Assembly: GCA_040221055.1 (NCBI GenBank)
Contig: JAVJVN010000004.1
Span: 62,001-126,000 of the forward strand
Origin: Rhodothermales bacterium
GTDB taxonomy: Bacteria > Bacteroidota > Rhodothermia > Rhodothermales > UBA10348
Direction of reading: 5' to 3'
Length of the DNA stretch: 64,000 bases
Positions 1-64,000 of this stretch are shown piece after piece (the stretch's first letter is position 1; each line of letters starts with the position of its first letter). A program made the translations under genes and the position numbers. Under the pieces are notes generated by a model that searched no databases, had not been told where the DNA came from, and saw only the letters and a program-made list of their open reading frames with translations.

Positions 1-603
1 GAAGTCGGCCTGCTCCTGACCCTGGTCATCCTCATCCTGGCCTTCCGCCTGGACATGACCGTCAGCGAGCCGGTGGACTTCAACACGACCGAACAGGAAG
101 TCGTCCAGATGGAGGAAATCCTCCAGACGCAACAGATCGAGAAACCCCCGCCGCCGCCGCCACCGCCGGTTCCCGTCGAGGTCCCGAACGACGAGGTGCT
201 GGAGGACGTGGATCTGGACCTGGACATGTTCCTGGACATTGACGAAGCCCCCGACCTGCCCCCTCCGCCTCCCCCGGCCGCCGTCGAGGAGGAGCAAGAG
301 CCCGAGATCTTCGTGCTGGTCGAGGACATGCCCGAGCTGATCGGCGGCATGGCGGGCCTGCAGAAGCGGGTCAAGTACCCGGAAATGGCCAAGCGCGCCA
401 ACGTGGAAGGCAAGGTGTTCCTGCAGTTCATCGTGGACGAGCAGGGCAACGTGGTCGATCCGGTCGTCATGCGCGGCATTGGTGCCGGATGCGATGAGGA
501 AGCCCTCCGCGCCATCCGCGAGGCAAAGTTCAAGCCGGGCCGGCAGCGCGGCGTACCGGTGCAGGTGAAATTCAACCTGGCGGTCACGTTCCGTCTTCGC
601 TGA
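1..603 (+). CDS. TonB-family energy-transducing protein, 5' end outside the window
   Basis: The reading frame is open from base 1 and aligns residue for residue with the membrane segment of the next gene, so the true start lies upstream and the Met at 55 is internal. Visible order: the end of a hydrophobic helix, an acidic linker with a run of eight prolines followed by the VPVEVPND box, a second proline run, then a TonB C-terminal domain (PELIGGMAGLQ, VEGKVFLQFIVDEQGNV, AIREAKFKPG). TonB proteins couple inner-membrane proton-motive force to outer-membrane receptors. It is a tandem paralogue of the gene at 740. Family assignment is firm; which receptor it serves cannot be told. Confidence 0.9.
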   Translation, partial: EVGLLLTLVILILAFRLDMTVSEPVDFNTTEQEVVQMEEILQTQQIEKPPPPPPPPVPVEVPNDEVLEDVDLDLDMFLDIDEAPDLPPPPPPAAVEEEQEPEIFVLVEDMPELIGGMAGLQKRVKYPEMAKRANVEGKVFLQFIVDEQGNVVDPVVMRGIGAGCDEEALRAIREAKFKPGRQRGVPVQVKFNLAVTFRLR

Positions 604-629
604 GGAAACGCGCTGATGAATTCGGTCGC

Positions 630-655
630 CCCCCCGGGAACGAACCCCCGGGGGG
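630..655 (+). terminator. GC-rich hairpin after the first TonB gene
   Basis: A 9-bp stem of six C and three G (630-638) pairs with its complement at 647-655 across an 8-nt loop. No T-run follows, so it is a weak candidate for intrinsic termination and may only separate the two TonB transcription units. Confidence 0.4.
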
Positions 656-680
656 TGCGCGTAAAGGAATGGTGAACGCG

Positions 681-713
681 TTTTTATTTCACGGCGGGTT
701 CACGTATACTTTG
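681..713 (+). promoter_or_regulatory. Candidate promoter of the second TonB gene
   Basis: A T-rich block at 681-689 is followed by TATACTTTG at 705-713, which resembles both a sigma-70 -10 box and the Bacteroidota TAnnTTTG -7 element. It lies 27 nt before the ATG at 740. Assigned by motif and position only. Confidence 0.35.
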
Positions 714-739
714 CGCTCCCTTTCAATCAGCTGTACACC

Positions 740-1399
740 ATGGCACTCCGCAAGACTGACAAGGCGAATCTCAAGAACAAGTACCCCTTGTACGTTGAGA
801 TCGGCCTGTTTTTGACCCTGGTCGTCCTCATCGTTGCGTTCCGCATTGACATGACGGCCAACAATGGTTTCGAGGTCACGACCACCGAACAGGAAGTGGT
901 CCAGATGGAAGAAATCATCCAGACGCAACAGATCGAGAAGCCCCCGCCCCCGCCGCGGCCTCCGGTCCCTGTTGAAGTCCCGAACGACGAAGTCCTGGAC
1001 GATGAGGACCTCGACCTGGACATGTTCCTGGACATCGACGAAGCTCCGGACCTCCCACCACCACCGCCTCCTGCGGCTGTGGAAGAAGAGCCCGAGCCCG
1101 AGATTTTCGTGATCGTGGAAGAAATGCCGGAATTGATCGGCGGCCTGCCAGGTCTCCAGAAAAAGATCAAGTACCCGGAAATCGCCAAGAAGGCCGGTGT
1201 TGAAGGCCGCGTGTTCCTGCAGTTCGTGGTCGACGAGAACGGCAATGTGGTGGATCCCGTCGTGACGCGCGGCATTGGTGCCGGTTGCGACGAAGAAGCC
1301 CTCCGCGCCATCCGTGAGGCCAAGTTCAAGCCGGGCATGCAGCGTGGCAAGGCCGTGAAGGTGAAGATGTCCCTTCCCATCACGTTCAAGCTGAAGTAA
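740..1399 (+). CDS. TonB-family energy-transducing protein
   Basis: A complete 219-residue protein: a short basic N-terminus (residues 1-16), one membrane helix (about 17-36), a periplasmic linker with proline runs near 75-85 and 112-118, and a TonB C-terminal domain (about 130-219) with PELIGGLPGLQ and the REAKFKPG motif. It is nearly superimposable on the gene ending at 603, including the VPVEVPNDEV box, so the pair is a tandem duplication. It probably feeds TonB-dependent receptors such as the one at 34033-36741, but that partnership is an inference. No Shine-Dalgarno is visible upstream of the ATG. A strong terminator follows. Confidence 0.93.
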   Translation: MALRKTDKANLKNKYPLYVEIGLFLTLVVLIVAFRIDMTANNGFEVTTTEQEVVQMEEIIQTQQIEKPPPPPRPPVPVEVPNDEVLDDEDLDLDMFLDIDEAPDLPPPPPPAAVEEEPEPEIFVIVEEMPELIGGLPGLQKKIKYPEIAKKAGVEGRVFLQFVVDENGNVVDPVVTRGIGAGCDEEALRAIREAKFKPGMQRGKAVKVKMSLPITFKLK

Positions 1400-1451
1400 G
1401 CGGGCCCGCTGCGGTGAACCGATCGCGGCCGTGAAGTATAAGACCCTCGAA

Positions 1452-1482
1452 GGGGGGCGCCTCCCGGCGCCCCCCTTTTTTT
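1452..1482 (+). terminator. Rho-independent terminator
   Basis: A 9-10 bp G/C stem (1452-1461 with 1466-1475) and a TCCC loop are followed by seven T (1476-1482). This is a textbook intrinsic terminator for the TonB gene. Confidence 0.85.
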
Positions 1483-1563
1483 GGCCAGACCCGAATTGCC
1501 GACACAACCAAACCGCACTGGACGCAACCAATCCGGCGCTTTTTTTCGTATTCTGAAGGCATC

Positions 1564-1791
1564 ATGGAACCCAATCGAAACGAAGATCTCGACCGACTGG
1601 TTGACGGCTTGCTCCGCGACCGGGACTTCCTCCTGGCGCAGGAGCTGAAGCAGAAGGTCGATCAGCTCAACGAACTGCTGGCGCAGAGCGTCCGGCAGGA
1701 GTTGCAGGTGGAGCTCCTGGTCGATGAATCCAAGGGGCGCGGCGGCCGCATGCACACGCACGTGGACATCAAGATCTTCAAGGAGCTTTGA
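1564..1791 (+). CDS. Small hypothetical protein, charged and helical
   Basis: A 75-residue product, very rich in Glu, Asp, Arg, Leu and Gln. Residues 5-55 have a heptad-like pattern (LVDGLLRDRD, QELKQKVDQLNELL) suggesting a coiled coil, then a short beta-like tail. I do not recognise a family. Its stop codon overlaps the TTG start of the cysteine-desulfurase-like gene (TTGA), which suggests translational coupling and supports this being a real gene. It starts after a T-rich stretch downstream of the terminator. Confidence 0.6.
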   Translation: MEPNRNEDLDRLVDGLLRDRDFLLAQELKQKVDQLNELLAQSVRQELQVELLVDESKGRGGRMHTHVDIKIFKEL

Positions 1792-3101
1792 ATACCGGAC
1801 CCGTGAGCCCCACCCCACCGACGCGTACCCGGTATGACGTGGGCGTGGTACGTTCCTGCTTTCCATCACTGCATGTGGGTGACCACGTGTTCATGGACAA
1901 CCCCGGAGGCACGCAGGTAGCGAAGCGCGTCATTGACCGGACGACCGACTATTTCACGCGCATGAACGCGAATACGGGCGGGTATTTTGCCACGTCCGAG
2001 GCCTCCGACGATCTCCTGGTCCAGGCCCACGCTGCCGCCGCTGACCTGCTCGGCGCATCGACGGGTGACGAAATCGTGTTCGGCCAGAACATGACCTCGC
2101 TCACGTTCAGCATCTCCCGATCCATCGGACGTGAACTCAATCCCGGGGACGAAATCATCGTCACGCGGATGGACCATGACGGCAACATCAGTCCGTGGCT
2201 TATGATGGCCGAGGACCGGGGCCTGACCGTCCGGTGGTTGGATTTCAACCGCGACACGTTCCGGTACGACCTGGATGACCTGGACCGGCTCCTGACCCCG
2301 CGTACGCGGCTCGTGGCGGTCAACTACGCCAGCAACGCCCTGGGTACGGTCAACGATGTACGCGCCGTCACCGAGCGCGCCCACGCCGTTGGCGCGTGGG
2401 TATATGTGGATGCCGTACAGTATGTGCCCCATGGTGTTACGGATGTCCAAGCCATTGGCTGCGACTTCCTCGCCTGCTCGCCCTACAAATTCTACGGCCC
2501 GCATCAAGGCGTGGTCTGGGGCCGCCGTGAATTGCTGGAGCGGCTTACGCCCTACAAGGTCCGGCCGGCGTCCAACGAACTGCCGACGCGGTTCGAGACC
2601 GGCACGCTGTCCCACGAGGGCATGGCCGGAACGCTCGGCGCCATCGAACATCTGGCCTGGGTTGGGGAGACCATGGGATTCGCCGCGCCCGCCATGGAGT
2701 CGGGCATCGGACCGGAGGGCGCCGGAACAGGGAGGCGGACGCCCGATCCCATACGCCGCCGACACCTCGAAGCCGCGTTCCACGCCATCGCCGAGCACGA
2801 GCATGCCGTTTTCGGAAAGCTGCTGGATGGACTGCACGCCATTCCAGGCGTGACCGTGTACGGCCCGGATCATCGTGATCGCGTTCCGACGGTCGCCATC
2901 ACGAAGTCAGGCACGACGCCCGAACAACTGGCCCGCCATCTGGGCCGCCACGGCATTTTCTCCTGGGACGGACACTACTACGCGATTGAAGTCGTGCGGC
3001 ACCTGGGTCTCGACCGGCAGGGCGGCATGCTGCGGTTGGGCCTGGCCCAGTACAACACGGCGGACGAAGTGGACCGGGTCCTGAATGCGCTTACAGGCTG
3101 A
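1788..3101 (+). CDS. Cysteine desulfurase-like aminotransferase class V (TIGR01976-type)
   Basis: A PLP-dependent fold type I enzyme of 437 residues. Features seen: DNPGGTQV near residue 38, the HDGN box where the cofactor ring stacks, YVDAVQYVPHG around 205-215 holding the PLP aspartate, and SPYKFYGPHQG with the Schiff-base lysine at about residue 234. The pattern fits the VC1184-type cysteine-desulfurase-like subgroup rather than IscS or SufS; physiological substrate unknown. The start used is TTG overlapping the previous stop, preceded by AAGGAG; an in-frame GTG at 1803 is an alternative. Its 3' end overlaps the convergent DUF493 gene by 11 bp. Confidence 0.85.
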   Translation: MNTGPVSPTPPTRTRYDVGVVRSCFPSLHVGDHVFMDNPGGTQVAKRVIDRTTDYFTRMNANTGGYFATSEASDDLLVQAHAAAADLLGASTGDEIVFGQNMTSLTFSISRSIGRELNPGDEIIVTRMDHDGNISPWLMMAEDRGLTVRWLDFNRDTFRYDLDDLDRLLTPRTRLVAVNYASNALGTVNDVRAVTERAHAVGAWVYVDAVQYVPHGVTDVQAIGCDFLACSPYKFYGPHQGVVWGRRELLERLTPYKVRPASNELPTRFETGTLSHEGMAGTLGAIEHLAWVGETMGFAAPAMESGIGPEGAGTGRRTPDPIRRRHLEAAFHAIAEHEHAVFGKLLDGLHAIPGVTVYGPDHRDRVPTVAITKSGTTPEQLARHLGRHGIFSWDGHYYAIEVVRHLGLDRQGGMLRLGLAQYNTADEVDRVLNALTG

Positions 3102-3366
3102 TGACACCCTCTATTTCGGCGGCCTGCCGGTAATAATCGACCACCCGATCCGCACTCTCCACGTGCACCCGCGTGGTAATGCTGCGCCAACTGCCCTTGG
3201 ACGACGCGCGGACCGTCACCTCTCCGACACCTTCAAACAACTGTTCAACTTGCTCGGCTTTATCCTTGGGCGCAATGAACTTGAACAGGTAGGTGGTCGG
3301 CCATTCGTTCTGGTCATCCAGCAACGTCCGGAATTTGTCCCACCACGCATTGGATGTAGGCTGCAT
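3091..3366 (-). CDS. DUF493 (YbeD-like) family protein
   Basis: From the internal Met (MQPTSNAWWDKF) the product is 91 residues, the usual size of DUF493/UPF0250. It has the family's ferredoxin-like pattern: WPTTYLFKFIAPKD, then VRASSKGSWRSITTRVHVES and a C-terminal YYRQAAEIEGVISL. The 27 codons upstream of this Met do not resemble the family. Function is unknown for the family; in E. coli ybeD lies near lipoate genes, but there is no such context here. Convergent overlap with the preceding gene. Confidence 0.82.
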   Translation of the reverse strand: MQPTSNAWWDKFRTLLDDQNEWPTTYLFKFIAPKDKAEQVEQLFEGVGEVTVRASSKGSWRSITTRVHVESADRVVDYYRQAAEIEGVISL

Positions 3367-3470
3367 AGGAAAGAACCCGGTAATTTGCCTTTCCTGAACC
3401 GGATGCCCCGCAACACAGTTCCCAGGCACATCGTACCTTCTCCGCATCCCAACCGAACGCGCACGTCGCC

Positions 3471-4514
3471 ATGATTCCCCTTCCCGACTGGGCCCCGAAC
3501 CTCCACCCCCTGATTGTCCATTTCCCGATCGGCATCCTGTTCACGGCGGCGTTGTTCGACCTTGTCGGTACGGCGCTGCGCAACCTGGACTTTCCACGTC
3601 GGGCGGCCATGATGCTGTACGTGCTCGGAGGGATAGCCATCACGTTCACCTGGCTGACCGGCCGTGCCGCCGCCGACTCGGTGTTCCTCCCGACCGAAGC
3701 CAACGCCCTGCTCACCGAACACGCCGACCTGGGCACGTGGGCGTTCTATTTTTTCGCAGCCTACGCCGTGGTTCGTCTCATAACCTTCTTCGCGGGGCTG
3801 GAGAAGTCAACACCCGTTCGGCTCATCCAGACCCTCGTCGGACTGGGCGGACTGGCCCTGCTGACGGTGACGGCCGATCACGGCGCAGAAATGGTCTTCA
3901 AATATGGCGTAGGGGTCCAGGCCGTGGACAGTTCCCCGGCCGTGGTCATGGCCCCGGCCGACTCCTCGGCGTTCGGCCCGCAGGTCACCGACAACGGCGG
4001 ATGGATGTGGCGCCCCACGCGGGCCGCTGCCTGGCAATCCGCCATGGTCACCTCCGGTGATCTCCGCTCATCGCTCGTGGACGGCGGCGAACGCGGTGAC
4101 GTGCTGGCGCTCTCGGTCTCTGACGGCAGCGCCATGTTCTGGTTCGACCAGCCCCTGGAAGCCATCCAGGTGGATGCCAGCATGGACCTCTCCGGCTTCG
4201 ACGGCACGGCCATGCTGGTTCATCATATCATCGACAAGGACAACTTCCATTTCATGGCCGTGGGCCAAGGGGAGATGCGTCAGGGCCACAGCGAGAACGG
4301 CGACCTGTATCTGATGGACGCCAAACCGTTCGATGCCGCCGGGTGGCACACCTACCGCGTGGTGGGAGACCAGACCCACTTCCGGGCCTACGCCGATGAA
4401 GTCCTGGTCACGCACGGTCACAAGGAGGCCGCCGGATCCGGATTCGTGGGCGTCCGCCTGAACGGCACCGGGACCGTACTCCTGGAATGGATGCAAGTGC
4501 AGCCGGTGCGCTGA
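3471..4514 (+). CDS. DUF2231 membrane protein with C-terminal jelly-roll-like domain
   Basis: 347 residues. The N-terminal half (about 10-150) has four hydrophobic helices with the DUF2231 signature start NLHPLIVHFPIGILFTAALF and histidines (HADLG, TADHGAEMVFKYGVG) that resemble haem or metal ligands of small cytochrome-like membrane proteins. The C-terminal half (about 165-347) is soluble and beta-rich (GWHTYRVVGDQTHFRAYADE), resembling DUF1080/concanavalin-like laminin-G domains. The role is unknown; an anchored binding domain in the periplasm is a reasonable inference. It stands alone between a divergent DUF493 gene and clpB. Confidence 0.75.
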   Translation: MIPLPDWAPNLHPLIVHFPIGILFTAALFDLVGTALRNLDFPRRAAMMLYVLGGIAITFTWLTGRAAADSVFLPTEANALLTEHADLGTWAFYFFAAYAVVRLITFFAGLEKSTPVRLIQTLVGLGGLALLTVTADHGAEMVFKYGVGVQAVDSSPAVVMAPADSSAFGPQVTDNGGWMWRPTRAAAWQSAMVTSGDLRSSLVDGGERGDVLALSVSDGSAMFWFDQPLEAIQVDASMDLSGFDGTAMLVHHIIDKDNFHFMAVGQGEMRQGHSENGDLYLMDAKPFDAAGWHTYRVVGDQTHFRAYADEVLVTHGHKEAAGSGFVGVRLNGTGTVLLEWMQVQPVR

Positions 4515-4540
4515 CCTGCCACGTTGTCAGGTTCGCAAAC

Positions 4541-4586
4541 ATGGTACGTTTTTCGCATCGATCATTCCTGATTGAAAACGTACCAT
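4541..4586. promoter_or_regulatory. Perfect 12-bp inverted repeat upstream of clpB
   Basis: ATGGTACGTTTT at 4541-4552 and its exact complement at 4575-4586 are separated by 22 nt, ending 30 nt before the clpB ATG at 4617. It is not CIRCE (TTAGCACTC-N9-GAGTGCTAA). It could be a repressor operator or a 5'-UTR hairpin; the sequence alone cannot separate these. Confidence 0.6.
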
Positions 4587-4616
4587 CTTCTGCCGCTTTG
4601 GCGGGGGCGAAAGGAT

Positions 4617-7247
4617 ATGAACCTGCAGAAATTCACCGTAAAGGCCCAGGAAATCGTGAAGGCTGCCACCGAAGTGGCCGCCGCACGCAACCATCAGGGC
4701 GTGGAACCACCGCATCTCATGCGGGCCTTCCTGGATGAGCCGGGCGGCATTGTTGTTTCCATCCTGGAGAAACTGGGCGCCACCACCGACCTCCTGGCGC
4801 GTCGAACGGATGCCGCGCTCGACAAACTCCCCGTGGTCACCGGCTCCAGCGTGTCGGGCCAGTACATCGGCAATGACGCCAAGAAGGTGTTCGATCGCGC
4901 ATTGGCGGAGGCCGGCCAGCTGAAGGACGACTTCGTGGCATCGGAGCACCTGTTGATCGGCCTGGCGGCATCCAAGGATCCCATCGGGGATGCGCTTCGC
5001 GATGCCGGTGTGACCAAGGAGGCCATCCTGCGCATCCTGAAAGATGTGCGCGGCTCCCAGCGCGTGACGGACCAGCATGCGGAGAGCCGGTATCAGGCGC
5101 TGGAGCGGTATACCAAGGACCTCAACGACCTGGCCGAGAAGGGCCGGATCGATCCGGTCATCGGCCGCGACGACGAAATCCGGCGCATCCTCCAGATCCT
5201 GTCCCGGCGCACCAAGAACAACCCTGTGCTGGTGGGCGAACCCGGCGTGGGCAAGACAGCCATTGCCGAGGGGCTGGCCATCCGGATCGTATCGGGCGAC
5301 GTACCCGACGGGCTCAAGAACAAGCGCATCCTGGCGCTCGACATGGGCTCGCTGATTGCCGGTGCCAAATACCGCGGCGAATTCGAGGACCGGCTGAAAG
5401 CCGTGGTCAAGGAAGTCGTGGACGCGGAGGGACAGATCGTCCTCTTCATCGACGAAATCCATACGCTCGTGGGCGCGGGTGCCGGGGAAGGCGCCATGGA
5501 TGCGGCGAACATCCTCAAGCCGGCCCTCGCGCGCGGTGAACTGCGGGCCATCGGCGCCACGACGCTCGACGAATACAAAAAGTACCTGGAGAAGGACAAG
5601 GCGCTGGAGCGCCGGTTCCAGGTGGTCGTGGTGGACGAACCCTCGGTGGAAGACACCATTTCCATCCTGCGTGGCATAAAAGAAAGGTATGAGGTGCACC
5701 ACGGCGTCCGGATTACGGACGGTGCGTTGGTCTCCGCCGCCGAACTCAGTCATCGCTACATCTCGGACCGGTTCCTGCCGGACAAGGCCATTGACCTGAT
5801 TGACGAGGCCGCGGCCCGGCTGCGGATAGAAATCGACTCCATGCCGGAGGAACTGGACCAGCTCGAACGGCAGATCCGGCAGCTGGAAATCGAACGGGAA
5901 GCCGTGAAGCGGGAGAAGGACGACTCCAAGCTGTCCCAGATTGCCGAGCAGCTCGCCAACCTGGAAGAGCGCAGCGTGGAATTGAAGGCCCGCTGGAAGA
6001 AGGAAAAGGAACTGATCGGGGCCATCCGTGAGGCGAAGGAGCACATGGACGAGCTCCGCGTGGAGGCCGAGCGGCTGGAGCGTGAAGGCAAGTACGGCGA
6101 AGTGGCCGAACTCCGCTATGGTCGCATTCCGAAACTCGAAGAGCTCGTCGACGAGAACAAAGCGTTGCTGCAGTCCGCCCAGGACCAGGGTGCATTGCTC
6201 AAGGAAGAGGTCGATTCCGAAGACATTGCCGGCATCATTTCCCGATGGACCGGTATTCCGGTGTCCCGCATGCTGGAAAGCGAACGGGCGAAACTCCTCC
6301 GCATGGAGGAAGAACTTGCCAAGCGCGTCGTGGGACAGGCAGAAGCCGTGTCCGCGGTATCGAATGCCGTCCGGCGGGGCCGCGCCGGCCTCCAGGAGGA
6401 AACCCGACCCATCGGCTCATTCATTTTCCTGGGCACCACGGGGGTCGGCAAGACCGAACTCGCCAAAGCCCTGGCCCGCTTCCTGTTCAACGACGACAAT
6501 GCCATGGTGCGCATTGACATGAGTGAATACCAGGAGCGACACGCCGTGAGCCGCCTGGTGGGTGCCCCTCCCGGCTACGTCGGTTACGAGGAAGGTGGCC
6601 AGCTCACCGAAGCGGTCCGCCGCCATCCCTATTCCGTCGTGCTGCTGGATGAGATCGAGAAGGCGCATCCGGAGGTGTTCAACATCCTGCTCCAGGTGCT
6701 GGACGACGGTCGATTGACCGACAACCAGGGCCGCGTGGCCGACTTCAAGAATACCATCATCATCATGACCTCGAACCTGGGTTCGGAAGTCATCCAGAGC
6801 CGGATGGATGCGGCCGGTGAGGACTGGTCGGACGCGTCGGAGGAACAGCTCAGAACCGAGCTCATGACCGTGCTCCGCCAGCGGCTGCGGCCCGAGTTCC
6901 TGAACCGGATTGACGAGATCGTGATGTTCCATCCGCTCGGACGGGATGAGATCCGGCGCATTGTGGACATCCAGTTCGAGGACGTCCGTCGTCTGGCCCG
7001 CAAGAGCAACAACATCGAGGTCGAGCTGACCGATGCGGCACGGGACCACCTGGCCGGCATTGGCTTCGATCCGGTGTTCGGCGCACGGCCGCTGAAGCGG
7101 GTCATCCAGCGGGAAATCACCAACAAGCTGGCCGAGGAGTTGCTGTCGGGCTGGATTGAACCGGACGAAACCATCCGGATAGATGTGAGCGGCGACGGGC
7201 TCAGTTTCGAGACGGTGCCGCAGTCAAGCGCGCCAGAGACCGCCTGA
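4617..7247 (+). CDS. clpB: ATP-dependent disaggregase ClpB
   Basis: A hexameric AAA+ chaperone that threads aggregated proteins in cooperation with DnaK. From the Met of [14 protein letters not shown] the protein has 876 residues, normal for ClpB. Order: Clp N domain (1-145), first Walker A GEPGVGKT near 207 with Walker [10 protein letters not shown], the long coiled-coil middle domain (about 410-530), second Walker A GTTGVGKT near 606 (Thr replaces the usual Pro), Walker [16 protein letters not shown] and the C-terminal sensor-2 region [10 protein letters not shown]. The 15 codons before this Met lie inside an inverted repeat and are not part of the family, so the internal ATG is chosen. The 3' end overlaps the convergent kinase gene by 47 bp. 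Heat regulation is likely but not shown. Confidence 0.97.
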
Positions 7248-9903
7248 CAGCAGAGGCCTCGGTCTGCATTTCAAGGGCCAGGTAGGCGTCGAGGCTGCGC
7301 GTGAGTGCACGCTCGGCCTCGGCGCTGCGCCCCTCCTCCAGGAGCAGGATTCCCCACGTGTGCGCGGCTTCCGCCACGTCGGCGTCTTCCTCGCCCCACA
7401 GGGCGGCCATCATGTCTACAGCACGGCCGTATGCGGCGATGGCCTGGCTGCGTTGTTCGCCCTCCAGATAAACGGCGGCCAGATCTCGCTGCGTGAGCGC
7501 GGCATAGGCCGATGAACCCGCCTGACCCAAAACATTGACGGCCTGGACGTACCACCGCGCGGCGTCGGTGTGCATGCCGCGGGCCTTGTCCAGGATGCCC
7601 AGCCAGCGCAGGTCCATCCCGACAAAGAAATCGATTTCGCCGGCATTGGCCCGGTGGATGTCGAGCGTCCGCAGGAGGTAGCGCTCGGCTTCCGCGAAAT
7701 TGCCCTGGGCCAGCAGGGTCCGCCCCAGGTAGCTCAATGCCCGCGCTGTCTCGTTGTGGTCCGGACCGTAGATGCTTTCCCGCCGGGCTACAGCATCCTC
7801 CAGGAGCTGCCGGGCTTCATCGAGCGATCCCAGATCATACAGGATGCTGCCCAGGTTGTAAATGTTGTCAGCCACCAACGGATGACGATCGCCCAATACG
7901 GACCGGGACATGCCCAATGATTCGCGGTAATACCGCTCGGCGGCGGCAAAGTCGCCCTGGTTGGCGGCGAATGTACCCAGGTTGGACAGCGTTTCGGCGA
8001 TGTGTTCGTGATCCCCCCCGTAGAGCTCCCGACGCTCGGCCAAAGCTTCCTGGAGCAGGGCCTCGGCCGTGGAGTCCTGACGCAGCCGCATGTGGGAGAC
8101 CGCCATGTCGTTGAGGGTCTGTGCGGCCTCCTGGCTGGGATAACCAAACAGTGCCCGCTGCATGGCCAGGGCCTCTTCGTAGAGCCGGACGGCCTCCTCC
8201 CACTCCCGGGTGGTAGACCCTTCGTCCACGACGTAAGCGTAGCGGTAGAGCGCCTCGGCCAATTCGGGACTTGCCCCCTCCGGCCCCAGCCGGCTCCGCA
8301 GCTCGCGCACGTTGTCCTGGATGAGGTTGAGTGCGTTGTCGTGCGAGCCCAGTTCCGTATAGACCGCAGCAATGGTATTGCGAAGCGCCGCCTGGAGTTC
8401 GACAGGCGTATCGGGGTCCTCCGTAATCCGCTCCGCCCCCGCATCCACGAGCTGTCGGACCGTCATGTCCCGCCCCTGGACACGATCCGGACTGGCCTCA
8501 TTGAACAGGTCGACCACGAACGCCGTGATGGCCTTTGACTTCCGGGCTTCCAATTCAATCTGGTTGCGCTGCGCGGCCGTGTCGACCGCATACCGGACCG
8601 AAAGCCCGGTCGCCAGGACGAGAAGGAATGCAATCACGACGCCGGCGGCTACGCCGGCCTTGTGCCGCCGTACGAACCGGTCTGCCCGGTACAACACGGA
8701 ATCCGTCTGGGCCGAGACGGGCAGCCCCTGCCGGTAGCGGCCAATATCCTGCAGCAACTGATCGGCCGACTGGTAGCGTCGGTCCATATCCTTGCGCAGC
8801 GCCATGAGCACGATCCGGTCCAGATCTCCGCTGAGTTGGCGCCGGAGCCGCTCCAGCGGCGTGCGGCGCTTCTCGGAGACGAGGGTGGGCGACGTGTTTG
8901 CCTGCTCGTCCTTGACCCGGGAGATGGCCGTGCTGGGGCGCTCCGGTTCCTTCTCCAGCACGATCTTCTCGATTTCGTGCCGGGCCATGGTCTGGAATTG
9001 GAACGGCCGATGCCCCGTCAACAACTCGTACAAGAGGACACCCAGCTGATACACATCGCTGGCGGTGGTCAGATTCCCACCGCGCATCTGTTCCGGGCTG
9101 GCGTACTCCGGCGTCATGACCCGCAACTCTTCCCGCGTCATGGGCAATGTGTACCCGGTCAGGTCCGGATTCAGGAATTTGGCGATGCCGAAGTCGAGCA
9201 ATTTCACTTCGCCGGATGCGGTCACCAGCACATTGGCGGGCTTCAGATCCCGATGCACGATCAGGTTCTGATGCGCATAGTGGACGGCCGAACACACTTT
9301 CTCGAACAGGTCCAGACGCGATTCGAGCGGCAGGCGGTGTTCGTCGCAGTACCGGTCTATCCGTTCACCGTCCACGTATTCCATGACGAAATACGATACG
9401 CCGTCCTCCGTCTGTCCCCCATCCAGCAGCCGGGCGATATTCGGATGCGTCAGCGAGGCCAGGATTTGCCGCTCCACGCGGAATCGCTTCAGGATCTCGT
9501 CCGAGTCCATGCCCCGCTTGATGACCTTCACGGCCACATACCGCTTGAAGGCTTCATCGTCCCGGACGGCCAGATACACCTGCCCCATGCCACCCTTGCC
9601 GAGGGGGCGGATGAGCCGGTACGGCCCGACAACTTTCGGCATGGAGGACTTGGCGTCGTCCGTCTCTTCGGACTCTCCGGCCGCCTCCGCCAGGTTCTTC
9701 AACGCATCGCGCAAATGCGACGGGTTGTCCGTCTCCAGGAAGCCGTCCGATGCGCCTGCGGCATCCAGCATCCGGAGCACGTCATTGCAGAGGGTCGTGT
9801 CATCCCCGCATTCGGACGCGATGAATGCGCGGCGATCGCCCGGGGGCAATTCCAGTGCGGCATCCAACACGGCCTCCATCCGCTTCCAGCGCGCCTGATC
9901 CAT
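7201..9903 (-). CDS. Membrane Ser/Thr protein kinase with TPR repeats
   Basis: 900 residues. After a 90-residue N-terminal helical region comes a Hanks-type kinase domain (about 93-390): glycine loop GKGGMG at 102-107, VAVK lysine at 126, catalytic loop HRDLKPAN at 218-225, DFG at 237-239 and a long insert before the TPEYASPEQ activation segment. One membrane helix follows at about 416-434, then an extracytoplasmic C-terminal part of TPR units (AEALYRYAY, AEYLSNLG-like, AERYYRESLG). It is 3 nt downstream of an ECF sigma factor gene, a pairing seen in several phyla where the kinase is thought to activate the sigma factor by phosphorylation. The TPR part probably senses a partner protein. Confidence 0.93.
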   Translation of the reverse strand: MDQARWKRMEAVLDAALELPPGDRRAFIASECGDDTTLCNDVLRMLDAAGASDGFLETDNPSHLRDALKNLAEAAGESEETDDAKSSMPKVVGPYRLIRPLGKGGMGQVYLAVRDDEAFKRYVAVKVIKRGMDSDEILKRFRVERQILASLTHPNIARLLDGGQTEDGVSYFVMEYVDGERIDRYCDEHRLPLESRLDLFEKVCSAVHYAHQNLIVHRDLKPANVLVTASGEVKLLDFGIAKFLNPDLTGYTLPMTREELRVMTPEYASPEQMRGGNLTTASDVYQLGVLLYELLTGHRPFQFQTMARHEIEKIVLEKEPERPSTAISRVKDEQANTSPTLVSEKRRTPLERLRRQLSGDLDRIVLMALRKDMDRRYQSADQLLQDIGRYRQGLPVSAQTDSVLYRADRFVRRHKAGVAAGVVIAFLLVLATGLSVRYAVDTAAQRNQIELEARKSKAITAFVVDLFNEASPDRVQGRDMTVRQLVDAGAERITEDPDTPVELQAALRNTIAAVYTELGSHDNALNLIQDNVRELRSRLGPEGASPELAEALYRYAYVVDEGSTTREWEEAVRLYEEALAMQRALFGYPSQEAAQTLNDMAVSHMRLRQDSTAEALLQEALAERRELYGGDHEHIAETLSNLGTFAANQGDFAAAERYYRESLGMSRSVLGDRHPLVADNIYNLGSILYDLGSLDEARQLLEDAVARRESIYGPDHNETARALSYLGRTLLAQGNFAEAERYLLRTLDIHRANAGEIDFFVGMDLRWLGILDKARGMHTDAARWYVQAVNVLGQAGSSAYAALTQRDLAAVYLEGEQRSQAIAAYGRAVDMMAALWGEEDADVAEAAHTWGILLLEEGRSAEAERALTRSLDAYLALEMQTEASAVRRSLARLTAAPSRN

Positions 9904-9906
9904 GGC

Positions 9907-10473
9907 TCAGACCTCGCCGCGAAGGGCCATGTACAGGAAGGCCTTGGCCTTCAGCCAGTCCCGGTCCACCGTACGCGTGGACACGTCCAGCAGAGCCGCG
10001 GTTTCTTCGATGGACATGCCCCCGAAATAGCGGCATTCCACGATCTGGGACAGGCGCGGGTTCATCTCCTCCAGCCGTTTCATCGCATCGTCCAGATCGA
10101 GGATGTCGATGGGTGTTTCGGACCCACTGATGATGGATGCGTTCAATTCCGTGTGTTCCACATCTCCGCCGCGTTTCTTGGCCTTGACCCGGCGCGCGTA
10201 GTCCACCAGGATCTGACGCATGGCTTTGGCAGTCACCGAGAAGAAGTGGACCCGGTCGTTCCACGTGGCATCGGACCGGTCGAACATCTTCAGATACGCC
10301 TCGTGGACCAACCCCGTTGTGTTGATGGTCTTGCCCGGGCTGCGGAAATGCAATTCCCGGCGCGCCATGCCGCGCAACTCGTCATAAACGAGCTCGAACA
10401 GCTTGTCGGCTGCCTCCTTGTTACCGTTCTGGTGCTCAACGAGGAGCTGAGTCACCAAACCATCGTACTGCAT
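9907..10473 (-). CDS. ECF-type RNA polymerase sigma factor (TIGR02999-like)
   Basis: 188 residues with sigma region 2 (LVYDELRGMARRELHF, TGLVHEAYLKMF, FFSVTAKAMRQILVDYARR) and region 4 (MNPRLSQIVECRYFGGMSIEETAALLDVSTRTVDRDW). The KKRGG element and long spacer are typical of the TIGR02999 sigma group. No anti-sigma gene is adjacent; instead the kinase follows after 3 nt, so signalling through phosphorylation is the likely control. Target promoters are unknown. Its 5' region is shared with the divergent smc gene and holds a 9-bp inverted repeat. Confidence 0.93.
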   Translation of the reverse strand: MQYDGLVTQLLVEHQNGNKEAADKLFELVYDELRGMARRELHFRSPGKTINTTGLVHEAYLKMFDRSDATWNDRVHFFSVTAKAMRQILVDYARRVKAKKRGGDVEHTELNASIISGSETPIDILDLDDAMKRLEEMNPRLSQIVECRYFGGMSIEETAALLDVSTRTVDRDWLKAKAFLYMALRGEV

Positions 10474-10557
10474 GGGGGGAATGGTCAGGGTTTATATGAG
10501 GGTACGCAACACGGGGCAGAAACGGAAGCCCTGAGGGTGAAGCCGCATTTCACACGG

Positions 10558-10609
10558 AAATACAATAACGGAAGTGGAATGTTGGGCCACATGCCAAACC
10601 ATTGTATTT
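10558..10609. repeat. 9-bp inverted repeat between the sigma-factor gene and smc
   Basis: AAATACAAT (10558-10566) and its exact complement (10601-10609) are 34 nt apart, with a nested imperfect stem (GTTGGGC against GCCAAAC) inside. It lies in the 233-nt divergent intergenic region, so it may be an operator or an RNA hairpin. Confidence 0.45.
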
Positions 10610-10706
10610 ACTGTGCGTTGACCTGTGCATAACTCGGTTTGCAAAACGGCTGTCTACGAACGTAATTGCTGTTTGCCCACTGTCGCTTGAGAAATACCCA
10701 GCATCC

Positions 10707-13700
10707 ATGTACCTGAGCAAACTGGAGCTCCACGGCTTCAAGAGTTTCGCCGAACGAACCGTCGTCGACTTCGCCCCCGGGGTAACCTGTGTGGTCGGCC
10801 CGAACGGGTGCGGCAAATCAAACGTCGTGGACGCCGTCCGCTGGGTCATCGGCGAACAGCGCGCACGCATCCTGCGCAGCGACAAAATGGATAACGTCAT
10901 CTTCAATGGTACGTCCAAAAGACGCAGTTTGGGGATGGCCGAGGTCATGCTGACCATCGAAAACACGCGTGGCATCCTCCCTATCGAGTATTCCGAGGTA
11001 ACCATCGGGCGTCGGCTGTTCCGGTCGGGCGAGTCGGAATATCTGCTGAACGGGGTGCAGTGTCGACTGAAGGACATCACCGACCTGTTCATGGATACGG
11101 GAATGGGCGCAGGCGCCTATTCGGTCATTGAGCTGAAGATGATCGAGGAACTGCTGTCGGACAATACCCAGGACCGGAGGCACCTGTTCGAGGAGGCCGC
11201 CGGCATCACGAAATACAAGGTGCGCCGGGGGCAGACCCTGCGCAAACTCAAGAGCACGCAGGTGGATCTGGACCGGGTCCGGGACCTGACCGACGAGCTC
11301 GACAAGCGGGTGGCCTCGCTGGAACGCCAGGCCCGCAAGGCCACGAAGCACAAGGAGTACGAATCGCGGCTCCATTTCCTGGAGTTGTCGCTGGCCGGAC
11401 TGGAATACGACGAATTGACGGGGCAGCAGACCACGTTGTCCGCTGAGCGCACGTCATTTGCCGAGCAGGCCGCCGGGTTGTCGGCGAAGGTGTCGGCCGA
11501 AGAGGCCACGCACGAAGCACTGCGGGCGGATCACGTTACGCGCGAGAAGGCGGTCTCTGAAGCCCAGACGCTGCTCAGCGACCATACGGACAAGCTGCGC
11601 GCCGCCGAATCGGACCTGCGCATAAGCACCGAGCGCCTGTCCACCATCAGCCGGGACATGACCCGTCTGGCCGAGGAGGAAACGACCGATGCCGCGCAGC
11701 GCGACATGCTGCTGCGCCTGAAAACCCGCGCGGAACAGGATATTTCCGATGCGCAGCCCGCCGCCGACGTCGCTGAGAAATCGCTGACCGATGCGCGGCG
11801 CATCCGTGACGAGGCGCAGAACACGCAGCAGCGGCACCAGGTGAAGCTGCACAATCTACGATTGGAAGAGCGCACCGTGACCACGCGGCGTGTGGAGCAG
11901 CAACGGCAGTTGGACCGGTTGTCGTCCCGTCTGGAGGTCATAACGGCCGAAATGGACGAGCGCCGCACGGCCCTCGAAGGGCTGGGTGCCGGCGACGGTG
12001 ACCTGGAAACGCGGCTCGGCGAAGTCCGCAGCCGGGTCGATGCCGCCGTTACCGCCCGCAAATCAGCTGAAAAAGCACTGAACGAGGCGCTCTCGTCGCG
12101 TTCCGAGCGGAACGATGCATTGGAAGGGGCGCGCGAGGCGCTCCGTGGCGCCGAGCGCGCACTCGACGCCGCGGGTGCCGAAGTCGCCCTGCTCGAGGGG
12201 CTGCTGGGCAGCTTCGAGGATTTCGGCGAGTCGGTCCAGTTCCTGGCCGAGGAATCCTCATGGACGTCCCGCGAAATGCTGACGGTCGCCGATGTGGTGT
12301 CGTGCGACGACGCGGTTCGGCCCGCCGTCGATGCCGCACTCGGCGCCTGGGCCGGCTGCATCGTGGTGGAAACCGACGCCGAAGCCCGCGCCGCCGTTCG
12401 CGCCCTGCGCAGCAGCGAAAAAGGCCGCGTCACATTTCTGGTATTGGAGCGGTTGGCTCGGGTTGAGCCTTCGGCCACCCAGGCCGCCTCCAACGTGGGC
12501 TCTGCCGTTTCGTCCGGTTCGGAAGCAAGCGTTTCACCCCTCCGCGCGCACGTACGCACTACCTCGGACCGCTGGGCGCCCCTGCTGGACCTGCTCTTCC
12601 ACGATGCCTGGCTGGTGGAGGGCGATCTGGACAGCGTGACCGCTGACGGCTCTGGCCGCTTCTTCACCGCATCCGGCGAGTGGGCCGATGCGCGCGGTGC
12701 CTGGCATGCCGGTGGCCCGGCCGGGGGCAGCTCGGCCGCCGCGTCCCGGCTTGGTCGTCGGGAGCAGCTGGAGGTGGCGCGCCGCACGCGGGACGCGTGC
12801 GCGGAGCGCGCCGAAGAGGCTCGCGGCGCCGTGGATACCGCCCGTACTGCGCTCGAAGCGCTGGACATCGACGCGCTCCGCCGCTCGTTGGACGAGCGGC
12901 GCGCCACCCAGGTGGAGGCCGAGAAGGAACTCGCCCGCCTGGATTACGAGCAGGAAACCGTTGTGCGCCGCCGCCAGGAAATCCAGACCCGACTGGCCAC
13001 GCTCGAAGACCAGCGCACGGCGACCGAATCCGAATTGCAATCGGTGACTGCCGACCTGAAGAAACTGACCGTGCAGGTTGCGGAGCTGCAGCAGAAGCGG
13101 GGCGACGCGGAAGCGGCCTTCCAGGACATCGAAGAGGCCAGCCGCGAGGCGTTCGGGCTCTTCAATGAGGCCAACATCACGGCCGTGCAGACCCGCAACC
13201 GCCTGGACAACCTGCGACGGGATCTCGCACGGACCACGAACGACCTGGAGAACCTGGACAAGCGGGCCACGGACCGGCAGTCCACGCTAGCGACGCTCAC
13301 GGACCAGAAGGCCACGACGGAAAAGCGCTGTGCCACCCTCTCCGAACAGATCCGGGACCTCCAGGAGGCCCGCGGTGCGTTGGATGAAGCCGTGTCACAG
13401 GCCCGGAATCGGCTCATGGATACCCGTGTCGAGATCTCCGACCTGGAAGTCCGTCTGCGCGATCTGCGCCGGGAAAAAGAGACGGCTGTCAAGGAAGAAT
13501 CCCGCCGGGAAGTCCGTCTCGCGGAAATCGCCACCCGTCTGGAGGACCTCATCCGGTCGGTGTCCGAGGACTTCGAAGTCGACCTGACAGCGTACGAAGT
13601 GGACGTGGACGAGGATTTCAATCGCGCGGAAGCCAAACGCGAGGTCCACGACCTGCGCAACCGCATCCGCCAGATGGGCCCCGTGAATGCGCTCGCCCTG

Positions 13701-14291
13701 GAGTCGTTCGAGGAAGAGAAGGAACGCCTGACCTTTCTCCGCGAGCAGTTGGACGACCTGGAGAAGGCCGAGTCCACGCTCATGACCACCATCACGGAAA
13801 TCAATACGACTGCCAGCCGCCGTTTCAACGAAACGTTCGGGGCCATCCAGGAGAATTTCCGCCGGTTGTTCGCCGACCTGTTCGGGGAGGGCGCCGCGGC
13901 CGATGTCGTGCTGCAGGACGAGTCCGACCCCTTGGAGTCGGAAATCGAGATCTTCGCCAAGCCCCGAGGCAAGAAGCCGAGTGTCCTGGCCCAGTTGTCC
14001 GGTGGCGAGAAAACGCTGACCGCCATCGCGCTGCTGTTCTCCATCTACCTCGTCAAACCCAGCCCGTTCTGCATCCTGGACGAGGTCGATGCGCCCCTCG
14101 ACGACGCCAACGTGGACCGCTTCATGCAGCTCATCCGCACGTTCTCAGACTCGACGCAGTTCGTGCTCGTGACGCACAACAAGCGCACCATGGAAGCCGC
14201 CGACCGCATGTACGGCATTACCATGCAGGAGCAGGGCGTCTCCAAGCTCGTCGGTGTCAAGTTCGAGGATGGCCTGCAGTTGGTAGCGTAA
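10707..14291 (+). CDS. smc: Chromosome segregation ATPase SMC
   Basis: From MYLSKLELHGFKSF the protein has 1194 residues, the usual SMC length. N-terminal Walker A GPNGCGKSN at about 31-39, a long coiled coil, a hinge domain in the middle (about 510-670, ESVQFLAEESS, DVVSCDDAVRPAVDAALG), a second coiled coil, and the C-terminal head with signature LSGGEKTLTAIALLFS and Walker B FCILDEVDAPLDDANV. It forms the condensin-like loop-extruding complex with ScpA and ScpB, which are not in the window. The 35 codons upstream of this ATG do not match the family. It abuts the convergent S9 peptidase gene with no gap. Confidence 0.97.
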   Translation: MYLSKLELHGFKSFAERTVVDFAPGVTCVVGPNGCGKSNVVDAVRWVIGEQRARILRSDKMDNVIFNGTSKRRSLGMAEVMLTIENTRGILPIEYSEVTIGRRLFRSGESEYLLNGVQCRLKDITDLFMDTGMGAGAYSVIELKMIEELLSDNTQDRRHLFEEAAGITKYKVRRGQTLRKLKSTQVDLDRVRDLTDELDKRVASLERQARKATKHKEYESRLHFLELSLAGLEYDELTGQQTTLSAERTSFAEQAAGLSAKVSAEEATHEALRADHVTREKAVSEAQTLLSDHTDKLRAAESDLRISTERLSTISRDMTRLAEEETTDAAQRDMLLRLKTRAEQDISDAQPAADVAEKSLTDARRIRDEAQNTQQRHQVKLHNLRLEERTVTTRRVEQQRQLDRLSSRLEVITAEMDERRTALEGLGAGDGDLETRLGEVRSRVDAAVTARKSAEKALNEALSSRSERNDALEGAREALRGAERALDAAGAEVALLEGLLGSFEDFGESVQFLAEESSWTSREMLTVADVVSCDDAVRPAVDAALGAWAGCIVVETDAEARAAVRALRSSEKGRVTFLVLERLARVEPSATQAASNVGSAVSSGSEASVSPLRAHVRTTSDRWAPLLDLLFHDAWLVEGDLDSVTADGSGRFFTASGEWADARGAWHAGGPAGGSSAAASRLGRREQLEVARRTRDACAERAEEARGAVDTARTALEALDIDALRRSLDERRATQVEAEKELARLDYEQETVVRRRQEIQTRLATLEDQRTATESELQSVTADLKKLTVQVAELQQKRGDAEAAFQDIEEASREAFGLFNEANITAVQTRNRLDNLRRDLARTTNDLENLDKRATDRQSTLATLTDQKATTEKRCATLSEQIRDLQEARGALDEAVSQARNRLMDTRVEISDLEVRLRDLRREKETAVKEESRREVRLAEIATRLEDLIRSVSEDFEVDLTAYEVDVDEDFNRAEAKREVHDLRNRIRQMGPVNALALESFEEEKERLTFLREQLDDLEKAESTLMTTITEINTTASRRFNETFGAIQENFRRLFADLFGEGAAADVVLQDESDPLESEIEIFAKPRGKKPSVLAQLSGGEKTLTAIALLFSIYLVKPSPFCILDEVDAPLDDANVDRFMQLIRTFSDSTQFVLVTHNKRTMEAADRMYGITMQEQGVSKLVGVKFEDGLQLVA

Positions 14292-16709
14292 TCAATCCGG
14301 TCCCACCGAACGCTGGATGAGTTCCAGGATGCGGCGGTATTCGTCGGTCCAGGAGGAGGGCTCGGTGAAGCCGTGGCCTTCCACCGGGTAGGATGCCAGC
14401 TCCCAATCGATCTTGCCGAGTTCTATCAGACGCTGGGCCAGCCGGATGATGTCCTGGTACTGGACGTTGGTGTCGATGACGCCATGCGCCATGAGCAGCG
14501 GGTCCTCGAGTCCGTCGGCGAAATAGATGGGCGATGACTGCACGTACGCCAGGGAATCGGTGACCGGCGTGTTCAGGATGTTGGAGGTGTATCCGTGGTT
14601 GTAGTGGGCCCAGTCGGTGACGCTGCGCAGTGCCGCCCCGCCCCCGAAATGCTCCGGCTCGGTGAACAGCGCCATCAGCGTGATGAATCCGCCGTACGAT
14701 CCGCCGTAGATGAACACCCGTTCAGGATCGATGCCGTGCTCCCGGCCCACGTACTCCGACGCATCCACATAATCCTGCAGATCGCGTCCGCCCATCCAGC
14801 GGTAGATGGCCGTCCGCCAATCCCGCCCGTACCCGGACGATGCCCGATAGTCCACGTTCAAGACGGTGTATCCCATGTCCGCCAACATGTTATGAAACAT
14901 GTACTCGCGCTGATAGGAGCTCCACCACCGGTGCACGTTCTGCAGATAGCCGGCCCCGTGGACGAACAGGACCGCCGCGCCATTGGGCCGCTCCGGCACG
15001 AATATCTGGGCGGGGACTTCGGCGCCGTCGGACGCCGGGATATGCACGATTTCGCCCGTGCGCCAGGGATAGGCGCGCCACTCGGCCGTGGTCGACGTGG
15101 TCACACGCTCCGCCTGGCGACCGAACGCCTTCACGTACAGGTCCGGCGGCTGCGTGGTAAAGGAATACAGGATCGCCGCACGATCCCCGTCCGGGTGCAG
15201 CGTCGCATCGTGATTGCCGACGGTTTCCGTCAAACGTGTCCGCGTTCCACCCTCGACAGGCATCCGAAACAAGTGGCGCTCAAAAGGTGAACCCTCGCTG
15301 GACGTAAAAAACCAGGTTCGGCCATCCTTCGACAATTGCGGACTGAAGACCTCAAACGGGCCGTCTGTGAGCTGCCGGACCGCTCCCGTGACCACGTCCA
15401 AGGTGTACAGGTGGGAGTAGCCGGTCCGCTCGCTCTGGAAGTGGATGGTGCGACCGTCCGGCATCCACCCGATGCCGCCACTCCAGGAGCGAACCCCCGG
15501 CCCGCCAATCCAGGCCTCATCCTGCTGCCGGTCCAACACGGTCAGGTCGCCCGTGGACGGATCCAGACGTGCAATCCAGCGGTCCTTGTTGTCCTCGGCG
15601 AAGATGTCCAGCACGGCCCAGGCGCCATCCGGGCTCCAGTAAGGGCCCGACGCGCTTACAACCCGCGCATCCGAACTGTCCACGGCCACGCCCTCTTCGA
15701 TCCGATGCAGCGGCACCACATCGTACATGCCAGGCAACTGCGAAAAGTCCACCTCGACCACGTCGCCCGTCGTCAGATCCTGAACAAACAACGGCCGACC
15801 CGTCTCCTCAATACCCACCTTCGACCGGGCGTTCAGGTCCTCGGCGTATCCGGATTCCGTGACGTAATTCTGGACGAGCGTGCGCTTGTCTTCGGCGCGT
15901 TTCCCGATCTGGAACGAGGCGTACCGCTCCGCCGGATCCACCTGCAATCCGACCACGAATCCATCCCCGTAGTAGTGGACGGGGGGCCAGGCGGCTTCGT
16001 CCTGCGTCCGGTCGCGATCCCGCTGCGCATCGCGGGCTTCCCGTTCCTGGATCTGTTCGCGCACTACATCGAACAAGTCTATCTGTTGCTGCCGGAGCCA
16101 TGCATCCTGTGCATCATCCGTATTCCGGTCCGACGGGGCCTTGCCCGAGCGCAGGTTCGTGAGCTGGACAACCCGGCCCGTCGCGCGGTCCAACCGGTAT
16201 ACCTGCCCGCCGCGCTGGAACACAATCCCGGTGCCGTCCGGCGTGAACCGCGCCCCGGACTCCACATCGACCGTTGTCGTCAACCGATCGAGCGCGCCTG
16301 TCTGACGGTCCAACACAAACAGATCCCCATCGTCCTGGAAAACCTTGTATCGGAAATCCTCCGTGTAGGTGCCGGAGCCATGTGCCCAACCGGAAAACAA
16401 CGGCTGTACGTCCCGTCGCTCCGCCGCAGGCACCTGCTCGGGTTCACCCCCGGCGGCCGGTACGCGGAACAGGGAGTCGGCCGGAAAGGCCCCTTGCGGG
16501 TTCCACCAGAAATGGATCCACTCGCCGTCTTCCGTCCACGAGACCGAGCGCGGACTGGAGCCCACCCACGTGGTCTGCTCCTGCATGATCTTTGCGACCG
16601 TGAGTTCGGACTGTTGGGCCGTGGTACGAAGTGCGGCCTGCTGGCCGGCGGCCGGGAACGTCAGAAGAACGAGAGCGACAAACGCGACAAGACGAACAAG
16701 CATGAGCAT
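14292..16709 (-). CDS. Secreted S9-family prolyl oligopeptidase (DPP IV-like)
   Basis: The chosen start gives a 22-25-residue signal peptide (MLMLVRLVAFVALVLLTFPA, cut after AAG). A DPP-IV-like beta-propeller fills about residues 40-530, and the alpha/beta-hydrolase domain the last 260. Catalytic triad seen: Ser in GGSYGG, Asp in HGVIDTNVQ and His in EGHGF. It cleaves short proline-containing peptides, probably in the periplasm or outside the cell, supplying peptides. An upstream Met at 16775 is in frame but would put a non-typical stretch before the signal peptide. It follows hprK on the same strand after about 80 nt. Confidence 0.9.
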   Translation of the reverse strand: MLMLVRLVAFVALVLLTFPAAGQQAALRTTAQQSELTVAKIMQEQTTWVGSSPRSVSWTEDGEWIHFWWNPQGAFPADSLFRVPAAGGEPEQVPAAERRDVQPLFSGWAHGSGTYTEDFRYKVFQDDGDLFVLDRQTGALDRLTTTVDVESGARFTPDGTGIVFQRGGQVYRLDRATGRVVQLTNLRSGKAPSDRNTDDAQDAWLRQQQIDLFDVVREQIQEREARDAQRDRDRTQDEAAWPPVHYYGDGFVVGLQVDPAERYASFQIGKRAEDKRTLVQNYVTESGYAEDLNARSKVGIEETGRPLFVQDLTTGDVVEVDFSQLPGMYDVVPLHRIEEGVAVDSSDARVVSASGPYWSPDGAWAVLDIFAEDNKDRWIARLDPSTGDLTVLDRQQDEAWIGGPGVRSWSGGIGWMPDGRTIHFQSERTGYSHLYTLDVVTGAVRQLTDGPFEVFSPQLSKDGRTWFFTSSEGSPFERHLFRMPVEGGTRTRLTETVGNHDATLHPDGDRAAILYSFTTQPPDLYVKAFGRQAERVTTSTTAEWRAYPWRTGEIVHIPASDGAEVPAQIFVPERPNGAAVLFVHGAGYLQNVHRWWSSYQREYMFHNMLADMGYTVLNVDYRASSGYGRDWRTAIYRWMGGRDLQDYVDASEYVGREHGIDPERVFIYGGSYGGFITLMALFTEPEHFGGGAALRSVTDWAHYNHGYTSNILNTPVTDSLAYVQSSPIYFADGLEDPLLMAHGVIDTNVQYQDIIRLAQRLIELGKIDWELASYPVEGHGFTEPSSWTDEYRRILELIQRSVGPD

Positions 16710-16790
16710 TCGAGCGAAAGTGAGCAGAACAAGGCAGAGTAGAGCGGAACCAAGCGAGCGCGGACGGAGCGCCACCCAAAATACATTCCC

Positions 16791-17816
16791 CTACTCGTAA
16801 TCGTGCTCGAAGTACTCGATCCCGCGGCTGGGGCCAGAGGTCTTGCTGCCTTTCTCGCGGATTTTCGTAGCCAGGCGTTCGGCGAAGACCTTGGCCGGAT
16901 CGTATCCGTAATGGCGCAGGATGTGGTTCATGGCAATCACTTCGCACAGGACGGTCACGTTCTTTCCGGGCGTCACCGGGAGTTTGACCAGGGGGAGTTC
17001 CACTCCCATGACCGGGTAGCCTTCATCGACCATGCCCAAGCGCGTGTATTCCTCTTCGGAATCCCAGGGGTGAAGGTTCACCACGACCTCCACCCGCTTC
17101 TGGTACCGGATGGCCCGGACACCGAACATGGCGCGCACGTCGACCAGGCCCAACCCGCGAATTTCCATGAAGTGCTGGACGAGATCGGTGCCTGAACCCA
17201 TGAGCACTTCTTCTTCCTTGCGCGTGATCATGACCACATCGTCCGCCACCAGCCGATGCCCGCGCTCTACCAGGTCGAGGGCGACTTCGCTTTTGCCGAT
17301 GCCCGGTGGCCCGACAATCAGCAGCCCGATGCCGTAGACATCAATGAGAGAGCCATGCACGGCTTGCTGAAGGGCAAATTGATCGGCCAGGAAGTCCCGC
17401 AGCAGGTACATGAACTGCGTTGACGGCACCGGCGTGGAGAAGACGGGAACGCCCGCGCTCGTAGCCATGTCCAGCAGGTCCTTCTCGAGCTCATTGTCCT
17501 CGGTCAGGATGAGGCAGGGGATGGCAAACTTCAGGATGTTGTTGAAGGCCTCCCGACGACGTTCCGGCTCCAAGTGCTGGAGAAAACGGTTCTCGGTATT
17601 GCCCAGGATCTGCACACGCTTGTGCGTGAACAGGTCCAGATAGCCGGCCAGAGCCAGACCGGGCCGATGGAGGCTGGCATCGGTTATCAGGCGTTCCCCA
17701 TCGACCACGTGGTTCAGGGGCCGGATGTTCACGCGCACGGCCTTGCGCAACTGCTCGATGGCAAATGCGACGGTAATGGAATCCTTCTTGAAGGTCTTGG
17801 GCGCGCGCTGTGACAT
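16791..17816 (-). CDS. hprK: HPr kinase/phosphorylase
   Basis: 341 residues, typical length. N-terminal HprK domain (1-130), then the kinase core with HGSLIDVYGIGLLIVG carrying the catalytic His near 154, the P-loop GPPGIGKS at 169-176, and the family signature EIRGLGLVDVRAMFG near 220. In Firmicutes it phosphorylates Ser46 of HPr; in many Gram-negative lineages it regulates partial PTS paths. No HPr or PTS gene is visible in this window. Its ATG overlaps the moxR stop (TGATG), so the two are translationally coupled. Confidence 0.95.
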   Translation of the reverse strand: MSQRAPKTFKKDSITVAFAIEQLRKAVRVNIRPLNHVVDGERLITDASLHRPGLALAGYLDLFTHKRVQILGNTENRFLQHLEPERRREAFNNILKFAIPCLILTEDNELEKDLLDMATSAGVPVFSTPVPSTQFMYLLRDFLADQFALQQAVHGSLIDVYGIGLLIVGPPGIGKSEVALDLVERGHRLVADDVVMITRKEEEVLMGSGTDLVQHFMEIRGLGLVDVRAMFGVRAIRYQKRVEVVVNLHPWDSEEEYTRLGMVDEGYPVMGVELPLVKLPVTPGKNVTVLCEVIAMNHILRHYGYDPAKVFAERLATKIREKGSKTSGPSRGIEYFEHDYE

Positions 17817-18811
17817 CAGGGTACCTCTACCGAGTCCAGGAACCGCTGTACGATTTCCTCGCTCGTGATTTCTTCGGCCTCCGCCTCGTAGGTCACCGCT
17901 ACACGATGCCGCATGACGTCCATGGCGACCGACCGGATGTCTTCCGGTGTAACGTACGCCCGGTGCTGCAGGAAGGCGTGGGCCCGTCCGGCCAGGTTCA
18001 GGTTGATGGTGGCGCGGGGCGAGGCGCCGTACTCGATCAAGGGCTTGAGGGTGCCGAGCCCCACCTTCTCCGGTTCGCGCGTGGCCACCACCAGATCCAC
18101 GATGTACTGTTCGACGCGCTCGTCCATGTAGAGATCGTTGAGCACCGAACGTGCCGACAGGATCCGCGCAGGGGAAACCACCGGCTTGACGGCCACCTTG
18201 TCCCCCGTCCGGGCCATGCGGCGCATGATTTCGAGCTCTTCCTCACGCGTGGGGTAACCCACCTTGATCTTCATCATGAACCGGTCCACCTGCGCCTCCG
18301 GCAGCGGGTAGGTCCCCTCCTGCTCGATGGGGTTCTGCGTGGCCAGCACCAGGAACGGCGCTTCCAACGGGAACGTCTTGTCGCCAATGGTCACCTGCCG
18401 CTCCTGCATGGCCTCGAGCAGGGCGCTCTGGACCTTGGCCGGCGACCGGTTGATTTCGTCCGCCAGGATGATGTTCGCGAAGATCGGTCCCTTCTTGATG
18501 GTGAAGATGCCTTCTTTCGGATTGAAGATGAGCGTCCCGAGCACATCGGCCGGCAACAGGTCCGGCGTGAACTGGATGCGTTGGAACTCGGTGCCGATGG
18601 CCTGCGCCAGGGACGATACGGTAAGGGTCTTGGCCAGGCCGGGTACGCCTTCCAGCAGCACGTGACCGTCCCCGAGCAAACCGATGAGCAGCCGCTCCAC
18701 CATATAGCGCTGGCCGACGACCACGCGGCCGATTTCGGCCAACAAGTCGTCCACGAAGGCACTTTCCTGGGCAATCCGGTCGTTTACGGCTGCGATATCG
18801 AATTGGGTCAT
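17816..18811 (-). CDS. MoxR-type AAA+ ATPase
   Basis: 331 residues with the MoxR hallmarks: HVLLEGVPGLAKT as P-loop (about 51-63), IFANIILADEINRSPAKVQSALLEAMQE as Walker B region, FLVLATQNPIEQEGTYPLPEAQ sensor-1 segment and a C-terminal lid (SPRATINLNLAGRAHAFLQHR). MoxR ATPases usually act as chaperones with VWA-domain partners, but none is adjacent; here the next gene is hprK with a 1-nt overlap and the upstream gene is the galactokinase-like gene 10 nt away. Its substrate cannot be inferred. Confidence 0.93.
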   Translation of the reverse strand: MTQFDIAAVNDRIAQESAFVDDLLAEIGRVVVGQRYMVERLLIGLLGDGHVLLEGVPGLAKTLTVSSLAQAIGTEFQRIQFTPDLLPADVLGTLIFNPKEGIFTIKKGPIFANIILADEINRSPAKVQSALLEAMQERQVTIGDKTFPLEAPFLVLATQNPIEQEGTYPLPEAQVDRFMMKIKVGYPTREEELEIMRRMARTGDKVAVKPVVSPARILSARSVLNDLYMDERVEQYIVDLVVATREPEKVGLGTLKPLIEYGASPRATINLNLAGRAHAFLQHRAYVTPEDIRSVAMDVMRHRVAVTYEAEAEEITSEEIVQRFLDSVEVP

Positions 18812-18821
18812 GTCAGATGTT

Positions 18822-20018
18822 TTACAGTATTAACGCGTCGTGAATCCCGTTCGTGTGCGACTCCCGGAATTCATCCAGGAAAGACGGCAAGGAAAATGGT
18901 TGACCGACAATCAGCAACATGCCCTGCTCGCCGGTCTGGACCACCCCGTAAATCCCATCCAGGCTGAGTCGTTCCGCCTGGGCTACAGGTTCGGTGAAAA
19001 CAGGCCGTGTGGTGGACCAGTCATTCACCTGCGATGCCTGCATGATCTTGAGGATGGCACCGAAGAACTGCCAGTCCTGGCGCCGGATGGCCACGGTCAG
19101 TTTCTGCACATTCCGGTTGGACGACACCAGAAACCGGACCACGGGTCGCAATCGGCCCGGGATGGCCGCCAACGCCGCGTCCAGGTCCTTGTGCTCCAGG
19201 TCCCGCAGTGTGACCATCCGGGAAAATCCGCCGCCCTGGAGTGCCGCTGTGGCACGCCTGGTGGCCTCCTTGCGCTCATCCATGCCCTTCGGCGGGAATT
19301 GGTTGGCTCCGCCCGTGTCGAGCAACACAAATCCCGGGCGCTGCCCCGACGGAACATCCAGGCGCAGGAATTCCCCGTTCTGCGTATCGATCAACACGAA
19401 CGGCCCTTCGTCGGGGAGAGATGCGCCAATGGCGTAGGCCGGACTGAGCGGCATGCCGGCCACCCGGTCCAGAATGTTGCGGGCCCGTACCCGGACCTCG
19501 GCATCGGTCGACTCGATTCCGATAAGCGCCTCCACGGCCCGGATGAGCGCAATGCAGAATGCAGCATGGTACGCCATGCCCAATCCGGGAGGAATGGCCG
19601 CCACCACCGCGAGATCCACTTGCCAGGTGTCCCGGGCAAGCTCGGACAAGACGGCGGTCACCAGGGCCTCCAGCGGCGCATCGGACGTCTCATGGCGGTC
19701 GAACAGGAATACCTCCGGGCTCCCCTCCACCACCAGGCGCGAGTGTTCGGCCTTCGACGGGCGGATGGATACCGCAATTCCTTGCCGCAGCTGCAGCATC
19801 AGCGCGAATCCATCGAAGTAATGCGTGTGGTCCGCTATCAGCCCCACGGATCCATGGGCGAACGCGGCCTCGGGCACAGGGCCTTCCATCCCCAACCGGT
19901 CGACCATGAGCGACCGCGACCGCTCCAGATACTGGGTCGGCCGGAGCGATTCGTTCTCCTGCATGCGGTTCAGCGCGTACAGGAACGGCTTCACGAACGA
20001 AGGCGTGGATTTACTCAA
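18822..20018 (-). CDS. Galactokinase-like GHMP-family protein with altered ATP-binding motif
   Basis: 398 residues with the GHMP-kinase layout of galactokinases. Motif 1 reads AHGSVGLIADHTHYFDGFAL (about 54-73), matching the galactokinase start PGRVNLIGEHTDYNGG only in part. Motif 2, usually a Ser-rich GLSSSAS phosphate loop, reads IPPGLGMAYHAAF (142-154), with the key serines gone. A motif-3-like segment SRMVTLRDLEHKD and FVLLDTGGANQ are also present. The substrate and even kinase activity are uncertain. It sits between fmt (8-nt overlap) and moxR (10-nt gap), so it is co-transcribed with them. It may be a divergent sugar kinase or a regulator built on the fold. Confidence 0.7.
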   Translation of the reverse strand: MSKSTPSFVKPFLYALNRMQENESLRPTQYLERSRSLMVDRLGMEGPVPEAAFAHGSVGLIADHTHYFDGFALMLQLRQGIAVSIRPSKAEHSRLVVEGSPEVFLFDRHETSDAPLEALVTAVLSELARDTWQVDLAVVAAIPPGLGMAYHAAFCIALIRAVEALIGIESTDAEVRVRARNILDRVAGMPLSPAYAIGASLPDEGPFVLIDTQNGEFLRLDVPSGQRPGFVLLDTGGANQFPPKGMDERKEATRRATAALQGGGFSRMVTLRDLEHKDLDAALAAIPGRLRPVVRFLVSSNRNVQKLTVAIRRQDWQFFGAILKIMQASQVNDWSTTRPVFTEPVAQAERLSLDGIYGVVQTGEQGMLLIVGQPFSLPSFLDEFRESHTNGIHDALIL

Positions 20019-20961
20019 ATCTGTCCCCGGAGGAGACGGGGTATCCGTTCAGGAAATCTTGGGCTGGCAAACGGCGCTTGCCGGCTTGCTGGACCTCCAG
20101 GAGCTCCAGCAGACCGTCGGCGCATCCAATGAACAGGCGATTGTCCTCCACCCCCACCTCACCCGGGGCGGGGGGCGGGCCTTGAAGCAGGTCAGGCACT
20201 GGATCGGAGGGCCGTGCAAGATACAGTTTCAACAGGGTTCCGTCATGCATGGTCCAGGCTCCCGGATACGGGGACAGGCCACGGATATGATTGTGCACCC
20301 CGACCGCCGTTTGCGTCCAGTCCACGCGGCAATCATCCGGAAAAATCCGGGGAGCCGGCGTCGCCAGGGTATCGTCCTGTGGCTGGGCCTCGGCCGTGCC
20401 GTCCAGGATCATGCGCGTGGTTTCCACCACCGCTTCGGCCCCGAGGACCATCATCCGGTCGTGGACCGATCCGGCGGTCTCGTCCGGCCCGATGGGCATG
20501 GCACGTTTCAGGATGATGCTTCCGGTATCCACCTGTTCTTTCAGGAAGAACGTGGTGACCCCGGTTTCGGTATCGCCGGCCATGATGGCCCGGTTGATGG
20601 GCGCGGCGCCCCGCCAGCGGGGCAACAGGGAGCCGTGCAGATTGAAGGCGCCCAGGCGCGCGGCCGTGAACACCGCAGCCGGGAGGATCCGGAAGGCCAC
20701 CACCACGATGACGTCGGGTGCCAGGTCCCGGACCTGGACAGCGAATGCCGGGTCCTTGACCGACTCAGGCTGGAGAATGGTGTCTATGCCTCGCTCAAGT
20801 GCGGCAGCCTTGACAGCCGTGGGCGACAGGCGCTGCCCGCGACCACGCGGCTTGTCGGGGGCCGTGACCACCGCCATCGGGGTCAGACCGGCGTCACAGA
20901 GGGCATTCAGGGAGGGTACGGCGAATTCCGGCGTGCCCATGAAGAGGATTCGGGGTTTCAT
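20011..20961 (-). CDS. fmt: Methionyl-tRNA formyltransferase
   Basis: From MKPRILFMGTPEFAVPSL the protein has 316 residues, as usual for Fmt. Formyl-donor and catalytic motif HGSLLPRWRGAAPINRAI (the conserved His, the SLLP box), FFLKEQVDTG, and the C-terminal tRNA-binding domain starting near SPYPGAWT. It formylates initiator Met-tRNA. The 28 codons upstream of this ATG in the longer frame do not match the family. It heads a minus-strand set with the GHMP-like gene. Confidence 0.95.
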   Translation of the reverse strand: MKPRILFMGTPEFAVPSLNALCDAGLTPMAVVTAPDKPRGRGQRLSPTAVKAAALERGIDTILQPESVKDPAFAVQVRDLAPDVIVVVAFRILPAAVFTAARLGAFNLHGSLLPRWRGAAPINRAIMAGDTETGVTTFFLKEQVDTGSIILKRAMPIGPDETAGSVHDRMMVLGAEAVVETTRMILDGTAEAQPQDDTLATPAPRIFPDDCRVDWTQTAVGVHNHIRGLSPYPGAWTMHDGTLLKLYLARPSDPVPDLLQGPPPAPGEVGVEDNRLFIGCADGLLELLEVQQAGKRRLPAQDFLNGYPVSSGDRFE

Positions 20962-21073
20962 CCACCTACGGTACAAAACAGCGACGAGATCTACCGGAAA
21001 GCCTCGGCGAAAAGGGCCCCGTCCAGTTGGTGGCGAGGACAACACCGGTGGGCGCGAAAAGGGCCCCGTCAGC

Positions 21074-22360
21074 TCAGTACAATTTGGTGCGCTCGTCCCA
21101 AATAGGCACCAACAACTGGTAATCCCCGAATCCGGTCTTGTCCACGAAAATGAACTGCCGCCCTATACGCTCATAGACCCAGACCTCGTACGGCTCGTAG
21201 TCGAAGCTGTGCGGCTTCTTCTGGACGAAATCCGGCTCGCCGAACCGGACCAGGACAAATCCACGGTCGGTTCGCCAGCCATCATCGACGGCCCCGTAGT
21301 TCCGGTTGGCCTGGGCAATCCGGTAATAGTACTCCTCCATGCGCTCATTGCGGCTGGTCCCCGGCGTCGGGTCCCGCTTGTCCCAGAACGAACGGAAGCG
21401 CTGGAACCGCTCGACGTCGTTGGGGGCGCTCTGGATGAAGCTCAGGTCCCGCTTCTTGGCGATGTACTCCATCTGCGCGATGGCATCGTCCATGTTGGTT
21501 TCAATGTGCTCGGAGAGTCCGGACCACTCCGCCTTGATGGAGCGGGTGGAGCGGGCCAGTTCTGTACCGTTCAGGTCCTCGACCACAATCCGGAGTTCGT
21601 ATGCCCCCACCTTCATGTCCTCGATGGGTACGGTCACCAGGTACTGGGTCCGACCGGACTTGACCGTGGCCGTCTCTTCCTTGGCATAGACCAGGTCACC
21701 CGGCGTCCGCATGACTTCCTGGCGGATGACGAGGTCCCGACCGCGATCGGCATAGACTTCGTAGAACACCTGGAACCCCGGCGATTCGGAACCGATCCGC
21801 CCGTCAATCCGGGGGACTATGGTGAAGCTGTCCTCGTCGAACGACTCCAGCAGCGTGATATCGCTGACGGCCACCGGCTGGCTGAAATCCCGGACATTGA
21901 CGTCGAATTCGCGGTAATGGGTCTGGGAGGAATTCCGGTCCGAAATGGAGTATTCGAAAATGTATCGACCGGGAGCGAGCTCAACAGCCTGCGTGGTATA
22001 ATCGTACCGATCGTCCGCCTGCGTCATGCTGTAGGTGTTAGCCACCACTGACGCATCCCAGATCCTGGACTGGACCAGATTACGGATGCGTCCGTCTTCC
22101 GATACGCGGCTCGCATCCAGTTTCACCTCGTAGGAGGCCGTGAACCCGTTGATACTGTTGATGAAACTGAGGTGCCGGTAGGGAATGCGGGTGTAGGTAT
22201 CCAACCGTGTCATTCCGGGCGTCTCTTCGCTCCTTGCTCCGAGGACATCCACTTCGAAATCCTCCTCGGCCACCTGCGCCAGGACCGGTCCCACCGGAAG
22301 CAGCAGGACGAGCAGGACGACCGGCAGCCAGGACCATCCGCGTGTGTAACAGTCGGCCAT
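21074..22360 (-). CDS. GWxTD-domain secreted protein
   Basis: From MADCYTRGWSWLPVV the product has 428 residues: a signal peptide (about 1-25, ending near VLAQ), a beta-rich region with immunoglobulin-like segments (PGRYIFEYSISD, VPIEDMKVGAYELRIVVEDLNG), and a C-terminal GWxTD domain (TIGR04514) with DDGWRTDRGFVLVRFGEPD. The start was chosen because a Met further upstream gives an N-terminus without a signal peptide. Such proteins are common in Bacteroidota-type genomes, and their role is unknown. It follows ftsY after 112 nt. Confidence 0.8.
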   Translation of the reverse strand: MADCYTRGWSWLPVVLLVLLLPVGPVLAQVAEEDFEVDVLGARSEETPGMTRLDTYTRIPYRHLSFINSINGFTASYEVKLDASRVSEDGRIRNLVQSRIWDASVVANTYSMTQADDRYDYTTQAVELAPGRYIFEYSISDRNSSQTHYREFDVNVRDFSQPVAVSDITLLESFDEDSFTIVPRIDGRIGSESPGFQVFYEVYADRGRDLVIRQEVMRTPGDLVYAKEETATVKSGRTQYLVTVPIEDMKVGAYELRIVVEDLNGTELARSTRSIKAEWSGLSEHIETNMDDAIAQMEYIAKKRDLSFIQSAPNDVERFQRFRSFWDKRDPTPGTSRNERMEEYYYRIAQANRNYGAVDDGWRTDRGFVLVRFGEPDFVQKKPHSFDYEPYEVWVYERIGRQFIFVDKTGFGDYQLLVPIWDERTKLY

Positions 22361-22472
22361 ACGGTGATTGATCAGCAGATTCGGGATTGGTACAAATTCA
22401 GCAATACGGTCCGCAATATCGGAAACGAATCCCGCTCCATCCAACACGGCAGAGTGGACCGTTGTTAAAGGC

Positions 22473-23450
22473 CTACGAATGGTGGGGCGGGGAAGGCGAA
22501 CCGAACAGGGCCGCGACGAACCGGCGGCGATCGAAAATCTGCAGATCGTCAATGCCCTCCCCGACACCGATGTATTTTACGGGGATATTGAACTCATTTG
22601 AAATACCAATCACAATACCCCCTTTTGCCGAGCCGTCAAGCTTGGTGAGGATGAGTCCCGTGACGTCCACACTGCGTGTGAACTCCTCGGCCTGCCGGAT
22701 GGCGTTCTGGCCGGTCGAGCCGTCCAGGACCAACAAGACCTCATGGGGCGCCCCAGGGACCTGTCGGTCCATGATGCGCTTGATCTTGGACAGTTCGTCC
22801 ATGAGCCCACCCTTCGTATGGAGCCGTCCTGCCGTATCGATGATGACCACATCCGCGTCCCGCCGTTTGGCCGCGGCCAGTGTGTCGAAGGCCACCGCGG
22901 CCGGGTCGGCCCCGTGTCCCTGCTTGATGATATCCACACCAGCGCGTTCTGCCCAGATGTCCAACTGTTCCGTGGCTGCCGCCCGGAACGTATCGGCCGC
23001 CCCCAGCACCACGGTCCGTCCGGCGGCCTTGTAGCGCGCGGCCAGTTTCCCGATGCTGGTGGTCTTGCCAACGCCGTTCACACCCACAATCATGATGACA
23101 TGCGGGTGGTTGGGCAGCGCCGCGTCGAAGGCCACCGGCCTGTCGGCTGAATCGCCCAGCAAGAGCGCCGCGATTTCGTCCTGGACCATCTGGTCCAGAT
23201 CAGCGGTCGACACGTATTTGTCCCGCGCCACGCGCGCTTCGATCTTCCGGATGATCTCGACGGTCGTCTTGACGCCCACGTCGCTGGTCACCAGGATTTC
23301 CTCCAGGCCATCCAGGACTTCCTCGTCAACGACATCCTTGCCGGCGACCATTTTGGAGATCTTGCCGAACAGGGACGTGCGGGTCTTTTCCAGCCCGGAT
23401 TCCAGCGTTTGTTGCTGTTTGTCGCGTTTGAATGCGTCGAACAGACCCAT
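22473..23450 (-). CDS. ftsY: Signal recognition particle receptor FtsY
   Basis: 325 residues: a short NG-domain version without the acidic A domain. G motifs: GVNGVGKT at 123-130, DTAGRLHTKGGLMDELSK, TKLDGSAKGG and the GVGEGIDDLQIF closing segment. It docks ribosome-SRP complexes at the membrane for co-translational insertion. Its ATG overlaps the stop of the upstream phosphatidyltransferase gene (TGATG). Confidence 0.97.
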   Translation of the reverse strand: MGLFDAFKRDKQQQTLESGLEKTRTSLFGKISKMVAGKDVVDEEVLDGLEEILVTSDVGVKTTVEIIRKIEARVARDKYVSTADLDQMVQDEIAALLLGDSADRPVAFDAALPNHPHVIMIVGVNGVGKTTSIGKLAARYKAAGRTVVLGAADTFRAAATEQLDIWAERAGVDIIKQGHGADPAAVAFDTLAAAKRRDADVVIIDTAGRLHTKGGLMDELSKIKRIMDRQVPGAPHEVLLVLDGSTGQNAIRQAEEFTRSVDVTGLILTKLDGSAKGGIVIGISNEFNIPVKYIGVGEGIDDLQIFDRRRFVAALFGSPSPPHHS

Positions 23451-24064
23451 CAGATTTCCTCTTCAACTTCAACGTGGGCATCCGTCGCGCGTCCGAGGAG
23501 CACGAAAAACCGGATGATATAACGAACGAACGACCACGCCAGGAGCGCCGTCGTAATCCAGATGCATTGCTCGATCAACGGTGCGTCGGCCTTCAACAAC
23601 ACCGCCAATACGGTAACGGCAATGGCCGTGACGGCCACTTTCCCGGACCACAGACTCATGACGATCTGACCCGTCCTGACCCGGATGATGGCACCGCCCG
23701 CAAAAATGGAAAGGTCCCGCACGACAATGGCCGCCAGGAACCACAACGGCAGACTGCCCCGCATGGTCAGGGCCGTCACAACGAGCCCGGCAGCCACCTT
23801 GTCCACGAACGGGTCCAGCACCTTGCCCCAATCCGATACCGTGTCGGACCACCGCGCTACACGCCCGTCAAAATAATCGGTCGCGACCGCGAACACGACC
23901 AGCCCCATGATCCACAGCAGCGGGCCGTCCTGGAAAATCAGGACGGTAATCGGAATGGTCAGGACCAGGCGAAACAGCGTCAGGACGTTGGGAATGGTCC
24001 AGAATCGGCCGAGGTCGGATGTCGAAGCGGATTGGGGCATGGATTGGAAGAGGTGACCGCACAC
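23450..24064 (-). CDS. CDP-alcohol phosphatidyltransferase family protein
   Basis: 204 residues, several membrane helices, with the complete family signature D-x2-D-G-x2-A-R-x8-G-x3-D-x3-D (DYFDGRVARWSD...GKVLDPFVDK) around 63-90. Such enzymes make phospholipids, most often phosphatidylglycerophosphate (PgsA); the exact alcohol acceptor cannot be read from the motif. A start at 24040 (MPQSAS) is equally possible. Coupled to ftsY by a 1-nt stop-start overlap, and 24 nt downstream of the amylase gene on the same strand. Confidence 0.88.
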   Translation of the reverse strand: MCGHLFQSMPQSASTSDLGRFWTIPNVLTLFRLVLTIPITVLIFQDGPLLWIMGLVVFAVATDYFDGRVARWSDTVSDWGKVLDPFVDKVAAGLVVTALTMRGSLPLWFLAAIVVRDLSIFAGGAIIRVRTGQIVMSLWSGKVAVTAIAVTVLAVLLKADAPLIEQCIWITTALLAWSFVRYIIRFFVLLGRATDAHVEVEEEI

Positions 24065-24088
24065 AGTACGCCCGTCGGGGCCGTGCGT

Positions 24089-25558
24089 TCATTTTCCGAC
24101 GTGAATGGCCAGGGCCTGCATGGGAGGCACGACCACGGCCACCTGGCCGTCTTCCCCGACATCCACGGATTGACACGCACCCTGTGCCAACACGTTGCAA
24201 TACGATCCCGGTGGCATGGATGTCGGCACGGTGGCCTCCAGGACGTCACCGGATCGGTTTAGGACCACGAACCCCCGGTCTCCCCGGCTGAAGGCGACCC
24301 GGTCGGGACCGTCCGACCACCACTGATCCACGGTCCGCGCGGGTCCTGTGGCGCTCCGGAAGCCCACCATGCCGGCCGCTTCCGGCCAGCGATGTTCGCA
24401 TGCCCACTCACCCCCGTTCCCGACCGCGCCGCAATCCGGCACCGTGGCGGGCGGTCCGGCGCTCGGATCCTCGAAGCGATAGCTGCTCATGACCCGGGGC
24501 CGACCGTACGGCCACGCGAGCGTGAATACCTGCGCCAATCGGTACAGGTCGGGCTCGGCGTGGGTGAGCGCCGCGCCGTGGCGTTGGGTATCGTGATTGT
24601 CGACGAATACGAGGGCGAGCGAGTCGGGTGCATAGGCACGGGACGTCCAGGCATATCCGCCCGGCGCAAGATCACCGAGCGGTCGGCTGCGGAAGATCTC
24701 CGCCAGTGCATCGCCGAAGGTGAATTCGGTCATGGGCCCGTTGGGCAGATACGCCCGCACCCATTCGGATTGCTGTCCCCCGGAGTAGATTTCCTGATAA
24801 ATCCAGGGGTTTTCATTGCTTCCGCTCATGCCAGAAGGGTCCAGGACGGATTTCTGAAGGATGGATGCGAGCTCCGTGGGCGGAATATGCTTTGCGGCAT
24901 CGAACCGGAAGCCTTTGATGCCCAGTGACATGAGGTCCTTCAGATACGCCGCGAGCGTATCCTGGACGTTCTCCCGGCCCGTGGCCAGGTCGGACAGGTC
25001 CAGCAGTTCGCACGTCCGGACCTGCGTCAGGTCGTCCCAATCCTGGATATCATCGTTGGGCGTCAAGCCGCAGTGATTGAAATCCTCCCGGGTCCACAGG
25101 CCCGGGTAGTCATACGACCCGAAGGTGCTGCCCGCGGTGCCCTGCCCGGTGAAGGTGACCTCATCATGCTGCAGGTCGGCGTCGGCCATGTGGTTCAGCA
25201 CGGCATCCACGTAGATATCCACGCCTGCGGCGTCACACCGGGACACCATGTCGGCGAATGCGGCCCGATCCCCGCTCCGGGTCTCCAGCCGGTAACTGAC
25301 AGGCTGGTACCGTTCCCACCAAGGTCGGCCCTCGACGACATGGTTCTCCGAAGGCGGGGATACCTGGACGGCCGCGTAGCCGGTGGGCCCCAGGAACTCC
25401 TCGCATTCCCGCGCGACGGCATCCCAGCTCCATTCGAAGAGCTGGACCACGACACGGTCCCGAAGGTCTGCATATGGCCCAGAGACATCCACAGGTTCGG
25501 GCGTGGGCGCGGCGCATCCGATGGCGAAAAACAGCATCGCGCAGTGCATCATCTTCAT
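24089..25558 (-). CDS. Alpha-amylase (GH13), exported
   Basis: 489 residues. N-terminal signal segment with a possible lipobox around Cys15 (FAIGC), so it may be a lipoprotein. GH13 barrel motifs: region I DAVLNH (118-123), nucleophile Asp220 in GFRFDAAKH, acid/base Glu256 in YQEIYSGG, Asp323 in FVDNHDTQRH. The WWERYQPVSYRLETRSG box and the two-cysteine C-terminal domain are typical of animal/actinobacterial-type alpha-amylases rather than SusA. It hydrolyses starch and is the last gene of the glucan locus; its ATG overlaps the stop of the transporter gene (ATGA). Confidence 0.92.
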   Translation of the reverse strand: MKMMHCAMLFFAIGCAAPTPEPVDVSGPYADLRDRVVVQLFEWSWDAVARECEEFLGPTGYAAVQVSPPSENHVVEGRPWWERYQPVSYRLETRSGDRAAFADMVSRCDAAGVDIYVDAVLNHMADADLQHDEVTFTGQGTAGSTFGSYDYPGLWTREDFNHCGLTPNDDIQDWDDLTQVRTCELLDLSDLATGRENVQDTLAAYLKDLMSLGIKGFRFDAAKHIPPTELASILQKSVLDPSGMSGSNENPWIYQEIYSGGQQSEWVRAYLPNGPMTEFTFGDALAEIFRSRPLGDLAPGGYAWTSRAYAPDSLALVFVDNHDTQRHGAALTHAEPDLYRLAQVFTLAWPYGRPRVMSSYRFEDPSAGPPATVPDCGAVGNGGEWACEHRWPEAAGMVGFRSATGPARTVDQWWSDGPDRVAFSRGDRGFVVLNRSGDVLEATVPTSMPPGSYCNVLAQGACQSVDVGEDGQVAVVVPPMQALAIHVGK

Positions 25559-27000
25559 GATCCATCCTCCTTAACCATGGACCAGGCCACGGCGGAAATT
25601 CCGAGCGAAACGGCCGAAATCACGAAAATGATGCTCTTCTCGGGGGCCGCGCTGACGAGCACGCCTATGCCCAGGCTGGCCACGAGCTGCGGAAGCACTA
25701 CCGAGAGGTTGAAGAGGCCCATATAGAGGCCCATCTTGGTCTGGTCCACCTTCTGCGACATGATGGCGAACGGCAGGCTGACGGTCGCCGCCCAACCGAC
25801 TCCCAGGACGCCCATCATGATGTAGAGCGCCATGGGTGTGGCGCCGACGAACAGGATGCCGGCATAGCCGAGCGCCATGACGGTCATGCACAGCATATGG
25901 GTACGCACCCGGCCAAAGCGCTCCGTGGCCGGCTCCAGCACGAAGGCCGGCAGCAGGGCACCGACAGCGCTGAGCACGAGGAAGCTGATGGATACGACGC
26001 GGCCCATCTGCACGTCCGAGAGCAGCGGCATGGCATCCTGCACATACGCAAAGAGATACACGAACATGGTCTGGATGCCCAGCCACGTAAACGAGTGGGC
26101 GGCAAGGATTTTCTTGAAACCGATGTCGCCGGCTTCGGCCCGGGTCTTTCCGACGGACGATTTGAGGATTGCTTCGGCTACCAGCCCGACGGTCACCACG
26201 CCAAGGACCATTTCGACCCAGTACGAATCGCGGGTCACGCCCATGAGCCGCTCGCCCATGGCGTAGACGGAATAGATGAAAAAGCCCCACAGCGGGCGCG
26301 TCGTGCGGATGGTCTCAAGAACGGAGAAGCCGGGCGTACGGACGGAAGGGTCGGTGGCGTCCAGGTCGGCTCCTTCATCCTGTCGCAGCACACGGGGCTC
26401 CACGATGAACAACGCCGGCACGATGGAGAACAGGAAAACCAGCACGGCGCCGGCATAGATGAGGACGTTGTTGTTCCAGATGGCCCCGACCGCGTAGGCC
26501 AGGACGCCGAACGTCCCGGATACGGTCTGCATCCAGGTATACCCCTTGGTGCGTTCCACGCCCGCCGGCGTGACGTCCGCGATAATGGATCGCGTGGGGT
26601 TGAAACTCACGTTGATGGCAAGGTCGAGCGTCAGCGCCACGGCAATGGCCACGCCCAGGATGCCCCCGACACCCATGGCATCGGAGATCACGTCGATGTT
26701 CGGCAGGGCCAGCAGCATGAGGGCCGAAAGGACGCCGCCAATCAGGATGAACGGGCGCCGGCGCCCGTTCCAGAACCAGACATTGTCCGAGATTGCCCCG
26801 ACAATCACCTGCCCGAGGATGCCGGCAATCGGTCCGGCCGCCCAGACCAATCCCACATCGTGGATATCCAGGCCGTACTTCGTGGTCAGGATCCAGCTCA
26901 GCGCCGAGATCTGCACCGACAGGGCGAAGCCCATGGCGGTGGCCGGCAGGCTGAGCAGCATGTAGAAGCTCGTCGAGAGCCTCTTCTGGATTTCAAGCAT
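25555..27000 (-). CDS. MFS sugar transporter (SLC45/GPH-like)
   Basis: 481 residues with 12 predicted membrane helices. The N-terminus SLPATAMGFALSVQISALSWIL, WAAGPIAGILGQVIVGAISDN and WNGRRRPFILIGG match sucrose/maltose:H+ symporters of the MFS (SLC45-like). In this context it likely imports maltose or maltodextrins liberated by the amylase and passing the outer membrane. It overlaps the amylase start by 4 nt. A long hairpin separates it from the upstream gene, so it may also have its own promoter. Confidence 0.88.
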   Translation of the reverse strand: MLEIQKRLSTSFYMLLSLPATAMGFALSVQISALSWILTTKYGLDIHDVGLVWAAGPIAGILGQVIVGAISDNVWFWNGRRRPFILIGGVLSALMLLALPNIDVISDAMGVGGILGVAIAVALTLDLAINVSFNPTRSIIADVTPAGVERTKGYTWMQTVSGTFGVLAYAVGAIWNNNVLIYAGAVLVFLFSIVPALFIVEPRVLRQDEGADLDATDPSVRTPGFSVLETIRTTRPLWGFFIYSVYAMGERLMGVTRDSYWVEMVLGVVTVGLVAEAILKSSVGKTRAEAGDIGFKKILAAHSFTWLGIQTMFVYLFAYVQDAMPLLSDVQMGRVVSISFLVLSAVGALLPAFVLEPATERFGRVRTHMLCMTVMALGYAGILFVGATPMALYIMMGVLGVGWAATVSLPFAIMSQKVDQTKMGLYMGLFNLSVVLPQLVASLGIGVLVSAAPEKSIIFVISAVSLGISAVAWSMVKEDGS

Positions 27001-27060
27001 ATTCGCGTTCCGCGGTAGTCAGGGTGCACCTGCACAAAACAGGACTTGACCAACACAGGA

Positions 27061-27092
27061 GGGGCGGGGCGGCCTCCCGGCCGCCCCGCCCC
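27061..27092 (-). terminator. Long GC hairpin between transporter and secreted-protein genes
   Basis: A perfect 14-bp stem (27061-27074 with 27079-27092) closes a TCCC loop. The minus-strand sequence after it has only short T stretches, so it may act as an attenuator or as a 3'-end stabiliser rather than a strict intrinsic terminator. Confidence 0.6.
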
Positions 27093-27126
27093 CGATCCGT
27101 GCTGAACTACATGATGGACATGGCCC

Positions 27127-29345
27127 TTACTTGAGCAGGACCATGGTCTTCGTGACCACCTTGTCGTTGGCCACGAGACGGTAGATGTACGTACCGCTCG
27201 CCAGGTTGCGGGCATCGAACTGCACGCTGTGACGGGAAGCCGGAACGACGCCGTCCACGAGCGTCGCCACATTGCGGCCCAGGAGGTCGAAGACCTGCAG
27301 CGTGACCCGACCCGAGTTGGCCAGTTCGTACTCGATGGTCGTCACCGGGTTGAACGGATTCGGGTAGTTCTGGGAGAGGACCACTGTTTCAGGCAGCGTC
27401 GACTCTTCCGTATTCGTGGCGATCATGTCGTTTTCTCCACCGCGACGTACAGCGACGGCCGAAGGTGGTGTCGACAGATTGTCCACGAAGATGTACGGAT
27501 CGTAAAGCGAATCCTCGTACGTACCGTCGGCCTTCAGCATGGCGCCGAACGTCAGGTTGACGACCGGGTTGGCTTCATCCACGTTCATCACGTGGTTACC
27601 GGCAAACGTGGACTCGTTGTCGAATCCGTTGACGCCGAACTTCAGGTCCACACCCCGCTTGGCCTGACCAGCCGTCTTCATGAGGGTCATCGTGAAGACG
27701 GTGTCACCGGCAACGGCGTCGCCGTTCGTTCCGTCATCCACCAGCTGGAGGGACGCGATGGCCGCCAGATTGGCGCCCCAGTCTTCCCATCCATTGGGGC
27801 TGGCAAACGGACCGTTTGCAAACAGGCCGTCGAACGAAGTCACCGGATCGCCGGTCTGCACGTCCGCAGGCATACCCGACGAGTCGGCCAGGTGATAGAA
27901 TGCAGGACGGGCATCCACCTGGACGAGCACCTCGGTATCGGCCGAGAAGATGTCTTCAAACGTCACGCCACTGAAGAACGGAATTTCCGTTCCGGCCGGT
28001 GGGTACGTGATGTCAATGAAGCCGTTGCTGTCCGTATCCGGCTCATCGCCCCGGATGGAAATCCGTTTGTCGGCACCGCCTCCCAACCCACGATGGTTCC
28101 ACCGGATCCGTCCGGTTTCACGGTCGTGAACTTGAACATGACATCCTCACCGACATTGAAGTTTTCCAACTGCACAATGCCTGTGTAGATGTTCGGATCG
28201 AGGAAATCGGCTTCGAGATTCGTCACACCGGCTGACCAGCCATTGAACGTTCCCGTGGCCGAAACCGTGGCACCGGCTGATGGGTCGAACTCGCCGTTCA
28301 GCAACTGGACACCCATGTTGACCGAGAACTCGATTTCCACGTCCACCGGTACGATGTCGGCCTCGCCACCGCTGCGAACCGCCGTGGCCGTCGGTGGCGT
28401 GGCACTGTTGTCAATCAGGACGTACGGATCGTACAGACCATCCAGGAACGTGCCGTCGGACTGACGCATGGCGCTGAAGACCAACGATACGGTCGGGTTG
28501 GCTTCGTCCACATCCATCTTGTGGTTTCCGGCAAACGTGGATTCGTTGTCGAATCCATTGATGCCGAACTTGAGGTCGACATTCCGCTTGGCATCGCCAG
28601 CCTTCTTGGAGAGTGTGAATGTATACACCGAATCGCCTGCCGTGGCATCGCCCTTCGACCCGTCATCCACCAACTGGAGAGATGCGATGGAAGCGAGCGT
28701 CGCTCCCCAATCTTCCCAGCCATTCGGACTGGCAAAGGGACCATTGGCAAACAGGCCGTCGATGGACGTCACCGGATCGCCGGTCTGTACGTCGGCCGGG
28801 AGTCCCGTGGAATCGGCAAAGAAGTAGAATGCAGGACGGAGGTCGACTTCGACGACGACGTCCGTATCGGCAGCGAACACATCATCGAATGTGATCCCGC
28901 TGAAGAAAGGAGCATCCTGACCGGCAGCCGGGAAGCTCGCATCCAGATAGCCATTGCCATCCGAGTCGGTTTCCGTGCCGGTAATGACCAGAGCCCGATC
29001 GGCCCCGCCTTCCCAACCTACCGAGGTTCCACCGGCTCCGTCATCCTTGACGGTGGTGAACTTGAAGTTGATCGTGCCCGGGGTAAATGCATCCAGCTGG
29101 ACAATCCCCGTGTAGATGTTGGGGTCAAGGAAGTCCGCCTGCAACGTGTCCGCCGTTGCGGTCCAACCGTTGATGGTGCCGGTGACTGTCACCGCCTGAC
29201 CCGTGGACGGGTCAAAGCCTCCGTTGAGTAGTTGTACGCCCATATTGACCCTGAACTCGACTTCCACATTGACCTGGGCCTGTGAGCCCTGGACAAAGAA
29301 AAAGCCAAGCAGCAGGATGCTGACGCATCTTGTAGCCATGTTCAT
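27127..29345 (-). pseudogene. T9SS-sorted protein with two tandem ~310-residue domains, frameshifted
   Basis: Two overlapping frames (29345-27963 and 28086-27127) are one gene broken by loss of one base near 28078-28081. The first domain's GWEGGADRAL matches GWE|GGADKRIS across the break, and adding one base gives 740 codons. Order: signal peptide (ends near SQAQ), domain A and domain B, each starting VEFRVNMGVQLLNGGFDP, followed by an NGW-containing strand like starch-binding CBMs, FKFTTVK and QTGDPVTSIDGLFANG. It ends in a T9SS sorting domain with NYPNPFNPVT and DLLGRNVATLVDG. The start is fixed by a good Shine-Dalgarno. Location beside amylase suggests a surface glucan-binding role. The shift could be real or a sequencing error. 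Confidence 0.8.
27408..29274 (-). repeat. Internal ~930-bp tandem duplication
   Basis: The two halves of the secreted-protein gene repeat with an offset of about 930-940 bp and high nucleotide similarity: for example, the segment encoding DVQTGDPVTS and FANGPFASPNGWEDWG occurs near 27790-27860 and again near 28730-28800. Synonymous changes are spread through both, so the duplication is not recent. Confidence 0.75.
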
Positions 29346-29351
29346 AGTGCA

Positions 29352-29357
29352 CCTCCT
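29352..29357 (-). promoter_or_regulatory. Shine-Dalgarno deciding the start at 29345
   Basis: AGGAGG on the minus strand lies 6 nt before the ATG at 29345, in a genome where such sites are rare. It excludes the upstream in-frame Met at 29366. Confidence 0.7.
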
Positions 29358-29396
29358 GATGTGCATGTGGTGGTTTTTGTGACCTGCTGTCAGGCC

Positions 29397-30437
29397 TTAG
29401 AATGTTGCACCGAGTGTCCACATCTGTGGCGTGCCCAACAGACCATAGTCCTGGAAGACATAGTCGAAATGGGCCGTCACCGTCGTGGATACACGGTACT
29501 GGAGTCCAAATCCTCCGGTCAGGCCGCCGTCGTCGGCTTCGTCCGAGAACGCCTGGCGGTAGCCACCGCGGAGAAAGAAGAATTCCTTGAAAGCGTATTC
29601 CGCGCCGAAGCTGGCACTTTCCGAATTGTCGTTCGGGTGCACAGCATCCATGCTGACCGTAATGCGCTGGTTTTCGCTGGAAACGGCGTCGAGGGCCAGG
29701 CCAACGCGGAAATTGAGCGGCAGCGGCCACTCATCCGTTTCCAGACTTGCGCCCAGCCTCGGATTGTTACCCTCAATGTTGGGATCGATGTCAATGGCAC
29801 GCCGCAGGTCCTTGCCCGAGAGCTGCAGGTCCGAGCCGAAATTCGACATGGACATGCCAATGCGCAGATTCTTGTATCCGGTGTTGTAGAACACGCCCAG
29901 GTCCATGCCCAGACCCGTGGCTTTCTCGTTCCAGATTTTCTGGTGGATGTACTTCACCGTCGCCCCGGCTGAAAACCGGTCGGTGATGTTGCGGGCGGCA
30001 CTCACCCCGATGGAAATATCCTGGGGCGTGAACAACTCGCCGGTGCCTTCCGGATTGGATATGGTGGTGACCTCCATTTCCCCGTAGTCCAGCACCATGA
30101 CGCTGACGCCGATATGGGCTACGGCGGTCCGGAATCCGCTGGCGAGGTAGTAGAATTTGGACTCCACGAGCCAGTCGGCCCGCACGAAATCCACGGCTCC
30201 GGAGCCGGTCATCCGGGCCAGGCTGGCCGGGTTCCAATGCAGGGTGTTGGCCCCTCCTTCCACGGCGGCACTCGCCCCACCCATGGCCGACGCGCGCGCA
30301 TCGGTCCCGATGGTCAGGAACGGCGCGGCCGTCGTGGCCACCTTGTTCTGGGCCGCCGCCGGGTCCACGACCAGGAGGCCGAAAATGCCCATGCCCATCA
30401 GGCCCGCGCGCAGGATGCTTCTCAGGTACTTGTTCAT
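29397..30437 (-). CDS. PorV/PorQ-family outer-membrane protein
   Basis: 346 residues: signal peptide (1-29), the family start FLTIGTDARASAMGGASAAV with HWNPASLA, then amphipathic strands of an FadL-like barrel up to the terminal aromatic MWTLGATF. PorV and PorQ are barrel proteins linked to T9SS cargo handling; here the neighbours are T9SS-type proteins, so a cargo-shuttle role is likely. Its ATG overlaps the stop of the large upstream gene by 4 nt. Confidence 0.85.
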   Translation of the reverse strand: MNKYLRSILRAGLMGMGIFGLLVVDPAAAQNKVATTAAPFLTIGTDARASAMGGASAAVEGGANTLHWNPASLARMTGSGAVDFVRADWLVESKFYYLASGFRTAVAHIGVSVMVLDYGEMEVTTISNPEGTGELFTPQDISIGVSAARNITDRFSAGATVKYIHQKIWNEKATGLGMDLGVFYNTGYKNLRIGMSMSNFGSDLQLSGKDLRRAIDIDPNIEGNNPRLGASLETDEWPLPLNFRVGLALDAVSSENQRITVSMDAVHPNDNSESASFGAEYAFKEFFFLRGGYRQAFSDEADDGGLTGGFGLQYRVSTTVTAHFDYVFQDYGLLGTPQMWTLGATF

Positions 30438-33400
30438 TTGATCAACGCGATTTTGCCGGTCGTTTCACCGAGTCCCGGCGCTTCCACGTGGTAGAAATAC
30501 ACGCCGAACGCCACATCCAGGTTGGTCCGCGAGCGGAGGTCCCATGAGACCGTTCCGTCGTCAATGAACCCATCGTGGCGCAACTCCCGCACCAGTTCTC
30601 CCCGGGACGAATAGATCCGGATGGTGGCGTCCCGCGGCACGTGGATGAAGTCCACGCGGCGTTCACCCCGTCCACTCGTGATGGTCGGAGCCAGCGGGCG
30701 TTCCCACGATGCCGCCGCCACGTACGGATTCGGCACCACCTTTATCCGGTCCAACTGCCCCTTGGCACTTTCGTCATCCACGTCCGATCCGAACGAGGAA
30801 TACCGGAACGTATCCTTGTCGGAGAAGGGCTTGCGGGTAGCGATGGTGAACACGTCACCACTTCCCGGGAAGGTGCCCTGGTCGCTGTCGGCCCGGACGG
30901 CGAAGTTGAATGCCCGTTCGCCCGACGGCGTCGACTCGAAGATGAAGATGAAGTCGCTCGTGGCGTCGAACCGTCCGTTCGGCTGCGCTTCAAAGAACAC
31001 GAACGGGCTCGGACGGTCTTCCGTCACGTTCCAGACGGTGAAGTTGGCCGGTCCGGCTACGGCCTGGGGACCGCGGCTTCCCAACTGGAATCCACCCGTC
31101 GACTGGCCCACGCCGTCGGCACCGAAGCGGAGTTCATAGTCGTAGGGAATGATGTTTCCGGTGAACCGCCACTGCGATACGTTGGTCGCACCCACGAAGA
31201 AGGGGACCATGCCCTCGGGCTCCGCCCAGTTCGTACCGTCCATGTCCAACTGCGTCGCGTCGTTGTTGAACGACAGCCGCATGCCGTCGAAAATGACCGA
31301 CTCCGATTGGGCAAGCTGCGCGTCAGTCACCACGTCGAAACCGTTCCGCTCCACGTTGAACGTACTGGCCGAAATACCGGGGCCGAACCGGATGGTGTAC
31401 TCGGTATTGTCCTCCAGCATGCGGGGATCAAGCACCTGCACGAAAACCTGGCCCGTTCCGGGTCCCGACAACTGATCGACGGTCTCGGACACGCCACCGG
31501 CGGAGTAGCCCAACACCGGTGCATTCGGCATGATTTCCACTACGTTGACGTCGGTCTGAACGGATCCATCTTCCCGGACGGTCGCCGTACGCGCATTCTC
31601 GGCCGGATAGAAGGCCTCGCTGCCTCGGTCGTAGGCCGTCACGGCGTAGTAGTACCGGCGTCCGTTTTCCACGCTGTTGTCCACGAAGGAGTGCACCAGC
31701 CCGGAGTTCGTGCCCAGGTTGAACGGCACGCCGCGCACCCGGTCCATGACGGTCTGGTCCCCGTACCAGAGCCCGTTTATGCCGTTCTTGAGGTCGAATT
31801 GGGCAATCGGCGCCAGAAGCGCCGGATTCCCGAACACATCGGTGACCGGTCGGGGATCGCGGAAGAATGGATCGGTGGATTTGTAGATACGGTACCCTTC
31901 GAAGTCCATGCCGAGCACGGGGTCGATGGAGGCCTCGGCGCGCGCATCCCAATACAGGGTGACCTTGCCATCGCCCGGCACGGCCGATACGATAGGCTTC
32001 TCCGGCGGACGCGCGAAGTTGTAGTTCCGGTCGTAGATCTCCTGGACCGTCTGCACGTTGTTCGTAATGGTGGACAGCTTCTGTGCGAAGTCCTCCCCGT
32101 TGCCGAATACGAGTGCCATGGAGAAGCGGTGGGTCTGGCCCGGCTCCAGGCGGAAATATCCCGAACCGAAAATGAAGTCGCCGTCGACGCCACCCTGGCT
32201 CTGCTGGGCCACGAGTTCTTCGTTCGTGGTGAAGAAGCCGGGCGTGAGCGCATCCCACAGGCGCTGGTCATCGTTCATCCGGATGCCGCCCGGGGGCGTG
32301 AAATAGAAGAACGAGGACAGGCCCACCTGGTCCGTTTCCGTGACATCGAGCGCATCGAAATTGGGTTCACCGAGCGTCGGCACGCCGTCCCCTTCACCGG
32401 GGTCGCCGGTACCGGCCACGCCGTCCGCGCCCACATCATCGGTGAGCGGATCCCAGTCGCCATCGTTGTCCACACCGTCCTGGCCCGACTCGTCGACCAT
32501 CGGATTCAACAGGCCGTGGCGCACGGAGTCTTCCCGCGTGGCATTCCGGTTGCGGATGTCCCGGGCAAAGCCCACGTAATTCATGAAGCGGACCGGCGGG
32601 AGTTCTTCAATCTGACCCGAGAAATTCTGCTTGCGACGCAGGAAGTGCAGGTCCTCATCCTCGTCGATCAACCCGTCCAGGTCGTCGTCAATCAGGTTCT
32701 TCTCGACCACTTCCTGCTCGCCGATCTGGGACCGGATGACGACCCGGTTCTCCTCGAGCACCGAACCCGCACCGATGGTGTGCGACACGCCTTGGGATTC
32801 CACCGTGATCGTGCTTCCGTCCGATGGCACGTAGGTAATCCGGCGCTCGAACGTCGTGCCGTCAATCAGGACGACCGGATCGCCGGCCTGCAGCGTGCGG
32901 GGCTGGAAGTCCTGGGGTGTGAATACGTTGCCCTGGCCTTCCAGGCCTCCCGTCACGTAGGGGAATCCATCAATGTCCCGGCCGGGCTCCTCGAAGGGAT
33001 CGCCGTCGCCGTCGTTGTCAATGCCGTCCAGATCATTGCCCGGGCTTTCCATGAACGCATATCCGGCAATGCCGACGTTCTGGCCTTCATTGCCCAGGAA
33101 GGGCGGGGCATCGTACGAATACACAATCCGGTTCAATTGGTCGAAAAAGGCCAGGTCATCCTGGGAATCGCCATCGCCGCCGGCCAGCGTTCCGACCGTG
33201 AGACCGGTCGCCACCCGGGGATAGGTGGTGGTCCCGGTATTCGTGACCTCATAGATGAAGAAGAGGGCATCCTGGGCCAGGAACTGCGTCCACTGCATGC
33301 CCCGCATTTTCACGGCCAGTCCCAACCCGCCCCGGGACAGGTCGGTGGAATCGGGTGCGAACTGCGGGAAGCGGCTCTGGACTTCCTTGTCGGCGTGGTC

Positions 33401-34030
33401 GTCGGCCCAGAAATAGGACTCCAGGTCGGCATTGAAAATCCCGCGGCCGAAGAACCCGTTCCACGGCGCGCGCCCCGTCTCCGGGTCGACCCACGTGGGC
33501 TGGTCGGGCCAGCGGTCCGGCCAGGAGTCCGGATCGGTGGAGATGGCCGGGCTTTCGTTCTCCCCGTCATTGTTGGCGAACCCGCCCATGGGCTCGAATC
33601 CCCAGAACACGGACCGGTTCTCGGGGTCGGTGTTCGATCCGGATCGCGGATGGCGGGGTGTAATGCCCTTCACGATGGTCGTATCGGCTCGTCCGTCCCC
33701 GTCCAGGTCAATGGGCACTTCCGCCACGACCACCGGGACCACGTCCCCCACATAGAAATCACGGGATCCCTTCGGCCAGTTGCCGCGCGTCTCCCCGACA
33801 CCCGCCAGCAGGCCCGTGTTGAAGAACGTCATGGCAATCTGGTTGCCGTCGTGGATGTTCTTCTTTTCGTTGTCCCGGCTTCCGCGGTACTGCGGATCGA
33901 ACAGGAACGCCGGCAGATTCGAGCGGTCCTGGGCCATTGCGTCGGTGGCAGGCGCGACCAACGGACCCGCAAGCAGCACGGCCACAAGCAGGAGGGCAAA
34001 ACGTCCCATGGTGTGTGTGGATGCAATCAT
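30434..34030 (-). CDS. Large secreted T9SS-type protein of the receptor locus
   Basis: 1198 residues. Signal peptide (about 1-33, ending DAMAQ), an unassigned N-terminal half, several Asp-rich calcium-like runs (NDLDGIDNDGDGDPFEEPG, DDDLDGLIDEDEDLHFL), a fibronectin-III-like stretch (about 690-830, EKPIVSAVPGDGKVTLYWDA and YYYAVTAYDRGSEAF), and a C-terminal sorting domain (VVPNPYVAAASW...IRIYSSRGELVREL...GVYFYHVEA). It follows the TonB-dependent receptor after 2 nt and occupies the place where a SusD-like lipoprotein would normally stand, but shows no SusD features. It may be the receptor's surface partner. Confidence 0.78.
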   Translation of the reverse strand: MIASTHTMGRFALLLVAVLLAGPLVAPATDAMAQDRSNLPAFLFDPQYRGSRDNEKKNIHDGNQIAMTFFNTGLLAGVGETRGNWPKGSRDFYVGDVVPVVVAEVPIDLDGDGRADTTIVKGITPRHPRSGSNTDPENRSVFWGFEPMGGFANNDGENESPAISTDPDSWPDRWPDQPTWVDPETGRAPWNGFFGRGIFNADLESYFWADDHADKEVQSRFPQFAPDSTDLSRGGLGLAVKMRGMQWTQFLAQDALFFIYEVTNTGTTTYPRVATGLTVGTLAGGDGDSQDDLAFFDQLNRIVYSYDAPPFLGNEGQNVGIAGYAFMESPGNDLDGIDNDGDGDPFEEPGRDIDGFPYVTGGLEGQGNVFTPQDFQPRTLQAGDPVVLIDGTTFERRITYVPSDGSTITVESQGVSHTIGAGSVLEENRVVIRSQIGEQEVVEKNLIDDDLDGLIDEDEDLHFLRRKQNFSGQIEELPPVRFMNYVGFARDIRNRNATREDSVRHGLLNPMVDESGQDGVDNDGDWDPLTDDVGADGVAGTGDPGEGDGVPTLGEPNFDALDVTETDQVGLSSFFYFTPPGGIRMNDDQRLWDALTPGFFTTNEELVAQQSQGGVDGDFIFGSGYFRLEPGQTHRFSMALVFGNGEDFAQKLSTITNNVQTVQEIYDRNYNFARPPEKPIVSAVPGDGKVTLYWDARAEASIDPVLGMDFEGYRIYKSTDPFFRDPRPVTDVFGNPALLAPIAQFDLKNGINGLWYGDQTVMDRVRGVPFNLGTNSGLVHSFVDNSVENGRRYYYAVTAYDRGSEAFYPAENARTATVREDGSVQTDVNVVEIMPNAPVLGYSAGGVSETVDQLSGPGTGQVFVQVLDPRMLEDNTEYTIRFGPGISASTFNVERNGFDVVTDAQLAQSESVIFDGMRLSFNNDATQLDMDGTNWAEPEGMVPFFVGATNVSQWRFTGNIIPYDYELRFGADGVGQSTGGFQLGSRGPQAVAGPANFTVWNVTEDRPSPFVFFEAQPNGRFDATSDFIFIFESTPSGERAFNFAVRADSDQGTFPGSGDVFTIATRKPFSDKDTFRYSSFGSDVDDESAKGQLDRIKVVPNPYVAAASWERPLAPTITSGRGERRVDFIHVPRDATIRIYSSRGELVRELRHDGFIDDGTVSWDLRSRTNLDVAFGVYFYHVEAPGLGETTGKIALIK

Positions 34031-34032
34031 GA

Positions 34033-36741
34033 TCAGAATCGGTAGGAAACGCCAAGCGTCACGCGTCGCGGCTCGGCATAGAAATCGGGGCGGGTATACC
34101 AGCGATCCAGGAACGCCGGATTGCCCTGGAACGAAGCTTCGTCCACGTTCTTCTGGAGGGAGTAGCTGGCCCGGCCGGTGTCGCCGAACACGCCGTACTC
34201 GTTCTTCCGGTCGAACAGGTTGTCAACCTGGGAGAAGACCTGCAGCGTGGCGGAACCCACGTCGAACGTCTTGTGGACCGTCAGGTCGACGTCCCACGTG
34301 ACCGGTTTGGGCTGGCTGTTCAACTGGATGGTCGTGGGCAGGATGACCCCGGTCTGCTGCGTGGTCTGGGCAGGCGTGTACGGCAGGCCCGACCCGAAGG
34401 AGGACACCAAGCCGAAGCCCCAGTTGGCGTCCCGGTCGCGGTAGGTCAGGCTGACGTTCGCCGTGTGCCGCTGGTCCCAGTCCAGGGGCACGATCTGCTG
34501 CTCCCGCTCCTGCTTGGCCGCGGCGGCATTGAACACCGCCGCCGGATCGGACGCATTCCCCTTGGCCACCTGGAAGGTGTAGTCCAGGTTGAGCGACATA
34601 TCGGTAGTCACCTGCTGGTTGAAGCGCAGGATGATGCCCCGGATGAACCCGAAGTCCGAGTTCACGAACTTGCCATAGCGTGCCGACGTGCCGGCAATCA
34701 GGATGGGGTCGGTGGCTGTTCCGGCGAGGTCATTGATGTCCCGGAAATAGGCGGTGATCTCCACGCTTGTGGTCGCCGTCAGGCCCTGTTTCAGGCCGAT
34801 TTCCCCGTTGATGGTCTTCTGCGGGCGCAAATCGGCATTCCCGATGAGCCCGATGAGACCCGATCCGGACGTTCCCAGACGGAAGAAGGGATTGCGATAC
34901 AGCAGTTCGAAGTTCGGGACCTGGAAGAACCAGCCGTACGAGAAGTGGACCACACCGGTCTCTGAAATCGGGAACGATACGCCGAGCCGCGGACTGATCT
35001 GGGTCTTGGCCGATGCCTTCGCGAACACCTCGTCGTCCGTCAGATTCTGGCGGCGTTCCTCGAACACGATGTCCGGATCCGTTTCATCGCGCAGGATGGG
35101 ACCGTCCGAATTGAAATAGTCGAACCGCAGGCCGGCGTTGATGATGAGCCCCTCGAATTCAATCTTGTCCTGGATGTAGGCCGCGAATTCCGTTGGCTTC
35201 CGGTTGTAGGCCCCGTTCGTGACCAGGGCCTGATCGAACCCGTCCACCACCGGGAAGACCGCCGTGAATTGATCCAGGAAGTTGAGGTCATGGAGACGGT
35301 ACTCCAGGCCTGCCTTGACCATGTTCCGCTGGTTCAACTGGGTGGTCACGTCCAGCTTGGCCAGGTACGTCTCCGTGGAGCGGCTGAATCGCCCGTTGTC
35401 CGTTCCGCCCACGGCGAAGTTCGAGGTCTGGAGGCCGTCGCGGAATCCGATGTACGTGTTGTCCACATAGCGCGGGTCGAACGGGTCCTCGTATTTGTAG
35501 GCCTCGAAGTCCGACCGGGTACGCGTGATGCCCAGCTCATAGAAGGTCTTCGACGACAGCGTGTGGGTCAACTTCAGGAAGGTCGTGAAAGCGTCCTTCT
35601 GCTGGTTGCCCCGCGCATCGGGGAAGAACATGTTTTCGTGTGTGGCTCCGCCCTGGAATTCCTCCCGGCTGGCAATCCCGGTCAACGCCAGTTTGAGGTT
35701 GCCGAACTTCCAGGTCACCTTGGCCTGCCCCGATGTTTTCTCGTAGGGATTCAGGGAAACCAGCGACGAATCGCCCGATCCACCCGGATTCAGGAGCGAC
35801 AATCGACCTGTGGGGTCCAGCCCCACATCCTGGGCCTCGAACACACGGCGTCCGTACAGATGCCCGTCGTTGGAGAAATACCGGATGGACGAATTGAAGA
35901 AGAGGCGATCCCGCTTGATGGGTCCCGAAAAATCCGCTTCGAGGTTCTGCACGGCCGTCGGCGAAATGTCGTCGATGTTGGAGAACAAGGTGTTGTTGGT
36001 AGATGCGTAATCGCCGGCAAAGGCGCGCAGCCCCCCGCTGAACTGGTTCTGCCCGTCGCGCGTGACAATGTTCACGATGCCGCTCATGGCCTGTCCGAAC
36101 TCGGCATTGAAGGCACCGGTCACCACCTGCACCTCGTCCACCATGTTATTCTCGATGGATACGCCGAGACTGCCGTCGAATACGTCGGTCACCGGCATGC
36201 CGTCGACCCAGTATCCCACCTCGCCCGTCCGACCGCCCCGGAAGTGCCCGTCCACGACGCCGGCCTGCAGGGCGATGACCTGTCCGAAATTCTCGACCGG
36301 CAGCGCCCGGATGTCCTCGCCGCTCACAATGGCCGTGGTCGCGGTCAGGTCTTTCTGTACCAGTGGACGCTCTGCAACAATCACGATCTCCTCACCCTCG
36401 AAGACCTCCTCACGCATGGAAAAATTGACCTCGGCCGTGAGCCCGGCGTTCACCTGAACCCCGGAAATGGTCTGCTGGGAAAAGCCCACGAAGGACGCCA
36501 CCACATCGTAGGTACCGGGCGACACTCCGATGATGGAATACTCGCCGTCAAAGTTCGTGGCGGTACCCTGCGTAGTGCCGGCAATGAAGATGTTCACCCC
36601 GGGGAGACTCGTTCCGGTTTCGGCGTCCGTGACGCGCCCGGCAATCTTGCCGGTGGTCTGGGCCTGGACCTGGGTGACCCCCATGAACAGGACCAGGACG
36701 ATCCAGAGGGCCGATGGATGGATGATGCGGTTCCTTGCCAT
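34033..36741 (-). CDS. TonB-dependent receptor with carboxypeptidase-regulatory-like domain
   Basis: 902 residues. Signal peptide (about 1-27), an N-terminal CarboxypepD_reg-like domain (GKIAGRVTDAETGTSLPGVN, about 30-110), the plug domain (VSGEDIRALPVENFGQVIAL, YWVDGMPVTD, IVNIVTRDG) and a 22-strand barrel ending in the aromatic LGVSYRF. It imports a large substrate by TonB-driven transport. Gene order (regulator, receptor, T9SS protein, PorV, secreted protein, transporter, amylase) points to a glucan or maltodextrin substrate. It follows the LacI gene after 2 nt. Confidence 0.93.
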   Translation of the reverse strand: MARNRIIHPSALWIVLVLFMGVTQVQAQTTGKIAGRVTDAETGTSLPGVNIFIAGTTQGTATNFDGEYSIIGVSPGTYDVVASFVGFSQQTISGVQVNAGLTAEVNFSMREEVFEGEEIVIVAERPLVQKDLTATTAIVSGEDIRALPVENFGQVIALQAGVVDGHFRGGRTGEVGYWVDGMPVTDVFDGSLGVSIENNMVDEVQVVTGAFNAEFGQAMSGIVNIVTRDGQNQFSGGLRAFAGDYASTNNTLFSNIDDISPTAVQNLEADFSGPIKRDRLFFNSSIRYFSNDGHLYGRRVFEAQDVGLDPTGRLSLLNPGGSGDSSLVSLNPYEKTSGQAKVTWKFGNLKLALTGIASREEFQGGATHENMFFPDARGNQQKDAFTTFLKLTHTLSSKTFYELGITRTRSDFEAYKYEDPFDPRYVDNTYIGFRDGLQTSNFAVGGTDNGRFSRSTETYLAKLDVTTQLNQRNMVKAGLEYRLHDLNFLDQFTAVFPVVDGFDQALVTNGAYNRKPTEFAAYIQDKIEFEGLIINAGLRFDYFNSDGPILRDETDPDIVFEERRQNLTDDEVFAKASAKTQISPRLGVSFPISETGVVHFSYGWFFQVPNFELLYRNPFFRLGTSGSGLIGLIGNADLRPQKTINGEIGLKQGLTATTSVEITAYFRDINDLAGTATDPILIAGTSARYGKFVNSDFGFIRGIILRFNQQVTTDMSLNLDYTFQVAKGNASDPAAVFNAAAAKQEREQQIVPLDWDQRHTANVSLTYRDRDANWGFGLVSSFGSGLPYTPAQTTQQTGVILPTTIQLNSQPKPVTWDVDLTVHKTFDVGSATLQVFSQVDNLFDRKNEYGVFGDTGRASYSLQKNVDEASFQGNPAFLDRWYTRPDFYAEPRRVTLGVSYRF

Positions 36742-36743
36742 GC

Positions 36744-37784
36744 TTACAGCGCAATCCCCTCCCGAACAGAAGCCGGCACGGAGGCACGGGTCGACTGTCG
36801 CTGGATGAGTGTTGGTGAAAAAACGGTGTGCACCGTGCCTTCCGACTGGGAAGCCAGGCGCTTCTGGAGCAATTCGAATGACCGCCCCCCTATGTCGTAC
36901 ATCGGCTGACGAAGCGTGGTCAATCCCACGTATCGGGCAACCGGAAGATCATCGTACCCCACAATCTGCACATCCGTGGGGCATTCCAGCCCGGCGTCCT
37001 TGAGCGCCTCGAGGGCACCCACCGCTTGTGCATCGGACGTGGCAAAAACGCCGTCCGGGGGCGAATCGAGCGCCAAAAGCGCTTTCATGCCGAGGTAGCC
37101 GGAGTGCTCGTTGTATCCATCATTCAGGGGATGCATGCTCTCCATGACGTGCGATTCCTGGAGCACGACCCCGGTGCCCGCCAGCCCCGCCTGGAAACCG
37201 GCCAGGCGGTCCCGGGCCGGAACGGAGTCGCGGTTTGCCATGAGGACGGCCGGATGACGCACACCGGTGTGAATGAGATGATCGGCAGCCAGCAGGCCGC
37301 CCTGGCGATTGTCGGACGAAATGGAATCGAGCTTCGCGTGGTAGCCGTCCACCACCACGACCGGCTGTTTCGAAGCCGCGACGAGCTTCTCCAACTCGCC
37401 TTCCACAGGCGCCGAGAACAGCAACACGCCGGCCGAGCGCCCGCGGTGCAACGCCCGGTCCAATTGGGATGACATTTCGTCGAGCGTCCGCGCGGAAAAT
37501 ACCAGCAGATCGTATTCGGAGTCGGCCATGCTGTCCTGCAGACCTCGCAGTACTTCCGCGAAGAAGTAGTTCGAGATCATGGGGATGACGGCCGATATCA
37601 CATCCGTGCGGCGCCGGGCCAGACTGCGGGCCGAGGCATGGGGCTGATAACCCAGCTCGGCGGCCACCTTGAGCACTGACTCCCGGGCCTTGGCCGACAC
37701 TTTGGGGCTGTCATTGAACACACGCGACACCGTGGCAATGGATACCCCGGCCTTGGAAGCAATGTCGTAGATGGTCAGTCCCAT
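36744..37784 (-). CDS. LacI-family transcriptional regulator of the glucan locus
   Basis: 346 residues: N-terminal helix-turn-helix (LTIYDIASKAGVSIATVSRV, residues 3-22) with hinge helix HASARSLARRRTDVI, and a periplasmic-binding-like ligand domain (VISAVIPMISNYFFAEVL, FATSDAQAVGALEAL, QIVGYDDLPVARYVGLTTL). It is first in a minus-strand run ending at the amylase, with the palindrome TGTAAGCGCTTACA 13 nt before its start, so it is probably autoregulated. The same palindrome occurs before glgP. The ligand is likely a maltodextrin, glucose-type sugar or a phosphorylated form, by inference. Confidence 0.93.
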   Translation of the reverse strand: MGLTIYDIASKAGVSIATVSRVFNDSPKVSAKARESVLKVAAELGYQPHASARSLARRRTDVISAVIPMISNYFFAEVLRGLQDSMADSEYDLLVFSARTLDEMSSQLDRALHRGRSAGVLLFSAPVEGELEKLVAASKQPVVVVDGYHAKLDSISSDNRQGGLLAADHLIHTGVRHPAVLMANRDSVPARDRLAGFQAGLAGTGVVLQESHVMESMHPLNDGYNEHSGYLGMKALLALDSPPDGVFATSDAQAVGALEALKDAGLECPTDVQIVGYDDLPVARYVGLTTLRQPMYDIGGRSFELLQKRLASQSEGTVHTVFSPTLIQRQSTRASVPASVREGIAL

Positions 37785-37796
37785 CGGAGGCGTGTG

Positions 37797-37810
37797 TGTA
37801 AGCGCTTACA
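37797..37810. promoter_or_regulatory. LacI-family operator, perfect 14-bp palindrome
   Basis: TGTAAGCGCTTACA is a perfect palindrome with the central CG typical of LacI-family operators. It lies between the lacI start (37784) and the proposed -10 box (37824-37829), a repressing position. The glgP gene has the same site with a single change. Confidence 0.8.
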
Positions 37811-37823
37811 TAACGTGGTCACA

Positions 37824-37852
37824 AGGTTAACAAATCGTGTCCATATCGTCAA
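37824..37852 (-). promoter_or_regulatory. Promoter of the lacI/glucan operon
   Basis: On the minus strand TTGACG (37847-37852), a 17-nt spacer and TAACCT (37824-37829, continuing as TAACCTTG) fit both a sigma-70 promoter and the Bacteroidota TAnnTTTG form. The operator begins 13 nt downstream. Confidence 0.5.
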
Positions 37853-37911
37853 GTCATGCGGGACCCGAGCCGACCGAATGTCGTTGACACGTTGTCAGAC
37901 ATCATTTTACC

Positions 37912-39045
37912 GTGACCGATTTTTCCACGTTCGACGTCGCCTTCGCCATGACCGGCGATGTGTACCGCAATTCCCGTGCGTTGAAGCAGCTGGAATCGCT
38001 TACACGACTCGGGCTCCGGGTCGTCGTGCTGTGCCTGGAAGGCGAGGCTCCGCCGGTGCGACTTCCCGGTGATGTGGAGGTCCGAAGGATGCCGGTGCCG
38101 GAGGGAAGTGGCCCCGGTTTTTTCCGCATGGTCCACCGGGGCATGTCGGACATGTTGCGCGCGGTGAATGCACGGTGGATCCACGCATCGGACCTGTATG
38201 TGGTACCCGCATGCGCGCGACGCGCAAAAAACTTGTCTTCCGTGTCCTCCGCCAAAGATCCTGTCCCCTGGTCGTACGATTCGCGAGAACTCTATGCGCA
38301 CGTTGCGGCGACCGCCGGTCGTCCCTGGGTATCCTGGTTCTGGCGGCTTCTGGAGGGCCGTTACATCCGCCGCGCACGGGTCGTGTTTACGGTTTCCGAC
38401 CGGATTGCCGACCACCTGGCGGCGACGTACGGCATTCCGCGGCCGGTCGTCGTCCGGAACGTTCCGCCCCGCTCCACGCACGTCCGTGCCGCACCTCCGT
38501 TACCGACCGGACCACCCGTCATCCTCCATCTCGGTCAGATGCGTGCATCCCGCGGACTGGAGCATTTGATTGCGGCCATGGCGTTCGTTCCCGGGGCCCG
38601 CTTGGTCTTCATGGGATACGGCGCCGGAAAACCTGTGCTTGAAACCTTGGCTGCAGCATCGCCCGCCGCCGACCGGATTGAATTCCGCCCGCCGGTGCCG
38701 CCAGCCGATGTCCCCCAGGCCGCGGCCGAAGCATGGGTCGGCGTGACGCTGCTGGAAGACTCCTGCCTGAATCACCGCTATGCATTGCCCAACAAGCTGT
38801 TCGAATACCTGGCGGCCGGAGTCCCCGTCGTGGCATCGGATCTTCCCGAAATAAGGGCCGTTCTGGAATCCACACAGGCTGGCATGTGCGTGGATCCATC
38901 CCATGTCCGGGAACTCGCCGCAGCCCTCCAGCATGTATGCGACAATCAAACGACCTACCGGCCGAACGCCCGGCGAGCCGCCGAGCGATTCAACTGGGAA
39001 AACGAAGCACAGGCCTTCGTGACCCCGTTCCAGGATCTCCTATGA
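37912..39045 (+). CDS. Family 4-type glycosyltransferase
   Basis: 377 residues, GTG start. Two Rossmann-like halves: the N-terminal part (DVAFAMTGDVYRNSRALKQ, RELYAHVAATAGRPWVSW) and the C-terminal GT4 part with ILHLGQMRASRGLEHLIAAM, EYLAAGVPVVASDLPEI and the E-x7-E-like region (LPNKLFEYLAAG). It moves an activated sugar to an acceptor, probably for surface polysaccharide. It is transcribed divergently from lacI and overlaps the thioredoxin-like gene by 4 nt. A 12/14 match to the LacI operator lies inside its 5' coding part. Confidence 0.85.
   Translation: MTDFSTFDVAFAMTGDVYRNSRALKQLESLTRLGLRVVVLCLEGEAPPVRLPGDVEVRRMPVPEGSGPGFFRMVHRGMSDMLRAVNARWIHASDLYVVPACARRAKNLSSVSSAKDPVPWSYDSRELYAHVAATAGRPWVSWFWRLLEGRYIRRARVVFTVSDRIADHLAATYGIPRPVVVRNVPPRSTHVRAAPPLPTGPPVILHLGQMRASRGLEHLIAAMAFVPGARLVFMGYGAGKPVLETLAAASPAADRIEFRPPVPPADVPQAAAEAWVGVTLLEDSCLNHRYALPNKLFEYLAAGVPVVASDLPEIRAVLESTQAGMCVDPSHVRELAAALQHVCDNQTTYRPNARRAAERFNWENEAQAFVTPFQDLL
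37991..38004. promoter_or_regulatory. Possible auxiliary LacI operator inside the glycosyltransferase gene
   Basis: TGGAATCGCTTACA matches the main operator at 12 of 14 positions and lies 194 bp from it, centre to centre. A second operator at such a distance allows looping in other LacI systems. It could still be coincidence. Confidence 0.35.
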
Positions 39046-39566
39046 AAACCCCTGCCCGCTTCCTGCTCCTGCTCGTATTCGTCGCCACCGCCGCGACAGA
39101 TGTTCAGGCCCAGATTGAAACGACCACGGACAACATGATTGTCTGGCCCTCCTTCCAGGAGGCGTTCGATGCGGCAGTCGGGAGCGACAAGATCGTACTC
39201 ATCGATGTCTGGTCACGCAATTGCGGGTGGTGCCGGAAGCAGCAGACCGAGGTCTACACGCAGCCCGAACTGCAGGACATCCTGGCGACCCATTTTGAAA
39301 TCGGACGCCTGGACATCGATGTGGCCACGGACACGATTTCTTTCCGCGGATACGACCTGAGTTCGGCGGAATTGGCTGCCGGACTCGGCGCATCGGGCAC
39401 GCCGACGACTATCTTCATGGAGCCCTCAGGCTCCTACATCACCCGCCTGGGCGGATTCCATCCGTACGACGACTTCGTGAACGTACTGCAGTTCATCGGT
39501 ACGGAATCGTTCCGGGAGATGTCCTTCCAGGACTACGTGGCTACGCTGCCTGCCGCCAAGCCCTGA
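39042..39566 (+). CDS. Periplasmic thioredoxin-like protein
   Basis: 174 residues: signal peptide (1-24, TDVQAQ), thioredoxin fold with the redox motif CGWC at 61-64 (VLIDVWSRNCGWCRKQQ), and the cis-proline segment GTPTTIFMEPSG near 125. Similar proteins act as thiol reductases in the envelope. The ATG at 39042 overlaps the glycosyltransferase stop (ATGA); longer in-frame extensions upstream lie inside that gene and lack the signal peptide. Confidence 0.88.
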   Translation: MKTPARFLLLLVFVATAATDVQAQIETTTDNMIVWPSFQEAFDAAVGSDKIVLIDVWSRNCGWCRKQQTEVYTQPELQDILATHFEIGRLDIDVATDTISFRGYDLSSAELAAGLGASGTPTTIFMEPSGSYITRLGGFHPYDDFVNVLQFIGTESFREMSFQDYVATLPAAKP

Positions 39567-39568
39567 CG

Positions 39569-39853
39569 CTACAGGCTGCCGTTCATGCCGCACTGATTCT
39601 GGATGGCGAACTTCCAGGATCCGGGTGCCTTGACTTCGAAGTCGATGATTTCACCGTCCTGCAACTCGACGGTGACGACACCACCCGACCATCCGACACC
39701 GTGGATATCGTCCATCATGATGGTCCGGGACCAGCCCAGACCCGTGAACAACAACCGATCCGGCAATAGTCGCGCCCGACCCAGAAAAACGCGCCGGTCG
39801 GGAAACTTGGCGCGTGATTTCAGCAGGACCAGATTGTCGGTTTTACGGGCCAC
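39569..39853 (-). CDS. Small PH/GRAM-like domain protein
   Basis: 94 residues. The pattern GRARLLPDRLLFTGLGWSRT followed by IMMDDIHGVGWSGGVVTVELQDGEIIDFEV and a final helix WKFAIQNQC looks like a small bacterial PH or GRAM-type beta-sandwich. Function unknown. It lies convergent to the thioredoxin-like gene with a 2-nt gap. Confidence 0.6.
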   Translation of the reverse strand: MARKTDNLVLLKSRAKFPDRRVFLGRARLLPDRLLFTGLGWSRTIMMDDIHGVGWSGGVVTVELQDGEIIDFEVKAPGSWKFAIQNQCGMNGSL

Positions 39854-40038
39854 TCGACCAAAGGAAGGTTGGAATCAAATAGACAAGAACGTATCCCGGT
39901 CAACAACGGGTTGCGTGTTGCGGAACAACATCGAAGAGGGGACACGCGAGAAAACGCCAGAAGGTAAACAGTTCCCGAACTCACACGATCCTCAAACAGT
40001 CCTTGCACCACCTGCTGCTCGCTGAATGGGGACAGCAA

Positions 40039-40731
40039 TCACTCCGTGGCCGGGGGAACGTTCTGGGCGGGACCGAACGCCCCGACAGCCAGCGTCAGGG
40101 CAAACAGCACGGCGATCAAGATGCCCACGGCTTTTCCGGCCCGCTTGATTTCAGCGGTTCGACCGGTCTCGGCGGTGACTTCCACCGGAGCCGACAGCAG
40201 TTCCGCATAGGTGGAATCGGGCAGCTGCTGCCGGTATGCCACGTCCAGCGGCGTAGCCACCCGCCGACCAATCCGCTCCAGCCAGTAGAGTCCGATCAGT
40301 TCATCGCCCACCCGGGGCGTGCCGGAAAGTCGCTGGAAACTGCCTTTCAGTTGCACGAACGTCGTTTCTCCCCGGTCCTCCGCATTCAGGGTGACGCGCA
40401 TGACGAGATTCCTCAAGCGTTCCGGCGAGTAATCCACGCTGTCGGCCAACGCCTGCGAGGCGGTGATGAGCGGGACATAGTCGGTCTGAAGCAGTCCCAG
40501 GCGCTCATTGGCCAGCGTGATGGTGAAATTGCTGCCCACCAGGACCGACGTCGCGGTATCGAGCACTTCCAACCGATCGTGCGTCGTGGTGAAGGCGACC
40601 GTTTCGACGTGCGTACCCATGCCCGTCGTCCCCACGGGAACGACGGCCTGCCGCGGGGTACACCCCGCGACCAGGAGGCTCCAGGACAGGATGGCCCCCA
40701 GAATGCCCACGCTTCGTCTGTGCATATTCAT
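40039..40731 (-). CDS. Hypothetical lipoprotein
   Basis: 230 residues from MNMHRRSVGILG. Lipobox SLLVAGC places the acylated Cys at about residue 24. The body is mixed alpha/beta without a known motif, with one hydrophobic segment near the C-terminus (GILIAVLFALTLAVGAF). A longer frame starts at 40758, overlapping the prmC stop (ATGA), but puts acidic residues into the signal peptide. The gene is probably co-transcribed with prmC. Confidence 0.72.
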   Translation of the reverse strand: MNMHRRSVGILGAILSWSLLVAGCTPRQAVVPVGTTGMGTHVETVAFTTTHDRLEVLDTATSVLVGSNFTITLANERLGLLQTDYVPLITASQALADSVDYSPERLRNLVMRVTLNAEDRGETTFVQLKGSFQRLSGTPRVGDELIGLYWLERIGRRVATPLDVAYRQQLPDSTYAELLSAPVEVTAETGRTAEIKRAGKAVGILIAVLFALTLAVGAFGPAQNVPPATE

Positions 40732-40754
40732 GCCTTCATGATCGACCTTACCCG

Positions 40755-41660
40755 TCATGCCTTAACTGCCGTCACTACCCGGTCGCGGCCAAACAGGTCC
40801 TTGTGCACGTGTACATCCACGAATCCGGCGTCCCGCCAGAGCGCTGCCACGTCCCCGGCATGGTCCGTGTGCACCTCAGCCACGAGCAACCCGCCGCGCA
40901 CCGGGCCATCACTCCCTTCACTCTCATCACTCCCATCACTCCCTTCCGCACCCCCGCCCCCCCGGAGCCGCGCCTGGCCCAGCGCCGCCAACACCCGGTA
41001 GAACACCAGCAGATCATCTCCCGGAAACAGCGCCAGGGCCGGTTCGTGCGCCAGCACCTCCGGCTGCATGGACGCGCGCTCGGCGGTGGGGACATACGGG
41101 GGGTTCGAGACCAGCACATCCAGCAGCGGCACATCCTGTTCAATCAACACATCCATCTGCCGGAATTCGACCCGTACATGGTGGCGCGCGGCGTTGCCGC
41201 GCGCCACACGAAGGGCCTCGGCGCTCACATCCACCGCCAGCAGCTCCAGGTCCGGCCGCTCCGCCGCAATACTGACCGCTATGCAGCCACTACCGGTGCC
41301 GACGTCCATCACGCGCCCGCCTTCCGGAGCCTCCCGGACCACCCAATCCACCAGCCACTCCGTCTCGGGGCGCGGAATGAGAACCCCAGGCTCCACGCCA
41401 AACAACCGCCCCCTGAATTCCGCCTCGCCCAGGATGTACTGCAGCGGCTCGCGCCGCACCCGGCGCTCCACCCACTCCTCGTAGCGAAGGGACTCGGGCC
41501 GGCTCGGCGCATCGTCCAGCGCGGCCATCAGCGCCGCGCCGCCCAACCCGGCGGCCGCTTCAAGCATCCACCGGGCCTCGCGCGCCGCATGCTCCACACC
41601 AGCCTCCTCCAGAAGGCGGCGCGCGCGCATCATCAATGTCCTTCTGGATTCGTCGGCCAC
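40755..41660 (-). CDS. prmC: Release factor glutamine methyltransferase PrmC
   Basis: 301 residues. N-terminal helical domain, then the class I methyltransferase with PRPETEWLVDWV, the SAM loop VMDVGTGSGCIAVSIA (near 115-131) and the catalytic SNPPYVP box (about 185). It methylates the GGQ glutamine of release factors. A Gly/Ser/Asp-rich insert (GGGGAEGSDGSDESEGSDG) near 240-258 is encoded by a short tandem repeat and is not usual for PrmC. Confidence 0.93.
   Translation of the reverse strand: MADESRRTLMMRARRLLEEAGVEHAAREARWMLEAAAGLGGAALMAALDDAPSRPESLRYEEWVERRVRREPLQYILGEAEFRGRLFGVEPGVLIPRPETEWLVDWVVREAPEGGRVMDVGTGSGCIAVSIAAERPDLELLAVDVSAEALRVARGNAARHHVRVEFRQMDVLIEQDVPLLDVLVSNPPYVPTAERASMQPEVLAHEPALALFPGDDLLVFYRVLAALGQARLRGGGGAEGSDGSDESEGSDGPVRGGLLVAEVHTDHAGDVAALWRDAGFVDVHVHKDLFGRDRVVTAVKA
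40907..40943. repeat. Degenerate CATCACTCCC microsatellite inside prmC
   Basis: CATCACTCCC occurs at 40907-40916 and 40925-40934, with ATCACTCCC at 40935-40943 and related blocks between. A poly-C tract follows at about 40949-40963. It encodes the Ser/Asp/Gly insert of PrmC. Confidence 0.7.
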
Positions 41661-41813
41661 GGTCCCCGGCAGTCAGATCGCCATTTCAGGAACGGCGTTG
41701 TTATATTGGTTCTCGTTCAACCCCTGGCCACGGCCTCCGATCCTCGCCTGCCGGAACAATTCCTCCGGCCTGCCCGATACGCACTCCGTACCGGGATTTT
41801 TTTGGATCCGGAA

Positions 41814-41827
41814 TGTAAGCGTTTACA
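41814..41827. promoter_or_regulatory. LacI-type operator upstream of glgP
   Basis: TGTAAGCGTTTACA differs from the palindrome at 37797-37810 at one position and ends 6 nt before the glgP ATG. It links the phosphorylase to the glucan-locus regulator. Confidence 0.7.
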
Positions 41828-41833
41828 CACCTC

Positions 41834-43867
41834 ATGACGACCCGCGAAAAACTCCACAATCTCAGCCGCAACCTCTGGTGGTCCTGGCATCCTGAAGCCA
41901 TCGACCTGTTCCAGCGACTGAACCGCGATGCCTTCCGCGCGACCAACAACAATCCGTTGATGGCGCTCCGCGATGCCCAGGCCCGCGTCCTGGAGGATCC
42001 CCAGTACCAGGCCCAGGTCGACAGCGTCTACCGGGCCTTCCGCGCGTACATGGATACGCCCGGTCCGCAGGCCCACGCGCCCCGCACCGCGTACTTCTGC
42101 ATGGAGTACGGCCTGCACGAAAGCCTGCCGCTCTATTCGGGCGGACTGGGCATCCTGGCCGGCGACCACATCAAGGCCGCATCGGATGTCGGCATGCCCC
42201 TGACCGCGGTCGGCATGTTCCTGCGCGACGGGTACTTCCGCCAGTACTTCGACGAGAAGGGCCAGCAGCACGACGAATATCCGTCCATCGATGCCACGTT
42301 CCACCCCATGGAGCCCGTGCGCGACGCCGATGGCCACGACATCACCGTCACGGTGCATTTCGGACATCGTCCCGTGCAGATCCGCGCATGGCGTCTGCAG
42401 GTCGGCAAGACCACGCTCTATCTGCTGGATTCCGACTTCGGAGCCAATCCCTACGACCTCCGCTTCACCACACGACGCCTGTACCAGGGAGATCGTACGA
42501 CACGCATCCGTCAGGAAATCGTGCTCGGGATAGGCGGTCTGCGCCTGCTGCGGAAGCTCGGCGTCGCGTCCGACGTGTATCACATGAACGAAGGCCACTG
42601 TGCCTTCCTGACGCTGGAGCTCCTCCGTGAGCAGAACCATGTGCCGGAGGCCGCCGATACCGTCCGCCGCCAATGTGTGTTCACCACGCATACGCCCGTC
42701 ATGGCCGGACACGACCGGTTCGATCCCGGGCTCTTCCTGGAGAACATGAGCCACTACCGGCAGGAATTGGGCCTCAGCGAGCACGACCTCATGGCATTCG
42801 GTCGTGTGAACGCGGACGATCCGGGCGAGCAGTTCACCATGACCGTTCTCGGCCTTCGGCTGTCGCGCAGTGCGAACGGTGTGTCCCGACTGAACGGCGA
42901 GGTCGCCCGCCGCCAGTGGATGCACCTCTACCACACCGACAACCCGTCCGATGTCCCCATCGGGCACGTCACGAACGGCGTCCACCTGCCCACATGGGCC
43001 GCCCCCGCTTCGCGGACCTTCTTGAACCTGCACCTGGGTGATTGGCAGCGCGACCGCGACCAGGCCGCCACGTGGAGTCGTATTGAAAAGGTGTCCGACC
43101 CGGAGATCTGGGAGTACCGTCGCCGTCTGCGCAGCAACCTGATTGACTTCGTGAACGATTACACGACCACGCAGACGCTGCCCCAGTCCCCTCGGCTCCG
43201 GCCTGACGCCCTCACCATCGGGTTCGCCCGGCGCTTCGCCACCTACAAGCGCGCGCCCATGCTCTTCCACGACCTGGACCGTGTACTCTCCTTGTTCGCC
43301 GACATCGATCGCCCCATCCAGGTCATCTACGCCGGCAAGGCGCATCCGCAGGACGAGGGTGGGCAGCGCTTCATCCAGGAAATCTTCGAGTACACCAACC
43401 GTCCCGAATTCGACGGCCGCCTGGTCTTCCTCGAGAACTACAACATGGAAATCGGCCGCAAGCTGGTTTCCGGATGCGACGTCTGGCTCAACAACCCCCG
43501 CCGCCCCTACGAGGCCAGCGGAACGAGCGGCATGAAGGTGGCCATCCACGGCGGACTGAACCTGTCCATTCCCGACGGCTGGTGGCCCGAAGGCTACGAC
43601 GGCACCAACGGCTGGTCCATCGGGGACGATTCGTCGCACGAGTACCACGACCCCGCCGTCCAGGACCCCCTGGATGCGGCTCTTCTGTATGATGCGCTCC
43701 AGAACTCCGTCATCCCGCGCTTTTACGAGCGCGACGAGAACGACCTCCCCACAGCCTGGATATCCATGATACGCCGCGCCATGTCCGGCCTCACGTACGG
43801 CTTCTCCGCCCACCGCATGATCCTGGACTATATTGCCCAGTATTACACGGAGCAGGTGGAGGCCTGA
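41834..43867 (+). CDS. glgP: Alpha-glucan phosphorylase (TIGR02094-type)
   Basis: 677 residues, the shorter GT35 type. N-terminal DUF3417 segment (NLWWSWHPEAIDLFQRL), glucan-site motifs (YFCMEYGLHESLPLYSGGLG, HMNEGHCAFL, HDRF), the phosphorylase core ATYKRAPMLFHDLDR, and the PLP lysine in EASGTSGMK, about residue 568. It releases glucose-1-phosphate from alpha-glucans by phosphorolysis. A LacI-type operator sits right before its ATG. The membrane-protein gene follows after 4 nt. Confidence 0.94.
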   Translation: MTTREKLHNLSRNLWWSWHPEAIDLFQRLNRDAFRATNNNPLMALRDAQARVLEDPQYQAQVDSVYRAFRAYMDTPGPQAHAPRTAYFCMEYGLHESLPLYSGGLGILAGDHIKAASDVGMPLTAVGMFLRDGYFRQYFDEKGQQHDEYPSIDATFHPMEPVRDADGHDITVTVHFGHRPVQIRAWRLQVGKTTLYLLDSDFGANPYDLRFTTRRLYQGDRTTRIRQEIVLGIGGLRLLRKLGVASDVYHMNEGHCAFLTLELLREQNHVPEAADTVRRQCVFTTHTPVMAGHDRFDPGLFLENMSHYRQELGLSEHDLMAFGRVNADDPGEQFTMTVLGLRLSRSANGVSRLNGEVARRQWMHLYHTDNPSDVPIGHVTNGVHLPTWAAPASRTFLNLHLGDWQRDRDQAATWSRIEKVSDPEIWEYRRRLRSNLIDFVNDYTTTQTLPQSPRLRPDALTIGFARRFATYKRAPMLFHDLDRVLSLFADIDRPIQVIYAGKAHPQDEGGQRFIQEIFEYTNRPEFDGRLVFLENYNMEIGRKLVSGCDVWLNNPRRPYEASGTSGMKVAIHGGLNLSIPDGWWPEGYDGTNGWSIGDDSSHEYHDPAVQDPLDAALLYDALQNSVIPRFYERDENDLPTAWISMIRRAMSGLTYGFSAHRMILDYIAQYYTEQVEA

Positions 43868-43871
43868 AAGC

Positions 43872-44684
43872 ATGAAACTCTACGACCGGAAGCAGATCGG
43901 CGTCATTCTCAAGAAAGCCGCCGAGGATGCGCCCGTTGACGAGCCCGACAGCGCTGTGGGATTGTCCGTCGAGGAGTTGCAGCAGGTGGCGCGCGCTGCC
44001 GGCATAGATCCGGCCCGGATACCCAAAGCGGTGGCCGAACTGGAGTCGGCCCCGGAATCCGGTGATCACACGTTCTGGGGTGGTCCATTCGCATTCGACA
44101 GCCAGGTGCTGGCCAATGGCGAGATAGACGCGGGGCAATGGGAAGAGATGCTTGTTGCCATACGCGCCTTCTTCCGGGACAAAGGCGACGTCACCGTCCG
44201 CGACTCCGTATTCGAGTGGAGCTCGCCATGGGGCACAACCAACGCCGCCCATGTCACCGCGCGCAAGGACAACGGCAAGACGCGGATAAGCGTGCATTGG
44301 CACGGGCCACTGACCGCCGTACCGTACTACCTGCCCGTGCCCGTGGTGACCATCGGAGCACTCATTTTTGCATCCGGCGTCCTGGAATGGTCGGCCGTTC
44401 CGGGACTGACGTTCACGGCCCTGGCTGCCGGGCTGGCCTTCGTGACGGGACGCCTGTTCCTTCGCCGGAACATGGCCGCGGGCCTCAAAAAGCTCCGGAA
44501 CCTGACCGCGAGCCTGGACCAGATAGCCGGCGCGCGTCCCGCTGGCGCCGACATCGCCGCGCCGCTCTCGGAAGGCGTTCCCACTGGGGAGAAAAGCGCC
44601 GATCCCGTCCTGCAACTGCCGGACGAGCCGACCGCCGACGAACCGGATTCCCAAGCGACGGTGCGCGGTCGGTCGCGGGCTTGA
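43872..44684 (+). CDS. Hypothetical protein with two central membrane helices
   Basis: 270 residues from MKLYDRKQIGVILKKAAE. The N-terminal helical stretch (KKAAEDAPVDE, GLSVEELQQVARAAGID) resembles short SHOCT-like or regulator segments, followed by a cytoplasmic globular part and two membrane helices (about 153-190). The C-terminal 60 residues are acidic and disordered. Unrecognised family. It starts 4 nt after glgP, so it is probably in the same transcript. Confidence 0.7.
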   Translation: MKLYDRKQIGVILKKAAEDAPVDEPDSAVGLSVEELQQVARAAGIDPARIPKAVAELESAPESGDHTFWGGPFAFDSQVLANGEIDAGQWEEMLVAIRAFFRDKGDVTVRDSVFEWSSPWGTTNAAHVTARKDNGKTRISVHWHGPLTAVPYYLPVPVVTIGALIFASGVLEWSAVPGLTFTALAAGLAFVTGRLFLRRNMAAGLKKLRNLTASLDQIAGARPAGADIAAPLSEGVPTGEKSADPVLQLPDEPTADEPDSQATVRGRSRA

Positions 44685-44798
44685 GCCGTTTTACGGCAAT
44701 GTCCAGCGGCACGCTTCAGGCCTGTATGGCGCGGTGTGGCTGAACATAGTCGTTAAAATGAGCGTTTACGTCCATTGTCGACCAACCGGAGCAGAATC

Positions 44799-44954
44799 AT
44801 GGCCACCGCGAAATCATTACATCGTTCAGAGGTGATCAAAGAACTCGACAAGATTCCGTCCGCGAAAGAAAGTTTCCGTCAGGGGTGGAGCGAAGCTCAG
44901 TCAGAAGAGACTCACCCAGTATCGGAGCTTTGGGAGGACACTGATGCCGCGTGA
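44799..44954 (+). CDS. Small antitoxin-like protein of a decayed toxin-antitoxin pair
   Basis: 51 residues, too short for most gene callers: MATAKSLHRSEVIKELDK, ESFRQGWSEAQ, and a C-terminal HPVSELWEDTDAA. The tail overlaps the start of the next frame by 11 nt, the arrangement of many type II antitoxins. I infer antitoxin from this layout and from the toxin-like start that follows. Confidence 0.5.
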   Translation: MATAKSLHRSEVIKELDKIPSAKESFRQGWSEAQSEETHPVSELWEDTDAA

Positions 44955-44997
44955 AGGGAATCCTCCTTTTGAGGTCCGATTCACGTCCGAAGTTTGA
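44944..44997 (+). pseudogene. Truncated RelE/ParE-like toxin start
   Basis: A 17-codon frame beginning MPREGNPPFEVRFTSEV and ending in TGA. The FEVRFT start is how RelE/ParE-type toxins begin; the remainder is missing. The ATG overlaps the antitoxin stop. It is probably a toxin decapitated by deletion or a stop mutation. Confidence 0.45.
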
Positions 44998-45020
44998 CTC
45001 CATCAGTTGCTATACTTTAT

Positions 45021-45036
45021 TAAAGCACGTGCTTTA
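45021..45036. promoter_or_regulatory. 16-bp perfect palindrome upstream of the intact toxin-antitoxin pair
   Basis: TAAAGCACGTGCTTTA is a perfect palindrome. It begins two bases into the -10-like TTATTA (45017-45024... by spacing 17 nt after TTGACT at 44994-44999), so it overlaps a promoter, as autoregulatory toxin-antitoxin operators do. It is 124 nt before the antitoxin start. Confidence 0.5.
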
Positions 45037-45159
45037 CATTCATATAGTCGGAACGAAGACAACGAAGAGCAGGCCACCGATTGCAAATCAGACGCAGAAT
45101 GAGAAAATGTGTGTGAAACGTTACTGTATGCACTGTGTAGAAAACGCACTCTCAATCGA

Positions 45160-45360
45160 ATGCCAGCCATGACAGAACCATCAGTCAAAGAAAAGGTCCT
45201 CAAGGCGGTGGGTGAACTGCCCTCGGATGTGACATTCGAGGACGTAATGGAGCAGCTCTTTTTCCTCTACAAAATTGAGCAGGGGTTGCGCCAGATTGAT
45301 GATGGCCAAGGCATCCCGCATGCGGAGGTCAAGAAGCGTTTGCACAAGTGGCACACGTAA
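45160..45360 (+). CDS. Antitoxin of a RelE/ParE-type pair
   Basis: 66 residues from MPAMTEPSVKEKV (an ATG at 45169 is equally possible). Small acidic helical protein: AVGELPSDVTFEDVMEQLFFLYKIEQGL, then GIPHAEVKKRLHKW, a pattern I recognise as a common short antitoxin paired with RelE/ParE toxins. Its stop overlaps the toxin start by 13 nt. Confidence 0.75.
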   Translation: MPAMTEPSVKEKVLKAVGELPSDVTFEDVMEQLFFLYKIEQGLRQIDDGQGIPHAEVKKRLHKWHT

Positions 45361-45650
45361 TCTGGGCACCCCAGGCGATCGCCGACTTGGACGCCATCGG
45401 TAGCTTCATGGCCAGGGAAACGCCCCAATTTGCACAGATCTTGGTGGACGGGGTGTATGACGCAGTCACTCGTCTGGTAGATTTTCCGCGCTCAGGGCGC
45501 GTGGTACCTGAGATTGGCGACGAGGCAATCAGGGAAATCCTGTACAGGGGCCACCGGATTGTCTATGTCCTGAGCGGAAAGGAAGGCAGAGAGGAGGCAA
45601 AGGTGCTGACGGTGTTCCACTCGTCGATGCCATTCGGGGAATCAAGGTAA
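45348..45650 (+). CDS. RelE/ParE-family toxin
   Basis: 100 residues, GTG start. The family pattern is clear: HVIWAPQAIADLDAIGSFMA, FPRSGRVVPEI, REILYRGHRIVYVL and a final strand VLTVFHSSMPF. RelE-type toxins cleave mRNA in the ribosome; ParE-type act on gyrase. Which of the two it is cannot be decided here. It overlaps the antitoxin by 13 nt. Confidence 0.88.
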   Translation: MAHVIWAPQAIADLDAIGSFMARETPQFAQILVDGVYDAVTRLVDFPRSGRVVPEIGDEAIREILYRGHRIVYVLSGKEGREEAKVLTVFHSSMPFGESR

Positions 45651-45747
45651 ATCGGTCTTTCATGACTTTGGCCACATAGGCTGAATTGCTTCGACCGTTA
45701 ACTTCACGTACCGGCGGAAGGCGAGCCGGGTACGAATTCGAAGCAGG

Positions 45748-48700
45748 ATGGTCAACGTCATGAAAATGTGGGTGCGAGGTTGGATTCTCGGGGTGGCGGT
45801 CATCCTGAGCGTCGCCCTTCCGGCGAGCGCCCAGTCCCTCGTAAAGGACATAAACACGCTGACAAGCGGTCCGCGTCCGCATGATCTCGTTTCTACCGGA
45901 ACGCAGGCGTTCTTTACCAGCGGGGGTGGACTCTGGGTAGTCGACGAAGCCGGTATCCACATGCGTCGCGTCTTCAAGGATTGGCCCGGCAACCTGCGGG
46001 GGTTCGCGCCCGATCAATGGGCTGGTGCTGCGTTGAATGGAAAGCTGCTGTTTCGACTTCAGGGATCAGCAACCGGGTTCTCCCAGTCGCCCTATTTCGA
46101 AGATTTGTGGGTCAGCGACGGGACGCCTGACGGCACATTTTCGTTGACTGACGTCAAGTCACGGTACAGGATCGGGCACAGTATTGCCCTTGGAAACCAC
46201 GTGTACTTCCTGAAACACCTTGCGGACGGATATCGCAACTCCGTGAGTGAGCTGTGGATCACCAACGGAACGAAAGTGGGGACGGAACTCCTTGCGTCCT
46301 TTCGTGCCTCAGACGAAGGAATTGTTGAATCGCTCCATGAATTCGACGGTGCCTTGTGGTTCGTCACCAAGCGATATGGCGAGTCCAGGTATCCGGTCCA
46401 ATACGACCTGGTCCAATTCGATACGGTCAGCCACGAGAGCACAACGACTGGTTTCACGTCATCCACATACATGGATATCACAGGCATTTCAGAATCGAAG
46501 CTGTTCCTGTTTGTTGGTGAAGATGATGGTGGTCTCGAATTGTGGGCCATGGACAAGGACTCACGCGATCCTCAACGGGTGCATGCTTTCCCGGATGACA
46601 CCTACGTGAGCACATACGCTACGTGGGGCATTGCGACGACGAGCAGTCATTTCCTCTTCAAATCCAGTAATTCAAGGCACTTCAGCGATCTGTACGCGTC
46701 GGATGGAACGCCTGAGGGAACACACCTGCTGACAAACAAGATGGGAGGATGGAGTACGTGGAATCCCGGGCGGAAATCGGGCGTCGTCGGGAATCGGGCC
46801 CTCTTCCAGGCCCCGGACTCCACTCATAGTGAACGCATTTGGACAACGGATGGTACCGTGGAGGGTACCGAAATCCTGACGTGGCCGGAATCGGGAGATC
46901 CTTTCGACGTGACCGATGGGTTCACTGTGTTCAGAGATGAGGTTTTTTTCGCCGCTTGGCAGCGCGCAACGGGCTGGGAACTCTGGGCGACGGACGGCAC
47001 GCCTGGTGGAACCCGTTTGGCAGCCGACTTCCGTCCGGGGCCTGAAAGCGGCTCGGTCGATCCAGTAGTCGCTACGAATTCCGGGGTATTGGGTACCGCT
47101 CTGGACCTGTCCGGGAACCCCCGCCTCTGGTATTCCAGCGGGATTCCCGGAAAAGAGCGAACGGTCCCGTATGTCACCGACTATGCCCGCAACAACTCAT
47201 CCCACCCACAACGCTTCCGCCGATTTGGCAACACCGTCTATTTCACGGCAGGTACCGAGGAAACAGGCAGGGACTTGTGGAAAACAGACGGGACCCCTTC
47301 CGACACGGACTTGCTCTTCCCCCCGGTCCCCGACGGGCTATCCTCGAATGCAACGGCCATTGGCAGTATCCGTGACCACCTGTTCATTGCTACCGACGAC
47401 AGTCTCTACTCACTCAGCCTCGAGTCCGGCCGAATAACCAATCTCAGTCTACCAGGGCGCGGCCCTTTCCATCCATCCAGGCTTCGCCAGAATCGGATGT
47501 ATTTCAATGATTCAAGTCCGTACGGTCTGCTTTTTGCGCTTGATGAACACGGAAATCCCGAGTTGTGGACGTCGGATGGGACCGTGGACGGCACCCGGAA
47601 GGTATCGGCATTCGGCACGCCATCCACCCGCAACCCGGACTTTTCCCCGTACCATGACTATCTCGACAGGGTCATGGGCACGGTTGATGGAAGACACGTT
47701 GTGCTCAAATACGCGCCCGAAGGTCGATTCGTATACAGTATTGATCCGCTGACGGGTTCGATGGAGATGCTTCTCGATCCATCGTTGACCTTCGGTAGCG
47801 CACACATGGTTCAAGGACACAACACGCACCTCCTGCACTATTACAGGAGCCCATCAAACCACTTCTTTACAACGGATGGCACCACATCGGGAACCAAGAA
47901 GGTGGAATTGACAGGCGGGCCGGGCCTCCCGGAATCCATTCAGGAAGTCCACCAGCACCAGAACGGACTGCTCTTTACCGCAACCACGTCGGACACGGGG
48001 CGCGAATTGTGGTATTCCGACGGAACGCCTGAAGGGACACGGATTCTCCGTGACATCTGCCCGGGGGCATGCGGTTCAGTGCCCCAGGCTTTCGTGAGCG
48101 TGGGCGAGCATACCTTTTTCAAGGTCTATTCTGAAGGCGACGATCACGTATGGGTGACCGATGGAACGACGGAGGGAACGGTACCCGTGATCACGGAACG
48201 AACACCCGAAGGAGAACGCGATGTGGAGGTGCTCCGGATGTTTCCGACAGACTCGGGCGTACTCGTGATGATGCGAATGGGCGTTCGCAACAACCAGATC
48301 TGGTATACTGACGAGTCAAAAGGATCCGGTCGTCTGCTGTCGGACGGTTTTGACGATGGATACGAGTTCTCCGGCGACGTCCAGCATGGGGCAGTACTGG
48401 GCCACCAATTCATCTTCGCGGCCGAACACCCCATTTATGGCGATGAACTCTTCAAGCTCGATTTGCCGGGGCGCGCCACGTCGGTCGCCACCGAAAGCAC
48501 CGTACCGACAGGAATCGGAATTGAACCGGGCTATCCCAACCCGTTCAGTAAACAATTGACCGTGTCGTTCGACCTGCCCACTGCCATGGAGATCCGCATA
48601 GAGGTATTCGACATGCTGGGACGCCGGGTATGGACCGAAGAGGCGACTCGCTTGCCTGCGGGCCGCCACACCACGGTTCTGCAGCTCGGCCCTGAACTGG

Positions 48701-48774
48701 CTTCGGGCGTCTATCATATTCGGGTTCGAGCAGACTCGCACGTCCGAACCATCAGAGCCGTCAAGGCCGACTGA
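45748..48774 (+). CDS. Large secreted protein with ELWxxDGTxxGT repeats and T9SS tail
   Basis: 1008 residues. Signal peptide (about 1-29, ASAQ). About eleven units of about 60-100 residues follow, each carrying an E/DLWxxDGTxxGT motif (LWVSDGTPDGT, ELWATDGTPGGT, ELWTSDGTVDGT, ELWYSDGTPEGT, VWVTDGTTEGT), which form a beta-propeller-like surface domain. The C-terminal 80 residues are a T9SS sorting domain (GYPNPFSKQLTVSFDLP, FDMLGRRVWTEEA, GVYHIRVRAD). Role unknown. The gene is less GC-rich than its neighbours. Confidence 0.85.
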   Translation: MVNVMKMWVRGWILGVAVILSVALPASAQSLVKDINTLTSGPRPHDLVSTGTQAFFTSGGGLWVVDEAGIHMRRVFKDWPGNLRGFAPDQWAGAALNGKLLFRLQGSATGFSQSPYFEDLWVSDGTPDGTFSLTDVKSRYRIGHSIALGNHVYFLKHLADGYRNSVSELWITNGTKVGTELLASFRASDEGIVESLHEFDGALWFVTKRYGESRYPVQYDLVQFDTVSHESTTTGFTSSTYMDITGISESKLFLFVGEDDGGLELWAMDKDSRDPQRVHAFPDDTYVSTYATWGIATTSSHFLFKSSNSRHFSDLYASDGTPEGTHLLTNKMGGWSTWNPGRKSGVVGNRALFQAPDSTHSERIWTTDGTVEGTEILTWPESGDPFDVTDGFTVFRDEVFFAAWQRATGWELWATDGTPGGTRLAADFRPGPESGSVDPVVATNSGVLGTALDLSGNPRLWYSSGIPGKERTVPYVTDYARNNSSHPQRFRRFGNTVYFTAGTEETGRDLWKTDGTPSDTDLLFPPVPDGLSSNATAIGSIRDHLFIATDDSLYSLSLESGRITNLSLPGRGPFHPSRLRQNRMYFNDSSPYGLLFALDEHGNPELWTSDGTVDGTRKVSAFGTPSTRNPDFSPYHDYLDRVMGTVDGRHVVLKYAPEGRFVYSIDPLTGSMEMLLDPSLTFGSAHMVQGHNTHLLHYYRSPSNHFFTTDGTTSGTKKVELTGGPGLPESIQEVHQHQNGLLFTATTSDTGRELWYSDGTPEGTRILRDICPGACGSVPQAFVSVGEHTFFKVYSEGDDHVWVTDGTTEGTVPVITERTPEGERDVEVLRMFPTDSGVLVMMRMGVRNNQIWYTDESKGSGRLLSDGFDDGYEFSGDVQHGAVLGHQFIFAAEHPIYGDELFKLDLPGRATSVATESTVPTGIGIEPGYPNPFSKQLTVSFDLPTAMEIRIEVFDMLGRRVWTEEATRLPAGRHTTVLQLGPELASGVYHIRVRADSHVRTIRAVKAD

Positions 48775-48808
48775 ACGGAGCCACTGACACACGACGAATG
48801 ACGCAAAA

Positions 48809-48839
48809 TTGACGGCGTATATGCCCGGGCCCTACTTTG
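48809..48839 (+). promoter_or_regulatory. Candidate promoter of the metalloprotease gene
   Basis: TTGACG (48809-48814), an 18-nt spacer and TACTTTG (48833-48839) resemble a -33/-7 pair. The downstream element also overlaps a short inverted repeat. Confidence 0.4.
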
Positions 48840-48851
48840 ACGTCGCGTCAA
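48837..48851. repeat. TTGACG-N3-CGTCAA inverted repeat at the metalloprotease promoter
   Basis: Two 6-bp arms with a 3-nt spacer overlap the -7-like element and lie 37 nt before the chosen ATG at 48888. It could be a small operator. Confidence 0.35.
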
Positions 48852-48887
48852 TCAGTCCCCCGTCCGTCCAATCATCGGCTCCTACCC

Positions 48888-51338
48888 ATGCGCCTCAAAA
48901 TGACCCTCTTCCTCGCGATCTTCGCGAGCCTGCTCTGGACCTCCCCGGCCGCCGCCCAGGAGGCGGCGTATGACAGCGTGGTGACCGCATCGGCCCAAAC
49001 CGACCCCGGGCTGTTCCTCGTGCACCAGGTCGACGGGAAGATCCTGTTCGAGATTCCCGATGCCATGCTCGGCCGGGACATGCTCATCATGAGCCGCTAT
49101 GACAAGACGCAGGACGGGTATGCGAATGTCGGGGCGAACATGGCCGGCAACCTCCTCGTGCGCTGGGAACGCCGGCACGACCGGATCCTGCTGAGAGGCG
49201 TATCCCATTCCATGACGGCCGACCCCGATGACCGGGTCAGCCTTGCCGTCGAGAACTCCTCATTCGCGAGCGTGATCGAGGCCTTCCCCATCCTCACGCG
49301 GGGTGACGGGACCTCGGTGGTGGACGTCACGGACCTGTACCTGGGCGACCACCCCAGCTTCTCCATGCCGCGCAGCCGCCGCACCCAACTCAACGTCCGC
49401 TCCTACGACCGGGACCGGAGCTGGCTTGAATTCACCCGGAGCTTCCCCATCAACGTGGAAGTCCGCGTGGTACGCACGTATGCGGCCGACTCACCTCCCT
49501 CGGCAGGCCGGGGCGGAGCGGTATCCTTCGAAGTGAATCATTCGATGATCCTCCTTCCGGAAGAGCCGATGATGCCCCGTCTCCACGATGAACGGGTCAC
49601 CTACATCAGCACCAGCCGGACCGACTTCTCCAGCGATTTCCAGGGCGTTCGGCCCGAACGATACATCCGCCGGTATCGCATGGAGCCATCGGATCCGGAA
49701 GCCTGGGCAAGGGGCGAGCTCGTGGATCCGGTCCGCCCCTGGATCTGGTACATAGACCCCGCAACGCCGGAAGAGTGGATTCCCTACTACATCGCCGGTG
49801 TCGAGGAGTGGCAGGAAGCATTCGAACTCGCCGGGTTCAAGAACGCCATCCAGGCGCGCCTGGCCCCGACACCCGAGGAGGACCCTGAGTTTTCCCTTCT
49901 CGATGCGCGCTACTCCGTCATCCGATACGTCCCGACCACCACGCGGTCCGCGAATTCGGGCGGGGACGTCGTCGACCCACGGTCGGGCGAGGTCATCCGC
50001 GCCCATACGAACATGTACCACGGGCTCGACGAGCGCCTGCGCTGGTGGCTGCTGTCCCAGGTCGGCGCGGCAAACCCTGCCTTCCAGACGAACAAGCTGT
50101 CCGAGGAAGACATGGGCGAAGCCATCCGGTACGTGGTATCGCATGAAACCGCCCACTCCGTCGGGCTCCCGCACAACCAGATGGCCAACTTCGTCTTCCC
50201 GGTCGATTCGTTGCGCAGCCGGGAGTTCGTGGAACGGATGGGACACTCCGGTTCATCCGTGGGCCGGACCCGCTACAATTACGTCGCCCAGCCGGGCGAC
50301 AACGTGCCCCCGGAGCGTCGGATAGGCCTCTGGGACAAGTTCGCTGTCATGTGGGGCTACCGGCCCATCCCTGAAGCCACCACGCCGCGGGAAGAGTTCG
50401 AAACCCTGAACCAGTGGATCGTGGAGCGCTCCCATCTCCCGTGGTTCCGCTCGGCTGAAGCCCTGTTCGGAATGGATGTGGAGTGGGACCCCAAGCGGAT
50501 GACGGAGGGCATTTCGGATGATCCCGTTGAGGCGGCCGAATGGGGCATGCGGAATCTGCGCTACGCCGCCGAAAACCTCATGGACTGGGTGCTGGCCCCC
50601 GGCGATGACTACTACGAGCTCGAAACGCATCACCTCCAACTCCTCACCCAGTGGAATCGATACGCCGAGCATGCGGCGGCGGCTGTCGGCGGCTCCTGGA
50701 CCCATTACAAACGCTTCGGCGAGGAAGGCTGGGTCTACACACCCGTCGAGCCCGAGTATCAACGGAAAGCCATGCAATTCCTGGACGAACACGTCCTCCA
50801 GACGCCGGATTGGGCCCTGCAAATCGATCAGCTTCGCCGGATTGAGCATGCGGGCGTCGTCGAGCGGGTACGCGCCTACCAGGAACTGGCCGTCCAACGC
50901 CTCCTGAATCATGCGCGACTGGCCCGGATGATCGAGCACGAAGCCTTCCTGGGCGACGAGACCTACCGGCCGGCCGACATGCTGGATGATACGCGCCGCA
51001 TCGTCTGGCGCGAGGTGGCCACCCGATCGGCCATCGATACATACCGGCGCAACCTCCAGCGGGCGTATCTCGACCAAGCGCATCATCTCCTGCAGGAAGC
51101 CGAGTCAGACCACTGGAATCCCCCGGGATCCGGCAACCTGCGCGTCGGCCGCAACGACGATCCGCCCCTGAACGCCGATCTCCACATCGGGCAGTCCGAC
51201 ATCCGGCCGCTCGTCCGTGACCAACTCCATCAACTCCAGGGCGAGCTGGAAGCCGCCCTCGCCGCCGGCGTCCGGGACCGCATGACCCGCATCCACCTGG
51301 AAGATGCGCTCGTCCGGATTGAAAAGGCGTTGGAATAG
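48888..51338 (+). CDS. Exported zinc metalloprotease (DUF5117-type)
   Basis: 816 residues from MRLKMTLFLAIFASLL, which carries a signal peptide (cut near AAAQ). N-terminal DUF5117/5118-type beta regions (residues about 30-250), then the metzincin-like catalytic domain with HETAHSVGLPHN (the HExxH-x-x-G-x-x-H arrangement) near 415 and a C-terminal helical domain. The upstream TTG in the same frame would exclude a clean signal peptide. It probably works in the periplasm. Confidence 0.85.
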   Translation: MRLKMTLFLAIFASLLWTSPAAAQEAAYDSVVTASAQTDPGLFLVHQVDGKILFEIPDAMLGRDMLIMSRYDKTQDGYANVGANMAGNLLVRWERRHDRILLRGVSHSMTADPDDRVSLAVENSSFASVIEAFPILTRGDGTSVVDVTDLYLGDHPSFSMPRSRRTQLNVRSYDRDRSWLEFTRSFPINVEVRVVRTYAADSPPSAGRGGAVSFEVNHSMILLPEEPMMPRLHDERVTYISTSRTDFSSDFQGVRPERYIRRYRMEPSDPEAWARGELVDPVRPWIWYIDPATPEEWIPYYIAGVEEWQEAFELAGFKNAIQARLAPTPEEDPEFSLLDARYSVIRYVPTTTRSANSGGDVVDPRSGEVIRAHTNMYHGLDERLRWWLLSQVGAANPAFQTNKLSEEDMGEAIRYVVSHETAHSVGLPHNQMANFVFPVDSLRSREFVERMGHSGSSVGRTRYNYVAQPGDNVPPERRIGLWDKFAVMWGYRPIPEATTPREEFETLNQWIVERSHLPWFRSAEALFGMDVEWDPKRMTEGISDDPVEAAEWGMRNLRYAAENLMDWVLAPGDDYYELETHHLQLLTQWNRYAEHAAAAVGGSWTHYKRFGEEGWVYTPVEPEYQRKAMQFLDEHVLQTPDWALQIDQLRRIEHAGVVERVRAYQELAVQRLLNHARLARMIEHEAFLGDETYRPADMLDDTRRIVWREVATRSAIDTYRRNLQRAYLDQAHHLLQEAESDHWNPPGSGNLRVGRNDDPPLNADLHIGQSDIRPLVRDQLHQLQGELEAALAAGVRDRMTRIHLEDALVRIEKALE

Positions 51339-51419
51339 AAGATCATCGAACCGGTAGTCAGTATAACGGAGACTATGTACCCGGTAAGGTTGAGGTATCG
51401 TCGCCGGTGCCGGAACACA

Positions 51420-51487
51420 GGCCCGGTTCACCGATGAGGAGCCTCAAATGCACAGCATTTGGAGATCCGAAGCGGTGCAATCGGGCC
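51420..51487 (+). repeat. 68-bp hairpin repeat, copy 1
   Basis: First copy of a repeat also at 51983 and 52195, differing from the other two at five positions, four of them in the right arm, where pairing with the left arm is kept. It can fold into a long imperfect hairpin with GGCCCGGT at the base and AAATGC against GCATTT at the tip. It ends 31 nt before the acetyltransferase ATG. Confidence 0.9.
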
Positions 51488-51518
51488 GTCAACCCTGTCC
51501 AGTGCCTGACCGACTGAA

Positions 51519-51980
51519 ATGAACCCGGAAATCCACTATCGCACCGCTGTCAAGGAAGACCTCGGCACCCTGATCTGGCTTCTTTCGGATGATGCGCTTG
51601 GCGCGACACGCGAGCACGCCGACGCGGAGCGGATGCAGGACTACAGCGCGGCATTCGATGCGATCTCAGGGGACCCGAACAACCAGCTGGTGGTCGCCGA
51701 ACGGGAGGGCACGGTCATCGCCGTCCTGCAGCTGACGTACATCCCGAACCTGACGTACACCGGCAGCTGGCGGGCACAGATAGAAGGCGTCCGCGTCGAC
51801 CGGAATGAGCGAGGACGGGGCGTCGGGCGGGCGCTGGTACAGCACGCCATCCAGCTGGCGAGCGAACGCGGTTGCCTCATCGTGCAGCTCACCACGGACA
51901 AGCGCAGACCAGCCGCCCTGGAATTCTACCGGGAGCTCGGCTTTGAAGCCACCCATGAAGGAATGAAGCTTTGGCTATAG
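51519..51980 (+). CDS. GNAT-family N-acetyltransferase, repeat-flanked
   Basis: 153 residues with the acetyl-CoA loop RVDRNERGRGVGRALVQHAI (Q/RxxGxG/A) near 92-111 and the C-terminal EFYRELGFEATHEGMKLWL. Acceptor unknown. Its stop is 2 nt before repeat copy 2, and a 12-codon copy of its C-terminus recurs at 52151-52192 directly before repeat copy 3. Confidence 0.9.
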   Translation: MNPEIHYRTAVKEDLGTLIWLLSDDALGATREHADAERMQDYSAAFDAISGDPNNQLVVAEREGTVIAVLQLTYIPNLTYTGSWRAQIEGVRVDRNERGRGVGRALVQHAIQLASERGCLIVQLTTDKRRPAALEFYRELGFEATHEGMKLWL

Positions 51981-51982
51981 AA

Positions 51983-52050
51983 GGCCCGGTTCACCGATGA
52001 GGAGCCTCAAATGCGCAGCATTTGGAGATCCGAAGCGGTAGGACCGGGCC
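51983..52050 (+). repeat. 68-bp hairpin repeat, copy 2
   Basis: Identical to copy 3 over all 68 positions. It starts 2 nt after the acetyltransferase stop codon. The arms GGCCCGGT...ACCG and CGGT...ACCGGGCC pair, with a 2-nt against 3-nt internal bulge. Confidence 0.92.
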
Positions 52051-52068
52051 GACAGAACCAGAACAACT

Positions 52069-52084
52069 GCGGTAGGACCGGGCC
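52069..52084 (+). repeat. Partial copy of the 68-bp repeat (right arm only)
   Basis: GCGGTAGGACCGGGCC, the last 16 positions of the repeat, recurs 18 nt after copy 2. It may be the leftover of a copy lost by recombination. Confidence 0.75.
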
Positions 52085-52150
52085 GAATGCCGCACTTCAG
52101 CTATATGATTTTAAAGCAGACACTTAAAATACTTGTAGTAAGCGGAATGC

Positions 52151-52192
52151 TTCTTTGAAGCCACCCACGAGGGGATGAAGCTCTGGCTGTGA
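52151..52192 (+). pseudogene. C-terminal remnant of a second acetyltransferase
   Basis: FEATHEGMKLWL followed by a stop repeats the end of the 51519 gene at protein level, but with synonymous changes in many codons and a different stop (TGA rather than TAG). The rest of that gene is absent. It ends 2 nt before repeat copy 3. Confidence 0.8.
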
Positions 52193-52194
52193 GA

Positions 52195-52262
52195 GGCCCG
52201 GTTCACCGATGAGGAGCCTCAAATGCGCAGCATTTGGAGATCCGAAGCGGTAGGACCGGGCC
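52195..52262 (+). repeat. 68-bp hairpin repeat, copy 3
   Basis: Third copy, identical to copy 2. It ends 8 nt before the stop of the convergent phenylalanine hydroxylase gene. Confidence 0.92.
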
Positions 52263-52270
52263 GAACAAAC

Positions 52271-53095
52271 CTAAAGCAATCCCTCGCCCCTGGCCCACAC
52301 CGTAAACGACTCAACCAGCTGATCGAACGACTCCAGCGCGAAGAGCAACGGCTGCACGTGCCAGACCTCATAGTCCTGCCGGATGACCCGGTCAATCGAG
52401 AACGGCACCACTTCGACATCGTCGGAAAGCGCATGCTCCAGTTCGCCCTTCGAACTCATGATGCCCGCGCCAAACACGCGCAAGCCCTTCGTTTCGCGGA
52501 TCAATCCGAACTCGATGGTGAACCAGTGCAGCCGCTCCAACGCCAGACGCTGTTCGCCGACCGCGCGCAGGGCCGCCTGCCCGAAGAAGTGGTAGAAATC
52601 GGCGACCGCCGGTTCCGTGAGCATGGGCATGTGTCCGAACATGTCGTGGAAGCAATCGGGAGCCGGCGTGTAGTCCAACTCGTGCTTCTCCCGGATATAG
52701 TCCGTAGAGGGAAACGTCCGTTCGGAAATCAGGCGAAAGAAATCCCGCTCGTGGAGCAAACCCGGAATCCGCGCAATGCGCCAACCCGTGGCGCGCTCCA
52801 TGCTGGCACTCAGGTCGCGCAGCAAGGGGATCCGGTCATGGCTCATGTCCAGCGTCCCGATCCCGTCCAGGAAGGCCTGCCCGGCCCGGCCCGGCAGCAA
52901 TTGCTTCTGACGCTCAAACAAGTAGCGCCAGTTCTCATGCATGTACGGCGTATAGGCCGGCGGCTCGATGGCGTCGCCAATGGGCGGATCGCCGTCCAGG
53001 TAGTGCGGAATACACCGGGGGTCTACGCCCTCATCGGCTGCCTTCTCGTAAGCTGACTTGACTTCCATCCCCGTCTCCAAATCCTTGATGAACAC
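52271..53095 (-). CDS. phhA: Phenylalanine 4-hydroxylase (pterin-dependent)
   Basis: 274 residues, typical for bacterial enzymes. Iron ligands His150 and His155 in CFHDMFGH and Glu195 in WFTIEFGL; pterin-loop segment DYTPAPDCF. It makes tyrosine from phenylalanine with tetrahydrobiopterin or a similar pterin. No pterin recycling gene is adjacent. The repeat array ends just beyond its stop. Confidence 0.95.
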   Translation of the reverse strand: MFIKDLETGMEVKSAYEKAADEGVDPRCIPHYLDGDPPIGDAIEPPAYTPYMHENWRYLFERQKQLLPGRAGQAFLDGIGTLDMSHDRIPLLRDLSASMERATGWRIARIPGLLHERDFFRLISERTFPSTDYIREKHELDYTPAPDCFHDMFGHMPMLTEPAVADFYHFFGQAALRAVGEQRLALERLHWFTIEFGLIRETKGLRVFGAGIMSSKGELEHALSDDVEVVPFSIDRVIRQDYEVWHVQPLLFALESFDQLVESFTVWARGEGLL

Positions 53096-53153
53096 TGTTA
53101 ACCGGCCCCATGGATCACATACGATCCATCTTCGAATCTGTTCAGGTGCCTGC

Positions 53154-54584
53154 TTACGTCAACAATCCCGCCACCAGGAACGCCACGAAGCTGACACCCG
53201 CGAGCGCGATCGTATAGGGCAACTGGGTATTGATGTGATCCACGTGATCACTCGCCGCTGACATGGAGGCGATGAGCGACGTATCGGACAGCGGGGAAGC
53301 ATGGTCACCGAACACGCCGCCGGCAAGCACCGCGCCGAGCATCAACGGCAATGAGATCCCGAGGCCCTCGGCCAGGGGCAGCGCAATCGGTATCAGGATG
53401 GCAAACCCGGTCCAGGACGAGCCGAGCGTGAAGGCCACGAAGCATCCCACCAGGAATACCATGCCAGGCAGCCAGAAGGTCGGCCAATCGTCGCCCAGCA
53501 GACCCACCACATACGGACCCATTTCCAGGGCCCGACTCACCTGACCAAGCGCGAAGGCCAGCGCCACAAGCAGCACCATGCCGACCATGCCGCCCGACCC
53601 CTTCAGAACCAACGCCATGGAGTCGACCGGTGTCATGAGCGCCTTCCCGTCCGTGCCGCTGCCCGGCAGCGCGTACATGATCATGCCGACCGCAACACTC
53701 GCGCAGACGGCCCACAAGGCCGCTGTCGACCCGCTGCCTTGCATGATTTCCCCGTCGCCCGTGACATACAGGCCCACGACGATCATCCCGATCATCACGG
53801 CTATGGGCACCAACAGGTTGCGGGCGCGACTCGGCGCCCGGGCCAAGGGCTCCAGGCCCACGACTTCATCGGCCACGAGCGGTACCGCGCCCTCGCGAAG
53901 CAAGGCGCCCGTCGTCTCGGCGCGGATTTCAGCGCGCTTCATGCTTCCGAACCGCCAGCCGAACAGCGCCGTGCCCAGCGAGAAGAGGATGGCCAGCAGC
54001 GCGTAAAAATTGAAGAACAGCGATTCAACGAGCAGGCCCACCGCACCGGCTGTAATGCCCTGGGCAGCCAACAGGCCCAGTACATAGGCCCCCCATCCGT
54101 TCATGGGAATGGACATGCACACCGGCGCGCTGGTGGAGTCGGCGTACCACGCCAGCTTCTCCCGGGGGATCTTGAGTTTGTCGAAGAGCGGCCGGTTGAC
54201 AGCGCCCACAATCAGGCACGTAATGCTGGATTCCACGAAAATGACCATGCCCACCATCCAGGCCATGAGCTCGGCACCACGACGGGTCTGCCCGAAGCCG
54301 CGTTGCTGGGCCCACGCAATGAAACCGGCCACGCCGCCCGATGCCTGCACGAGCGCAATCAGACCGCCCACCAACATGCTGAAGAGCAGGATCCGCGTGT
54401 TGCTTGCATCCTGGAAGACGAGTACCATTTGATCCAGGAGTTCACGGAGCCCTGCGAGCGGGTTGCCGCCGACCAGGATGGTGGTCCCGAGCCAGAGCCC
54501 GGTGAGCAGCGACAAATAGACTTCTTTCGACCAGAGTGCCAGGACGATGGCGACAATGGGAGGAAGCAATACAATCCATTCCAT
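53154..54584 (-). CDS. NhaC-family Na+/H+ antiporter-like transporter
   Basis: 476 residues from MEWIVLLPPIVAIVLALW, about 12 helices. Family motifs FVESSITCLIVGAVNRPLFDKL, SSWTGFAILIPIALPLAEG and GDHASPLSDTSLIAS, the last being the NhaC hallmark. It exchanges Na+ for H+ or carries an organic acid or amino acid; some family members carry malate/lactate, so the substrate is open. The 47 codons upstream do not fit the family. Confidence 0.85.
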   Translation of the reverse strand: MEWIVLLPPIVAIVLALWSKEVYLSLLTGLWLGTTILVGGNPLAGLRELLDQMVLVFQDASNTRILLFSMLVGGLIALVQASGGVAGFIAWAQQRGFGQTRRGAELMAWMVGMVIFVESSITCLIVGAVNRPLFDKLKIPREKLAWYADSTSAPVCMSIPMNGWGAYVLGLLAAQGITAGAVGLLVESLFFNFYALLAILFSLGTALFGWRFGSMKRAEIRAETTGALLREGAVPLVADEVVGLEPLARAPSRARNLLVPIAVMIGMIVVGLYVTGDGEIMQGSGSTAALWAVCASVAVGMIMYALPGSGTDGKALMTPVDSMALVLKGSGGMVGMVLLVALAFALGQVSRALEMGPYVVGLLGDDWPTFWLPGMVFLVGCFVAFTLGSSWTGFAILIPIALPLAEGLGISLPLMLGAVLAGGVFGDHASPLSDTSLIASMSAASDHVDHINTQLPYTIALAGVSFVAFLVAGLLT

Positions 54585-54728
54585 GCGCGAAAGGGAGTTT
54601 TGGTGCGACGGGTTTCGTGTGCTGGTGTCACTGCCTGGGGCAAACCATAATGTAGCGGCTGCCGCGGATGAACGCACCCTCAACCGGACTTGCGCGTACG
54701 ATGGCGTCTGTGCATCCACCCACATGTC

Positions 54729-55829
54729 ATGACCAAGAAGAAAAACAACGGGTTTGAACAGGCGTCCCGGTTCACTCAGAGCGTGATCGATGAACTGGGC
54801 TCATCCGACTTTCCCCATACCTTCACCCGGGACCTCAAGGAGACCTACGAATTCTACCTGGACGATGCCGAGCGTCAGAAACTCGCCTCCATGGGCCGGT
54901 TTTCGCGGAGCGTGTGCTCCACGTGGTACCTCATGCGTGGGCTGTTCCTGAAGCTCACGCCGGTCCGGCGGATGTTCCTCATTGGCTCGGTCCTCCTGGT
55001 GTGGCTCGGATTGACGGATGAACCCTTGCAGGTCATTGGCGGATTCGCGCTGTTGCTCTTCGTGCTGGGCCTCGAATTGAAGGACAAATTGCTGGCCAAG
55101 GATGAGTTGGAAGCCGGTCGGGCCGTGCAACTGGCACTCGTGCCCTCCACGTTGCCGCAACTGACCGGCTGGGAGTTCTGGCTGCATTCGGAGCCCGCGA
55201 ACGATGTAGGCGGCGACCTGGTGGATCATATGCATCTGGTGGGGGCAGGCAACAAGGATCGCGTGCTGCTCACGCTCGGCGACGTGGCTGGAAAGGGCCT
55301 TCCCGCGGCCCTCATGGCCGCCCGGCTGCAGGCCACCATCCGGGCCATTGCCCCGGGGACGGAAGACCTGGCCGGATTCGCCCGGGAGTTGAACGGCATT
55401 GTGTGCCGCGACGGACTGCCCAGCAAATTCGCGTCCATGGTGCACGTGGAGTTACAGGACGACACCTCACGTGTCCGTATTGTGAACGCGGGGCATTTGC
55501 CCCCGTTGCTGGTCCGGGACGGCGCCTGCGTCGAATTGGATCGCGGGGGGCCGGCCATCGGGCTCTCGCCGAAAGCCGAATACACCAGCACGGAGGTGAC
55601 CATGGAACGGGACGATCTGCTGGTGGTGTTTTCAGACGGGGTCACGGAGGCCCGGAATGAAATCGGTCGCTTCTACGGCGACGAACGGACCTATGACCTG
55701 GTCAAGCATACGCACGGCATGCACGCCGACGCCCTCGGCGCCCGCATCCTCCGCTCGGTCCAGGACTTCATCCGCACGGCCCGGCGCAGTGACGACCTGT
55801 CGCTGATCATCATCCGCAGAACCGCATGA
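54729..55829 (+). CDS. Membrane PP2C phosphatase (SpoIIE-type)
   Basis: 366 residues from MTKKKNNGFEQ. A cytoplasmic N-terminal part, two membrane helices (about 85-125), and a PP2C-like SpoIIE domain: ANDVGGDLVD, LTLGDVAGKGLPAALMA, VNAGHLPPLLV and VVFSDGVTEARN provide the metal-binding aspartates. Such phosphatases usually act on anti-sigma antagonists; no partner is adjacent. RidA overlaps its stop (ATGA). Confidence 0.92.
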   Translation: MTKKKNNGFEQASRFTQSVIDELGSSDFPHTFTRDLKETYEFYLDDAERQKLASMGRFSRSVCSTWYLMRGLFLKLTPVRRMFLIGSVLLVWLGLTDEPLQVIGGFALLLFVLGLELKDKLLAKDELEAGRAVQLALVPSTLPQLTGWEFWLHSEPANDVGGDLVDHMHLVGAGNKDRVLLTLGDVAGKGLPAALMAARLQATIRAIAPGTEDLAGFARELNGIVCRDGLPSKFASMVHVELQDDTSRVRIVNAGHLPPLLVRDGACVELDRGGPAIGLSPKAEYTSTEVTMERDDLLVVFSDGVTEARNEIGRFYGDERTYDLVKHTHGMHADALGARILRSVQDFIRTARRSDDLSLIIIRRTA

Positions 55830-56215
55830 AACGCTACGCATCCGGCGCTCCGTGGGAGCCCGTTGTCGGCTACTCGCGGGCTGTGAAGACCGGGCCCTGG
55901 GTTTTAGTGTCCGGCACGACGGCCACGGATGCCGAGGGCCACCTCGTGGGGCGCGGCGACCCGGCCGCCCAGACCCGCCAGACCATCGAAAACATCCGCC
56001 GGGCGCTCGAAGCCGTCGGCGCCACGCTGGAACAGGTCGTCCGCACGCGCATCTATGTGACCGACATCGCTGCCGACTGGGAAGCGGTGGGGCGCGTCCA
56101 CGGTGAATATTTCGCGGCGCATCCGCCAGCCACATCCATGATCGAGGTATCGGCCCTCATCGATCCCGACATGCTCGTGGAAATCGAAGCCGTGGCATAC
56201 ACGGGAACTTCATGA
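55826..56215 (+). CDS. RidA-family enamine/imine deaminase
   Basis: 129 residues with the family signature VSGTTATDAEG, RTRIYVTD (conserved Arg) and a C-terminal VEIEAVAY. RidA hydrolyses reactive enamines from PLP enzymes. It overlaps the phosphatase by 4 nt. Confidence 0.92.
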   Translation: MKRYASGAPWEPVVGYSRAVKTGPWVLVSGTTATDAEGHLVGRGDPAAQTRQTIENIRRALEAVGATLEQVVRTRIYVTDIAADWEAVGRVHGEYFAAHPPATSMIEVSALIDPDMLVEIEAVAYTGTS

Positions 56216-56287
56216 CATACCCAATCTTGACTGGCATCATATATATGCAAAACCTATCTTTTCCGATCGACCACTGATTGAGCCTAC

Positions 56288-57262
56288 ATGAAGAACAGGT
56301 ACTACCATTACGACCGCGAGCGCTGCGCCTTCGTTGAAGTGCGCAGGAACCGCTCCCAGAACATCGCCCGTGCGGCGGTGGCGGCCGTTGGAGTCCTGCT
56401 GCTGGCCACGGCACTCACGTGGACGCTGGACCGGGTATTCCAGACGCCCCAGGAGCTGGCCCTGCTGGACGAAAATGCCGCACTTCGCAACCAATTGGCC
56501 GATGTATCGGGTCGCATAGCGGATGTCTCGACGGAACTCGAGAAGCTGCGCGAGCACGATGAAGAGCTCTACCGGACCCTGTTCAATGCCGAAGGCATTT
56601 CAGAAGATGTCCGCCAGGTAGGTACCGGTGGTACCGACCCCTATCCCGAGTTTTCCCGGTTCTCCGTCCCGACCAGCAATCTGCTGTCGCTCACGGCCAG
56701 CCGGATAGACCAGCTTGAACGGCAGCTTTCGCTGCAGAACGACAGCTACCGCGAATTGACCGCCCTGGCCGCCAACCATGAGGTCCGGCTCGCCGAAATG
56801 CCGGCCATCCTGCCGGTGAACGGTCCCATTACATCGGGCTACGGTACGCGGCTGCATCCGGTCCTGAAGGTGCGTCGCATGCATGGAGGCCTCGACTTCC
56901 ATGCACCCCGCGGGACGCCGGTCTACGCCACGGGTGACGGCGTAATCGAAGAAACGTCCACGGGCTCAGGCTACGGTCGGTACGTGGTCATCAAGCACGC
57001 AACGGCCGGTTACGAGACGCTCTACGGACACCTGTCCCGCGTACCTCGTGAAATCACCCGCGGCAAGAAAGTGAAGCGTGGCGACGTCATCGGATACAGT
57101 GGCGCCACCGGTCTCGTGAATGCACCGCACCTTCACTATGAGGTCCGGGACCTGGAAGGCCGCTCCCTGAACCCGATTTTCTTCGTTGCTCCGAGCATGA
57201 CGCCGGCTGAATACGAGCGACTTTTGCACCAGGCCGAGAACACGACGCTGATGTTCGACTGA
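56288..57262 (+). CDS. M23-family peptidoglycan endopeptidase
   Basis: 324 residues: one membrane helix (about 28-46), a coiled coil (about 58-95), and a LytM domain with the zinc motif HGGLDFH (199-205) and HLHYE (281-285). It probably cuts crosslinks in the periplasm during wall growth. Its gene follows RidA after 72 nt of AT-richer DNA. Confidence 0.93.
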   Translation: MKNRYYHYDRERCAFVEVRRNRSQNIARAAVAAVGVLLLATALTWTLDRVFQTPQELALLDENAALRNQLADVSGRIADVSTELEKLREHDEELYRTLFNAEGISEDVRQVGTGGTDPYPEFSRFSVPTSNLLSLTASRIDQLERQLSLQNDSYRELTALAANHEVRLAEMPAILPVNGPITSGYGTRLHPVLKVRRMHGGLDFHAPRGTPVYATGDGVIEETSTGSGYGRYVVIKHATAGYETLYGHLSRVPREITRGKKVKRGDVIGYSGATGLVNAPHLHYEVRDLEGRSLNPIFFVAPSMTPAEYERLLHQAENTTLMFD

Positions 57263-57357
57263 CCCTCCCCGGGTTCACACATTATCCGTCTTGCAATTGT
57301 CGAAATCGCGTCCTATCGTCCGTGCATCAAACTCTGTGAATTGCAACGTATTCCTAC

Positions 57358-57576
57358 ATGTATTGGACGCTCGATCTGGCCTCGTATCTTGAGGACGCAC
57401 CATGGCCCGCAACACGGGAAGAGTTGATAGACTACGCCGAGCGGACCGGTGCGCCGATGGAGGTGGTCGAAAACCTCGAAGCCATGGAAGACGACGGGGA
57501 ACCCTACGAAAGTATCGAGGAGGTCTGGCCGGACTTCCCGACGCAGGACGACGACTTCTATTTCGAAGAAGACTGA
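57358..57576 (+). CDS. DUF2795-family small acidic protein
   Basis: 72 residues with the family pattern SYLEDAPWPATREELIDYAER, GAPMEVVENLEAMEDDGE and WPDFPTQDD. Function unknown. It precedes the Omp85-like gene by 26 nt and is probably co-transcribed with it. Confidence 0.88.
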   Translation: MYWTLDLASYLEDAPWPATREELIDYAERTGAPMEVVENLEAMEDDGEPYESIEEVWPDFPTQDDDFYFEED

Positions 57577-57602
57577 TCGGTCGTCCCGGCCTGCTCCGGG
57601 GG

Positions 57603-60026
57603 ATGGCGCCTCTGCTGCTGCTGGTGCTCCTCATGGCCGCGGAGCCGAAGGTCGCCGCTGCGCAGCGCGTTGCGGACAGCAAAGCACCCCTCATTACCGA
57701 GGTCGAATACACGGGCAACCCCTGGTTTCCTGATGTCCAGCTGGATGCCTACGTCCGTTCGGCGCCCAATCGCCGGATGTTGGGCATTCCCGGGGCCACA
57801 TGGTGGCGATGGTTGTACCAGTTTGGATCGGAAGTCCTGGGCGGCGGCCCCGTCGGGCGCGTATTCACATCCACGGGCGAGCCGCCTGCGTTCCTGGACT
57901 CCACCGTGGTCCAGACCGACGTCGAGCAACTCCGCCTGCTCTACCAGCGGGAAGGATTCCGCTCGGCTACCGTCGAGGCCCGCATCCTGCCGGCCCGCGG
58001 GACGAATCGCGTCCGTGTGGAATACCACATCCAGGCGGGCACGCCCACGTCAATCCGGACCTACCGGTTCAATGGATTGGACCAGCTGACACCGCAGGAA
58101 CAGGGTGAAATCCTGTCCACGTCGCTGCTCCTTCCCGGCCGGCCCGACACGACCGACGCCCTGGTCCTGTATCCCACCGACCGGCGCTACTCGGAACCCT
58201 TGCTGCTGGAGGAAGGCCGCCGCGTCCTGGGCATGCTCCGCGACATGGGATTCGCCGACGTGGAGCGGTCTTCGCTGCACGCCGTGGTCTATCCCGTCCG
58301 CGCCGACAGTTTCGACGTGACGCTGGACGTGGACCTCGGACCCAGGTACCGGTTCGGGGACGTGACCTTCGCCGTTACCGGGCCGGACACCACTGCTGCA
58401 CCCCGGTCCGGCGGGACTGAAATGGCTTCCTCCTCGACCTCCATCCAGGGAGGCGACGTGCGGGCCACGTTCGAGGCCGAACCCAAACTGCGCTTCGATC
58501 TCCTGGCAAGGACCCTGCAGTTCCGCCCGGGGGATGTATTCAATCAAAGCCGACTGACCGCCACCAAGCGCCGTCTGGACGCGACCGGCGTGTTTGCCTT
58601 CACCGATGTCCTGGACCCGGATGTCGACTCCACGGCCGTCGGATCCATGCCCCGCCTGGACTACCGGATGGAGCTCCGCACACGGGTACGCCATCAGGTC
58701 CGCTTCGAGATGTTCATGCTGCAGCGCAGCGGGGCCCTGGCAGACTCGGACAACGAACTCGGTACCGGTGCCGGCGTCACCTATTCCAACCTGAACCTGT
58801 TCGGGGGCGGCGAGGCCTTCCGGCTGCGCACCACGGGCAGTATTGCCGCCGACATCAGCGGGTTCGGAGGGTTTACCTCGGCCCAGTGGGAAATCAACGC
58901 ATCCCTGTCGTACCCCTACCTGACCTTCCCGCTGGGCAGCCTGGACCGCTTGTCCACGTTGTACGATGCGCGAAGTCAGCTGTCGATTACCATGCTGGCG
59001 GCCCGGCGCGATGCGCTCCGCCTGGTCCTCCGCGGGCGCGGCGGTGCCTCCTACCGCTTTGAACTCCGCCACAACGAACGCCTGACCTCCATCATCGACC
59101 TGGTGGACGTGACCGTTTCCTCACCAGACACCCTTTCCGGATTCAAGGAGGCGTTCCTGGACGACGTGTTGGGTGCCGTGGACGACCAGGTCCAACGCGC
59201 GCAGATCATCGAGGACTACACACGACCCCAGTTCAACAATGCGGTCCGCTACACCCTCCGCTCGTTGACCAGCGATCCGTTCCGCCGTTCGTCCGGGCAC
59301 TCCCTGGAAGGGTCGGCGGAGATTGGAGGCAACCTCGGCTATGTCCTCGACCGGTACGTGTTCTCGCCGGGTACGGTGGAGGGCAGTCTGCCCGGACTGG
59401 GATTCTTCGGCGGCGACAGCAGTGCCCGCATGATCTATCGCCAGTACATGCGGTTCTCCATGGACCTGCGCAAATATGAACCGATTGGCCTCCGGAACGT
59501 CGTGGCGTACAAGCTGATTGCGGGGTATGCCCATCCGCTGGCCGACGCCGATGTCATTCCGTTCGACCGCCGGTTCTACTCGGGTGGAGCATCGAGCGTG
59601 CGCGCGTGGCGGCTGCGTGAATTGGGGCCGGGCGCGGCCACGTTCTCGGCGCACCCCGATTCGGTCAACCTGGACGGAACGAACATCCTGGGCGGTGAAA
59701 TAAAGATCGAGGCCTCGGTCGAGTTGCGGACCATTGCCATCCGGAACCTGTTGGCAGCCGACTGGGTCCTGGCGTTGTTTGCCGATGCCGGCAACGTCTG
59801 GCTCGGTCCCCGGAATCCCGGCGCACCCGAGGGACGTTTCCGTGCGGATACCTTCGCCGGAGAATTCGGGGTCGGTGCCGGATTCGGATTGCGATTGGCC
59901 TGGGACTATCTGATCGTTCGGCTGGACAGTGCGTACAAGGTCCACGATCCCCGCAGGCAAGGTCAGTTCATGCCTGACGGATTCTCCGAACCGGTGCTCC
60001 AATTCGGCATCGGTCACACATTTTAG
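57603..60026 (+). CDS. BamA/TamA-like (Omp85) outer-membrane protein
   Basis: 807 residues from MAPLLLLVLLMAAEP: signal peptide, POTRA-like units (YFNG-type strands such as IRTYRFNGLDQL and YRFGDVTFAVTG), then a C-terminal barrel of the surface-antigen type (FYSGGASSVRAWRL, the RGF/Y-like RAWR motif; final FGIGHTF). The POTRA count is low and the sequence is unlike BamA itself, so its cargo is unknown; TamA-type or another Omp85 is the best call. Confidence 0.85.
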   Translation: MAPLLLLVLLMAAEPKVAAAQRVADSKAPLITEVEYTGNPWFPDVQLDAYVRSAPNRRMLGIPGATWWRWLYQFGSEVLGGGPVGRVFTSTGEPPAFLDSTVVQTDVEQLRLLYQREGFRSATVEARILPARGTNRVRVEYHIQAGTPTSIRTYRFNGLDQLTPQEQGEILSTSLLLPGRPDTTDALVLYPTDRRYSEPLLLEEGRRVLGMLRDMGFADVERSSLHAVVYPVRADSFDVTLDVDLGPRYRFGDVTFAVTGPDTTAAPRSGGTEMASSSTSIQGGDVRATFEAEPKLRFDLLARTLQFRPGDVFNQSRLTATKRRLDATGVFAFTDVLDPDVDSTAVGSMPRLDYRMELRTRVRHQVRFEMFMLQRSGALADSDNELGTGAGVTYSNLNLFGGGEAFRLRTTGSIAADISGFGGFTSAQWEINASLSYPYLTFPLGSLDRLSTLYDARSQLSITMLAARRDALRLVLRGRGGASYRFELRHNERLTSIIDLVDVTVSSPDTLSGFKEAFLDDVLGAVDDQVQRAQIIEDYTRPQFNNAVRYTLRSLTSDPFRRSSGHSLEGSAEIGGNLGYVLDRYVFSPGTVEGSLPGLGFFGGDSSARMIYRQYMRFSMDLRKYEPIGLRNVVAYKLIAGYAHPLADADVIPFDRRFYSGGASSVRAWRLRELGPGAATFSAHPDSVNLDGTNILGGEIKIEASVELRTIAIRNLLAADWVLALFADAGNVWLGPRNPGAPEGRFRADTFAGEFGVGAGFGLRLAWDYLIVRLDSAYKVHDPRRQGQFMPDGFSEPVLQFGIGHTF

Positions 60027-60054
60027 CCCAGCCCCTGATCCATAGAGGAATCCC

Positions 60055-61455
60055 GTGAAGAAAGGCGCCGAAATAACCGTAACGCTTGAGAAATTTGCCG
60101 ACAAGGGCAAGTCGTTGGCCCGCATGAACGGCTACGTCGTGTTTGTGCCCGGCGCGGTCCCGGGCGACACCGTTCGGGCGCGCGTCTACAAGAAGCGCAA
60201 GAAGTTCGCAGAGGCCGGCATGCTGGAGGTCCTGGTGCCCAGTCCGCTCCGGACCGAGCCCAAGTGCCGGTATTTCGCCAGCTGTGGCGGATGCAAGTGG
60301 CAACATGTGGACTATGCCGCCCAACTCGAGGCCAAGACCCAGTCCGTGAACGATGCCCTGGTCCACCACGGTGGTTTTACCGACATCGCCGTCATGCCCA
60401 CCATCGGCGCCGAAAAGACCTACTATTACCGCAACAAGATGGAATTCAGTTTCAGTGCCATGCGCTGGCTGACCCCCGAGGAAATCAAGTCCAGCGAGGA
60501 CTTCGACCGGTCCTTTGCCCTGGGCCTCCACGTGCCGGGAAATTTCGAGAAGGTCCTGGACCTCGAGGAATGCCATCTGCAGTCGGAGCTCAGTGCCCGC
60601 CTGGTGAATGCCGTCCGCCGGTTCAGCAAGGAGCAGGGATGGACCCCATGGCACGTCCGCAAACACACCGGTTACCTGCGCCACCTGGTCATCCGCCAGG
60701 CTGCTCGCACGGAGGACCTCATGGTCAACCTGGTCACGAGCCATCATGACGTGGAGCGCATGGAGGCTTTCACGGCGTTCCTGAAGGCGGAATTCCCCGA
60801 AGTCACGACGCTCGTAAACACCATCAACTCCGGCGTCGCCCAGACCGCCTTCGGCGAGGAAATGCATACCGTGTTCGGTCCCGGCATCATCCGCGACCGG
60901 ATCGGGGAGGCCACGTTCGAAATCGCCTCCAATGCGTTCTTCCAGACCAACACCGAGCAGGCCGAGCGCCTGTACGAGGTGGTCCGGACGCTGGCCGACT
61001 TCTCCCCCGAGGACCATGTCTACGACCTCTATGCCGGCGCGGGGACCATTTCGCTGTTCGTGGCGCCGCATGTGAAACACGTGGTCGGCGTGGAACTGGT
61101 CGAAGAAGCCGTCCAGAATGCGCGCCGGAATGCGGAAATCAACGGTATAGAAAACACCACCTTCGTGACGGGCGACATGATGCGCCTGTTCAACCAGGAG
61201 TTCGTGGCTACGCACGGCCGCCCGGACGTGCTCATCGTGGACCCCCCGCGCGCCGGGCTGCACCCCCGTGTCGTCGACCAGATCCGCACGCTCAAACCGC
61301 AGAAATTCGTGTATGTGAGCTGCAACCCGTTGACACAGGCCCGCGACCTCCAGATGCTCGGCGATGCCTTCACCATCGACGCCATCCAGCCCGTGGACCT
61401 GTTCCCGCACACGCATCACATTGAGAACGTCGTGCGTCTCACGGCCACAACGTAG
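60055..61455 (+). CDS. rlmD: RlmD-type 23S rRNA uracil-5-methyltransferase
   Basis: 466 residues, GTG start preceded by GAGGAA. N-terminal TRAM-like domain (1-60), Fe-S cysteines (C71, C77, C80 in CRYFASCGGC), SAM-binding core (YDLYAGAGTISLF) and catalytic Cys in YVSCNPLTQA. The TrmA/RlmCD family makes m5U in rRNA or tRNA; the length and cluster fit RlmD-like enzymes, but TrmA is not excluded. Confidence 0.88.
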   Translation: MKKGAEITVTLEKFADKGKSLARMNGYVVFVPGAVPGDTVRARVYKKRKKFAEAGMLEVLVPSPLRTEPKCRYFASCGGCKWQHVDYAAQLEAKTQSVNDALVHHGGFTDIAVMPTIGAEKTYYYRNKMEFSFSAMRWLTPEEIKSSEDFDRSFALGLHVPGNFEKVLDLEECHLQSELSARLVNAVRRFSKEQGWTPWHVRKHTGYLRHLVIRQAARTEDLMVNLVTSHHDVERMEAFTAFLKAEFPEVTTLVNTINSGVAQTAFGEEMHTVFGPGIIRDRIGEATFEIASNAFFQTNTEQAERLYEVVRTLADFSPEDHVYDLYAGAGTISLFVAPHVKHVVGVELVEEAVQNARRNAEINGIENTTFVTGDMMRLFNQEFVATHGRPDVLIVDPPRAGLHPRVVDQIRTLKPQKFVYVSCNPLTQARDLQMLGDAFTIDAIQPVDLFPHTHHIENVVRLTATT

Positions 61456-61484
61456 GAGGCCTCCGCCCCCAAACTCCACACGTC

Positions 61485-62468
61485 ATGGATCCAGACCACC
61501 CCGTCTTTGTCACCGGCGGCACCGGTTTCGTCGGCAGCCACCTGGTGGAGTACCTGCTCGCCAGCGGTGCCACGGATGTCCGGTGCCTGGTCCGCAAGGA
61601 CCCGAAGTGGCTGACGGGTCTGCCCGTGACGATCATTCGGGGGGATCTGGATGAAAACGATGCGCTCGATGCGGGTCTGAAGGGCGTCGCCACCGTCTAC
61701 CACGTCGCCGCACTCACGCGGGCCCCGGCCTACGATGCGTTCCGCCGTGCCAACGTGGACGGTACCCGCCGCCTGTTGGAGCGCGTCCGCGCGGCCGACG
61801 GCGTCCAGCGCATCGTTCTCGTCAGCAGCCTGGCGGCCGTCGGCCGCGCGGACGCACGGGTGCCGGACGAAGCTGCCCCGCTGCGGCCCGTGAGCATGTA
61901 CGGTCGCAGCAAGATGGAAATGGAGGCGCTCGTGCCCGAGTTCGCGGACCTGCCCATTACCGTCGTGCGGCCCCCGGCCGTCTACGGTCCGCGTGAAACC
62001 GACATCTTCACCTTCTTCCAGACCCTTTCCAGGGGCCTGTGTCCGATTGTGGGTGCAGGGACGGAACCGGCGCTGAGCCTGGTCCACGTGCAGGACCTGG
62101 TCCGGGGCATGGCGGCCGCCGCCGCGTCGCCCGCTGCGGTCGGGGGCACGTTCTTCCTCGGAAACCGGGCTCCGTATTCCTGGGGGCACATCCGCGACGC
62201 GGCGGCGGCCGCCCTCGGACGTCGCGTGCTGACGCTGCGCATCCCCCGGGCGCTGGTCCGACCGGTTGGCGCGGCCAGTGAATGGGCGGGGCGGTTGACC
62301 GGAGCGTATCCTCCGCTGAACAGGGAAAAAGCCACGGAAATCCTGGAAGCGGCCACCATGTGCTCCAGCCAACGGGCCATGGAGACCTTCGGATACGCCC
62401 CGGAGATCCCGCTGGACGCCGGCATGGCCGAAACCATCGCGTGGTACCGCGACAAGCGTTGGCTGTAA
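61485..62468 (+). CDS. NAD-dependent epimerase/dehydratase (extended SDR)
   Basis: 327 residues: nucleotide loop TGGTGFVGSHL at 10-20, HVAALTR, and active site SMYGRSK (YxxxK) near 140. C-terminal part as in 3-beta-hydroxysteroid dehydrogenase/sugar epimerase types. Substrate unknown. It starts 29 nt after rlmD. Confidence 0.9.
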   Translation: MDPDHPVFVTGGTGFVGSHLVEYLLASGATDVRCLVRKDPKWLTGLPVTIIRGDLDENDALDAGLKGVATVYHVAALTRAPAYDAFRRANVDGTRRLLERVRAADGVQRIVLVSSLAAVGRADARVPDEAAPLRPVSMYGRSKMEMEALVPEFADLPITVVRPPAVYGPRETDIFTFFQTLSRGLCPIVGAGTEPALSLVHVQDLVRGMAAAAASPAAVGGTFFLGNRAPYSWGHIRDAAAAALGRRVLTLRIPRALVRPVGAASEWAGRLTGAYPPLNREKATEILEAATMCSSQRAMETFGYAPEIPLDAGMAETIAWYRDKRWL

Positions 62469-62570
62469 GCACCGCATGGCATGTGATGCCGTGTTGAATT
62501 CCCCATGGGCCGGAATCCTCATGCGGGGCAGGACGTTGTTGCCCGACCGTTCAACCACACCTCCCCCACC

Positions 62571-64000
62571 GTGAGCAACCTCGGCTTCAATACGGGCTAC
62601 ATCGAAGAATTGTACCGTCAGTACCTGGAGGATCCTTCCTCCGTAGGTGAGAGCTGGCAGGATTTTTTCCAGGACTTCACCCCCGATGAGGGGTTCGTGG
62701 CCGCCGAAACGGCCCGCCCCGTACCCACGCCTCCGCCCGCCGCCGAGACCGGGCGACAGGACGAAACGGTCTCCCCGACCACGGCGACGAGCGAAAAGAA
62801 AGCCCCGGCTCCGTCGAAGCCCACGCCTGACGCCGATGAAAAAGCCCTCCGTGGCCCTCAGGCCAAGATCGCGGAGAACATGGAGGCCAGCCTGGGTATT
62901 CCGACCGCTACCTCCGTACGGACCGTGCCCGTCAAACTGATGGCCGAGAACCGGGCGCTCATCAATGATCACCAGCGTTACGTCGGTGGCGACAAGGTAT
63001 CGTTCACCCACATCATTGCATTCGCCCTGGTACGTGCCCTGAAGCACACGCCCGGCATGAACGCAGCGTTTCGCGAGGACGACGACGGCACGCTGTACCA
63101 CGTCACGCCCAACCACGTGAACGTCGGCCTGGCCATCGACATCGAGCGGCGGGGCAAGCGCTCGCTCCTGGTGCCGAACATCAAGAAAGCGGAGACCCTG
63201 AACTTCGCCCAACTTCTGGGGACCTACAACGATCTCGTCCGCCGCGCCCGCGACAACAAACTCGAGATTTCGGATTTCGAAGGTACGACCGTGTCCATCA
63301 CGAACCCGGGCATGATCGGAACCGGCCTCAGTGTGCCTCGGCTCATGCCCGGTCAGGGGCTCATCCTGGGCATCGGTTCCATCGGGTATCCCCCGGAGTA
63401 CTACGCGTTCTCACCGGACGTCATGGGAAAAACCGGCGTATCGCAGGTCATGACACTCACGTCCACGTATGACCACCGGGTCATCCAGGGCGCCGAATCG
63501 GGTGCCTTCCTGGAGCGGATGGAGCAACTCCTGCGCGGAGAACACGGCTTCTACGAATCCATTTTTGCCGACCTGGGCATCCAGACGGCGCCGTGGCGCC
63601 TGACCTCGGACAGCACGCCGGGGTTCGGCCAGGAAGTGGACTCCACGTTCGACATGATCCACAAGCAGGCCGCCGTGCTGCAGCTCATCCGGGCCTACCG
63701 GGTGCGCGGCCATCTGCAGGCCGACGTGAACCCGCTCGGATACGAATGGGTTTACCACAAGGAACTCGATCCGGCCAGTTACGGCCTGACCATCTGGGAC
63801 CTGGACCGGCAGTTCGTCACGGGCGGCCTGAGCGGCACCGACATGCTTCCGCTCCGCGATATCCTGGACATCCTGCGCCGGACCTACACCCGCCGGGTGG
63901 GCATCGAGTTCATGCACATCTCCGACCCGGACGAGAAACGGTGGTTGCAGGAGCGGATTGAACCGAATGGATCGGAATACGCCATCGGCGAGGCCGAGAA
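62571..64000 (+). CDS. 2-oxoglutarate dehydrogenase E1 fused to an E2 acyltransferase domain, 3' end outside the window
   Basis: 477 residues visible. N-terminal E1 segment NTGYIEELYRQYLEDPSSV, SWQDFFQDF, a Pro/Ala/Glu linker (about 45-95), an E2 catalytic acyltransferase domain (about 105-340; TSTYDHRVIQGAESGAFLER) and the start of the E1 part (IRAYRVRGHLQADVNPLGY). This E2-E1 layout is that of Kgd in mycobacteria, a ThDP enzyme of the TCA cycle; no lipoyl domain is visible. The E1 active site lies beyond the window. The GTG at 62571 and the in-frame ATG at 62505 are both possible starts. Confidence 0.9.
   Translation, partial: MSNLGFNTGYIEELYRQYLEDPSSVGESWQDFFQDFTPDEGFVAAETARPVPTPPPAAETGRQDETVSPTTATSEKKAPAPSKPTPDADEKALRGPQAKIAENMEASLGIPTATSVRTVPVKLMAENRALINDHQRYVGGDKVSFTHIIAFALVRALKHTPGMNAAFREDDDGTLYHVTPNHVNVGLAIDIERRGKRSLLVPNIKKAETLNFAQLLGTYNDLVRRARDNKLEISDFEGTTVSITNPGMIGTGLSVPRLMPGQGLILGIGSIGYPPEYYAFSPDVMGKTGVSQVMTLTSTYDHRVIQGAESGAFLERMEQLLRGEHGFYESIFADLGIQTAPWRLTSDSTPGFGQEVDSTFDMIHKQAAVLQLIRAYRVRGHLQADVNPLGYEWVYHKELDPASYGLTIWDLDRQFVTGGLSGTDMLPLRDILDILRRTYTRRVGIEFMHISDPDEKRWLQERIEPNGSEYAIGEAE

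Follow-up and report, generated by a model that had tools for sequence, protein, structure and literature searches.

Why should a 68-bp hairpin stand three times within 843 bp, twice at exactly the same short distance behind the same protein end? The repeats lie in a window of 64,000 nucleotides (the whole stretch of DNA analysed here), where the initial annotation had seen a possible array of gene cassettes. Its starting points for the three copies (51420, 51983 and 52195) are exact; a partial copy does begin at 52069, as it had reported, but extends over 19 bp rather than 16. The left part of the locus runs from the stop codon of a metallopeptidase gene (51338) through R1, a leader of 31 nt, a GNAT acetyltransferase gene and 2 nt to R2. 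From R2 it continues through 18 nt, the 19-bp piece, an AT-rich spacer, a 13-codon GNAT remnant and 2 nt to R3, beyond which 8 nt lead to the stop of a convergent phenylalanine-4-hydroxylase gene. The features are as follows.

51420..51487, + strand: hairpin repeat R1, 93% identical to R2/R3; metallopeptidase stop 82 nt upstream
51488..51518, + strand: 31-nt leader, from R1 to the GNAT start codon
51519..51980, + strand: intact GNAT N-acetyltransferase gene, 153 aa (PF00583, 3.3e-21)
51983..52050, + strand: hairpin repeat R2; GNAT stop 2 nt upstream
52069..52087, + strand: 19-bp partial copy, GCGGTAGGACCGGGCCGAA, equal to the 3' end of the hairpin
52096..52152, + strand: AT-rich spacer, 32% G+C
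52153..52192, + strand: 13-codon remnant of a second GNAT gene (TTTGAAGCC...CTGTGA), with five silent codon changes and a changed stop codon relative to the intact end
52195..52262, + strand: hairpin repeat R3, identical to R2; convergent phenylalanine-4-hydroxylase stop 8 nt beyond

R2 and R3 do indeed follow two stops of the same GNAT C-terminus, TAG at 51978-51980 and TGA at 52190-52192, each 2 nt before the repeat. Calling the locus an acetyltransferase array goes further than its content, which is one GNAT gene and a 13-codon remnant, and R1 has no acetyltransferase end beside it at all: no GNAT remnant precedes it, its neighbours being the metallopeptidase stop 82 nt before and the GNAT start 31 nt after. 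Nothing else in the genome strongly matches the spacer at 52096..52152. Within it, at 52104-52131, lies an inverted pair, ATTTTAA...TTAAAAT, with a slight likeness to the core site of a tyrosine recombinase, which may be due to chance. The GNAT gene at 51519-51980 has a third-position G+C of 46% in its last 13 codons and 81% in the rest.

Folding of every copy gave a single long imperfect hairpin for R1, R2 and R3 alike, in agreement with the initial annotation. As DNA, the repeats fold at -20.4 to -21.1 kcal/mol (z -4.5 to -5.2), with none of the shuffled sequences equally good, and as RNA at -37.5 to -39.6 kcal/mol (z about -5.8). R2 and R3 are identical at 68 of 68 positions, and R1 departs from both at five (33, 58, 59, 60 and 62). 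Four of the differing sites fall in one arm and the fold is retained in both versions, and in each of them a single base of the 3' arm stays unpaired. When alternative sets of letters were placed at the five differing sites, only 15 of 243 folded equally well. Evidence for structural constraint on the hairpin is nevertheless modest, because R2 variants carrying five random changes match R1 in quality of fold in 10% of cases. Two other places in the window form stronger hairpins as RNA, at 61786-61853 (-52.2 kcal/mol) and 27040-27107 (-44.5 kcal/mol).

How, then, did two identical hairpins come to stand behind two gene ends that are not identical? The intact GNAT end and the remnant encode the same 12 residues, yet 5 of the 12 codons are changed, all by silent transitions, and the stop codons differ; at all five silent differences the intact gene has A/T and the remnant G/C. 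On the basis of these 12 codons, the probability that five random changes would all be silent was about 0.0001 to 0.0007 by simulation, and the identity of R2 and R3 stands out against the diverged adjoining gene ends with a Fisher P of 0.001 to 0.004. Since every change is silent, the remnant probably descends from a once-functional second GNAT gene that was under selection during the divergence. Given the distance of 2 nt between stop codon and hairpin in both cases, the simplest assumption is that gene and hairpin were joined before the two gene ends diverged, after which the hairpin would have been either homogenised between the copies by gene conversion or kept constant by selection. Plain duplication, with no extra step, leaves the identity of the hairpins beside silently diverged gene ends unexplained.

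The reading favoured here, to which we give about an even chance, is that of a decayed local array of units, homogenised by recombination, in which the hairpin serves as a 3' RNA stem-loop. Each unit would consist of a GNAT acetyltransferase gene and, at a fixed distance of 2 nt downstream of its stop codon, the 68-nt hairpin. The array would once have held at least two such units, the second of which has presumably lost most of its gene. Ordinary recombination between the hairpin copies may have both multiplied them and kept them alike; the route could have been unequal exchange mediated by RecA, gene conversion, or a switch of template at the palindrome. This account assumes a gene conversion that is limited to the hairpin. 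In the mRNA, the most likely role of the hairpin would be that of a stem-loop that protects the 3' end of the GNAT transcript or helps to end it. Known local tandem duplications with direct repeats are similar in that a gene is flanked by direct repeats, remnants persist, and recombination can add or drop units; here, however, the repeat forms a strong hairpin, whose conservation exceeds that of the adjoining gene end. Against the local array stands R1, which no GNAT remnant precedes and which tandem duplication of a gene-hairpin unit does not by itself explain, as do the missing T tract behind the copies and the missing hairpin behind other GNAT homologues.

The distribution of the repeat is extremely narrow. 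The source genome (22 contigs, 99.5% complete) has only the three copies, which fit within 843 bp. Apart from short matches due to chance or to coding sequence, the repeat was found neither in 148 relatives nor in 394 genomes sampled from the phylum, and it was likewise not found in the 113 other genomes of its order (114 including the source). A covariance model based on the structure recovered only R1, R2 and R3 above noise among 119 genomes, and nothing above noise in 28 genomes encoding the closest GNAT relatives. Covariance matches in five further genomes were dismissed as being at chance level (E 0.19 to 0.34), as were the roughly 20-bp matches at the DNA level in relatives (one, for example, at 6.7e-4), several of which fall in one conserved coding stretch with no surrounding hairpin. 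The phages and plasmids searched gave no match to the hairpin, the one match being of 67.5% between part of the GNAT gene and a Rhodococcus plasmid; viral contigs matched neither any of four patterns nor the GNAT protein. No description of such a repeat was found in the literature. The GNAT gene itself is patchy, occurring in 5 of 59 relatives at 51-57% identity (57% for the best within the family) and not found at E<=1e-20 in three other genomes of the genus, while relatives of similar identity are present in many phyla. Behind the stop codons of GNAT homologues from about 30 other genomes, no similar hairpin is seen. By the initial annotation's own criterion, the cassette idea would fail if the repeat occurred at this locus only or its copies flanked no common kind of gene; the search of the genome and its relatives yielded this locus alone and no common set of flanked genes, and the cassette reading thereby loses most of its support.

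Could the locus nonetheless be built of cassettes? GNAT genes are common cargo of integron cassettes, and this general knowledge, together with the presence in the same genome of an integron integrase and of at least 13 attC sites, spread over several contigs, would favour a decayed integron cassette array (CALIN) derived from the host's own integron or another one. The integrase is encoded on contig 16, at about 7832-8857 (TIGR02249, 379.8 bits against a cut-off of 265), which is a different contig from that of the repeats and has its own attC array. The host attC sites are about 108 bp long with TAAC/GTTA ends, and a model built from six of them finds 13 clear sites, and thus at least 13 in all, over contigs 1, 6, 14, 15 and 16; contig 14 and the end of contig 4 hold weaker ones. 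A number of the attC sites lie at contig ends, as if one chromosomal integron array had been broken in assembly. Even with filters off, this model detected none of the repeats, its best score at the locus being 9.4 bits, inside the GNAT gene, and a model of the 68-mers found no match in the host integron array. As the initial annotation had noted, the integron core site is absent: there is no RYYYAAC/GTTRRRY pair in 51000-52400, and a reading of the sequence shows no AAC...GTT ends at the hairpins. The attC model is the stronger of these tests, because the attC sites of the host (TAAC/GTTATG) likewise escape the strict motif. By model and motif together, the 68-mers are not attC sites of the host integron, and they are without the defining attC feature. 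There is a likeness to integron cassettes in the compact single-ORF units placed side by side, each with a folding site immediately downstream of the stop codon, but the repeats have no core sites and differ from the host attC in length and sequence, and their locus has no attI or integrase and only one kind of gene. An origin as a CALIN is therefore extremely improbable. What about a cassette system in which a hairpin other than attC is the recombination site, the unit comprises leader, ORF and hairpin, and a tyrosine recombinase of the host, or one absent from its genome, does the work? The cassette-like layout that had been proposed does stand: a repeat, then a leader of 31 nt, a compact ORF, a gap of 2 nt and the next repeat. 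The unpaired 3'-arm base kept in both hairpin versions, the better conservation of the hairpin than of the adjoining gene end, the position of R3 at the edge of an insertion (see below) and the presence of five tyrosine recombinase genes in the host, one of them the integron integrase, all fit such a system. But the site is found only here, every search returned a single locus and a single kind of gene (the repeat-bounded units carry GNAT and the GNAT remnant, with no differing cargo), no recombinase gene lies beside the repeats, there is no attC core, and the attC model yields noise only. We consider this explanation quite unlikely. The more specific proposal, that the hairpin is the site of an undescribed system using a tyrosine recombinase and no attC core sites, with one small decaying array at this place, is very doubtful. 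A new cassette system is improbable, then, its support being limited to layout, site conservation and insertion edge.

The hairpin might instead be mobile by itself, as a non-autonomous element of MITE or REP type that landed more than once at the locus. A 68-bp imperfect palindrome that lies between genes has the right appearance, and the lack of any link between R1 and a GNAT end is what such an element would produce; REP/REPIN, ERIC and Correia/NEMIS elements, too, are short and imperfectly palindromic and lie in intergenic DNA close to 3' ends. Unlike these, however, the repeats occur as three copies at one locus, far from the dispersal that is typical of REP/REPIN, and no copies exist elsewhere in the genome. 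A RAYT/Y1 transposase (PF01797) was not found in the genome, and there are no convincing target-site duplications: none at R1 or R3, and at R2 a single 4-bp coincidence, AGAA. R2 and R3, moreover, share their position behind one and the same gene end; these two, at least, would therefore have moved with the gene. Repeated landing of a mobile hairpin is thus unlikely. A structured RNA, either a cis-regulator or a small RNA at the 3' end of GNAT, would account for the identity of R2 and R3 by constraint rather than by gene conversion. The 68 of 68 identical positions beside five silent changes in 12 codons, the structure of R1 kept despite four changes in one arm, and the strong RNA fold are consistent with this. 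However, Rfam 15 gave no relevant match even at E<=5, the hairpin is absent behind GNAT homologues and from the other genomes searched, R1 tolerates changes, and between R2 and R3 the loops are as invariant as the stems; we regard constraint on an RNA as a tentative and rather unlikely alternative. Nor is the hairpin a canonical intrinsic terminator, since no T tract follows it on either strand. It resembles one as a G+C-rich hairpin directly behind the stop codons of convergent genes, but differs in this lack and in forming three long, near-identical copies.

When did the repeats arrive? glgP (alpha-glucan phosphorylase) adjoins the phenylalanine hydroxylase gene in five relatives: three from the same genus, one from the same family and one from a different family within the order. 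In the source genome the two are separated by 8.4 kb (43868-52270), occupied by a 283-aa gene, by genes for a ParE-like toxin, a secreted protein, the metallopeptidase and GNAT, and by the repeats. This segment is a lineage-specific insertion, acquired in one or more steps and located between convergent genes as the initial annotation had it. Its right edge is formed by the 68-bp units, with R3 outermost; at the left edge no hairpin copy was found. The segment also has an AT-rich stretch near 44800-45199, and the ParE-like toxin gene is at 45348-45650. The idea that the insertion had truncated the hydroxylase gene was rejected, as the gene ends at about the same place in more distant relatives. 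The adjacency of glgP and hydroxylase in relatives, together with the patchy occurrence of GNAT, suggests that the repeats either came with an acquisition or arose afterwards.

What would either outcome mean? If the hairpin were truly the site of a cassette system, it would represent a second solution to the capture of gene cassettes, with a real integron in the same genome as an internal control. If, on the other hand, the ordinary reading of a local array holds, the locus would be a case in which a long palindrome behind a gene joins in local duplication and stays identical while the gene drifts.
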